A stretch of DNA of 32,242 nucleotides, from positions 1 to 32,242 of the IMG/VR virus record IMGVR_UViG_3300042309_001149; one strand, given 5' to 3'. Numbering within the stretch: position 1 is the first letter of the stretch; every line of letters begins with the position of its first letter. Below, piece after piece: positions 1 to 32,242 of this stretch. The position numbers and the translations under genes are program-made. The stretch comes from a virus. The notes under the pieces are model-generated. The model searched no databases and was not told where the DNA came from. It was given only the letters and a program-made list of their open reading frames with translations.

Positions 1-2049
1 ACCCCTAATAAAAGCGTCACGATTAGTGGCATGACGAGAGCGCTGGATACCGGCACGGTACTAGCACCCGCACTGGCCTTTGCTTCTGATAAGAATACCG
101 GCATCTACAGCCCTGGCGCAGACACGCTGGCCTTTGTTGAAGGCGGCACCGAGGCCATGCGCATCGACAGCTCCGGTCAACTCATAGTAGCCGCAAAAGC
201 AAACGGCACGACCAATGGCATCATTTACAACGTACCTTATACCGGCGGGCAAGCCAACGGAGTATCGCAAGTCTTACAAGCTGCCACGGGAGGAGCCGCT
301 AACGCTTTGGCGCGGATCAACATGTCAACTGTTGATCTTACTCTTAACAACAGTAGTTTTATTTCTTTTGCCACTTCCCCTGGTGGAAGCGGTGCTCCCT
401 CGGGAGATTTAACAACGGAAAGAATGCGTATAAGCCCAGCCGGTAACGTGGGGATTGGTACGAGTAGCCCTACGGAACTTCTTGAAATTTCGGCAACGAC
501 TGATCCAAAAATTCATTTTATTGATGTTGGAAATACCACTGCAAAAATCGGAATTGTAGGAAGTACGGCGCTTGGCTTTGAAATGGCCGGCACCGAACGC
601 CTCCGCATCGACAGCTCCGGCCGGCTTTTAATTGGTACGTCTAGTGCGCGTAGCAGTGGTACTCAAACGTGGTTGTCACAAATAGAAGCAGTTTCTACTG
701 TAAACGCTCCTAGCGTAGGACTTGGCATCGTAAGAAATCAGGCAGATATATACGGCGGCTATCTTTCCTTCGCAAAAACGCGAGGCACAAGCAATGGTGC
801 AACAACCATTGTCACCAGTGGTGATGAACTAGGCGGAATACTGTTCAGTGGAGCTGATGGAAGCGACTTAAACTCTATCGGAGCTTCAATCGTTGCAGTC
901 GTAGACGGCACCCCCGGCGCTAACGATATGCCAGGCCGCCTAGTGTTTTCCACTACTGCCGATGGAGCGAGCAGCCCGACAGAGAGGCTACGCATCGACA
1001 GTTCCGGCCGCGTGGGGATTGGGACTAGCTCGCCTGCAAGTCTGTTCCATTTGAATGCTTCTGCTTCTGGTGGTGGAGCAATCTTTTCAAACCAAGGATA
1101 TAACTACGCTACCGTCTCTCAGGTAATTTCAAGCGCAGATGCCATATTTGGGGGTGGCGTTATTGCTAGTGATGTTGGCCAAGAAGTTAAAAAGAACAAT
1201 GCTGATGCGGCGCATTACATAAAAATCCAAACTGGCGAAGGTATCTCCTTCCACACCAACATTACAGGTGCGTCAGGTACTTCAGTGAATCGCGGGACCA
1301 ACGAACGCCTCCGCATCGACAGCTCCGGCAGGCTGCTGGTGGGGACGAGTACTAGCATCAACAACTTGCTAGATGCAGCAGTTCAGATTGCTGGAACGAG
1401 CACCGACTCGTATTTGTCAGTTACACGTTTTAGCTCTGTTGCAGGAGACCCTGCGGGTATTATTCTTGGAAGATCCAAGTCTTCTACTAAAGGGGTTAAT
1501 ACCGCTGTTAGCAATGGGGATTATTTAGGCGCTATTAGTTTTTCTGGGGCAAACGGAACTACATACACTCAAGCTGCATCTATTGGCGCAGAAGTTGACG
1601 GTGCTGTAACCGGTGGAGGTGCGGGCGACATGCCTGGCCGCCTGGTCTTCTCCACCACCGCCGATGGTGCGAGCAGCCCCACGGAGCAACTGCGTATATC
1701 TAACGGCGGCACCGTCATTTACAATCAGCCTGCACCGGCAGCCGTAGACGTTACCGCCACACTTACCGTCGCCAACCTCACCGCCAAAATCATCACTTCC
1801 TCCACTGCCGCAGCCGTCACGATGACTCTGCCCACCGGCACCCTCATGGATGGCGGCTTCAGCGGCCTCTACAACAACATGGCCTTTGAGTGGAGTGTCA
1901 TCAACACAGGCGCTACAAACGCTGTCACCGTCCAAGGTGGCGCGAGCCACACCCTCGTCGGCTCCGGCACCGTCGCCGCCAACAACAGCGTACGCTTCTC
2001 CTCACGCCGCACAGGGACCACCACCTGGGTCACTTACCGCGTCGGCTGA
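1..2049 (+). CDS. Tail fibre protein with repeated RIDSSGR/GTSS motifs (5' truncated)
   Basis: The frame is open from the first base of the window, so the ATG at 31 is probably internal and the true start lies upstream. The visible part is about 680 residues. It carries six spaced copies of a motif of the form E-x-[LM]-R-I-[DS]-[SN]-x-G-x-[LV]-[IV]-[GV], several continuing as IGTSSP, and two copies of a longer block containing MPGRLVFSTTADGASSP. Such repeats are typical of long beta-rich tail fibres in cyanophages, where they bind the host surface at the particle tip. The C-terminus (QGGASHTLVGSGT.. ending TTTWVTYRVG) looks like a small beta domain. I see no intramolecular chaperone such as a peptidase S74 domain. 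The family role is well supported; the receptor is unknown. Confidence 0.85.
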   Translation, partial: TPNKSVTISGMTRALDTGTVLAPALAFASDKNTGIYSPGADTLAFVEGGTEAMRIDSSGQLIVAAKANGTTNGIIYNVPYTGGQANGVSQVLQAATGGAANALARINMSTVDLTLNNSSFISFATSPGGSGAPSGDLTTERMRISPAGNVGIGTSSPTELLEISATTDPKIHFIDVGNTTAKIGIVGSTALGFEMAGTERLRIDSSGRLLIGTSSARSSGTQTWLSQIEAVSTVNAPSVGLGIVRNQADIYGGYLSFAKTRGTSNGATTIVTSGDELGGILFSGADGSDLNSIGASIVAVVDGTPGANDMPGRLVFSTTADGASSPTERLRIDSSGRVGIGTSSPASLFHLNASASGGGAIFSNQGYNYATVSQVISSADAIFGGGVIASDVGQEVKKNNADAAHYIKIQTGEGISFHTNITGASGTSVNRGTNERLRIDSSGRLLVGTSTSINNLLDAAVQIAGTSTDSYLSVTRFSSVAGDPAGIILGRSKSSTKGVNTAVSNGDYLGAISFSGANGTTYTQAASIGAEVDGAVTGGGAGDMPGRLVFSTTADGASSPTEQLRISNGGTVIYNQPAPAAVDVTATLTVANLTAKIITSSTAAAVTMTLPTGTLMDGGFSGLYNNMAFEWSVINTGATNAVTVQGGASHTLVGSGTVAANNSVRFSSRRTGTTTWVTYRVG

Positions 2050-2135
2050 TGAATCACACCGTCATCGAACTCGGCGGCAGCAAGTTAAAACGGCAACTGC
2101 GTAGTAACATGTTAGAGACAGTAACTTTCTCATGA
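2049..2135 (+). CDS. Possible 28-residue peptide bridging two tail genes
   Basis: A short frame starts inside the stop codon of the tail fibre (TGATG overlap) and ends with TGA inside the ATG of the next gene (ATGA overlap). Such perfect linkage at both ends is the main reason to list it. The peptide (MNHTVIELGG.. ending LETVTFS) has no recognisable domain. It could instead be plain intergenic sequence, since 87 bp is short enough to be open by chance. Confidence 0.3.
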   Translation: MNHTVIELGGSKLKRQLRSNMLETVTFS

Positions 2136-2455
2136 CTACAATCAGTACCACTTTTACCTGGCGCATCGCCAACCTTGAGCGCGAGACCGCTGACGGCTGC
2201 GTCTATACCGCTCATTACACCGTGGATGCCAAAGATGGCACTTATTCAGCAGGCGCCTATGGCTCCATTGGTTTTGAACGCCCCGACCAAGAAGAGATGG
2301 TTCCCTTTTGCGAGCTTACAGAAGAAATTTGTGTGGGCTGGGTAAAGGCAAAGCTCACTGAAGAAAAAGTGGGGGAAATTGAAACCTCTCTCCAGGCTCA
2401 ATTGGATGAGCAGCGCACGCCAACACGGGCTGCTGGCACTCCTTGGTCTAATTGA
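2132..2455 (+). CDS. Small tail-region protein of a cyanophage-type family
   Basis: This 107-residue protein begins FTWRIANLERETADGCVYTAHYTVDAKDG in broken form and continues with YSAGAYGSIGF, an acidic segment (CELTEEICVGWVKAKL) and a C-terminal AQLDEQRTPT..GTPW tail. From memory, proteins with an N-terminal W-x-I-A-N-L-E-R motif and a C-terminal LxxQIxxQxxP..G-P-W tail are common beside tail-fibre genes in cyanophages and other tailed phages. Their role is not established; an accessory virion or fibre-attachment role is inferred from position only. It follows the tail fibre and precedes the DUF218 gene by 19 bp. Confidence 0.7.
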   Translation: MTTISTTFTWRIANLERETADGCVYTAHYTVDAKDGTYSAGAYGSIGFERPDQEEMVPFCELTEEICVGWVKAKLTEEKVGEIETSLQAQLDEQRTPTRAAGTPWSN

Positions 2456-2474
2456 TTCCCTCCAAGAAAGTTCG

Positions 2475-2963
2475 ATGGAAGTCATCTTGCATCTTGGCGG
2501 GTCTCCTGCCAGAGCTATCACCGCTGCTCGGCTAGCAGCTCTTCATCCAAATAGCAAAGTCGTCGTATCGTCTGAAGGGCAAGGTTTTGCTGGCTACTAT
2601 GAAGCCGCAGGCATTTCCCAAGACAGGATCATTATTGACGATGCGGCATGGGATACAGTGACAAACTTTACGCACACCTACAAGCTTCTCAAGAGCTTGA
2701 ATTGTTCGCGCCTATTTGTTGTCACCGATCTTTTCCATTGCTACCGTTCAAGCTTGATTGCACTGGCATGCTGGGGCGGCAAGGTGCCTTTCTACATGGT
2801 GCCGCATGGCGATAGCGTGCTGGAAAGCGACGAAGCTCTTGGCTGGACGGACTTTGCTCGCACACTGTGCTGGCGACTGACAGGCGTATTGTTTTTCTGG
2901 GCGAGCCGTCACCCAGGAGACAGGCTTGGTCAGGGCCATGCAAAGCTGGAAATTGGCATCTAA
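2475..2963 (+). CDS. DUF218 (YdcF/SanA/ElyC-like) family protein
   Basis: The start is placed at the ATG at 2475, giving MEVILHLGGSPAR and 162 residues; the frame is open further upstream but overlaps the previous gene. The protein has the DUF218 layout: an N-terminal strand with GG and a downstream Arg, VVVSSEGQGF, IIIDDAAWDTVTNF (matching the family's E..S..T..N region), then LFVVTDLFHCYRSS, matching the conserved strand that ends in a T-D..H.RR/S motif. Family members act at the bacterial envelope (ElyC and SanA affect peptidoglycan and barrier function), but their reaction is poorly defined. The bacterial proteins usually have an N-terminal membrane segment, and this one lacks it. Its place among tail genes is unusual for an enzyme; it may modify the cell surface during infection. 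Confidence 0.72.
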   Translation: MEVILHLGGSPARAITAARLAALHPNSKVVVSSEGQGFAGYYEAAGISQDRIIIDDAAWDTVTNFTHTYKLLKSLNCSRLFVVTDLFHCYRSSLIALACWGGKVPFYMVPHGDSVLESDEALGWTDFARTLCWRLTGVLFFWASRHPGDRLGQGHAKLEIGI

Positions 2964-2989
2964 GCTGAGCAGGTTCACGCTTTGCAAGA

Positions 2990-3136
2990 ATGGCAGTCAA
3001 GACAAAAGGAGGCTCTGCAGCCCTTAAGCGCCAGCACGAGCCAGGCCCCCCTAAGACCACTTCCATTGGACAGGGCCAAAATTCACGCCCACGCAGACGC
3101 GGCAAAAAGCCCACGAGAGGGCAAGGAAAAGGCTGA
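2990..3136 (+). CDS. Short basic protein, MAVKTKGGSA.. family
   Basis: A 48-residue frame starts at ATG 2990 and ends at TGA 3134-3136. The product is strongly basic and turn-rich: a KTKGGSA start, a central QHEPGPPKTTSIGQGQ block and a C-terminal SRPRRRGKKPTRGQGKG tail. Very short proteins with this K-T-K..Q-H..P-G-P-P-K..SIGxG..SRPR..RGQGK layout recur, as far as I recall, in cyanophages and other tailed phages near structural genes. The function is unknown. The charge and lack of hydrophobic core suggest a nucleic-acid- or protein-binding peptide. A hairpin terminator follows directly, which supports a real gene end here. Confidence 0.72.
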   Translation: MAVKTKGGSAALKRQHEPGPPKTTSIGQGQNSRPRRRGKKPTRGQGKG

Positions 3137-3152
3137 TTGACGGCTCACCACG

Positions 3153-3182
3153 AGGAGGCTACCATTCTGGGGCCTCCTTTTT
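3153..3182 (+). terminator. Rho-independent terminator after the small basic gene
   Basis: AGGAGGC (3153-3159) pairs perfectly with GCCTCCT (3172-3178) across a 12-nt loop, and five T residues follow. It lies between the stop at 3136 and the next start at 3189. Confidence 0.75.
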
Positions 3183-3188
3183 CATGCC

Positions 3189-3440
3189 ATGCCTTTCGTC
3201 AACACCATTTCCTTTGCCCATCGCTTTTCTGATGATAAGGCGATGGAAGGGTATTGTTCCTACAAAGAAGTTAATCACACCTATAGCGGGGATAGTGCTC
3301 AGGCGGTTTCACGAGCCTTCTTTCAATTTATGATGGCCTGTGGCTATCTTCCTCATAGCGTCATTGAAGCAATGCAGGATATTAGTAGCGAGTACAAAAG
3401 AACCTGCGGCTACAATAAGGAAAAGACAATGGAAGGATAA
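3189..3440 (+). CDS. Hypothetical protein, 83 residues
   Basis: The reading frame starts at ATG 3189 and ends in a TAATG overlap with the next structural gene, which suggests translational coupling. The protein (MPFVNTISFAHRFSDDKAME.. ) has a central hydrophobic helix-like stretch (AFFQFMMACGYLPHSVIEAM) and a charged C-terminus. I do not recognise a family. Coupling to the 408-residue virion protein suggests it acts in virion assembly or is simply co-expressed. An ATG five bases upstream is in another frame. Confidence 0.6.
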   Translation: MPFVNTISFAHRFSDDKAMEGYCSYKEVNHTYSGDSAQAVSRAFFQFMMACGYLPHSVIEAMQDISSEYKRTCGYNKEKTMEG

Positions 3441-4666
3441 TGGGGCAAGTAATTGCTGGCGGCGAACAGTTTGAAACTCACATAGAAGCTGATCATAGGG
3501 GCCGCGTGCTACAAAGCGGCCCTGACAGCGGAATGGTTGATGCCTTTGGTCGCCAGCGCGTAAGCGATCCCTATACGCTATTTGATAGCACGCTGCGCTA
3601 TGACAAGCGGCCAGACCAATGGTTTGAAGTTGTTTCCGGGGGTGGCAGCTCGACATTTTTGCCAAATGAATGTAGCGTTGCACTGACAGTTGGCACGGCT
3701 TCTGGAAGCACTGTGCTTCGCCGTACTAAACAAAACTTTCCTTATCAGGCAGGCAAAAGCCTGATGATTATGCAGAGTTTCGTTGGCGCCACTCTTGCTG
3801 CTGGCGTCACTCAAGAAGTTGGTTTTTTTGATAACAATAACGGCGTTTTTGTAAGGGCTAGCGGCACCACTATTCAGTTCGTAGTAAGAAGTTTTGCTAC
3901 TGGAGCGGTGGTTGAAAATGTGGTTAACCAAAGCAATTGGAACATTGATACGCTGCCATCTTTGAACTTTGCCAAGGCTCAAATCTTCACTGCTGATCTT
4001 GAATGGTTAGGAGTGGGCCGTGTGCGTTGCGGGTTTGTTGTTGATGGTGAAGTGACGTATTGCCATGAATTTCAACACGCCAATTCCATTGATTCCGTCT
4101 ATATGCAGACGGCAATTTTACCATTGTCTTATCGCATTCACAACAGCATTGCACAGGCTTCTGGTCGCACTTTCAAGCAGATTTGTTGCAGCATTTTAAG
4201 TGAAGGAGGTTATGAACCAGATGGGGCAATTTATTCTATTAACCATGATTTAGCAGCAGTTCCTAACGCGACTGGGGAGCGTGTTACTGCTGGCATTCGC
4301 ATGGCAAGTGGTCGTACTGGCAACGTCATTCTTCCTGTGCGGATTTCTACGACCACTGCTTCCAACGATGTGGTGCTATGGCGTTTGCGCTTAAATCCAA
4401 CGGTGTCTGGTGTTACTTGGGCGCCAGCGGACAATGGAAGGGGGAACGTCGAGACTACTACCAGCGCGGCATCGGTGTCTGGTGGCACTGTGATTGACTC
4501 TGGATTTGTTTCACAGGGATCAGCAAATAACTATGCAGTGGCAGAAGCCATTCGTCTTGCTTTGGGGCAGAATGCGTCTGGCGTGAGCGACACTTTAATT
4601 TTGACAGTAGACAGCAATACTAGTGCTAAAGCCCTTGGGATGATTGGATGGGTTGAAGTGGCGTAG
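3440..4666 (+). CDS. Virion structural protein with DAFGRQRVSDPYTLFD signature
   Basis: This 408-residue protein starts with a short arm and then VDAFGRQRVSDPYTLFDSTLRYDKRP. The motif D-A-F-G-R-x-R-V-S-x-P-x-T-L-F-D is, from memory, shared by a family of large structural proteins in marine and freshwater phages. The rest is rich in beta-strand patterns, Ser, Thr and Gly, without catalytic motifs, and ends SAKALGMIGWVEVA. It sits between fibre and collagen-like genes, so a distal tail, baseplate or decoration role fits. The start overlaps the preceding stop by one base. Confidence 0.7.
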   Translation: MGQVIAGGEQFETHIEADHRGRVLQSGPDSGMVDAFGRQRVSDPYTLFDSTLRYDKRPDQWFEVVSGGGSSTFLPNECSVALTVGTASGSTVLRRTKQNFPYQAGKSLMIMQSFVGATLAAGVTQEVGFFDNNNGVFVRASGTTIQFVVRSFATGAVVENVVNQSNWNIDTLPSLNFAKAQIFTADLEWLGVGRVRCGFVVDGEVTYCHEFQHANSIDSVYMQTAILPLSYRIHNSIAQASGRTFKQICCSILSEGGYEPDGAIYSINHDLAAVPNATGERVTAGIRMASGRTGNVILPVRISTTTASNDVVLWRLRLNPTVSGVTWAPADNGRGNVETTTSAASVSGGTVIDSGFVSQGSANNYAVAEAIRLALGQNASGVSDTLILTVDSNTSAKALGMIGWVEVA

Positions 4667-4722
4667 GATAGAACTGTAACAAGGCAATAGTTGTAGACTG
4701 TTCTAATGATGCCAGGTAAAAT

Positions 4723-5064
4723 GTGGATCCAGCACGTTACGACATAACTATTCACCAAGGCGCCACTTTTCAAATGGCCTTGCAATACAAGGATAGTGTT
4801 GGCACGCCAGTCAACATGAATGGTTATACCTTGGAGGCTGAGTTATGGAATCGCACTGGCACTGCAAAACTTGCCAATTTTGACACTCCATGGACCGTTC
4901 AATCCAGTGGCATGTTTAATTTACGGCTTGACAGCACTGTCACGTCTGGCATTACAGAACAAGGACAATACGATTTAATGATTACGGAGCCGGGGGGTGA
5001 TAAATACTACTTACTGCAAGGCACTGCTTATATTGATCTGGGGCTGACTGGGCGAGGGTTGTGA
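4723..5064 (+). CDS. BppU N-terminal-domain-like tail protein
   Basis: The start is a GTG at 4723; the ATG two bases earlier is in another frame that stops at once. The 113-residue protein begins with [19 protein letters not shown], then [18 protein letters not shown], and ends with strands typical of a small beta sandwich. The D-[IL]-x-I-x-Q-G-A-T-F..G-Y-T..A-x-[IL]-R pattern is that of the N-terminal domain of phage upper-baseplate (BppU-like) proteins, which connect receptor-binding modules to the tail. Its stop overlaps the start of the collagen-like gene, suggesting the two are made together and may contact each other. Confidence 0.65.
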
Positions 5065-6752
5065 TGGCTGGCAATATTACTGTCACGCAAGACAACACGC
5101 AACTTGTTATTACAGAAGAGAGCGGCAACGAAGTGGTGGTTCTTGCCGCCAGTTCTCCCTCCATCGCTCTGAGTGGAAACGGACCACAGGGCGCAATTGG
5201 CGCCACAGGCGCATCTGGCGTGATTGGTGCCACTGGCGCAACAGGCGCTGGTGTGACTGGCGCAACTGGCGTGCAGGGTGCCGCTGGCATTCAAGGAGCC
5301 ACGGGCATTACTGGCGCTAGTGGTCCGGTGGGTGCCACTGGAGTGGTGGGCGTTACAGGCGCCACGGGAGCAACTGGTATTCAAGGGGCCACGGGCCCGG
5401 TGGGTATTACTGGGGCCACTGGTGCTACCGGCGTGATTGGCGTTAGTGGCGCTACCGGGCCAATTGGTGCCACGGGGGTGATTGGTCCCACTGGTGTGTC
5501 AGGCCCCACCGGAGCGACTGGCGCCCTGGGCGCCACTGGCGTTCAAGGGGTGACAGGTGCCACGGGAGTAGTGGGCGTGTCTGGTGCTACTGGCCCGGTG
5601 GGAATCACAGGAGCAACTGGCGCAATTGGTGTGTCAGGAGCGACAGGCGCCACTGGAGCGACAGGCGCCACTGGAGCGACGGGCGTTGGCATCACTGGTG
5701 CTACTGGTGCTACTGGCGTTGCTGGAGTGAGTGCTGCAGGTCGCATTTGGTATTTCCGTCAAGCCAATTCCGACATTAGCGGCTACGAATCGTTACAGCC
5801 AGACAGGCCTGATTCAGATCCACAAGATGACATGACTGCCGTGGTGGTTAACACCAGCGGTCAAGTGATCATTGAAGAATTTGCCACTGATGCTGGTGAT
5901 CCAGGCATCACTGAAATTCCCTCTGGCGAGTATGAGTTTCGTTTCTGGAGTTACGTTAGCAGCGCGAGTGGGAGCACCAATCTTGTCTTCAAAGTTTACA
6001 AGCGCAACACTGGTGGCACTGAAACTCTCCTGTTTGAACTTGATAGCCCCGAGATCGACGCCACAAGTAGCAACTATTACACAGCGCTAAGGGTTCTTGT
6101 TAGTCCTCTCACCATCTCCGATACTGATCGAATTGTTGTAAAAGTTTATGCTGAAACCACTCACACTAGCAATGTCACTGCTCATTTCCTGCATTCAGGC
6201 ATAACCCCTAGCAGCATTCGCACTGCCATTGCTCAAGGCTATATCGGCCCACAGGGGGCGACAGGTGCCACTGGCGTGATTGGTCCCACTGGTGCATCTG
6301 GCGTGGTTGGCGTGAGTGGTGCCACTGGCGCCATTGGCGTGAGTGGTGCTACGGGAGCTATTGGCGTAAGTGGTGCAACAGGGGCCACTGGTGTGCAGGG
6401 CGCCACTGGCGTGATTGGCGTTACAGGCGCCACTGGAGTGCAGGGTCCAACGGGTGCCACTGGTGTGGTGGGAGTTACGGGCGCTACTGGGGCTACTGGC
6501 GTTATTGGAGTGTCTGGGGCCACTGGAGTGCAAGGGGCGACTGGCGTGGTTGGCGTTACTGGGGCTACCGGTGTGACTGGTGCCACTGGTGTGACTGGCG
6601 CCACTGGAGTGCAAGGTGCCACGGGGCCAATTGGCATCACGGGCGCCACTGGAGTGGTGGGCGTATCAGGGGCAACAGGAGCTACCGGCCCTGCAAGTGC
6701 AACAAACTACGGCGCCATTCTTGCTATTCACTGCGGCGCAGCAGTGCCCTAA
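5064..6752 (+). CDS. Collagen-like tail protein with an interrupting globular domain
   Basis: I chose the ATG at 5064 (TGATG overlap with the upstream stop); a GTG at 5061 is the alternative. The product is about 562 residues. It has an N-terminal head of about 45 residues, a first Gly-X-Y region to about residue 230 dominated by GATG, GVSGATG and GPTG triplets, a non-collagen domain of about 170 residues beginning [18 protein letters not shown], a second Gly-X-Y region, and a short tail ([15 protein letters not shown]). Collagen-like stalks in phage virions form trimeric, extended linkers between attachment and receptor-binding parts. The Y position is mostly Thr rather than hydroxyproline-competent Pro, as in many bacterial and phage collagens. 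The DNA is highly repetitive, so copy-number variation is expected. Confidence 0.85.
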
Positions 6753-6770
6753 CATTCACTTTTATCCGCC

Positions 6771-7223
6771 ATGCCCGCTAACACTTCGCCCATTTGGACG
6801 CTAATTCCAAACGTCAGTCATGCCGACATCTTGACTACAGCCGTAAACGTGAATACCACGGCCCCTGGTACAGTAGGGACCAACTGTTTCGTAGCATTTA
6901 CATCTGGCGTAAACGGCTCTTACGTACAAAAATTCCGCTTTTCATTCGTTTCAACTACAAGTGTTATTAGCTCTGTTGCCACTACACTGCAAGTATACTC
7001 ATCCACTGTCAATACTGGTGCCACAACAACAGCCAACACCGACTTGCTTGCGATAGTTCAGGCTCCAGCGCAAACTGTCTCGGCAGTAACAACTGCGCCC
7101 TACCAAATCGAGATTCCGTTTAGCTTTGCAATTCCAGCTAACAGATTCCTACTCGTGGCGCAATCCGTTGCTCAAAACACCAACTCCAACTGGCAGGGAT
7201 TGGCGATTGGAGGTGACTACTGA
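6771..7223 (+). CDS. Small beta-rich virion protein
   Basis: The 150-residue product starts MPANTSPIWTLIPN and is rich in Thr, Ser, Val and Ala with alternating hydrophobic strands, ending IGGDY. It contains no catalytic motif I recognise. It lies between the collagen-like stalk gene and the glycine-rich adhesin-like gene, and its stop overlaps the start of the latter (TGATG), which suggests it is a cap or connector of the same fibre. The family is unknown to me. Confidence 0.65.
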   Translation: MPANTSPIWTLIPNVSHADILTTAVNVNTTAPGTVGTNCFVAFTSGVNGSYVQKFRFSFVSTTSVISSVATTLQVYSSTVNTGATTTANTDLLAIVQAPAQTVSAVTTAPYQIEIPFSFAIPANRFLLVAQSVAQNTNSNWQGLAIGGDY

Positions 7224-8164
7224 TGCTTAACGTATTCAGCGTTCCAAAGCCGCAAAACGGTTTTGTCGACGTATTCCCAGGTTTTGCAAACGCCAACACA
7301 CAGTGGGTTCCCTGGGAGAAACCAGCAGGTATTGCCATGATTCGCATCGTCTGCATTGGCGGCGGTGCGGGTGGTGGTAACGGCTTTCCAAGCGCAACTG
7401 TCACTGCTCGTGGTGGCGGCGGCGGCGGCGGTAGTGGTGGCATTACCACAGTAGAAATCCCGGCTTCTTTACTGCCTGACATCCTGTACGTCTCAGCAGG
7501 CATTGGTGGTAACGGGGCTGCTTCTTCAACTACTGTCGGTCTCCTTGGAACTGCTGGAGTTGCTTCCTACGTTTCAATTGCTCAATCCACAGCAGCTATT
7601 TACACCGTTTGTTTTGCCAACGCAGGTGCTGCAGGTACAACTGCGGCTTCGGCTACGGTTGTCGGTAACGCTGGTAACGCAGGTGCTGTTGCAACAGTCG
7701 CTGGTGCTCTGCTTGCCGGATTAGGTACTTTCGTTGCTTACGCTGGACAGGGCGGTGCTGCCGGTGGTGCAGTCGCTAACGGTGCAGGGGGAAGCATCAC
7801 ATACCCAACGACCGGACTACTTCTCTCTGGTGGTGCAGGCGGTGGAGGCGGCTCTACTGGCGCAGGGGGCAACATCACAGCGCCAGCATCTCAGACCACT
7901 GTCTTGAACCTGTTTCCAACGTTGAACGGTGGTGCGGCAGGCGCTACGGCTGGTAACGGCTCTGGAGGCCACCGTCGCCAAACTCCCCTACTTTCTACCG
8001 GTGGGTCTGGCGGTGGCTGCAACAGCGGCAACGCACTTGGCGGAAATGGAGGTGGCGGTGGCGTCGGTTCCGGTGGAGGAGGCGGTGGTGCTGGTGGTAC
8101 TACAGGTGGAAGTGGCGCTGGTGGAAATGGTGGCGCAGGCTTAGTTCTAATCTATTCTTGGTAG
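7223..8164 (+). CDS. Glycine-rich tail adhesin-like protein
   Basis: This 313-residue protein has a short N-terminal strand region (MLNVFSVPKPQNGFVDVFPG, then a strand ending IRIVCIGGG) followed by a long series of Gly-rich stretches (such as RGGGGGGGSGG and GGAGGGGGSTGAGGN) separated by short hydrophobic strands. It ends GGNGGAGLVLIYSW, the usual ending of Gly-rich phage tail domains. Polyglycine helix bundles linked by variable loops form the receptor-binding adhesins (gp38 type) of some T4-like phages, so a similar fold is possible. The arrangement as the last structural gene before a sugar-modifying enzyme fits a host-recognition role. The assignment rests on composition and layout. Confidence 0.7.
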   Translation: MLNVFSVPKPQNGFVDVFPGFANANTQWVPWEKPAGIAMIRIVCIGGGAGGGNGFPSATVTARGGGGGGGSGGITTVEIPASLLPDILYVSAGIGGNGAASSTTVGLLGTAGVASYVSIAQSTAAIYTVCFANAGAAGTTAASATVVGNAGNAGAVATVAGALLAGLGTFVAYAGQGGAAGGAVANGAGGSITYPTTGLLLSGGAGGGGGSTGAGGNITAPASQTTVLNLFPTLNGGAAGATAGNGSGGHRRQTPLLSTGGSGGGCNSGNALGGNGGGGGVGSGGGGGGAGGTTGGSGAGGNGGAGLVLIYSW

Positions 8165-8208
8165 ACGGGATACAATTGATTCCTTCACCGTCATAGTGTT
8201 TATTGACA

Positions 8209-9813
8209 ATGGCAAAACCTCGCCTGCATCTGATTGGGATATTTCACACACAGGCAACCAGTCAATACTCTCACTGTGCATTCACTGGTAAGGCTTTACG
8301 TTTTCCCAAGATGATGCAGGCATATGATTACGAGGTGATTGAATACAGCAACGAAGGAAGTGAAGCTGGTGCAGACGAGCATGTAATAATGATGAGCCTT
8401 GTTGAATTTGAAGGGCTCTTTAATCGCAATGAGACTGACTTCCATGGAAACGACGCCACCATTGGAAGCAAGGGCCATCAACTGTTTGAACAACGTTTGG
8501 TTCCAGCATTGCGTGAGCGCTTGCAGCCGCAGGATATAATTTGCCATCCTTTTGGCCATGCACACCAGCAATTAATGGCTGAATTTCCTAATCATCAGCA
8601 TGTTGAAACAGGAATTGGCTACCCCACTCTGATGCCAAATAGTTTTCGTATTTTTGAAAGCTATGCCTGGATGCACTACCACCAAGGCAAGGAAGGTCGC
8701 AATGGAAAGAACTACGAATGGGTGGTGCCTAATTATTACGACTTAGATGACTGGGAGCCTAATTATGAACCTGGCCAATACCTTGCCTTCTTGGGTCGCA
8801 TTACTCCCCTGAAAGGCATTGATACGATCAAGGCGATTGCCGACCACAGTCCTTGGCCAATTGTGCTCCATGGCCAAGGAGATCCGTCTCCCTGGACCCA
8901 TCCAAACATTGAATATAGAGGGCCAATAGCAGGGCGCAAGCGTTCTGATTTTCTGCGCAATGCTCGCGCTTTATTGGCTCCAACAGTATTCACGGAACCG
9001 TTTTGTGGCATGGCCGTTGAAGCCATGCTATGTGGCACTCCAGTGGTGTCCGTAGATTATGGTGCCATGACCGAAACTGTCATTGCTGGAGTTAGCGGAT
9101 TTCATTGTCACACTTTGCAGGATTGGGTGGATGGCATTCATGGCGTGGGGAGTTTGGACCGTCGAATGATTGCCACAATTGCTCGCGACAAATGGTCGCT
9201 AGAAGCTTGCGGAAAGCGTTATGACAAAATCTTCCAGCAACTAAACGCTTTGTACCGCAATGGTTGGTACGAACTTGGGGAGATTAGTTTCAATCAAATT
9301 GCACACGAAGAAGCTCCTTTTGCTGAGCGTTTAGCGGAATGGATTTCTACCAATATCAATCCGGCAAGTGTATTGGACGTTGGCTGCGGCCCTGGTATTT
9401 ATGTGGACGCATTGAGGAGTAGGGGAATTTCCGCTATTGGCATTGATACTGATGATCGCGTGGTAGGCAAGCCTTATTTGCGTCAAGAAAGTCTATTTGA
9501 ACATGAAGATACAGCCGAAGTCGTAATCTGCCTTGAAGTTGCCGAGCATATTGCAGAGGAACAAGCAGACAACGTAGCGGCTTGTGTTGCTGCCAATGTC
9601 AAGCCCGGCGGCATCTTAATTTGGAGCGCTGCACACCCCGGCCAAGGCGGCACTGGTCACATTAACTGCCAGCCAAAAGCTTACTGGGCGGAGCTATTAA
9701 CTTGGCACGGCCTTGCACGCGACAAGGAACTAGAGCAACGGCTCGTGGATCATGCTAAAAATGGTTATCACATGGGCTGGTTCGTCCAGAACGCCATGGT
9801 ATTCAAGCGTTAG
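8209..9813 (+). CDS. Glycosyltransferase (GT4-like) fused to a SAM methyltransferase
   Basis: The ATG at 8209 is preferred over an in-frame TTG at 8203. The 534-residue product has two parts. Residues 1 to about 365 resemble GT-B glycosyltransferases: FLGRITPLKGID near 195-205 and the donor-site motif EPFCGMAVEAMLCGTPVVS, matching the E-x7-E signature of family GT4. Residues from about 370 form a class I methyltransferase with VLDVGCGPGIYVDALR (motif I) and a GIDTDD acidic strand, then VVICLEVAEHI and KPGGILIWS. The enzyme would transfer a sugar and methylate the sugar or a related acceptor. The substrate is not visible: glycosylation of the fibres just upstream, or modification of host surface glycans, are both possible. 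It is convergent with the next gene, overlapping it by 4 bp. Confidence 0.82.
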   Translation: MAKPRLHLIGIFHTQATSQYSHCAFTGKALRFPKMMQAYDYEVIEYSNEGSEAGADEHVIMMSLVEFEGLFNRNETDFHGNDATIGSKGHQLFEQRLVPALRERLQPQDIICHPFGHAHQQLMAEFPNHQHVETGIGYPTLMPNSFRIFESYAWMHYHQGKEGRNGKNYEWVVPNYYDLDDWEPNYEPGQYLAFLGRITPLKGIDTIKAIADHSPWPIVLHGQGDPSPWTHPNIEYRGPIAGRKRSDFLRNARALLAPTVFTEPFCGMAVEAMLCGTPVVSVDYGAMTETVIAGVSGFHCHTLQDWVDGIHGVGSLDRRMIATIARDKWSLEACGKRYDKIFQQLNALYRNGWYELGEISFNQIAHEEAPFAERLAEWISTNINPASVLDVGCGPGIYVDALRSRGISAIGIDTDDRVVGKPYLRQESLFEHEDTAEVVICLEVAEHIAEEQADNVAACVAANVKPGGILIWSAAHPGQGGTGHINCQPKAYWAELLTWHGLARDKELEQRLVDHAKNGYHMGWFVQNAMVFKR

Positions 9814-9932
9814 TGCTTGATATTTTTAGGCATTGTACAATGCGGGTGATATGGATGCACGCAATGTATATACATTTTTGAAACCATTGCCAAACCCGCC
9901 GAAAACAGACACAGCCCGACAACGATTTCCAT
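9810..9932 (-). CDS. Small membrane-anchored peptide, end of lysis cassette
   Basis: A 40-residue frame starts at the ATG whose first base is 9932 and ends at TAA (plus-strand TTA 9810-9812), overlapping the convergent glycosyltransferase stop. The product begins MEIVVGLCLFSAGLAMV, a single hydrophobic segment, followed by a His/Cys-rich tail (HCVHPYHPHCTMP). It lies 19 bp downstream of the 129-residue gene of the lysis cassette, so a small lysis accessory role is possible. Two perfect 14-bp palindromes fall within it (9830-9843 and 9863-9876). No family is recognised. Confidence 0.5.
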   Translation of the reverse strand: MEIVVGLCLFSAGLAMVSKMYIHCVHPYHPHCTMPKNIKH

Positions 9933-9951
9933 GGCCACTAAAAAGCTTGTT

Positions 9952-10341
9952 TTATTGTAGCTTCCAGGTGATGCGCAATTCTCCCCCCAAGGCCTTCACG
10001 TCATCGCTCGCGCTTTCTGGGGCTTCATGAACAATCATCACCGATGGCACCACTGCATTCGGCAATGGCGTGATAGTGGCTTGCGGGAATAGTTCTTGGG
10101 CCTTTTCGGCAAGCTTGTCGGCAACAATCTTTCTCTCCTCTTTCTCCCATTGCTTTACTAGCTCTTTCGCTTGCGCATCCACTTTCTTGAGCGTATTGTG
10201 CGTTTTCCATTCAGTCCAAAACGGGAAGCAATATTCAAGGAGCAAGGGAAACCATGGGAACAGGCGAACGCGAGACCATTGTTTGGCCACTTCTAGCGCC
10301 AGCTCATAACAGAGCGCAAGAAGAACCGTTTGCTTGCTCAT
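9952..10341 (-). CDS. Lysis-cassette protein, spanin-like candidate
   Basis: This 129-residue protein is coupled to the lysin gene by an ATGA overlap. Its first 45 residues are hydrophobic and aromatic (LLALCYELALEV, then LFPWFPLLLEYCFPF). The middle is a charged helix likely to form a coiled coil (VDAQAKELVKQWEKEERKIV), and the C-terminus is a small strand region (LGGELRITWKLQ). A membrane segment followed by a periplasmic coiled coil downstream of a lysin is the layout of i-spanins. However, I see no clear o-spanin lipoprotein partner, and the aromatic N-terminus is unusual. Function is therefore inferred from position and layout only. Confidence 0.55.
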   Translation of the reverse strand: MSKQTVLLALCYELALEVAKQWSRVRLFPWFPLLLEYCFPFWTEWKTHNTLKKVDAQAKELVKQWEKEERKIVADKLAEKAQELFPQATITPLPNAVVPSVMIVHEAPESASDDVKALGGELRITWKLQ

Positions 10342-11288
10342 CCTTCTTGATAAACACTGACAAAGACCTTCCCTTTCCTGTAGAGAGGAAGCACCTTGTC
10401 AATTAGATGGCGGTTATGCGTGCGAAGACAACCATGAGTGCCTACAAGGGGCTGCATGGGCGCCCAAGCGCCAGGCCATCCCAGGGCAGAGCCACCACCA
10501 TGAAGGCCAATCCCAGCCCGTCCAATGCCCGTCTCTTGGTTTTCTAGGTCAATCATGTCATAGAAGGCCCAGCCATAAGCCATTAGGGTGCGGTCAAAAG
10601 CAGGATTATTTCCATTGATGGAATAATCGTTGTAGAGCTGACCAAGCCTGTAGAGGCCAGGAGGCGTATCAGACCTTTGCACTTTCCATTCGTAGTCACT
10701 GTACTGACCACGCGCAAGACACGGCACTTCCCATAGAAGCTTTCCCTCAAAAGAGAAAGCTTTCATTGTCTCCGTTTTATCGTTTACTACTAAATGAGAA
10801 TCATTTGCAGTAAAGCCAAAATCTTGCGGACGCTTCTTGGGGCCAACGAGTGTCATGGTTGATGCGCTAGTTTCTGGAGCCCATTGTTTCATGAGCTTGG
10901 ATAGTTTAACTGGATAGTCAGGATCAGTTGCATAGCCCTGCTCTTTCAACATGCGAGCAGCCGCGTAACGATTTGGGGCATTATTGATGCCCTTGAATTG
11001 CCCCCAGTTTTTATACCAGCGGCTAACCAAATATTCAATGCAAGCTTCAGTCGATGGGAAATCAATGAAGTCCGCTTTAATTGTCACCCACTGCCCATTG
11101 TAAAACTCTTTAGTGGGCACATTCGATCCACCCCCCTTGAGTCCCAGGTAGTTATTTTTGCCAGAAGTATGCTTGCCAAAGCCACTTTCAAGGCAGCACT
11201 GAGCAGCGACTAGGTCGGGAAACTTGGCGCCAAACTGGACGCCCAGCTTTTGGCACTGATTCCAAAAAGCACGCTGCTCGTCAACCAT
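10338..11288 (-). CDS. Lysin: GH73 glucosaminidase fused to a YkuD L,D-transpeptidase-type domain
   Basis: The 316-residue protein has two enzyme-like domains. Residues 1 to about 150 match the GH73/FlgJ fold: AAQCCLESGFGKHTSGKNN with the expected catalytic Glu34, then NNYLGLKG and a C-terminal YAAARMLKEQGYATDPDYPVKL stretch typical of bacterial N-acetylglucosaminidases. From about residue 155 onward it resembles a YkuD domain, with H263 (LHGGG) followed 20 residues later by THGCLRTHN containing the nucleophile-type Cys287. The first domain should cut glycan strands. The second could act on peptide stems, although in bacteria it forms cross-links. No signal peptide is seen, so release would need a holin, and candidates are encoded just upstream. 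Confidence 0.85.
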   Translation of the reverse strand: MVDEQRAFWNQCQKLGVQFGAKFPDLVAAQCCLESGFGKHTSGKNNYLGLKGGGSNVPTKEFYNGQWVTIKADFIDFPSTEACIEYLVSRWYKNWGQFKGINNAPNRYAAARMLKEQGYATDPDYPVKLSKLMKQWAPETSASTMTLVGPKKRPQDFGFTANDSHLVVNDKTETMKAFSFEGKLLWEVPCLARGQYSDYEWKVQRSDTPPGLYRLGQLYNDYSINGNNPAFDRTLMAYGWAFYDMIDLENQETGIGRAGIGLHGGGSALGWPGAWAPMQPLVGTHGCLRTHNRHLIDKVLPLYRKGKVFVSVYQEG

Positions 11289-11431
11289 TAGGGCTTAGCG
11301 CGGAAAATGGTCTTCAGACCTTCCATGAGCAGTTGCAAGATGTTATTGCTTTTCCACGGCGAGTGATCAAGAATTTGATCTGCAGCAGCAACAAGAATGC
11401 CGCCAATCACAAACCACTGAATGGGTTCCAT
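11288..11431 (-). CDS. 47-residue single-pass membrane protein, candidate holin
   Basis: The start codon begins at 11431 on the minus strand, and the TAA stop overlaps the lysin ATG by one base (TAATG), so translation is coupled. The product starts MEPIQWFVIGGILVAAADQI, one hydrophobic helix preceded by an acidic residue, followed by a polar and then basic tail (LDHSPWKSNN.., FRAKP). Size, topology and position directly before a lysin without signal peptide make it a holin candidate. A structural or unrelated role is possible. No named family recognised. Confidence 0.65.
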   Translation of the reverse strand: MEPIQWFVIGGILVAAADQILDHSPWKSNNILQLLMEGLKTIFRAKP

Positions 11432-11454
11432 GCTTCTGAAGCGTTTTCTAAATC

Positions 11455-11664
11455 CTAACGCTTGATTTCCAAAGATCGCACACGCGACTCCAAGGCTCTA
11501 ATATTCTCCGTCAGATCATCAAGTTTTTCAGTGATATTTTCCACTTGAGTGGTAATTTTCACTTGCTGATGACCAATGCTCATCATCATGCCACCAGTGG
11601 CAAGAAGCATGCCAGCCGTAATGCTAACAGCCAAGTTAGCAAGCTTATCCTGCCATTCTTCCAT
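11455..11664 (-). CDS. Membrane helix plus coiled-coil protein, candidate holin or antiholin
   Basis: I place the start at the internal ATG (first base 11664), giving 69 residues beginning MEEWQDKLANLAVSITAG; an upstream in-frame GTG at 11688 would add eight poorly hydrophobic residues. One hydrophobic segment (residues about 9-30, LAVSITAGMLLATGGMMMSI) is followed by a heptad-like helix (VENITEKLDDLTENIRALESRVRSLEIKR). A single transmembrane helix plus coiled coil resembles XhlA-type hemolysin/holin accessory proteins, though usually with the reverse order. It is the first gene of the leftward lysis cassette. Confidence 0.6.
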   Translation of the reverse strand: MEEWQDKLANLAVSITAGMLLATGGMMMSIGHQQVKITTQVENITEKLDDLTENIRALESRVRSLEIKR

Positions 11665-11755
11665 TGGTCGTTGATAGCATTTTCTCACATTCTACATCTA
11701 TCACCGTTGTCTCTTTTGGTCTTGTAAGCTTAAGGCAGGTCAATTGAATATTGCC

Positions 11756-12247
11756 ATGGGGATGAGAAATGGACCAAATGAACTCCTCCATTCGCTCACT
11801 GAATTACGCCCAGGCGACGCCAAAAGACGTTATCGAAAAAGTATCTTTGAAGACTTTCCCACGAGGGGAGCGTTAGGTCATTGCACTTGCGCTTATTGCG
11901 GCGTGTGGAATGAAAAGCTAACCATTGATCATATTGTCCCCAAAAGCAAAGGCGGTCCGCACTTTGCAAAATGGAACAACATCCCTTCATGTTTGGCGTG
12001 CAATGCAGACAAAGGAAGCCTGCCATTGTTTGAATGGTGGAGGCCCAAGCGGTTCTGGTCTCAAAAGCGAGAAGAAACACTTCTTGCCTGGATTCACGCT
12101 CATAGTTTTGTGAGCGCTCACACTGATATTGGAGATTGGGAGCAATGGATGGAAGAAACTCAACGGGTGCTGCCCATTCATGAACGTCCCAAAGAAAAAG
12201 CGGCCTTTATGTGGCCGCCTTCTTTGCAAGTGAGACTAGCTAGTTAG
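11756..12247 (+). CDS. HNH endonuclease
   Basis: Start choice is between ATG 11756 and ATG 11762; the first is used here (163 residues), and an upstream TTG at 11744 is less likely. The HNH/zinc signature is complete: CAYC (C45, C48), then LTIDHIVPKSKGGP with D58-H59, and SCLACNADKG (C79, C82, N83). An N-terminal RRYRKSIFEDF and a C-terminal W-rich stretch (FEWWRPKRFWSQKREETLLAWI) match a group of HNH nucleases common in cyanobacteria and their phages. It may be a free-standing homing endonuclease or a nuclease used in DNA processing. It lies alone on the plus strand between two leftward operons and overlaps the DUF3310 gene end by 4 bp, which suggests insertion. Confidence 0.85.
   Translation: MGMRNGPNELLHSLTELRPGDAKRRYRKSIFEDFPTRGALGHCTCAYCGVWNEKLTIDHIVPKSKGGPHFAKWNNIPSCLACNADKGSLPLFEWWRPKRFWSQKREETLLAWIHAHSFVSAHTDIGDWEQWMEETQRVLPIHERPKEKAAFMWPPSLQVRLAS
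12191..12218 (-). terminator. Terminator of the ThyX-DUF3310 operon, inside the HNH gene
   Basis: On the minus strand GCGGCC pairs with GGCCGC across a 7-nt loop (12200-12218), and it is followed by TTTTTCTTTG. It lies 26-53 bp beyond the DUF3310 stop and within the convergent HNH coding region. The plus-strand side has a weaker CTTCTTT run, so partial bidirectional use is possible. Confidence 0.65.
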
Positions 12248-12630
12248 CTAACCGGCTGAAAGAATGGTTCCGAAGGCCCCTGTCTGGTGCCGGGCAAGGG
12301 GCAAAAGCCATCAGGGCATCCGCTGGCCATGTAATCATCAGGGTCGTATTGAACACTTGACACTGCCTCCATCGTTTCCTTCACTGCCTTGCCAAGCAGG
12401 GCCTCTTCCAGCTCGCGAAGGGCAATCAGGCGTTCCAGATACCATTTGGCTTTCTTAAGGTCTTCAGCGCCATTCTTTTTGGAATAGCGCCAAACGTATT
12501 TCTGGACATTACCTTTGAGAAAACCCTTGAATTCTTCCACACTCATGGAAGCCTCAATGGCTTCAATACATTGAATGCTTCCGAAGCTGTCTGCATAATG
12601 TGCAGGGCTATTCACTGGATCGTTCATCAT
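12244..12630 (-). CDS. DUF3310 protein
   Basis: The 128-residue product starts MMNDPVNSPAHYADSFGSIQ (the second Met at 12627 is an equally good start). Its first 75 residues match DUF3310: D-x-V-N-x-P-x-H-Y, then C-I-x-A-I-E-A, FKGFLKGNVQKYVWRYSKKN and DLKKAKWYLERLI. The family is widespread in phages, and some members were annotated as nucleotide-kinase-like; its biochemical role is not settled. The C-terminal 50 residues are variable and Pro/Gly-rich. The start overlaps the ThyX stop (TGATG), so the two are translated together, fitting a nucleotide-metabolism context. Confidence 0.85.
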   Translation of the reverse strand: MMNDPVNSPAHYADSFGSIQCIEAIEASMSVEEFKGFLKGNVQKYVWRYSKKNGAEDLKKAKWYLERLIALRELEEALLGKAVKETMEAVSSVQYDPDDYMASGCPDGFCPLPGTRQGPSEPFFQPVS

Positions 12631-13340
12631 CAGAATTGGTAGTTGTTTGCTTGAAAGGCTTCAAAAGCTTCAGGGGCAATGGGAGTAGCAAGCTCTAGGA
12701 GGGCTTTTGCATAAGCAACAATCTCCCCTTGAGCGCCATGGCCAATGCGCAGAGCAATGAAATGGAGCAGGGCTTGCAGAGAGCACGTCCAAGTGAAGGA
12801 GGTGTACATACAAGCGGGCAGGACACCCCTTGCCTGCTCTCTGCTAATACCCGCCATCACCATGGCTCCATAAGCCTCCTGGGCTGCCTGGATGGCCTCT
12901 GCGTAGGCATTGAAGGCAATGGCTGCTTCACGCTTTGCAGCAGGACCGTCTGAGGCTTGGCGATTATTTTCGCTTTGCTTCATAAATTCCAAAGGCACGT
13001 AAAAGTCCACGTCGTCTGCTGGGCAGTAACGAAAGCTTTTCTCATTCCAACCCAGTTGATCATCAACGTAAGTGGATGCCACTGTATGCTTCCACCATTG
13101 GCGAGCAATAAACAGTGGTGCTTTGACGTGCCACTTGAAGACCACGCCCCTAAAAGGGGAAGTGTGGTGCTCGCGAGCCAAGTAGTTGAGAAGTTTTGCA
13201 TCCTTGGCGGAAAACTCCTCAGAGCGAGCTTCAAAGCTTTGGCGAGCATCATTGACAATGGAAAGACTGTTTCCCATGGAATCAACCAGCATCACCAGGC
13301 TTTTTCCATCGCTCAATGGATCCAGAGAAGGGAAAGTCAT
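12630..13340 (-). CDS. thyX: Flavin-dependent thymidylate synthase ThyX
   Basis: The 236-residue product has the ThyX layout: NAARQSF-like start region (NDARQSFEARSEEF), YLAREHHTSPFRGVVFKWHVKAPLF, ARQWWKH, WNEKSFRY and a C-terminal Q-A-R-G-V-L-P followed by TSFTWTCSLQALLHFIALR. ThyX makes dTMP from dUMP using FAD, NADPH and methylenetetrahydrofolate. The signature is normally R-H-R-x7-S; here it reads K-H-T and is separated from N-E-K-S by about eight extra residues (TYVDDQLG). The rest of the fold looks complete, so activity is likely but not certain. It is coupled upstream to a small membrane protein by an ATGA overlap and downstream to DUF3310. Confidence 0.9.
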   Translation of the reverse strand: MTFPSLDPLSDGKSLVMLVDSMGNSLSIVNDARQSFEARSEEFSAKDAKLLNYLAREHHTSPFRGVVFKWHVKAPLFIARQWWKHTVASTYVDDQLGWNEKSFRYCPADDVDFYVPLEFMKQSENNRQASDGPAAKREAAIAFNAYAEAIQAAQEAYGAMVMAGISREQARGVLPACMYTSFTWTCSLQALLHFIALRIGHGAQGEIVAYAKALLELATPIAPEAFEAFQANNYQF

Positions 13341-13531
13341 GGCTTAGAAGAGTTCGGGGCAACCAAACAGCGAATGGTGAAGGCCGTGAGCCACCATTGC
13401 CAAAAGGCTAAATGAAACGACGGGAGAAAGAACGGGGTGCAAATGCTGAGCAACCAGCCGCTGATGGCGGAAGAAATGGCGGCCGTAACGAGCAAGGTGA
13501 AAAGATCCTTGTCGCTGTCTGAGGCTTTCAT
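13337..13531 (-). CDS. 64-residue membrane protein, first gene of the thyX operon
   Basis: The product begins MKASDSDKDLFTLLVTAAIS and contains two hydrophobic segments, LFTLLVTAAISSAISGWLL and FWQWWLTAFTIRCLVA, separated by a Pro-rich turn. Its TGA overlaps the ThyX start (ATGA). A near-consensus promoter lies 25-53 bp upstream, with a short pyrimidine-rich leader and no Shine-Dalgarno sequence. Small two-pass membrane proteins are frequent in phage operons; the role here is unknown. Confidence 0.65.
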   Translation of the reverse strand: MKASDSDKDLFTLLVTAAISSAISGWLLSICTPFFLPSFHLAFWQWWLTAFTIRCLVAPNSSKP

Positions 13532-13555
13532 GGGAGCAGAGGAAGGCGCCCGTCA

Positions 13556-13584
13556 ATCATAGTGGTAGCAATACTTTTCGGCAA
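13556..13584 (-). promoter_or_regulatory. Sigma70-type promoter for the thyX operon
   Basis: On the minus strand TTGCCG is followed by exactly 17 bp and then TATGAT. Transcription would start near 13549, giving a leader of about 18 nt ending CTTCCTCTGCTCCC before the ATG. This is one of the best-matching promoters of the window. Confidence 0.7.
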
Positions 13585-13673
13585 GCCGTCCTTTCTTTTT
13601 CGGGCCTCCCACCATGGATTTTTACACTTGCTTCGCTATTTGCGAATAGCCTATGGAAAGAAGGACGACAACG

Positions 13674-14039
13674 ATGAGCTTTGTAATTCCTGTGCAGTTT
13701 GCCTACAATGGCAAAAACTACATGAGTCAGATGGGGCCTTTCAATCATTCAACTGAGCGCGAGTTTGCTCTCACCGTGAACCGTCGCGCCATTGATGATT
13801 GCACAAGCCTGGAGCAGCTCAAGCCTGTAACTAAAAATCTTCTGGAAGGCTGGTCATCTATGCAAACCGCCTTCCAAGATTTAACGATTGAAAACATCAA
13901 GCTTCGTCAAGCTCTTGACAAAAGCCGATTGGACGTTGAAGCCGCCGAGGAACTGCTGGTGCAGGCTAGTTCCGTAATTGACGATCTGACAAGAAAGAAG
14001 CAATCAGCGCGAGCCAGGCGGAATCTTTGGCCATGGTAG
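13674..14039 (+). CDS. Hypothetical protein, MSFVIPVQF.. type, coiled coil
   Basis: The ATG at 13674 is favoured because AAGGA lies about 8 bp upstream; a GTG/ATG-type start at 13653 would add seven residues. The 121-residue product begins MSFVIPVQFAYNGKNYMSQM, contains EREFALTVNRRAIDDCTSL, and has a long C-terminal helix likely to form a coiled coil (ENIKLRQALDKSRLDVEAAE) with a basic end (RARRNLWPW). I have seen similar proteins in cyanobacterial and cyanophage genomes but know no function. It is the only plus-strand gene here, and its last 74 bp overlap the convergent nuclease gene. Confidence 0.65.
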   Translation: MSFVIPVQFAYNGKNYMSQMGPFNHSTEREFALTVNRRAIDDCTSLEQLKPVTKNLLEGWSSMQTAFQDLTIENIKLRQALDKSRLDVEAAEELLVQASSVIDDLTRKKQSARARRNLWPW

Positions 14040-14340
14040 ACGTGAGCAAAAAAATGGTCCAATTGCTCGTATAAGCGAGATTGTATTTGCGACAATCTCT
14101 TTCATAACCAGAGCCAGTGACGTGGCGGCCACGATTGTAAACGCCACCTTGGATTTCGATGCCAGTGCGAGAGATGGGATGAGCAAAATCTAAGCGGTAG
14201 CGCTTGGAACGTTTTGACTTAGCGTGGCGCTCTTGAAAATCTTTTTCCCACGCATCAATATCAGAAAATTCTCTTTCAAGAATTAACTTGGGATAGTGTG
14301 CTTGCCAGAGGCCGAGAAACTGATCTTCAAGAGCGCTCAA
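13966..14340 (-). CDS. PD-(D/E)XK/Vsr-like endonuclease
   Basis: The only usable start is a TTG whose first base is 14340, three bases after the stop of the dCTP-deaminase-like gene. The 124-residue protein has the core of a small restriction-type nuclease: YRLDFAHP (D51), then GIEIQGGVYNRGRHVTGSG with E62 and Gln64 where Lys is usual, followed by ERDCRKYNLA. Small proteins with this I-E-x-Q/K-G-G..G-R-H-x-x-G layout occur in phages and may act as resolvases, repair nucleases or free-standing nucleases. Position at the end of a nucleotide and recombination operon suits any of these. The specificity is unknown. Confidence 0.7.
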   Translation of the reverse strand: MSALEDQFLGLWQAHYPKLILEREFSDIDAWEKDFQERHAKSKRSKRYRLDFAHPISRTGIEIQGGVYNRGRHVTGSGYERDCRKYNLAYTSNWTIFLLTSTMAKDSAWLALIASFLSDRQLRN

Positions 14341-14343
14341 CAG

Positions 14344-14937
14344 CTAGACAGCAGCTAGATGCACTGTAGCGCCTTGATTCTGGTAGTGGCCAGAATAGGC
14401 TTCTTGCACATCACTGGTAAGGCGATAGAGCATGATTTGCACAATCCCTTCATTCGCATAGATGCGAGCCGTGAAAGGCGTTGGATTGGCAATGTGCATG
14501 GTCAAATAACCAGACCAGCCAGGCTCAATGGGCGTCACATTGATAATGATGCCACAACGAGCGTAGGTGCTTTTCCCATCGCACAAGCCCATCACATTGG
14601 TGGGCATGGAAATCAGCTCAAGGCTGGTTCCAAGACCAAAAGAAAAAGGAGGAAGCTCAAAGAATGCACTTCCTTCGCGATGAACCAACCCAGATCGGTA
14701 TGGAATGCTCTCATCCGCTTTCTTGGGGTCTAGCGTGAGATTGGGCCTGTAATCTCCTTCGTCTGTGAAGACGAGAAACTCTTTCGGGGAAAGGCGAATG
14801 TCATAACCTGCCTGGGAAAGGCCATACGAGATGGCCTTAGTCCCGTTGGACAGGGAGCGTCGCTTTTCCCCAACGTAAGGCGTAAAAATGTCGAGCTCAG
14901 CGAGCTCAGCAATTTCCTTATCGTTGAGGAGGCTCAT
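14344..14937 (-). CDS. dCTP deaminase/dUTPase family protein (Dcd-like)
   Basis: The 197-residue product has the Dcd fold signatures: SYGLSQAGYDIRLSP (residues 37-51), GKSTYARCGIIINVTP (121-136), EPGWSGYLTMHIANPTP (138-154) and IYANEGIVQIMLY. Such enzymes make dUMP or dUTP from dCTP, feeding thymidylate synthesis, and ThyX is encoded nearby. In the family the segment after PGW-x-G normally ends in a catalytic Glu (LEF or LEI); here that position appears to be His148. The protein may therefore be altered in activity, act as a dUTPase, or have lost catalysis. The rest of the active-site framework is conserved. Confidence 0.85.
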   Translation of the reverse strand: MSLLNDKEIAELAELDIFTPYVGEKRRSLSNGTKAISYGLSQAGYDIRLSPKEFLVFTDEGDYRPNLTLDPKKADESIPYRSGLVHREGSAFFELPPFSFGLGTSLELISMPTNVMGLCDGKSTYARCGIIINVTPIEPGWSGYLTMHIANPTPFTARIYANEGIVQIMLYRLTSDVQEAYSGHYQNQGATVHLAAV

Positions 14938-14940
14938 GGC

Positions 14941-15195
14941 TCAGAACAGATCGTCGGAACTGCCGCCACGATTGTCCCAGACGCTGGCGTAGCCTTTGGG
15001 GGCTTCGCGATCAGCACCTTTCACCTTCACGCTGCCCGTATAGCCAGGCGCACGATCAGAGGTTTTCTTGGTGTTTTCCCACACTGCAAGATCAAGGGAA
15101 TAGTTGCCACGCTCATTGGGGCCAGCCTGCTTCAGTGCGTTGAGCACGTCAGGGGTGAGGTCGATTGCAGCAGTGATAGGGGGCCGATTGGCCAT
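14941..15195 (-). CDS. Hypothetical protein, 84 residues
   Basis: The protein begins MANRPPITAAIDLTPDVLNA, continues with NERGNYSLDLAVWENTKK and a short Lys-rich strand (YTGSVKVKG), and ends in an acidic tail (SVWDNRGGSSDDLF). A CGGAG sequence about 10 bp before the ATG could serve as ribosome site. The acidic C-terminus with a final aromatic residue recalls the tails of single-strand-binding proteins, and the neighbours are recombination genes, but I cannot assign a fold. Start 3 bp upstream of the deaminase gene, so the two are co-transcribed. Confidence 0.6.
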   Translation of the reverse strand: MANRPPITAAIDLTPDVLNALKQAGPNERGNYSLDLAVWENTKKTSDRAPGYTGSVKVKGADREAPKGYASVWDNRGGSSDDLF

Positions 15196-15242
15196 GGTGT
15201 TTCTCCGTAGGAGGGATGGTAGCCCGTTTGGGCCTGCTCATC

Positions 15243-16007
15243 TTACCCCCTATCCTCTGTAAGGGCAAATGCCCTGCCGCCTGGGTAGTGCGCTTTGAAG
15301 TATCTCTTAACAGTGTCGTGCATGATGCGCTGCTGACTGATCAGCTCAAACCCATCAAGGTGAAGCAATTGCAGAGAGGGCTCCACCTCTTTGTTCTCAG
15401 GGTCGTAGCAGGCGATCACGCACCATGCTTCATCAATGGAACAAGAATAAAGTTGTTCTGCCGCCATGGCATAAGCGCCCAATTGCCGCTTGTAATCCGC
15501 CAATTGGTAATCAGGCTTTTCTTTGTAGCTGGTTTTCCAATCGACGAGCGCCACCGATCCGTCCCCCATCGCCGCCACCATATCCAGCGTGCCGCTGTAG
15601 CCAATGTGATCTTCCTCGTGCCACCATGCCACGGCGCTTTCTACAAGGATGGGCGTTTCAATGGTGGCAAGAAATGGCTCCACTGCTTCAAAATATGGCA
15701 GCCAGTCTGGAGCTTTCTCTAGGTGATGCTCAATGTCTTCTCCATTGAAATGATCCTCAATCACGCCGTGCATCCATGTGCCGCGATTAGCGGCAAGCCT
15801 AGTGCGCCTCTTGGCTTCCTCCTCCCCCACTCGTTTACGCCAGTTGATTAGCGCCATGATCTTTCCCACGGGAGCCATGGAAGAAAGCACAGTGGTGGTA
15901 GAGGGCAGGAGCATGCCCTCTGGTACGTTTGGAAAGCCCAAGCATTGGTAGTGCCTTTTGCCATTGAGACTGATGCGACGAGGCTCAAAAGGCTGTAGAG
16001 CAAGCAT
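15243..16007 (-). CDS. PD-(D/E)XK exonuclease (RecB/Cas4-like)
   Basis: The 254-residue protein contains an N-terminal region with VLSSMAPVGKIMALINWRKR and AANRGTWMHGVIEDHF (His80 in a motif common to RecB-like exonucleases), then GYSGTLDMVAAMGDGSVALV (D142), D-W-K-T (D156, K158) and DYKRQLGAYAMAAEQL. The G-x-x-D..D-x-K..Q-L-x-x-Y series is the RecB/PDDEXK_1 nuclease core. Phages commonly pair such an exonuclease with a single-strand annealing protein for recombination, and the DUF1071-type annealing protein is encoded just upstream in the same operon. The leader before the ATG is pyrimidine-rich (CCTCCCTTCCC) with no Shine-Dalgarno. Confidence 0.82.
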   Translation of the reverse strand: MLALQPFEPRRISLNGKRHYQCLGFPNVPEGMLLPSTTTVLSSMAPVGKIMALINWRKRVGEEEAKRRTRLAANRGTWMHGVIEDHFNGEDIEHHLEKAPDWLPYFEAVEPFLATIETPILVESAVAWWHEEDHIGYSGTLDMVAAMGDGSVALVDWKTSYKEKPDYQLADYKRQLGAYAMAAEQLYSCSIDEAWCVIACYDPENKEVEPSLQLLHLDGFELISQQRIMHDTVKRYFKAHYPGGRAFALTEDRG

Positions 16008-16045
16008 GGGAAGGGAGGCAAGACCCAGATCGTAACAGGCCTTTC

Positions 16046-16186
16046 CTATCGTGACGGCACGCAGTAGTTACCGCTGCGATAGTAGCCCAACGGGCAAGAG
16101 CCGCCGTTGTAAAGCAAGGGCTGGTTGCAGGCCATTACTGGCATTGGGCACAGAAAGAAAACAATGGAGCAAGCAAGGATTTTCAT
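16046..16186 (-). CDS. 46-residue secreted Cys-rich peptide
   Basis: A short frame starts at ATG (first base 16186) and ends at TAG (plus-strand CTA 16046-16048). The peptide has a clear export signal, MKILACSIVFFLCPMPVMA, followed by a mature part of about 27 residues with the pattern C..GGSCPLGYYRSGNYCVPSR. The CP-x-G-Y-Y-x-S-G-x-Y-C motif resembles small exported proteins of marine and freshwater picocyanobacteria, as I recall. Cys20 directly after VMA may be a lipidation site or part of a disulfide. It lies between the annealing-protein and exonuclease genes, an unexpected place for an exported product. Confidence 0.65.
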   Translation of the reverse strand: MKILACSIVFFLCPMPVMACNQPLLYNGGSCPLGYYRSGNYCVPSR

Positions 16187-16236
16187 AGTTCAGAAATTAA
16201 GTAGCCGTCGCCATCAGTGACAATTTCCCCAGCAAA

Positions 16237-16255
16237 GGCCCGCGCTAGGCGGGCC
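16237..16255 (-). terminator. GC-rich hairpin after the annealing-protein gene
   Basis: GGCCCGC (16237-16243) pairs perfectly with GCGGGCC (16249-16255) over a 5-nt loop. On the minus strand only TTTGCT follows, so it is a weak terminator, attenuator or mRNA-stabilising hairpin between the annealing-protein gene and the secreted peptide gene. Confidence 0.45.
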
Positions 16256-16265
16256 GAAGCTAGGT

Positions 16266-17216
16266 CTATTGCTTTCCCTGAACGAACACTTGCACTCCTT
16301 TGATGGCCTGCTCGACAGTGCCTTCAGTGCAAATAGCTCGCAGCGCATCAATTTCCTTTGCCATTGCGGCCTTGGTAATCTTGATGCCTTTTTCCTTAGT
16401 CCATGAGGTGACCATGGTTGTGATGACATTGGCAAACATTGCACTGTCCTTCACATCGTCGCCCTTGGAAAGGCCGATGCCTTCCAAGCCTGCCTTCACG
16501 GCTTGCATGCTGTTTTTGCGCTCTCCATAGCCAAGGGGATCTGCATCCCCGAAAGCGAGAAGCGCTGCCTTGCCATCAAAATCTGCCTCATTAGAAGTGC
16601 CACCAGTAGTCTCCTGAGGCGAAGGTGCAGTCGGCTTGGCCGCAGGAGCAGGCTTTGGGGCTTCTTGCTGAAGCGGAGGCTTAGCTGCTGGCTTCTCGTC
16701 GTCTGCCTTGGGAATGTCTTCGCCGGAATAGAGCTTGAGGCCAAGGCCAGTAAAGGTGGCGATGCACTTGACACTGGCGCGTTGGATATTGTCGCTCACC
16801 TGACGAGCATCAAGCTCTTTCACTGCATTGTGTTTGTTGTCCATGATGGGAAACACCAGCGCAGGAGTGCGACGAGCCCCGTCTGTCAGATAGGGACGCA
16901 GAAGCCAGCAACCTTCTTTGCCGAACACAGGCCAGCCAATGGTGCTCTCCTCAAAAGCAACGAACAGAGCAGGGAATTGTTCTTTCAGATAGCGGAAAGC
17001 AAAAGGCCAGGAAAGATAGGACAGGCCTTTGTAGTTTTTCTCTACATGCTCACCAATGGGAAGTTCATAAGCGGTGGTAAAAGCTTCAGGGGAGATTTCA
17101 AGAGGCGTGAACATACCAAGCGAGCGTTCGGTCATCATGGTCTGAGAAACATTGTCCATGGCTTGAAAATCAGCGGGGTCGTAGGTGAAGATGGTATGAG
17201 AGGGCAGGCTAATCAC
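16266..17216 (-). CDS. Single-strand annealing protein, DUF1071 (Sak-like)
   Basis: The 316-residue product has three parts. The N-terminal 175 residues match DUF1071 annealing proteins: KGLSYLSWPFAFRYLKEQFP, VFGKEGCWLL, PALVFPIMDNKHNAV, DNIQRASVKCIATFTGLGLKL and YSGEDIPK. Next is a Pro/Ala/Lys-rich linker (about residues 180-215), then a C-terminal helical part of about 100 residues (MQAVKAGLEGIGLSKGDDV..) that I do not recognise. Such proteins coat single-stranded DNA and anneal complementary strands in phage recombination. The PD-(D/E)XK exonuclease encoded downstream in the same operon is the expected partner. Its start overlaps the stop of the 87-residue gene. Confidence 0.82.
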   Translation of the reverse strand: MISLPSHTIFTYDPADFQAMDNVSQTMMTERSLGMFTPLEISPEAFTTAYELPIGEHVEKNYKGLSYLSWPFAFRYLKEQFPALFVAFEESTIGWPVFGKEGCWLLRPYLTDGARRTPALVFPIMDNKHNAVKELDARQVSDNIQRASVKCIATFTGLGLKLYSGEDIPKADDEKPAAKPPLQQEAPKPAPAAKPTAPSPQETTGGTSNEADFDGKAALLAFGDADPLGYGERKNSMQAVKAGLEGIGLSKGDDVKDSAMFANVITTMVTSWTKEKGIKITKAAMAKEIDALRAICTEGTVEQAIKGVQVFVQGKQ

Positions 17217-17476
17217 GGTTCAACGGAGGAATCGAATTTGTAGCTGTTGTCATAAAAAATGACAAGCTTTTGAGGCTTTTCGCCTTCGTATGTGACAAGG
17301 CTGGAACCGGGAAGCGGCCAATCAGTGACTAGACGAATGTCACTCACTCGCTCAGTATTCTTCTCGTCATACCCTTCCTCCATTGCTCCTTGTTCAAAAC
17401 AAAGAAGCACTTCAGTGTCAGGGCCAGCAACGGCTTGCGCTTTGTTAAGAAATTGAAGCAGTTCGGACAATTTCAT
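17213..17476 (-). CDS. Hypothetical acidic protein, 87 residues
   Basis: The protein begins MKLSELLQFLNKAQAVAGPD and contains TEVLLCFEQG, followed by strand-like segments (IRLVTDWPLPG, KLVIFYDNS). Proteins opening KLSELL..L....P-D-T-E-V are frequent in phages, usually of unknown function. Both ends are coupled: its ATG overlaps the stop of the RHH gene and its stop overlaps the start of the annealing protein. Confidence 0.6.
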   Translation of the reverse strand: MKLSELLQFLNKAQAVAGPDTEVLLCFEQGAMEEGYDEKNTERVSDIRLVTDWPLPGSSLVTYEGEKPQKLVIFYDNSYKFDSSVEP

Positions 17477-17706
17477 GGTGCGTCGGAATGATTAGAAAGA
17501 ACGGCATAGTCAATACAAGCTTCCCACGCCTCGTTTGCAAAAGCATTGCTGCCTTCCCATGCGGGCACCGATCTAATGAGGCGCTCAAGGGTTTCAGAGC
17601 GGGACAGGCAGGCGTGCTCGGCAATGCTGCAAAGATGGCTGTATGCAGTGTCAGACAGGGTGAAGTGCTTGCGATGCTTGCCGCCCTCATAGGGGCTTCT
17701 GGGCAT
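17473..17706 (-). CDS. Ribbon-helix-helix DNA-binding protein, first gene of the recombination operon
   Basis: I use the ATG with first base 17706 (77 residues, MPRSPYEGGKHRKHFTLSD..). The frame is open up to 17907, but that extension is low-quality sequence rich in His and Ser and overlaps the primase start. KHFTLSDTAYSHLCSIAEHACLSRSETLERLIR is a strand-helix-helix pattern typical of RHH regulators, and the ending PAWEGSNAFANEAWEACIDY resembles cyanobacterial members. It may autoregulate the leftward operon or the divergent primase gene, since it sits at the divergence point. No operator was identified. Confidence 0.65.
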   Translation of the reverse strand: MPRSPYEGGKHRKHFTLSDTAYSHLCSIAEHACLSRSETLERLIRSVPAWEGSNAFANEAWEACIDYAVLSNHSDAP

Positions 17707-17848
17707 GGTTGATGGTCGTGGTTCAGGCCCACAATAGCGAGCGAGTAGCCTTTCGCAAGCATGGCGGCCATCAGAATGTCTTATGGTTGCCGCTGGTTGC
17801 GACTGCTGAACGGAACTGGCATGATGGTGGACGCCGTTCCCATTGCCC

Positions 17849-19822
17849 ATGTCATTCTCAATACTGGACCACCTTGATTCACTTGAGAAAAGCAACGAGC
17901 CTGGCAAGTATCAGTGTCCAGCTTGTGGAGGGAATGACTTTACTGTCAACAAAAACACGGGCGGCTATAACTGCTGGCACGATCCATCCCCTGCTCATCG
18001 CGCTGAAATTCGCGACACCTTAGCCCCTCTCACTCGTTGGGAGAAACCTTCGCGGGATCCTGGCCGCTATCAGTTTGATTACAGGAATGGCGATGGGAAG
18101 GAAGTGGTGAGGGTGCATCGTGATGACACCTCAGGCAGCAAGAAGATTTGGCAAGAATTTCCCACCATTAAAGAAGGCGGCAATCACAAAACTCAACTGC
18201 AGGAAGTAAAGGCTGGCATCCTTCCATACAAATATTCGGAAGCCGTTGCTGAAAGTGAAAAGACTGGCCTCCCTGTGTTCATTGTTGAAGGGGAGCTGAC
18301 TTGTGAGGCTATGTGGGCTATTGGCCTGCCTTGCGTCACTTTCCTGGGCGGAAGCAAGCAGTATCGCACCAACGGCGACTATTCCCATCTATTTAGAAGC
18401 GTTCAGGCAGTGCTGTGCCCTGATAGGGACCAGCAGGGCGTGGCTTTCATGGCAGAAGTGGCAGCCGATAATCCTGGCGCACAGTGGCTTTATGCAGATC
18501 CTCGCAGTTGGGAATGGGACAATCTTCCAACTGGCAACGGCTATGACATTGCCGACTACATCGAAGAAGGCGCCACTAAAGACGACTTGCTGGCTTCCAT
18601 TGGAACAAATCGCCACCAACGGCGAGATGGCAAGCCATCGTATGAAGAAATCATTTCCACGATTGAAGGTTTTGTTGGGCTGTATGCCAATGATGCTCGC
18701 ATTGCTTACGAAGCTTCTGCATGGTTAGAGCAACATGGCGTGAAGATGAGTCAGCAAAATGTTGACAAGATTGTTGAAGAGGCGAAGGGGCGCATCTATG
18801 GCAGGGAAGAAATTGAGACCATTGATGCCATGACCATCGCCAATTCAGACAAAGCTAGGGAATGGCTCATTGCAGGCATCATGCCCCTTGGCAGCGTGAT
18901 GCTCTTGGCGGCATCCGGCGGTACTGGAAAAAGCACTGTTGCTTACAACTGGGCGCTAAACATTGCTCAGGGCCAGCCATGGAGCGGAAGGCGTTGCATG
19001 AAAGGCAAAAGCCTCATCATTCAAAGTGACGAACCCTTGGTAGACACCAGCGAGAAACTGGGAGTGATTGGCTATCAAGATGCAGCTTTGGAACCGGGCA
19101 CCATTTGTTTCTGGGAAAGCTGGCGCTTTGCCCACATGAAACAGCTAGAAGACTATGTGAGAAGGCACCGCCCTTTGTTCGTCACCATTGATAGTCTCAC
19201 CGCCTGCCTTGCAGGAATGAATGTTGACTTAATCAAGAGCAACGCTGGCGATGTAATTTACGGCCTGCGAGATATTGCTAATACCTATCGCTGTTCAATT
19301 CTCATTCTTCACCATTTGAACAAGAGTGGTGGCCTGCGAGATTCGACCAGCTTTGTAGACAACGTTAGTGAAGTGGTGAAACTCACTCGCTCTGAAGGCA
19401 ACTTTGACCCCAATGAATTCACTCTTGAATGGCTTAAGAGTAGGAGTGGCTTGACGGGCAAGCATTCCCTGCAGCGTGACAGTTTGAACTATGGCTGGCG
19501 CTATACAGGCCCCATGGGTGGTTCGTTGGAGGAACTGGATCAGGCGGTCAACACTATCAACATGCGCAAGACTGAGCGTTTTAACAAGCAGCAAGTGGCC
19601 TCTTTGGCTGGCAATTGGGACGTGGCAGCTATTGGCAAGATGCTGGAAGTGGCCAGGAGGCAAGGGCTTATCACCAGCAGCTTTCAAGATGGTCCCAATG
19701 GAGAAAAGACAAGGATGTATCAATCTTGGGACTACCAGGAGCCGGAGTTCAACTTTGATCCTGCCCCTCAGTCTGCCCCTCAGTCTGCCCCTGAAGAGCC
19801 GGAAGAAGAAGACTTTTTCTAG
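17849..19822 (+). CDS. Replicative primase-helicase
   Basis: Start taken at ATG 17849 (MSFSILDHLDSLEKS), giving 657 residues. Domains in order: an N-terminal zinc-ribbon C23-x2-C26..C42-W-H44; a Toprim-type region with VFIVEGELTCEAMWAIG and CPDRDQQG (about residues 140-215); a RecA/RepA-like ATPase with ASGGTGKST (Walker A, about residue 355), a Walker B-like LFVTIDSLTACL and ILILHHLNKSGG; then a winged-helix-like stretch (FNKQQVASLAGNWD..) and an acidic tail ending PEEEDFF. It should synthesise primers and unwind DNA at the fork. The acidic tail with terminal Phe resembles those of SSB and of phage T7 replisome proteins, which recruit partners. No polymerase is seen in the window. Confidence 0.85.
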   Translation: MSFSILDHLDSLEKSNEPGKYQCPACGGNDFTVNKNTGGYNCWHDPSPAHRAEIRDTLAPLTRWEKPSRDPGRYQFDYRNGDGKEVVRVHRDDTSGSKKIWQEFPTIKEGGNHKTQLQEVKAGILPYKYSEAVAESEKTGLPVFIVEGELTCEAMWAIGLPCVTFLGGSKQYRTNGDYSHLFRSVQAVLCPDRDQQGVAFMAEVAADNPGAQWLYADPRSWEWDNLPTGNGYDIADYIEEGATKDDLLASIGTNRHQRRDGKPSYEEIISTIEGFVGLYANDARIAYEASAWLEQHGVKMSQQNVDKIVEEAKGRIYGREEIETIDAMTIANSDKAREWLIAGIMPLGSVMLLAASGGTGKSTVAYNWALNIAQGQPWSGRRCMKGKSLIIQSDEPLVDTSEKLGVIGYQDAALEPGTICFWESWRFAHMKQLEDYVRRHRPLFVTIDSLTACLAGMNVDLIKSNAGDVIYGLRDIANTYRCSILILHHLNKSGGLRDSTSFVDNVSEVVKLTRSEGNFDPNEFTLEWLKSRSGLTGKHSLQRDSLNYGWRYTGPMGGSLEELDQAVNTINMRKTERFNKQQVASLAGNWDVAAIGKMLEVARRQGLITSSFQDGPNGEKTRMYQSWDYQEPEFNFDPAPQSAPQSAPEEPEEEDFF

Positions 19823-19848
19823 ACTGTTTCCATTCCATTGAAAAGACC

Positions 19849-19998
19849 ATGGCCATCATCTGGGATCAATCACCTCAGGCTTCCGAAGAGGAAATTGAAA
19901 AGATCATTGAAGAAGCCGAGCAGGATTATGAAGTGAAAGCAGAAGTGGAGGAAAAGGCTAGGCAACTAAAAAGCCCCTTTCGGGGCTTCGGTAATTAA
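19849..19998 (+). CDS. Acidic 49-residue protein downstream of primase-helicase
   Basis: The frame starts at ATG 19849 and ends at TAA 19996-19998, 26 bp after the helicase gene. The product (MAIIWDQSPQASEEEIEKII..) is a charged helix, about one-third Glu, with a short basic end (SPFRGFGN). The C-terminal codons coincide with a hairpin that serves the opposite strand as terminator. The function is unknown. Length and acidity suggest a small partner or inhibitor protein. Confidence 0.55.
   Translation: MAIIWDQSPQASEEEIEKIIEEAEQDYEVKAEVEEKARQLKSPFRGFGN
19965..19988 (-). terminator. Leftward terminator within the 49-residue gene
   Basis: On the minus strand AAGCCCC pairs with GGGGCTT over a 4-nt loop (19971-19988), and the run TTTTTTAG follows. 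It is positioned to stop transcription of the leftward 20047-20393 genes. Confidence 0.65.
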
Positions 19999-20037
19999 AG
20001 GATGGGGCTTCAAGCTTTAATAAGCTTTGCCTCTATT

Positions 20038-20062
20038 AAAGGCTCCTTACGGAGCCTTTTTA
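20038..20062 (+). terminator. Terminator of the primase-helicase operon
   Basis: AAAGGCTCC (20038-20046), loop TTAC and GGAGCCTTT (20051-20059) form a perfect 9-bp stem followed by further T residues. The stop codon of the opposite-strand 55-residue gene sits in its loop. Confidence 0.8.
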
Positions 20063-20214
20063 TTTGCCTTGTTGGTCTGCCAGCGAAGACGCTCCATCTC
20101 TCGGCGCTCGCTTCTGTCCTTGCCATAAAGCCAATCCTGCATGGACTGACCAGGCCTCGGGCCGTTGCGAGGCAGGCGAATGATCTTGCCTTGATCGGGC
20201 TCGGAAGGGCTCAT
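20047..20214 (-). CDS. 55-residue basic protein
   Basis: The ATG (first base 20214) overlaps the stop of the preceding 60-residue gene (ATGA). The product is basic and Arg-rich: MSPSEPDQGKIIRLPRNGPR, then MQDWLYGKDRSERREMERLR and a Lys-rich end (NKANKKAP). It looks like a small nucleic-acid-binding or adaptor peptide. I recognise no family. The end of the coding region lies in a terminator hairpin used by the other strand. Confidence 0.55.
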   Translation of the reverse strand: MSPSEPDQGKIIRLPRNGPRPGQSMQDWLYGKDRSERREMERLRWQTNKANKKAP

Positions 20215-20393
20215 TTGAGACGCGTGCGGGGAACAAGGCGAGGATCGCTGTGCTTATAGGTGATAAGCCAATGAGTGATGGCTTCCTTGTCCACCTGCGG
20301 CTTGGCACACCACCTTTCCAGCCATTCCTTGGAATGACCATTGGCGCTGAGCCATTCATCCGTGTGAATTTCAGGGGCTATGCCGTAGTCCAT
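20211..20393 (-). CDS. 60-residue hypothetical protein
   Basis: The product MDYGIAPEIHTDEWLSANGH continues with SKEWLERWCAKPQVDKEAITHWLI and a basic end (HSDPRLVPRTRLK), mostly helical by pattern. The leader before the ATG is pyrimidine-rich (CCTCTCCTCTCAATCA) and lacks a Shine-Dalgarno sequence. Its stop overlaps the next gene, so both are one leftward unit ending at the hairpin near 19971-19988. Function unknown. Confidence 0.55.
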   Translation of the reverse strand: MDYGIAPEIHTDEWLSANGHSKEWLERWCAKPQVDKEAITHWLITYKHSDPRLVPRTRLK

Positions 20394-20678
20394 TGATTGA
20401 GAGGAGAGGACTTCCCAATGCTAGCCCCATCGTCAAATTTCACGTGCCAATAAAAAACTGGCACACTGCTTATTGATTTTCGGAAAAATCTCTTTACTCT
20501 GGTTCTCGTAAGGGCTCACTTACGCGCACTTACTGCAGAGAGAGCTTGTGATAAAGCAAAAGCCCTGCAACCCTTTCGCTAGAGCGCCTACGCGCACCAG
20601 CGAGCCCCCAGGCGAGCTTTTTCACGGCGCTCTTCTCTTCAATTCCCCTCTAAACTACTGAGGCGAATTTCTTTCTTC
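20394..20678. other. Divergent intergenic region with one hairpin
   Basis: This 285-bp stretch separates a leftward gene pair from the long rightward cluster. I find no plausible gene. It contains a perfect hairpin GTGCCA(20444-20449)/TGGCAC(20459-20464) with an A-rich loop, and repeated GCGC-rich steps with a GCGAGC direct repeat near 20600-20617. A weak promoter-like pair (TTGATT, 16 bp, TACTCT) can be read near 20473-20500, but I would not rely on it. Promoters for both flanking units are expected here. Confidence 0.4.
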
Positions 20679-20924
20679 ATGATCAAACCGCCTTTTCCTC
20701 CTGATCGTCTTCCGACTATGGAGCATGCGGGAGTTACTATTGAACCTTTCGTTCACCATGGTTTCTCGCAACCGAATCGTGGCCCCTCTCCTAAATCTCG
20801 CACTCTCTATGGTGCTCGTGATATTGCAGGTGAACGCCACTGGCGAGGAAGTTATGAAGAAATCGTCTCTTTAATTGATCGTAACTTTCAAACCCCTGCT
20901 CTTGCTAGCGGCCTTGCATCATGA
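20679..20924 (+). CDS. Hypothetical protein, 81 residues, start of rightward cluster
   Basis: The product begins MIKPPFPPDRLPTMEHAGVT and contains RTLYGARDIAGERHWRGSYEEIVSLIDRNF, a helical end segment. It is Pro- and Arg-rich in its first half. The stop overlaps the next start (ATGA). I do not recognise a domain. It is the first gene of a tight run of coupled small genes extending to about 25300. Confidence 0.6.
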   Translation: MIKPPFPPDRLPTMEHAGVTIEPFVHHGFSQPNRGPSPKSRTLYGARDIAGERHWRGSYEEIVSLIDRNFQTPALASGLAS

Positions 20925-21232
20925 CTGACATTGAACAGTTCCTCAAGGAACTAGAAAGCATCAAGGCAAATCAAAAAGCATTGGCTGAAAAGGAAGCGCA
21001 ATGCAAAGCAGATCTTCTTACGATTATGCAGGAAGATGGCCTTGAAAAAGAAGAAAGCCCTTATGGCACCATTCGCATCCAGCGTCGTTATGAAAAGGAC
21101 TATGGAAGCGAAATCACAGCGATGGAGAAAGAGCTTAAGGATGCCAAGAAGCTAAAAGACGACCTGGGTGACTATGAAATCCTGGGCTTCAAAGATAGCT
21201 TGGTATATACACCTCCCAAAGATTTGTTCTGA
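20921..21232 (+). CDS. Coiled-coil protein, 103 residues
   Basis: The product is almost entirely charged helix at first (MTDIEQFLKELESIKANQKA, then ALAEKEAQCKADLLTIMQED), followed by SPYGTIRIQRRYEKDYG, another helix (ITAMEKELKDAKKLKDD) and a short ending (FKDSLVYTPPKDLF). The helix-strand-helix pattern with a central Y-G-x-I/F-x-x-x-R resembles a group of small phage coiled-coil proteins of unknown role, some compared with Gam-type nuclease inhibitors; I consider that link weak. Confidence 0.6.
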   Translation: MTDIEQFLKELESIKANQKALAEKEAQCKADLLTIMQEDGLEKEESPYGTIRIQRRYEKDYGSEITAMEKELKDAKKLKDDLGDYEILGFKDSLVYTPPKDLF

Positions 21233-21234
21233 CA

Positions 21235-21357
21235 ATGGACAAGGATGCCATTGAGCGCCTGATTGACGCAAAAATTCTTGCTCATGAAAGGCGCATTGGT
21301 TGGATTAGTGGCATTGCAGGAGTACTCTTCATGGGTGCTCTTTTTCTTTTACAATAA
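21235..21357 (+). CDS. 40-residue single-pass membrane protein
   Basis: The frame starts at ATG 21235, two bases after the previous stop, and ends at TAA 21355-21357. The product has a charged N-terminus (MDKDAIERLIDAKILAHERR) and one C-terminal hydrophobic helix (IGWISGIAGVLFMGALFLLQ). Tail-anchored proteins of this size are common in phage early regions. The tight spacing supports a real gene. Confidence 0.55.
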   Translation: MDKDAIERLIDAKILAHERRIGWISGIAGVLFMGALFLLQ

Positions 21358-21377
21358 GTCAGCATTTCCTGACGGCC

Positions 21378-21557
21378 ATGAGCCTCACCACTTCCTCTCC
21401 ATCGCCCTTCCTTTCTCAAGAGGAATGGCAAGAACTGCAAGCATTGCGCAAGGCTATTACAGACAATCCTGCTAGTGTTGCACCATGGAAGCAAGAGCAA
21501 TTTAGTGCCTTGTTTGCTCGTTCTCTCATGGGGAAAGGTGATCCTTCCTTTGACTAA
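21378..21557 (+). CDS. 59-residue protein, MSLT..EEWQELQALRKAI type
   Basis: The frame starts at ATG 21378 and stops 2 bp before the next gene. The product contains SQEEWQELQALRKAITDNPA, then APWKQEQFSALFARSLMGKG and ends DPSFD. The pattern E-E-W-x-E-L-x-x-L-R-x-A-I..N-P-x-x-V..x-Q..F-T/S-x-L-F-A-R-S-L-x-G-K-G-D-P is one I have met in cyanobacterial and cyanophage sequences. It is all helical, with unknown function. Its place directly before a terminase-small-subunit-like gene may be meaningful. Confidence 0.65.
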   Translation: MSLTTSSPSPFLSQEEWQELQALRKAITDNPASVAPWKQEQFSALFARSLMGKGDPSFD

Positions 21558-21559
21558 AC

Positions 21560-22315
21560 ATGGCCCGTCCAGATATTTCTTTTGAAAGCACCGAGCAGCA
21601 GTTGGAATACAGCCTGAAGGTGCTCACACAAGCAGGCTTCACTCCATTGCAAATTGAACGCATTCGCAATGAAGTGGGTGTTGGTAAAAACAAGATTCCT
21701 TACGACAAGGAAAGCACCGGCTGGCGACGCTTCATGGTGCAAGAACTTCTTGCTGCTCGCATGAGCAATAGGCAAATTTCTGAAGTGCTCAATCTGTCCA
21801 AGGAAACGGTTAATGCTGATAGGAAGCATAATCGTGACATTTGGACACAAGAAATTCTCAAGAGTCAAGACACCTGGCGGGCGCAATTACTTCGCGAACA
21901 GGCAGAGCTTAAAGAGATGGCAGTGCAAGGCTTTCATGCCAGTAAGAAAAAGCGCATTACTACCACCAATGATCGCACTAATGAAACCACCACGAGAACT
22001 GAGGAAACGGCTGGAGAAAGTAGCTTTTTGACAGTCGCAAAAGGCTGCCTTGAGCAGCAAGCTAAAATCCTTGGTCTGTTTGACATTAAACCTCAGCAAG
22101 AAGAGAAGAGCGGCTACAAGAACTTTTTGGATAGTCTCTCGTCTCAAATTGCCAAGATCAAGGAGGCAGAACAAACAGCTACAGACCGTGCTGTGGCCAT
22201 TGAAGCCAAGGCAGAATTTGATGAAAATGGCGAACCCACTGGTCAAAGCAGGCCAATGCTTTCAGCATACGTTGAAAACGACGAGGACGATGAAAGCGAA
22301 GATGATGAAGAGTAA
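21560..22315 (+). CDS. HTH DNA-binding protein, probable small terminase subunit
   Basis: The 251-residue product has an N-terminal helical region, a helix-turn-helix (FMVQELLAARMSNRQISEVL followed by NLSKETVNADRKHNRDIW, about residues 56-95), a long charged helix (LLREQAELKEMAVQGF..), a variable Thr-rich segment, then FLTVAKGCLEQQAKILGLFD, and a strongly acidic C-terminus (ENDEDDESEDDEE). An HTH followed by a central oligomerisation helix and the x-x-L-x-x-x-E-x-x-A-K-[IL]-L-G-L motif is typical of small terminase subunits and related phage HTH proteins. The large subunit is not in the window, so the packaging role remains inferred; a regulator is the alternative. Confidence 0.55.
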   Translation: MARPDISFESTEQQLEYSLKVLTQAGFTPLQIERIRNEVGVGKNKIPYDKESTGWRRFMVQELLAARMSNRQISEVLNLSKETVNADRKHNRDIWTQEILKSQDTWRAQLLREQAELKEMAVQGFHASKKKRITTTNDRTNETTTRTEETAGESSFLTVAKGCLEQQAKILGLFDIKPQQEEKSGYKNFLDSLSSQIAKIKEAEQTATDRAVAIEAKAEFDENGEPTGQSRPMLSAYVENDEDDESEDDEE

Positions 22316-22384
22316 TTTCTTTGTGATGTGCCCCTTGACAATGGCACACCCAACAGGCACACTGGCATTGCCCCTCACTTTCCC

Positions 22385-22843
22385 ATGGACTTTTCTAGCG
22401 TTAACGATTTCCTAAAGAAAGCCACCTCAGCCAAGAGCCGAGAGCGCCAAGTGATTGATGACGAACTAGACCCGTTTCTTTCAGACCCGGCCACTTTTGG
22501 TGTGACGCCTGAACTGGCAAAGACCATTGATGGCTTGAAGCATAAATATGGCGATGAAGCTTTCCGTCAAATTGGCATCTTCTGCCTAGGAAAATGGCTG
22601 GAAGTTCACCAGGAAGTGCTGAACCAGCACATTGAAAACGACGCAATGGATGGAGCGTTGTTGACAATGAATGACATCAGCAAACTGACGCTAACCATTC
22701 AAACCGTTGATGGCATTGGCAGTTTTGGTGGTGATGAAGATTGGAAGCGCATGCTGAAAAACAGCGTTGGGCAAGCGTTTCTGGAACACCTTGAAGAAGA
22801 TGGTCTTGACCCTATGTCCTTTTTTGGCAGGAGGAAATCATGA
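22385..22843 (+). CDS. Hypothetical acidic protein, 152 residues
   Basis: I favour the ATG at 22385 (MDFSSVNDFLKKATSAKSRE). A GTG at 22328 would add 19 residues with no convincing structure. The product is helical and contains IDDELDPFLSDPATFGVTPE, a central EAFRQIGIFCLGKWLEVHQE, and a C-terminal FLEHLEEDGLDPMSFFGRRKS. No known motif. It follows the HTH gene by 69 bp and ends with a strong AGGAGG ribosome site for the next gene within its own coding end. Confidence 0.6.
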   Translation: MDFSSVNDFLKKATSAKSRERQVIDDELDPFLSDPATFGVTPELAKTIDGLKHKYGDEAFRQIGIFCLGKWLEVHQEVLNQHIENDAMDGALLTMNDISKLTLTIQTVDGIGSFGGDEDWKRMLKNSVGQAFLEHLEEDGLDPMSFFGRRKS

Positions 22844-23013
22844 TCAACAGCAACGTGATGGACACTTACGCCATCTACTTTGAAGACGGTGATCAGTTTT
22901 CACTGACGGCCAAAGATAGCTTCTATGCTCATCGAATTGCCTTGTCACTTGCGCCTAATAAGAAGGTGGTCAAGATAGAAAAGCTTGGGCGACAAGAGGA
23001 TGGTGAACCATGA
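22840..23013 (+). CDS. 57-residue hypothetical protein
   Basis: The start ATG 22840 overlaps the previous stop (ATGA) and has a strong AGGAGG Shine-Dalgarno sequence at 22829-22834, unusual for this window, where many genes lack one. The product (MINSNVMDTYAIYFEDGDQF, then SLTAKDSFYAHRIALSLAPN and a Lys-rich end) looks like a small alpha/beta fold. The stop overlaps the next start (ATGA). Function unknown. Confidence 0.6.
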   Translation: MINSNVMDTYAIYFEDGDQFSLTAKDSFYAHRIALSLAPNKKVVKIEKLGRQEDGEP

Positions 23014-23354
23014 CTTCCCCATCGCTCCCTCCCATGATTAGCCTTTGCATTCCACCAGTGCTCAAGGCTGAAGCAGAACGCTTGGCCGCTGAAGAGCCAT
23101 CAGTGCATCCAGCATGGAGCAAGATTTCAGCACGAGGTAAGCACTTTGTTCTTCGCACTTCCTCCATTGAAGACATTGAGGAAGTGGCTGATTGGGCGCG
23201 ATCATGGCTGACAGAGCCTGCAGAGCCCCTAGACAAGGCTCGTAGGCAGGCTTTTCAGAACGTTGTAGAGCGAGCAGGGCGCCATGTGCATTTGGCTCCC
23301 ATTGGCTCTTGTCACTTCCTGGCGACTGGCTGGAAGCGCAAGGAAGGCCGATAA
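23010..23354 (+). CDS. Hypothetical protein, 114 residues
   Basis: The product contains PVLKAEAERLAAEEPSVHPA, then ARGKHFVLRTSSIEDIEEVA, DWARSWLTEPAEPLDKARRQ, and ends HFLATGWKRKEGR. It appears helical with one beta pair; the F-V-L-R-T-S-S-I-E-D-[IL]-E-E-V-A-D-W stretch resembles proteins seen in cyanobacterial genomes. No function known to me. It is translationally coupled to the preceding gene. Confidence 0.6.
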   Translation: MTSPSLPPMISLCIPPVLKAEAERLAAEEPSVHPAWSKISARGKHFVLRTSSIEDIEEVADWARSWLTEPAEPLDKARRQAFQNVVERAGRHVHLAPIGSCHFLATGWKRKEGR

Positions 23355-23383
23355 CACATAAGCACAAGTGATGGCTCTGGGGA

Positions 23384-23413
23384 TTGACAGGGCCTGGGGC
23401 TAGGAGGCAGTAT
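23384..23413 (+). promoter_or_regulatory. Possible promoter before the 112-residue gene
   Basis: A perfect TTGACA is followed after 18 bp by CAGTAT; a TATTGG lies three bases further on. The -10 match is poor, but this is the only real intergenic gap (83 bp) in this part of the cluster, and the hexamer matches the -35 elements of the promoters at 26.6-28.8 kb. Confidence 0.3.
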
Positions 23414-23437
23414 TGGCAAGTGTTCTTCACCACCACC

Positions 23438-23776
23438 ATGACCACCATCATTGATCAGCGAGCTTACGGCACCAACGCCTTTGTCAAGTATGACTACGGC
23501 ATGCAAATTGTCATGAACGCAGGATCTCCTTGCGTGGAATGGAGCTTTCACGTAAAAGATTTGCAGAAATGGCTTACCACCTTGGAAGAAACCATGGTGA
23601 GAGAAGAGAATGCTGGCAATCGTCGTGATCTGGAAAGCATGTATTTCAGCCTTAAGGCTGCTCATAATCGCCACTTGGAGCAGCATAAGGAGATTGTTAC
23701 TGAAGCGCCCACGGCTGATGATCTTCTGGCTTACTTGGCTGACTACGCTGCTGCAGTGGGAGAAAACAGAGCATGA
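23438..23776 (+). CDS. Hypothetical protein, 112 residues
   Basis: The ATG at 23438 (MTTIIDQRAYGTNAFVKYDY) is preferred to an upstream TTG at 23384, whose codons overlap the promoter-like hexamer. The product has a beta start (MQIVMNAGSPCVEWSFHVKD) and a long helical remainder (WLTTLEETMVREENAGNRRD, NRHLEQHKEIVTEAPTADDL). No motif recognised. Its stop overlaps the start of a small membrane protein gene (ATGA). Confidence 0.6.
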   Translation: MTTIIDQRAYGTNAFVKYDYGMQIVMNAGSPCVEWSFHVKDLQKWLTTLEETMVREENAGNRRDLESMYFSLKAAHNRHLEQHKEIVTEAPTADDLLAYLADYAAAVGENRA

Positions 23777-23895
23777 TGTCCCTACTTATTTGGCTGCTGA
23801 TGGGTGCCACGGCTGCGCTGGCGATTGTTAACCAGCCTTGGCTAGCGCTGATGACTCTGGCGCTTTGTTTCACGCTGAGGTGCTGTTGTGACTGA
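23773..23895 (+). CDS. 40-residue hydrophobic membrane protein
   Basis: The frame starts at ATG 23773 inside the previous stop codon and ends at TGA 23893-23895, overlapping the next gene by 8 bp. The product MMSLLIWLLMGATAALAIVN followed by PWLALMTLALCFTLRCCCD has two hydrophobic stretches separated by N-Q-P and a Cys-rich end. It may be a small two-pass membrane protein. Function unknown. Confidence 0.5.
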   Translation: MMSLLIWLLMGATAALAIVNQPWLALMTLALCFTLRCCCD

Positions 23896-24202
23896 TTCGA
23901 TTACCCCACCACCAGAGCTGGTAAGGCGTTGGATTCTTGAAAGCGACATTCTGGGTGAGGATATGTACGAAGGGATCGCCACCAGCGCCGCCCAATGGGG
24001 CGCAGACCAGGAGCTGGAGGCGTGCTGTGAGTGGTTAGAGAACCAGCCTCAGTGGATGGAAGATCTCCGCGCCGCCCGCCGCCCCAAGCCGCCGAGCTTG
24101 AAGGAGCAGGCGCTGGACTCACTTCGAAAAATTGAAGACAATAACGCTACTTACTTGGACGCGGATATTATCCGTCGCGCACTGGAAGCGCTACCTGAAT
24201 GA
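23888..24202 (+). CDS. MTDSITPPPELV-type protein of picocyanobacterial origin
   Basis: The start is a GTG at 23888, overlapping the previous gene. The 104-residue product opens MTDSITPPPELVRRWILESD, then TSAAQWGADQELEACCEWLE, and contains LRAARRPKPPSLKEQALDSL and a final ADIIRRALEALPE. This modular pattern is, from memory, a multi-copy family in freshwater Synechococcus and Cyanobium genomes and their phages, always short and often adjacent to MTDFRALCAEL-type genes, as here. The function is unknown. The block is more GC-rich than the surrounding phage genes. Confidence 0.8.
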   Translation: MTDSITPPPELVRRWILESDILGEDMYEGIATSAAQWGADQELEACCEWLENQPQWMEDLRAARRPKPPSLKEQALDSLRKIEDNNATYLDADIIRRALEALPE

Positions 24203-24384
24203 AGCCAGAGCATAAACGGGCTCTCCGTTGCTTTCTTCTTGAGAAACTCCGCGAGGTGACGTGTCTCCAGTTAAGCGAACTAACCGAAACTCATGATTGC
24301 CAGCCGTTTGATATGGCTGAACAATTTGAGATTGAGGTTGGACGTATTGAAAAACTCTTTTGTTATCCGCACTACGATGACTAA
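24199..24384 (+). CDS. 61-residue hypothetical protein
   Basis: The ATG overlaps the previous stop (ATGA). The product (MKPEHKRALRCFLLEKLREV, then TCLQLSELTETHDCQPFDMA and an acidic, aromatic end) is helical and contains three Cys. GC content is lower than in its two neighbours. It overlaps the next gene by 8 bp. Unknown family. Confidence 0.5.
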   Translation: MKPEHKRALRCFLLEKLREVTCLQLSELTETHDCQPFDMAEQFEIEVGRIEKLFCYPHYDD

Positions 24385-24601
24385 ACCTCTCTCCCCCGCC
24401 GCGCAAGCGGTGCTAGATGGATTTCGCGCTGTGCCAACTCTTATGGATGGACCGTCTATTGCCGCCGCCCTGCGAGCTGCTGCGGATCAGGTGGTGCCGC
24501 TTCACATCTGTGGCACTAACGCGACCCGTGCTCAAACCCGCCTTGGAATACGCCACAAACTGCTCGCCATCGCCGCCGAGCTGGAGGGTGGCAATGACTG
24601 A
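24377..24601 (+). CDS. LSPAAQAVLDGFR-type host-like protein
   Basis: The ATG at 24377 gives 74 residues: MTKPLSPAAQAVLDGFRAVP, then DGPSIAAALRAAADQVVPLH and RHKLLAIAAELEGGND. The L-S-P-A-A-Q-A-V-L-D-A-F/ S-I-A-A-A-L-R-A-A-A-D-Q-V layout is one I associate with small repeated genes in picocyanobacterial genomes and their phages. No function is known. Its stop overlaps the next start by several bases. Confidence 0.7.
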   Translation: MTKPLSPAAQAVLDGFRAVPTLMDGPSIAAALRAAADQVVPLHICGTNATRAQTRLGIRHKLLAIAAELEGGND

Positions 24602-24920
24602 CTTTCGTGCGCTGTGCGCTGAGCTGGCGAAACAACTAGAGGGATGGCAGTGCTATGCAAGCCCGGATGGCCCCAACGCTGAGGTGCTGGCCCGCGCCCG
24701 CGCCGCCCTGGCCCAGCCCGAGCCGCAGGGGCCGACGGATGAGGAGCTGCTGCGCTGTTATGGCCTCGCTAAGCGCGACCACTGCTACGAGGGGCCGATT
24801 GATGACTGGCCCAAACGAGCTGAACGGGCAGCGACTGTTCACGGCCTCCATGCCGTCCTCACCCGCTGGGGCCGCCCCGCCATCGAGCCGGTGCCTGGGG
24901 TGGAGGGTGCCGATGCTTAA
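24594..24920 (+). CDS. MTDFRALCAEL-type protein
   Basis: The ATG at 24594 gives 108 residues opening MTDFRALCAELAKQLEGWQC, then EVLARARAALAQPEPQGPTD and EELLRCYGLAKRDH, ending LTRWGRPAIEPVPGVEGADA. The linker AALAQPEPQGPTDEEL and the ending R-W-G-R-P-A-I-E-P-V-P are signature-like for a repeated gene family of freshwater Synechococcus and its phages, as I recall. The gene is strongly GC-rich. A shorter relative starts at 25026 (T-x-E-P-D-F-R-A-L-C-A). Unknown function. Confidence 0.75.
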   Translation: MTDFRALCAELAKQLEGWQCYASPDGPNAEVLARARAALAQPEPQGPTDEELLRCYGLAKRDHCYEGPIDDWPKRAERAATVHGLHAVLTRWGRPAIEPVPGVEGADA

Positions 24921-25029
24921 CGCCCTGCTCACCCTCGCCCTGCTGCTTGCCCTTGGCGTAGCGGTTGAACTGTGCATCAAGGTGGCCTTCGTGTGCCTGC
25001 TGCCGTTGCTGCTGAGGATGTCCAAGTGA
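24913..25029 (+). CDS. 38-residue hydrophobic membrane peptide
   Basis: The ATG at 24913 overlaps the previous coding end, and the TGA at 25027-25029 overlaps the next GTG start. The product MLNALLTLALLLALGVAVEL followed by CIKVAFVCLLPLLLRMSK is almost wholly hydrophobic with a basic end, likely one long or two short membrane helices. This is the third very small membrane protein in the cluster (others at 21235 and 23773). Confidence 0.5.
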   Translation: MLNALLTLALLLALGVAVELCIKVAFVCLLPLLLRMSK

Positions 25030-25256
25030 CCCAAGAGCCTGATTTTCGCGCATTATGTGCCAAACTCATGGACCGATGGACCAAAGGGAAAGACTACTGG
25101 TCTGTCCTAGCTCAAATCCAAAGCGCACTAGCTTATGATCCTCGTAACGACGACGACTACGACTCCTACGAATACGCTACAGAACCTATTCCCCATGACA
25201 CAACATGGGCGAAAACAACCCCCCCTGACGATGGAGGAATGGAAGGAACTGTATGA
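25026..25256 (+). CDS. MTDFRALCAEL-related protein, truncated form
   Basis: The GTG at 25026 gives 76 residues starting MTQEPDFRALCAKLMDRWTK. The first 15 residues parallel the gene at 24594 (D-F-R-A-L-C-A-[EK]-L), after which it diverges into an Asp/Tyr-rich segment (YDPRNDDDYDSYEYATEP) and a weak end. It could be a divergent paralogue or a degraded copy joined to other sequence. The last 62 bp overlap a further small frame starting at 25195. Confidence 0.55.
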   Translation: MTQEPDFRALCAKLMDRWTKGKDYWSVLAQIQSALAYDPRNDDDYDSYEYATEPIPHDTTWAKTTPPDDGGMEGTV

Positions 25257-25299
25257 ATGGTACGTTTACATTCTGTATCGAAACGCTGTTGACTATTAA
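25195..25299 (+). CDS. 34-residue peptide at the end of the small-gene cluster
   Basis: A frame from ATG 25195 to TAA 25297-25299 encodes MTQHGRKQPPLTMEEWKELY followed by EWYVYILYRNAVDY. The L-T-M-E-E-W-K-E-L-Y helix with aromatic end looks protein-like, and a perfect terminator starts 3 bp after its stop. It overlaps the 25026 gene by 62 bp in another frame, so only one of the two may be fully real. Confidence 0.45.
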   Translation: MTQHGRKQPPLTMEEWKELYEWYVYILYRNAVDY

Positions 25300-25301
25300 C
25301 C

Positions 25302-25325
25302 AAGGGCCGTAAGGCCCTTTTTTCT
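25302..25325 (+). terminator. Terminator of the small-gene cluster
   Basis: AAGGGCC (25302-25308), loop GTAA, GGCCCTT (25313-25319) followed by TTTTTC. A strong hairpin closing the rightward operon. Confidence 0.85.
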
Positions 25326-25348
25326 TGCCTAATCACACCCCGCCTATT

Positions 25349-25410
25349 GCAAGACAAAAGAAAAGAGGAGCTTTCGCTTTGCAAGACAAAAGAAAAGAGG
25401 AGCTTTCGCT
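25349..25410. repeat. 32-bp tandem duplication spanning half of a hairpin
   Basis: A 32-bp unit beginning GCAAGACAAAAGAAAAG and ending AGCTTTCGCTTT (25349-25380) is repeated immediately (25381-25410, lacking the last two T). Only the second copy continues into CCTCC, which completes the hairpin stem. Confidence 0.85.
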
Positions 25411-25414
25411 CCTC
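25393..25414. terminator. Hairpin with T run mainly on the minus strand
   Basis: GAGGAGC (25397-25403) and GCTCCTC (25408-25414) form a perfect 7-bp stem with loop TTTC. On the plus strand CTTCTTT follows; on the minus strand CTCTTTTCTTTTG follows, so it could terminate in either direction. Confidence 0.5.
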
Positions 25415-25469
25415 CTTCTTTACAAGCCTCCGATGAGCTTCTTTTCTTGGCGCATCTTCAACCAAGAGA

Positions 25470-25682
25470 ATGGAAACCTCACTCGCCCAATGCGCGATGG
25501 AGGCCCTTGCGGAATCCTCCTTTCCATTCAAACCCGTCCACCCTCACGGCTCAAAGAGGAGGTTGTTACGCCTCAGGACCGACTTGCCTGGAAAGCATAG
25601 CACCTCCTGCGTTGAAACAGGCCATTGGCAATGGAAGGGAGAAATGTGGTACGGTGAACACTGTCAGGAGGCGACTCCCTGA
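25470..25682 (+). CDS. Possible 70-residue protein
   Basis: In the 285-bp gap between the hairpin and the RlpA-like gene, the best frame starts at ATG 25470: METSLAQCAMEALAESSFPF, then KPVHPHGSKRRLLRLRTDLP, and ending ETGHWQWKGEMWYGEHCQEA. The helix at the start and the aromatic-rich end look coding. Competing frames in the same stretch (25433-25600, and one open to 25857) look less so. The last bases form an imperfect hairpin (25662-25682) just before the next gene. No family is recognised. Confidence 0.4.
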   Translation: METSLAQCAMEALAESSFPFKPVHPHGSKRRLLRLRTDLPGKHSTSCVETGHWQWKGEMWYGEHCQEATP

Positions 25683-25709
25683 CCCTCGCTATTTACTTCT
25701 TTTTACAAA

Positions 25710-26069
25710 ATGCTTCGTTTCTTTTCCATTGCTTCCATTGCTCTCAGCGCCTTGGCGCCCCTTGCAGTGGAGGCTAAATCCTCGTGCGGACTTGCCTCTC
25801 ACTATGGTCGTGGAGATGGCTTCGCTTGGCGCACAATGGCCAACGGCCAGCCCATGAATCCAAACGCTCTAACCACTGCCCATCGCACGCTGCCACTTGG
25901 CTCTAGGATCATCGTCACAAATCCGGCCAATGGGAAAAGCGTGAGGGTGACAGTTACGGACAGAGGTCCGTTCCACGGCGATAGGCGGCTCGATCTCAGC
26001 CATGGCGCCTTTAGTCATGTGGCGGAAGCCTCACAAGGTGTTGCTAGGCTTTGCTTCTCGTTGGCATAA
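25710..26069 (+). CDS. Secreted RlpA-like double-psi beta-barrel protein
   Basis: The 119-residue product has an export signal (MLRFFSIASIALSALAPLAV, cleavage likely after VEA at residue 22), then C-G-L-A-S-H-Y-G, a motif R-T-M-A-N-G-Q-P-M-N, LTTAHRTLPLGSRIIVTNPA and VRVTVTDRGPFHGDRRLDLS with Asp84, ending ASQGVARLCFSLA. This is the RlpA barrel with its conserved His and Asp. RlpA proteins cut naked glycan strands of peptidoglycan. No SPOR domain is present, so it should not target the septum. The mature protein is exported by the host Sec system, unlike the lysin. It may help entry, lysis or wall remodelling. Confidence 0.85.
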   Translation: MLRFFSIASIALSALAPLAVEAKSSCGLASHYGRGDGFAWRTMANGQPMNPNALTTAHRTLPLGSRIIVTNPANGKSVRVTVTDRGPFHGDRRLDLSHGAFSHVAEASQGVARLCFSLA

Positions 26070-26091
26070 TTCGCGAGAGCACGGAATCCCG

Positions 26092-26117
26092 AGCGCTTCG
26101 TAAGAGGCGCTTTTTTA
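26092..26117 (+). terminator. Terminator of the RlpA-like gene
   Basis: AGCGCTTC (26092-26099), loop GTAA, GAGGCGCT (26104-26111; one G-U pair) followed by TTTTTT. Confidence 0.75.
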
Positions 26118-26153
26118 TGACACGACTAGCTTTGTAATAGTTCTTCACGAACC

Positions 26154-26181
26154 TTGCGGGATCCGGCTGGTCGTGTAATGT
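26154..26181 (+). promoter_or_regulatory. Promoter for the 65-residue membrane protein gene
   Basis: TTGCGG (26154-26159), a 16-bp spacer and TAATGT (26176-26181). The expected start lies about 15 bp before the ATG at 26203. The hexamers match the TTGCGC/TACTGT promoter at 28485. Confidence 0.6.
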
Positions 26182-26202
26182 GCTCTCGTCGCCTCGCTTT
26201 CG

Positions 26203-26400
26203 ATGAAGAACCTTCCTTCCATTGTTTCTTTCTTCTCTATTTCCTGCGGCATGAGTATGCTCACTCTGGCCGCATTGGTGCATACGCCCGAGCCGCAAGA
26301 TAGCCCGGCAATGCTTCGCCAGTGCCTAAACATTCACCCTGAGCGTTACTGCCGCCTCACTTACGCTCCGTCTACAGTGAAGGCAATGGAAAGTAGGTGA
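26203..26400 (+). CDS. 65-residue signal/membrane-anchored protein
   Basis: The product starts MKNLPSIVSFFSISCGMSML followed by TLAALVHTPEPQ, a signal or anchor helix. The exported part contains RQCLNIHPERYCRLTYAPST, where the C-L-x-I-H-P-E-R-Y-C motif holds two Cys that may form a disulfide. I recall similar small exported proteins in cyanophage and cyanobacterial genomes. It has its own promoter and is followed with ATGA overlap by the next gene. Confidence 0.65.
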   Translation: MKNLPSIVSFFSISCGMSMLTLAALVHTPEPQDSPAMLRQCLNIHPERYCRLTYAPSTVKAMESR

Positions 26401-26606
26401 TGTTTGAGCCTGGCACAATTGTTGACCTCAACGACCACATCTTTGGCTGGAGAGGACAATATAAAGTGCTCCCTAAGAAGGCAGAAACCTCCCTGGTCAA
26501 GATTAAGAATCTGGGGACAAACAGTGAGCAGTTTGTCAGTGCTGACAGGCTTCGCAGGAGTCGCTTGTCACAATTCTTCATCAAGGGCCTTGCACCCAAG
26601 CGATAA
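26400..26606 (+). CDS. 68-residue hypothetical protein, SH3-like pattern
   Basis: Start at ATG 26400 within the previous stop; a GTG at 26397 is also in frame. The product MFEPGTIVDLNDHIFGWRGQ continues YKVLPKKAETSLVKIKNLGT and ends SRLSQFFIKGLAPKR. The alternation of short strands with G-W-R-G-Q-Y-x-V fits a small SH3-like barrel, but this is a pattern-level guess. Basic end suggests nucleic-acid contact. Confidence 0.55.
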   Translation: MFEPGTIVDLNDHIFGWRGQYKVLPKKAETSLVKIKNLGTNSEQFVSADRLRRSRLSQFFIKGLAPKR

Positions 26607-26628
26607 GCAGCGCTGATGGTTCAGGGGC

Positions 26629-26680
26629 TTGACCGGGGCTCCGTCCATGGGCATTATGGCTTCAACGAGGCGCGAGCCTC
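26629..26680 (+). promoter_or_regulatory. Promoter and 5'-terminal GCGA hairpin, copy 1
   Basis: TTGACC (26629-26634), exactly 17 bp, CATTAT (26652-26657), nine bases, then GAGGC-GCGA-GCCTC (26667-26680). Start of transcription is expected 2-3 bases before the stem. Sixteen pyrimidine-rich bases separate the hairpin from the ATG at 26697. Confidence 0.75.
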
Positions 26681-26696
26681 TCATTCCTTCCTTCCC

Positions 26697-27002
26697 ATGA
26701 CCACCTACCTCATCGGCTACGCAACCAAAACCCCCATCGTGCGCGGCTTCCTTCGCCACGCTGGCAGCAGCATCGTCAGCGTGGAATTTGTCAAGGCTGA
26801 CGGCAGCCTCCGCAAGATCCAATTCAATCCTTGCGACCGCCAGGAAATCAAAGGCACTGGCAAGCCCTCTACCAATACTTCCATCGTTCGCTGCCGCGAC
26901 TTTGCAGTGGCCCGCAAGGATGGGCAGGGCGCTTGGCGCTCCTTTGACTGCGAGCGTGTGGTGAGCATCACTGCCAAAGGCGAGACGCTGGTGCTGGCCT
27001 GA
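26697..27002 (+). CDS. Hypothetical protein, 101 residues, hairpin-led gene 1
   Basis: The start ATG 26697 follows the hairpin leader at the same spacing as in the four related genes. The product starts MTTYLIGYATKTPIVRGFLR, contains strand-rich segments (SIVSVEFVKADGSLRKIQFN) and ends WRSFDCERVVSITAKGETLV. The ending W-R-S-F-x-x-E/D-R-V-x-S-I is seen in small WYL-like or Sm-like barrels, but I cannot assign a family. The codons are more GC-rich than in the upstream small genes, suggesting good expression. Confidence 0.65.
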   Translation: MTTYLIGYATKTPIVRGFLRHAGSSIVSVEFVKADGSLRKIQFNPCDRQEIKGTGKPSTNTSIVRCRDFAVARKDGQGAWRSFDCERVVSITAKGETLVLA

Positions 27003-27024
27003 TCGTTTGTAAACAATTGTGACG

Positions 27025-27079
27025 GGGGCCAATCCAGGCCCCTCTCTCCTGTATTGTTCTCTCACGAGGCGCGAGCCTC
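27025..27079 (+). promoter_or_regulatory. Terminator-like stem, -10 and GCGA hairpin, copy 2
   Basis: GGGGCC/GGCCCC (27025-27042, six-base loop) forms a stem after the previous gene. TATTGT (27052-27057) lies eight bases before GAGGC-GCGA-GCCTC (27066-27079). No -35 hexamer is visible at 17 bp. Eighteen pyrimidine-rich bases precede the ATG at 27098. Confidence 0.65.
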
Positions 27080-27097
27080 TCCCTTCCTTTCCCTCCC

Positions 27098-27358
27098 ATG
27101 GCAACCATTCCCACTGTCCACCTCAACGGCACCGGCTTCACCGATCTGCGCGATGGCTACGCTGCTGCGTACGATGCCATCGACAAGGCCATTGACGCCC
27201 TGGCGAAAGCCGAGCTCAATGGGAGGGATTTCTATCCGCAGGGCCCTGATGCCTACTATCACGCTCGCAAGGAGCGCGATCAGGCCTTTTACCGCCTGCA
27301 TGCTGTTCACGACTACGTGGGCGAGATGCTGGCTGGCATTTGTGATCAGCAGCGCTGA
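27098..27358 (+). CDS. IPTVHLNGT-type phage protein, hairpin-led gene 2
   Basis: The 86-residue product begins MATIPTVHLNGTGFTDLRDG, then YAAAYDAIDKAIDALAKAEL, NGRDFYPQGPDAYYHARKER and a final helix. The pair I-P-T-V-H-L-N-G-T and N-G-R-D-[YF]-Y-P-Q-G defines, as I recall, a small family found in many phages of diverse bacteria, all helical and of unknown role. It is a complete, full-length member. It carries its own promoter/hairpin leader and is followed by a hairpin containing the promoter of the DUF932 gene. Confidence 0.8.
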   Translation: MATIPTVHLNGTGFTDLRDGYAAAYDAIDKAIDALAKAELNGRDFYPQGPDAYYHARKERDQAFYRLHAVHDYVGEMLAGICDQQR

Positions 27359-27385
27359 AGCGCCAAAGCGTGAAGTTTTGTAACG

Positions 27386-27418
27386 GGGCTTGACCTCAGG
27401 CCCCAAATGAACTAACTT
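27386..27418 (+). promoter_or_regulatory. Promoter of the DUF932 gene embedded in a hairpin
   Basis: TTGACC (27390-27395), 17 bp, TAACTT (27413-27418). The -35 lies inside a stem GGGGCTTG/CAGGCCCC (27386-27405, loop ACCT, one G-U) that could end the previous transcript. The leader to the ATG at 27451 is pyrimidine-rich but lacks the GCGA hairpin of its neighbours. Confidence 0.65.
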
Positions 27419-27450
27419 TTCTTTCGTCAGTCAACTTTCCTCTCAAAGCC

Positions 27451-28452
27451 ATGAGCCACCAATTCACCTCCGGCGTGTTCTTCAATAACGAGCCCGCCTG
27501 GCACAAGCTTGGCACCGTCCTCGACGGCACCCAGCCCGCCCGTGAAGCTTTCGCCACTGCCAATGCCTCCTGGGAAACCATCAGCACTCCCGTGTTTGAT
27601 CCCACTGGTGAGCCCATCCCTGGCTACCAGGCCATCACTCGCGGCGACACTGGCAACGTGCTCTCCATCCAAAGCGAAAGCTATGCCATCGTTCAAAACG
27701 AACAGCTCATTCGCGTGGCAGAAGCCCTGCATGAAGATGCAACGATGGATGCCGTAGTAGTGCTCAACGAAGGGCGCAAGGTGGCATTCACCGCCAAGGT
27801 GAACAATTCCGAAGCTGATGTGCTCCCTGGTGACACCATCCACCAGTACCTTGTTGGTTGCACTTCTCACGATGGCACTATTGCTTTCCAGGTGATGTTC
27901 AGCCCCATTCGTGTAGTGTGTCAGAACACGCTTTCCTATGCTCTGGGCCGTGCTGCTGCTGGTGCATCCACCAAGAAGATGCGCATTCGCCATACCAAGA
28001 ACGCCAACGCTCTCATTGATCACCTCCCCTCGATCATTGATATGCAGCGCCAGCAGTTCACTGCGGGCATTGATGAACTGAAAGCAATGGCCGCCAAGCC
28101 CTGCACTTCCGCTCTGTTCCGTCAGTATTGCGAAAGCGTGTTTGCCGATCAACTGGTGGGCATGACCAATGACAAGCGGGGCGACAAAAGCACTGCCCGC
28201 TCCAAGAAGCTGGAAGACCTCACTGCCTGGGACAGTGTGGCCAACAAATTCCATGGGGAAGGCATTGGCTTTGATATTCCCGGTGTGCAGGGCACCATGT
28301 GGGGCGCCTATCAAGCCATCACGGAGTATTTCTCGCACGATGCAGGCCGTGCCGTGGATTCCATTGATGCTGCCCGCCAGCGTCTAGAGAGCCTCTACTG
28401 GGGCACTGGTGCTGCCACCATCGCCAAGGCCCACTCCCTGGCTCTGGTCTGA
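27451..28452 (+). CDS. DUF932 (phage/plasmid-like) protein
   Basis: The 333-residue product starts MSHQFTSGVFFNNEPAWHKL and shows the DUF932 series: G-T-V-L-D at the start, an N-x-E-L-[LI] block (VQNEQLIRVAEAL), KVAFTAKV, HQYLVGCTSHDGTIAFQVMF, IRVVCQNTLSYALG and a helical C-terminal half with WDSVANKFHGEGIG and TMWGAYQAITEYFSHDAGR. Members are widespread in phages and plasmids, where they are sometimes annotated as associated with replication or DNA modification; none has a settled function. It is the longest gene of the hairpin-led block and appears strongly expressed by codon choice. It is full-length compared with the family's usual 300-350 residues. Confidence 0.88.
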   Translation: MSHQFTSGVFFNNEPAWHKLGTVLDGTQPAREAFATANASWETISTPVFDPTGEPIPGYQAITRGDTGNVLSIQSESYAIVQNEQLIRVAEALHEDATMDAVVVLNEGRKVAFTAKVNNSEADVLPGDTIHQYLVGCTSHDGTIAFQVMFSPIRVVCQNTLSYALGRAAAGASTKKMRIRHTKNANALIDHLPSIIDMQRQQFTAGIDELKAMAAKPCTSALFRQYCESVFADQLVGMTNDKRGDKSTARSKKLEDLTAWDSVANKFHGEGIGFDIPGVQGTMWGAYQAITEYFSHDAGRAVDSIDAARQRLESLYWGTGAATIAKAHSLALV

Positions 28453-28484
28453 GCATTGCAATGGAGGGAAATGGGGCTGGGGGC

Positions 28485-28536
28485 TTGCGCTCCTGGCCCT
28501 TTTCGCTTACTGTTCTTTCAACGAGGCGCGAGCCTC
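28485..28536 (+). promoter_or_regulatory. Promoter and 5'-terminal GCGA hairpin, copy 3
   Basis: TTGCGC (28485-28490), 17 bp, TACTGT (28508-28513), nine bases, GAGGC-GCGA-GCCTC (28523-28536). Fifteen bases, mostly pyrimidine, precede the ATG at 28552. A GGCCCTTTT run in the spacer is also terminator-like. Confidence 0.72.
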
Positions 28537-28551
28537 ACCGCCTTTCACTCC

Positions 28552-28749
28552 ATGGACATCTCCGTCAACTACACCTCTCCCTGGGACAAGCGCTACTGGG
28601 CCAAAGACTACGCCGATGAGGCCCTGCGTATCCTCGTCTCCTCTGGTCGCTGGCCCGCAGGCTCTCTGGTGGTTGAGCACACCGACCCTGCCAGCCCCAC
28701 CCATTGGCGCGTGGTGTCCGTCACGGGCATTCAGCAGCCGGGCTGGTGA
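28552..28749 (+). CDS. 65-residue protein, hairpin-led gene 3
   Basis: The product MDISVNYTSPWDKRYWAKDY continues ADEALRILVSSGRWPAGSLV and ends HWRVVSVTGIQQPGW. It has a helix flanked by strands and five Trp, suggesting a compact folded domain. The family is not recognised. The frame is open upstream to 28456, but those codons cover the promoter and hairpin, so the later ATG is the start. Confidence 0.6.
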   Translation: MDISVNYTSPWDKRYWAKDYADEALRILVSSGRWPAGSLVVEHTDPASPTHWRVVSVTGIQQPGW

Positions 28750-28764
28750 ATTTGGCCCAATGGC

Positions 28765-28817
28765 TTGACGCCTGTCCCGTTTGAGCTTATTGTTTTTTTC
28801 AACGGGCCGCGAGGCCC
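28765..28817 (+). promoter_or_regulatory. Promoter and covarying GCGA hairpin, copy 4
   Basis: TTGACG (28765-28770), 17 bp, TATTGT (28788-28793), ten bases, then GGGCC-GCGA-GGCCC (28804-28817). The stem bases differ from the other copies at several paired positions, but pairing and the GCGA loop are kept. Fifteen bases precede the ATG at 28833. Confidence 0.78.
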
Positions 28818-28832
28818 TCCTCACTTCCAGCC

Positions 28833-29213
28833 ATGACCCGCATCAACCACACCGTTGAACAACTCACCACTGCTGATGCCTACACCGTCTTCAGCGGCCT
28901 CAACACCATCCGCATGACCGTCACAGTGCCCGATTGGCACGAGCCTTTCCCTAGTCAGAAGCGCATGGGTGCTGCCAATCCCCGCACGTTGGAAATGACC
29001 GGCCTGCTGCACGTAAGCCGCACTTGGTATCTCAATGGCCCTGTGATGGATCAGTGGACCATCTCCACGCTCAACGGCCCCGTGCATGTGCCTGCTGGCA
29101 CTCGCATTGAGACAGAGGAGCTTCCCGAAGTGTGGGAGGCCAATTCCAAGCCCAGCAGCCCTGGCAAGAAGGAGTGGTACGCCTATACCAATGGCCGCAC
29201 TGCCTTCTGTTAA
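28833..29213 (+). CDS. 126-residue hypothetical protein, hairpin-led gene 4
   Basis: The product starts MTRINHTVEQLTTADAYTVF, contains MTVTVPDWHEPFPSQKRMGA, LHVSRTWYLNGPVMDQWTIS and a final basic/aromatic segment (KKEWYAYTNGRTAFC). It appears to be a beta-rich single domain. I do not recognise the family. Codon choice is GC-rich, as in the other hairpin-led genes. A strong hairpin (29224-29246) follows the stop. Confidence 0.62.
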   Translation: MTRINHTVEQLTTADAYTVFSGLNTIRMTVTVPDWHEPFPSQKRMGAANPRTLEMTGLLHVSRTWYLNGPVMDQWTISTLNGPVHVPAGTRIETEELPEVWEANSKPSSPGKKEWYAYTNGRTAFC

Positions 29214-29223
29214 GCATTGTTAC

Positions 29224-29280
29224 AGGCCCCTTTCCAGGGGCCTTTTCGTTCTATTGTCTGTTCAACGAGGCGCGAGCCTC
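29224..29280 (+). promoter_or_regulatory. Terminator, -10 and GCGA hairpin, copy 5
   Basis: AGGCCCC/GGGGCCT (29224-29243) with TTTTC makes a terminator for the previous gene. TATTGT (29252-29257) and, nine bases on, GAGGC-GCGA-GCCTC (29267-29280) follow. No -35 is visible because the terminator occupies that place. Sixteen pyrimidine-rich bases precede the ATG at 29297. Confidence 0.68.
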
Positions 29281-29296
29281 TCTCTTCCTTCTTCCC

Positions 29297-29533
29297 ATGA
29301 CCTCCTCCTTCATCCAAGACCAGCTCATTTCCATGGTCGCCCGCTTCATCTGCGAAGCCAAGGCTGGTGACATGCTCATGCTTCCTGCCATGGCAGCCCT
29401 CCACAAGCGTGAAGATGGCCGCATCTGCATGAGCCGCCAAGGAAGCCTGCCCACCCCTCTGTGGGAGCCCCTGAGCCACGATATTGTTGCCACCATTGTT
29501 CGGTGGAGCAAAGAAGACCTCCAGGCCGCCTGA
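29297..29533 (+). CDS. 78-residue hypothetical protein, hairpin-led gene 5
   Basis: The start follows the leader hairpin at standard spacing; upstream in-frame codons cover the leader itself. The product MTSSFIQDQLISMVARFICE continues AKAGDMLMLPAMAALHKRED, GRICMSRQGSLPTPLWEPLS and a helical end (HDIVATIVRWSKEDLQAA). Helical, Met-rich, no known motif. Confidence 0.6.
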   Translation: MTSSFIQDQLISMVARFICEAKAGDMLMLPAMAALHKREDGRICMSRQGSLPTPLWEPLSHDIVATIVRWSKEDLQAA

Positions 29534-29537
29534 GCGG

Positions 29538-29569
29538 CCTCCGCACCCTCCGAACCCTCCGCAGCCTCC
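29538..29569 (+). repeat. Nine-base CCTCCGNAN tandem repeat in a leader
   Basis: CCTCCGCAC, CCTCCGAAC and CCTCCGCAG follow one another and end in a fourth CCTCC. The run lies between the stop at 29533 and the ATG at 29578 and is wholly pyrimidine-biased on the sense strand. Confidence 0.8.
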
Positions 29570-29577
29570 CTAGAACC

Positions 29578-29766
29578 ATGCAAGACACCATCAACATCCT
29601 GGCCATCAGCAACAAAGGCCGTAGCCGCATTGGCACCACCATCACCACTGCCATTGTTGAGCAGAATTTCCACGACAAGCTTTTCATTGTCCTTCCGCAG
29701 TTCAATCAATGCCGATGGATTAAAAGGAACAATGATCCCGACTTTCGCATTATCCCTGAGGATTGA
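29578..29766 (+). CDS. 62-residue hypothetical protein
   Basis: Start ATG 29578 comes 8 bp after the CCTCC repeat; in-frame codons upstream lie in that leader. The product MQDTINILAISNKGRSRIGT continues TITTAIVEQNFHDKLFIVLP and ends WIKRNNDPDFRIIPED. It looks like a small alpha/beta domain with a Lys/Arg-rich loop. The family is unknown. It lacks a hairpin leader and may be read from the copy-5 promoter. Confidence 0.58.
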   Translation: MQDTINILAISNKGRSRIGTTITTAIVEQNFHDKLFIVLPQFNQCRWIKRNNDPDFRIIPED

Positions 29767-29768
29767 TC

Positions 29769-29963
29769 ATGCCTTACTCTCTCGTTCTTGATGATGAATG
29801 GGGCATTCCATTCACTGCTAAAACCTTCGCTTCTATTGAAGAAGTGCAAGATGAAATTAAGACAATGGACGAAGCATTGGACGATGCAGGACTAAGCGCC
29901 GCTCATGACATTCGTTGCATTATTGACCAGCTCAAAGAAATTATCGAGGCCGAAAAAGCCTGA
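29769..29963 (+). CDS. 64-residue acidic protein
   Basis: ATG 29769 is taken as start; a TTG at 29763 overlaps the previous stop. The product MPYSLVLDDEWGIPFTAKTF continues ASIEEVQDEIKTMDEALDDA and ends IIDQLKEIIEAEKA. A strand-helix-helix pattern with acidic surface; similar small proteins are common in phages but have no established role. Confidence 0.58.
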   Translation: MPYSLVLDDEWGIPFTAKTFASIEEVQDEIKTMDEALDDAGLSAAHDIRCIIDQLKEIIEAEKA

Positions 29964-29968
29964 AACCC

Positions 29969-30277
29969 ATGCACACCATTCGCAACTACAACAGCAACGG
30001 GCCCTACTTCCCCTCCACTCAGGAAGTGTACCAAGCAGCCCGTCTCCGAGAATTGATCATGCACGTCAGAGTGTGCATGCAAGATGGAGACTACCAAATT
30101 GGCGTGTTTGATGATGATGGTCAATGCAAAGGCATTTGGACTGATGAAGCAGAGCCTGAGCCTGATGGTGAAGGAGGCATGGTTCTAGGAAGGCCCGCTT
30201 ATGTGCTGTATCGCCCTGGTGACATCCCTGCAGGCTTGTGGAACCTAATGCTTTCTAAGTTCAAGAGGGTTCGATGA
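29969..30277 (+). CDS. 102-residue hypothetical protein
   Basis: The product begins MHTIRNYNSNGPYFPSTQEV and contains LRELIMHVRVCMQDGDYQIG, VFDDDGQCKGIWTDEAEPEP and ends GLWNLMLSKFKRVR. A mixed alpha/beta pattern, acidic in the middle and basic at the end. No family recognised. The stop overlaps the next start (ATGA). Confidence 0.58.
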   Translation: MHTIRNYNSNGPYFPSTQEVYQAARLRELIMHVRVCMQDGDYQIGVFDDDGQCKGIWTDEAEPEPDGEGGMVLGRPAYVLYRPGDIPAGLWNLMLSKFKRVR

Positions 30278-30429
30278 TTCTCGTAGATTTCTTCTCTGAA
30301 GAGGCCTGCAAGGGCACGGAGCTCGTAGAGGGCTGGTACTGGTATGAAGACGATGGGGAAGAAGTGGGAGGGCCGTACAGAGATGAAAAAACCGCCATCG
30401 CGGCGGCTCAATCAGGGCTTAAATGGTGA
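30274..30429 (+). CDS. 51-residue acidic protein before the repeat region
   Basis: ATG 30274 overlaps the previous stop, and TGA at 30427-30429 ends the last gene before the non-coding region. The product MILVDFFSEEACKGTELVEG continues WYWYEDDGEEVGGPYRDEKT and ends AIAAAQSGLKW. The layout (G-W-Y-W-Y..G-P-Y-x-D-x-x-A-I-x-A-A) is like many small phage proteins with an SH3-like strand-helix pattern. Function unknown. Confidence 0.6.
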   Translation: MILVDFFSEEACKGTELVEGWYWYEDDGEEVGGPYRDEKTAIAAAQSGLKW

Positions 30430-30434
30430 TGATG

Positions 30435-30524
30435 GGGACTTGCTGGAAAGCGGTAATGGGACTTGCGGAAAAGCGGTAATAGGCAGGCCTCAAAAAAATT
30501 TGGGACTAAGGAGAATGCGGTAAT
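30435..30524 (+). repeat. Three 23-bp iteron-like repeats
   Basis: Copies at 30435-30457, 30458-30480 and 30502-30524 each begin GGGACT and end GCGGTAAT, with a variable purine-rich middle. The first two abut; the third follows after 21 bp. The orientation is the same in all. Confidence 0.85.
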
Positions 30525-30585
30525 AGGGGGCATCCTCCCACCCCCACTTTCCGGCGCTTTTATGCTCCTAGGCGCATAATGCTCT

Positions 30586-30725
30586 TATGCGGCTATGCGC
30601 ATACAGACATAACAGTACAAGCGTACTACTATGCGGCTATGCGGCTATGCGCATACAAGCATAACAGTACAAACGTACTACTATGCGGCTATGCGCATAC
30701 AGGCATAGTAGTACAAACGTACTAC
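30586..30725 (+). repeat. Three palindrome-rich 44-52-bp repeats
   Basis: Copies at 30586-30629 (44 bp), 30630-30681 (52 bp, with an extra TATGCGGC) and 30682-30725 (44 bp). Each contains TATGCGCATA, a perfect palindrome, and AGTAC-AARC-GTACT, an inverted repeat. In the third copy the second element extends to nine paired bases (TAGTAGTAC/GTACTACTA, 30706-30727). Confidence 0.85.
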
Positions 30726-30736
30726 TATCAGCCTAT

Positions 30737-30755
30737 TGATAAGCTCAGCTTATCA
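30737..30755. repeat. Perfect inverted repeat TGATAAGCT/AGCTTATCA
   Basis: Nine-base arms around a single C. A related half-site, TAGCTTAGCTTATCA, occurs at about 30821-30835. Confidence 0.75.
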
Positions 30756-30860
30756 TTCTGAGCCAAACTATCAGCATCCCTTATCGTATCAGGCATTTTG
30801 ATCATGCCAGGCCAAATAATTAGCTTAGCTTATCAGTGCCCGACTAGTACGCTTGCACTT

Positions 30861-30882
30861 GTGCCAATTGGCGGATTGGCAC
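30861..30882. repeat. Perfect inverted repeat GTGCCAAT/ATTGGCAC
   Basis: Eight-base arms (30861-30868 and 30875-30882) with a six-base centre TGGCGG. It is in the AT-richer part of the non-coding region, with no T run, so an operator or extruded hairpin rather than a terminator. Confidence 0.65.
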
Positions 30883-30980
30883 AATCCCTGGATTCCGACC
30901 GGCTTGCCGTAGTATTACGAAACGTGACAATCGCTTGCCCACGGCAGTGCATTATCACGATACCGTTATGTCTTGTATTT

Positions 30981-31142
30981 TCTACCCTTAGGAGGAGCGC
31001 AGTTCTCTACCCTTAGGAGGAGCGCAGTTCTCTACCCTTAGGAGGAGCGCAGTTCTCTACCCTTAGGAGGAGCGCAGTTCTCTACCCTTAGGAGGAGCGC
31101 AGTTCTCTACCCTTAGGAGGAGCGCAGTTCTCTACCCTTAGG
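30981..31142 (+). repeat. Tandem array of a 25-bp unit, 6.5 copies
   Basis: Six identical copies of a 25-bp unit starting TCTACCCTTAGG and ending GCGCAGTTC run from 30981 to 31130; a seventh begins at 31131 and diverges after TCTACCCTTAGG. All copies are perfect, which means recent expansion or gene-conversion-like homogenisation. The unit is not a multiple of three and contains AGGAGGAG. Confidence 0.92.
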
Positions 31143-31358
31143 TGCGCTAGGTGCGGGCCCATTGGGTTAAGTGGTGCGCAGTGGAGCGATGACGCCAAAC
31201 CCAAATCATCGCGCGTTTGTTGTTACCGACCGGCAAGCTTGCCCATAATTCCGCACGGTGACCGCTGACAGTTTCCCACCGTTTCGTTGTACCTACTAGC
31301 GAGACTTGCCGCGTTGTTAGCGTCACTATCACTCGCACGGTTGCTCTATTGCGCCACG

Positions 31359-31378
31359 GGAGCGGAGCGGAGCGGAGC
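31359..31378 (+). repeat. GGAGC tandem repeat, four copies
   Basis: Four exact copies of GGAGC run without interruption in the GC-rich part of the non-coding region. Confidence 0.8.
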
Positions 31379-31406
31379 ATGTGAACAGCAAAAGTAGCGG
31401 CCCCTA

Positions 31407-31679
31407 CCATATGGGCGCCCATAGCGTCAACGCAACGTCGCGCCTAGGTGGACAGATAAAACATCGGCCACCCTGACGCATCGTTGGCGGTTTTTGCGGC
31501 ATTATTAGCCCATCGGCGCCGAAGGCGTCGGTGCACCTTGAAAACCGAAGAGGCAAGGCGGGGCGGGCGCTACGGGCGCCCACCAGCGGGCTAGGTGTCG
31601 GGAGGGATCCCACCAGCCACAACGGCGAGTCGCAGCGCCAACCGCAGCCACCAGCGCCCCATATGGGCGCCCACCAGCC
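31407..31679. repeat. Dispersed GGGCGCCC palindromes
   Basis: GGGCGCCC occurs at 31413-31420, 31574-31581 and 31665-31672. The first and third are both preceded by CATAT. The second and third are followed by ACCAGC. A 9-bp hairpin with two G-U pairs lies between them (31513-31533). Confidence 0.7.
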
Positions 31680-31682
31680 ACG

Positions 31683-31706
31683 TGCCGTAGCGATACGGCA
31701 ATTTTT
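31683..31706 (+). terminator. Terminator with GCGA tetraloop
   Basis: TGCCGTA (31683-31689), loop GCGA, TACGGCA (31694-31700) then ATTTTT. A perfect 7-bp stem that would stop transcription leaving the repeat region, 37 bp before the next start. Confidence 0.75.
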
Positions 31707-31742
31707 CACTCTACTTTCTGCTGTTCATTCTCACAAAAACCA

Positions 31743-32242
31743 ATGCAAAACGTTCTGAATTCGCGCGCACAACTTCCTGCAAATTTGCGCGCATTTTGCA
31801 AAAAACATAACCTTAGCCATCGCACGCTTTTAAGCATCAATCCGAAAACTGAAAAAAGCATTGAAGAGACCAGAATTCTGCATTTTGCACCTAGCATTAT
31901 CAGCGGGCAAAATGTTTGCGCCAATGCTGGCAATTGCGCCAAAATTTGCCTGCATTTTGCCGGGATACCCTACCTAATGGGAGGCAAAAAAACCGCGAGA
32001 ATCCGCCGGACTCTAGCCTTTTTTGATCACACGCAAAACTTCCTAGAACTTACTGCCACCGCTATTTTGTACAATAAAAGCCTATTGAATGTTGGTGAGT
32101 TGTTGGCCATTAGGCTAAACGGCACTTCTGATATTTTGTGGGAGACTTTAGAGTTTACGGTTAGCCCTGAACTCTCGCAATTCTGGCGCGTTAAGTTTGG
32201 CGTTTATATTGTGCCAACAACTTACCCTAGCATTGTTCACTT
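31743..32242 (+). CDS. Gene-product-88-like phage protein (3' truncated)
   Basis: A frame from ATG 31743 runs open to the end of the window (166 residues, no stop). It contains LHFAPSIISGQNVCANAGNC with C59, C65 and C69 (continuing AKICLHFAG), then GGKKTARIRRTLAFFDHTQNF, and AIRLNGTSDILWETLEF. The Cys cluster after S-G-x-N-V-C, the A-R-I-R-[RK]-T-x-x-F-F helix and R-L-N-[GV]-[TN]-S-D-[IL]-x-W-E are those of the phage family known from mycobacteriophage gene product 88. Its reaction is unknown; the cysteines suggest metal binding. The gene is AT-richer than the hairpin-led genes and directly follows the repeat region and a terminator. Confidence 0.75.
   Translation, partial: MQNVLNSRAQLPANLRAFCKKHNLSHRTLLSINPKTEKSIEETRILHFAPSIISGQNVCANAGNCAKICLHFAGIPYLMGGKKTARIRRTLAFFDHTQNFLELTATAILYNKSLLNVGELLAIRLNGTSDILWETLEFTVSPELSQFWRVKFGVYIVPTTYPSIVH

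Follow-up and report, generated by a model that had tools for sequence, protein, structure and literature searches.

A promoter-linked RNA hairpin as a possible 5' tag on short mRNAs of S-CBS4-like cyanophages

Why should five small genes of one virus each be preceded by almost the same 14-nt hairpin, and what could such an element do for the messages that would carry it? The window in which this question arises is a 32,242-base IMG/VR fragment of a phage related to Synechococcus phage S-CBS4, the closest isolate to it in the phage collection.

A repeated hairpin in an array of small genes

A sequence-only reading of the window had proposed that five genes share one promoter, a 5'-terminal hairpin and a fixed-length pyrimidine leader. 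All five 14-nt hairpins were recovered on the + strand (Table 1), four with GAGGC/GCCTC stems and one with a GGGCC/GGCCC stem, and the measured distances from -10 hexamer to stem (9, 8, 9, 10 and 9 nt) and from stem to ATG (16, 18, 15, 15 and 16 nt) agree with the claimed ranges of 8-10 and 15-18 nt. The exact 14-mer has four copies on the + strand of the window, and a search allowing up to three mismatches returned 11 matches compared with 2.8 expected. The combination of hairpin, ATG-initiated open reading frame and -10 hexamer, observed five times, was not obtained once in 300 windows simulated with a first-order Markov model. The five-hairpin observation is confirmed, and it extends beyond the window.

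The five genes represent five protein families, as anticipated for a portable module placed before non-homologous genes. The shared promoter held only in part: a -35-like hexamer is found 17 nt from the -10 hexamer for genes 1, 4 and 5, but at genes 2 and 6 the terminator-like hairpin of the upstream gene occupies the -35 place. Likewise, the pyrimidine leader is present but is not of fixed length, ranging from 14 to 20 nt across relatives. A terminator-like repeat just before a promoter, as at promoter 2, is a frequent arrangement in relatives. The DUF932 gene within the array has no hairpin in this phage, and its orthologues in three related records (L008, L038 and L048) do have one. Counterparts of hairpin 4 in gene 5 orthologues read GGGCC/GGTCC, GGGCC-GAGA-GGCTC, GAGCG/CGCTC and GAGGC/GCTTC.

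Table 1. Features of the small-gene array in window coordinates
Feature	Position	Strand	Details and basis
Promoter, gene 1	26629..26657	+	TTGACC 26629-26634, 17 nt, CATTAT 26652-26657; sequence and covariance match 26652-26699
Hairpin 1, GAGGC-GCGA-GCCTC	26667..26680	+	Inferred start 2-3 nt upstream; folding MFE -9.3 kcal/mol, leader unpaired
Leader, gene 1	26681..26696	+	16 nt, pyrimidine-rich, no Shine-Dalgarno; sequence and folding
Gene 1	26697..27002	+	101 aa, basic; weak WYL_2 (Sm-like SH3 barrel) match in 18/18 orthologues
Terminator-like inverted repeat GGGGGCC...GGCCCC	27022..27044	+	G+C-rich; adjoins promoter 2 on its upstream side; sequence
-10 hexamer TATTGT, gene 2	27052..27057	+	Sequence; covariance search, 58.5 bits
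Hairpin 2, GAGGC-GCGA-GCCTC	27066..27079	+	Sequence, folding
Pyrimidine leader, gene 2	27080..27097	+	18 nt; sequence
Gene 2	27098..27358	+	86 aa, no assigned function; orthologues without promoter also without hairpin
DUF932 gene	27451..28452	+	Own promoter TTGACC-17-TAACTT
Promoter, gene 4	28485..28513	+	TTGCGC, 17 nt, TACTGT 28508-28513; sequence
Hairpin 3, GAGGC-GCGA-GCCTC	28523..28536	+	Sequence, folding
Gene 4	28552..28749	+	65 aa, no assigned function
Promoter, gene 5	28765..28793	+	TTGACG, 17 nt, TATTGT 28788-28793; sequence
Hairpin 4, GGGCC-GCGA-GGCCC	28804..28817	+	Covariant stem, loop unchanged; sequence, folding
Gene 5	28833..29213	+	126 aa, no assigned function
Terminator-like hairpin AGGCCCCT...AGGGGCCT and T run	29224..29243	+	Upstream of promoter 6
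-10 hexamer TATTGT, gene 6	29252..29257	+	Covariance search
Hairpin 5, GAGGC-GCGA-GCCTC	29267..29280	+	Sequence, folding
Gene 6	29297..29533	+	78 aa, no assigned function

Distribution, covariation and promoter linkage

The complete module, a -10 box followed after 8-9 nt by a 5-bp stem with a GNRA loop, a 14-20 nt pyrimidine leader lacking a Shine-Dalgarno (SD) sequence and an ATG, is present in S-CBS4 itself and in 13 records of related viruses. A covariance model of it (R1) matched 14 of 14 phage records, mostly three to nine times each and largely within one block of a few kilobases; one record (L319) gave two weak matches only. The isolate S-CBS4, which grows on Synechococcus CB0101, holds five copies, and across the records the proteins whose genes follow the module belong to at least 20 families that are unrelated to one another. 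Searching IMG/VR for an exact 16-base sequence yielded 48 loci, about half of them flanked by a promoter-like hexamer on the upstream side and an ATG on the downstream side, and a geometry scan of the IMG/VR loci and S-CBS4 revealed many other stems at the identical position; additional relatives were gathered by promoter-plus-loop and protein searches. Among 134 modules the -10 box mostly ends 8-9 nt before the stem, AC or AT precedes the stem in 85, 105 have a 5-bp stem and the distance from stem to ATG is mostly 14-20 nt, counts that are not independent given that the relatives are mostly metagenomic fragments of common ancestry.

The module was not found in Synechococcus phage S-H1, nor in the fetched stretches of S-CRES1, S-CRES2 and B23. 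A host-derived leader was rejected, as R1 under stricter filters had no match in 101 genomes from the host family, that of Cyanobium, and an exact pattern had none in the genome contigs collection, yet all 14 related phage records match. The window gave no Rfam match at gathering score, with permissive matches at chance level, and full-text searches, covering the literature in part, did not turn up any account of a cyanophage leader of this kind. This 5'-UTR element is widespread and apparently undescribed.

The modules contain about 35 different stems, with compensatory and G-U changes both among orthologues and within genomes, which identifies the hairpin as an RNA stem-loop and not a DNA operator; structure rather than sequence is conserved, as had been claimed. 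Stem pair 2, for example, is seen as G-C, G-U and A-U. The covariation score of a 28-row hairpin alignment was 0.967, compared with 0.27 for shuffled and at most 0.25 for slid controls, but these rows had been selected as paired, and the unconditioned tests and the orthologue comparison therefore weigh more. When sites were picked without regard to pairing, using the -10 box, the loop and the ATG as the sole criteria, all five inner pairs formed in 62 of 87 GCGA and 24 of 56 GAGA sites, as opposed to 1 of 54 GAAA sites and zero or one per control loop. The comparison of orthologues, which is independent of pairing, likewise gave many stems with the loop retained: a family of 96-aa proteins has six members with six different stems and one GCGA loop, and a single genome (L016) carries GAGGC, GTTGG, GAGCG and TGAGACGG. 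Some orthologues have three or four pairs only, or a mismatch. In the covariance search of related phages that the sequence-only reading had called for, promoter-bearing orthologues of genes 1, 2, 4, 5 and 6 mostly kept stem and loop; the outcome named beforehand as refuting, homologous genes with no conserved stem or loop, was thus not seen.

In 66 of 80 modules with a TATTGT or TATAGT hexamer the stem begins 8-9 nt after the hexamer, which predicts an overhang of 2-3 nt before the stem and would place the RNA stem-loop next to the presumed 5' end of the transcript. Sixteen gene 2 orthologues lack promoter and hairpin alike, and in no orthologue of this gene does a hairpin occur where the promoter is missing, while nearly all promoter-bearing ones have the hairpin, some with four pairs or a mismatch. 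Over 12 families the association between hairpin and promoter is strong (Fisher p = 3e-9); as judged from these families, the hairpin accompanies promoters, not genes. The leaders have a pyrimidine fraction of 0.74 and an SD-like sequence in 4 of 80 cases, whereas other S-CBS4 genes have a fraction of 0.49-0.53 and SD-like sequences in about one third; predicted folding leaves the module leaders single-stranded.

Loop constraint and candidate functions

The loop is narrower than the GNRA class, being GCGA or GAGA and rarely GCAA. On protein trees, position 2 changed 13 times, always between C and A, position 3 once and positions 1 and 4 never, with 8-21 changes at each stem position; these counts are minima from small trees and modules of shared ancestry. 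Among related loci, 136 of 181 GCGA, GAGA or GCAA hairpins lay 12-25 nt before an ATG open reading frame, compared with 10 of 84 having other GNRA loops and 4 of 40 having UNCG loops. Two promoter-only scans used short patterns, and their matches were dominated by chance. In promoter-only scans of IMG/VR in which the loop was varied, paired stems occurred at 10 of 14 distinct sites for GCGA, 3 of 5 for GAGA, 0 of 2 for GTGA and 0 of 8 for GAAA. By itself, a GNRA fold would also accept U or G at the second loop position and A at the third. Because the loop is more constrained than this fold or simple stability requires, a loop reader is favored, and the loop is probably read by a factor of host or phage origin. 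On the comparative evidence, what is under selection is the RNA stem-loop, together with its loop letters (G, C or A, G, A) and its place beside the promoter, and not any given gene.

We hypothesize, at a probability of about 0.5, that the main function is that of a portable 5'-terminal RNA tag protecting short phage mRNAs against 5'-end-dependent decay. A 5'-end function is favored by the linkage to promoters and by the predicted distance of 2-3 nt between start and stem. The module would be a portable cassette for gene expression in S-CBS4-like cyanophages, opening with a sigma-70-like promoter, and its transcript would run from 2-3 unpaired nucleotides through a 5-bp stem with a GCGA or GAGA loop and a single-stranded, SD-less, pyrimidine-rich leader to the start codon. 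The hairpin would shield many short single-gene mRNAs at their 5' ends, whereby decay that depends on this end (RNase E and RNase J, and the removal of 5' phosphate that feeds both) would start poorly; the leader would recruit ribosomes without a Shine-Dalgarno sequence, and a host or phage factor bound to the loop may help to protect or single out these messages. Secondary structure at the 5' end stabilizes mRNA in E. coli and B. subtilis, and RNase E and RppH require single-stranded 5' ends (PMC3997798); in infected Prochlorococcus, RNase E is raised and phage RNAs are shielded by antisense RNA (PMC9692554). Counting against a protective tag, cyanobacteria, although equipped with RNase E and RNase J, lack close homologues of the E. 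coli and B. subtilis RppH (PMC10989914), and the DUF932 gene in the same array manages without the hairpin. A pure stabilizer is disfavored because any stable loop should then serve, yet UUCG, GUGA, GGAA and GAAA loops are practically absent from the module. We also considered a phage-encoded RNase E, as S-CBS4 gp086 is so labeled, but gp086 and its window homologue (21560-22315) are ~250 aa long and the window protein matches HTH domains weakly and has no domain of RNase E, so that this lead was rejected.

A tentative alternative is that the hairpin's main role is to bind a trans-acting RNA-binding protein, of phage or host, which co-regulates these genes through translation or timing, with stability secondary. 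The limitation of the loop to G-C/A-G-A while stem positions vary freely would be expected of such a site, as would stems of mostly exactly 5 bp (68 of 80 modules) and a hairpin common to many genes of one block, but the hairpin tracks promoters, a linkage not required of a translational operator that is specific to one gene. The gene 1 protein, the most basic common cassette protein, could possibly be the reader; it also occurs in S-CRES1, S-CRES2 and B23, in whose searched stretches the module was not found, which argues against this assignment. Slightly less probable is a protein-read 5' tag amounting to a viral cap substitute, in which a loop-bound factor at the extreme 5' end would shield the mRNAs and also promote SD-less translation.

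Lambdoid boxB, part of nut, has a 5-bp stem and a GNRA-class loop near an early promoter, and the cyanophage hairpin resembles it in size, loop class and promoter-near position. A promoter-proximal antitermination site of this kind, allowing RNA polymerase to read through inter-cassette terminators, would also suit the terminator-like hairpins upstream of 59 of 80 promoters. We nevertheless consider it unlikely: with only 2-3 nt before the stem, given the inferred start, there is no space for an upstream boxA; several stems occur within one genome (L016) instead of one boxB stem per phage matched to its N protein; every gene retains its own promoter; the hairpins come one per gene; and the loop is a tetraloop, unlike the pentaloop of boxB.

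A translation-initiation element, in which the hairpin keeps the pyrimidine leader open for ribosomal protein S1 where no Shine-Dalgarno sequence exists, has a similarly small probability. The leaders are indeed SD-less, pyrimidine-rich and predicted to be unpaired, and the gene 1 homologue of S-CRES2 has the identical TGTATAGTT -10 hexamer followed by AAAGGAGG in place of the hairpin. However, promoterless gene 2 orthologues often have a pyrimidine leader and no hairpin, implying that the leader does not need it, and the loop letters ought to be irrelevant to such a role. A palindromic DNA operator bound by a repressor just past the start site, suggested by an inverted repeat located at the promoter, is highly improbable, as about 35 stems, several per genome instead of one palindrome, include G-U pairs that break a DNA palindrome, and the conserved loop is asymmetric.

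Known RNA elements and significance

The protective 5' tag can be compared with the stabilizing stem-loops of E. coli ompA and papA (cited in PMC3997798), which likewise lie at or near the 5' end before a single-stranded ribosome-binding region. The cyanophage hairpin differs in being only 14 nt long, in its repetition over many unrelated genes of one virus, in its SD-less leaders and in its conserved loop letters. By analogy it may work like an ompA-type stabilizer, as the structure is maintained while the stem sequence is free, but the restriction of the loop to GCGA, GAGA and rarely GCAA departs from the expectation that loop sequence is unimportant. The manA, wcaG and PhotoRC-II RNAs of Weinberg et al. 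2010 (PMC2864571) are also structured cyanophage RNAs, some in 5' UTRs, but none was matched in the window at the Rfam gathering score. Antisense-RNA protection from RNase E in P-SSP7 (PMC9692554 and references therein) similarly spares cyanophage mRNA while host RNA is degraded, although it involves RNA-RNA duplexes over transcripts in a different phage group, as opposed to a 5' hairpin.

The module is a compact element of 5' UTRs in viruses that infect abundant picocyanobacteria; its covariation is unusually clean for a stretch of only 14 nt, and its loop constraint points to a putative reader. The five copies in the isolate S-CBS4 make start sites, half-lives and loop binding directly testable. 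The module flags genes missed by annotation and could be built into genetic constructs for stable expression without an SD sequence in cyanobacteria. If the protein-read tag were true, any gene acquiring the promoter-hairpin-leader unit would enter the regulon.

Hairpin modules and leader variants

The hairpin module recurs with longer stems of 7-8 bp (GAGGCGA, TGAGACGG) in related virus loci, where its loop class is unchanged from that of the main module and it lies upstream of small proteins, partly hydrophobic or basic. In genes that have neither promoter nor hairpin, the leader ahead of the ATG often consists of consecutive CCTCCGNA(C) repeats, found in the window and in the related loci L311, L019, L293 and L301; these leaders are pyrimidine-rich and similar to the anti-Shine-Dalgarno core CCUCC.

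Features of the window and related virus loci (L handles)
Feature	Position	Strand	Remark
Hairpin modules	S-CBS4 67137, 67590 (= L005 22138, 22591)		Upstream of unannotated ORFs
gp100	S-CBS4 67152-67631	minus	Annotated
Long-stem hairpins	L007 4881; L016 4534, 5387; L314 6782
gp086	NC_016766 61648-62379		Annotated RNase E, likewise phrog_645
gp086 homologue	window 21560-22315
Gene 1	window 26697-27002	plus
120-aa cassette family	L005:21710-22072; L040:8092-8454; relatives
Repeat leader	window 29533-29578

Annotations in S-CBS4

The unannotated ORFs behind the two S-CBS4 modules encode 125 and 128 aa on the plus strand. The annotated gp100 is probably a wrong-strand call. The RNase E label of gp086 also looks wrong, because the sole matches of its homologue in the window were weak ones to HTH, with no sign of an RNase E domain.

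Small cassette proteins

The 120-aa cassette family, for which S-CBS4 was the sole match in the phage collection, carries CxxCxGxG motifs resembling the DnaJ zinc finger. Gene 1 encodes a basic protein of ~100 aa (family pI about 10) whose family is present in 38 loci, and all 18 orthologues tested (18/18) gave a sub-threshold match to WYL_2, an Sm-like SH3 barrel. The gene 1 protein may bind nucleic acid.
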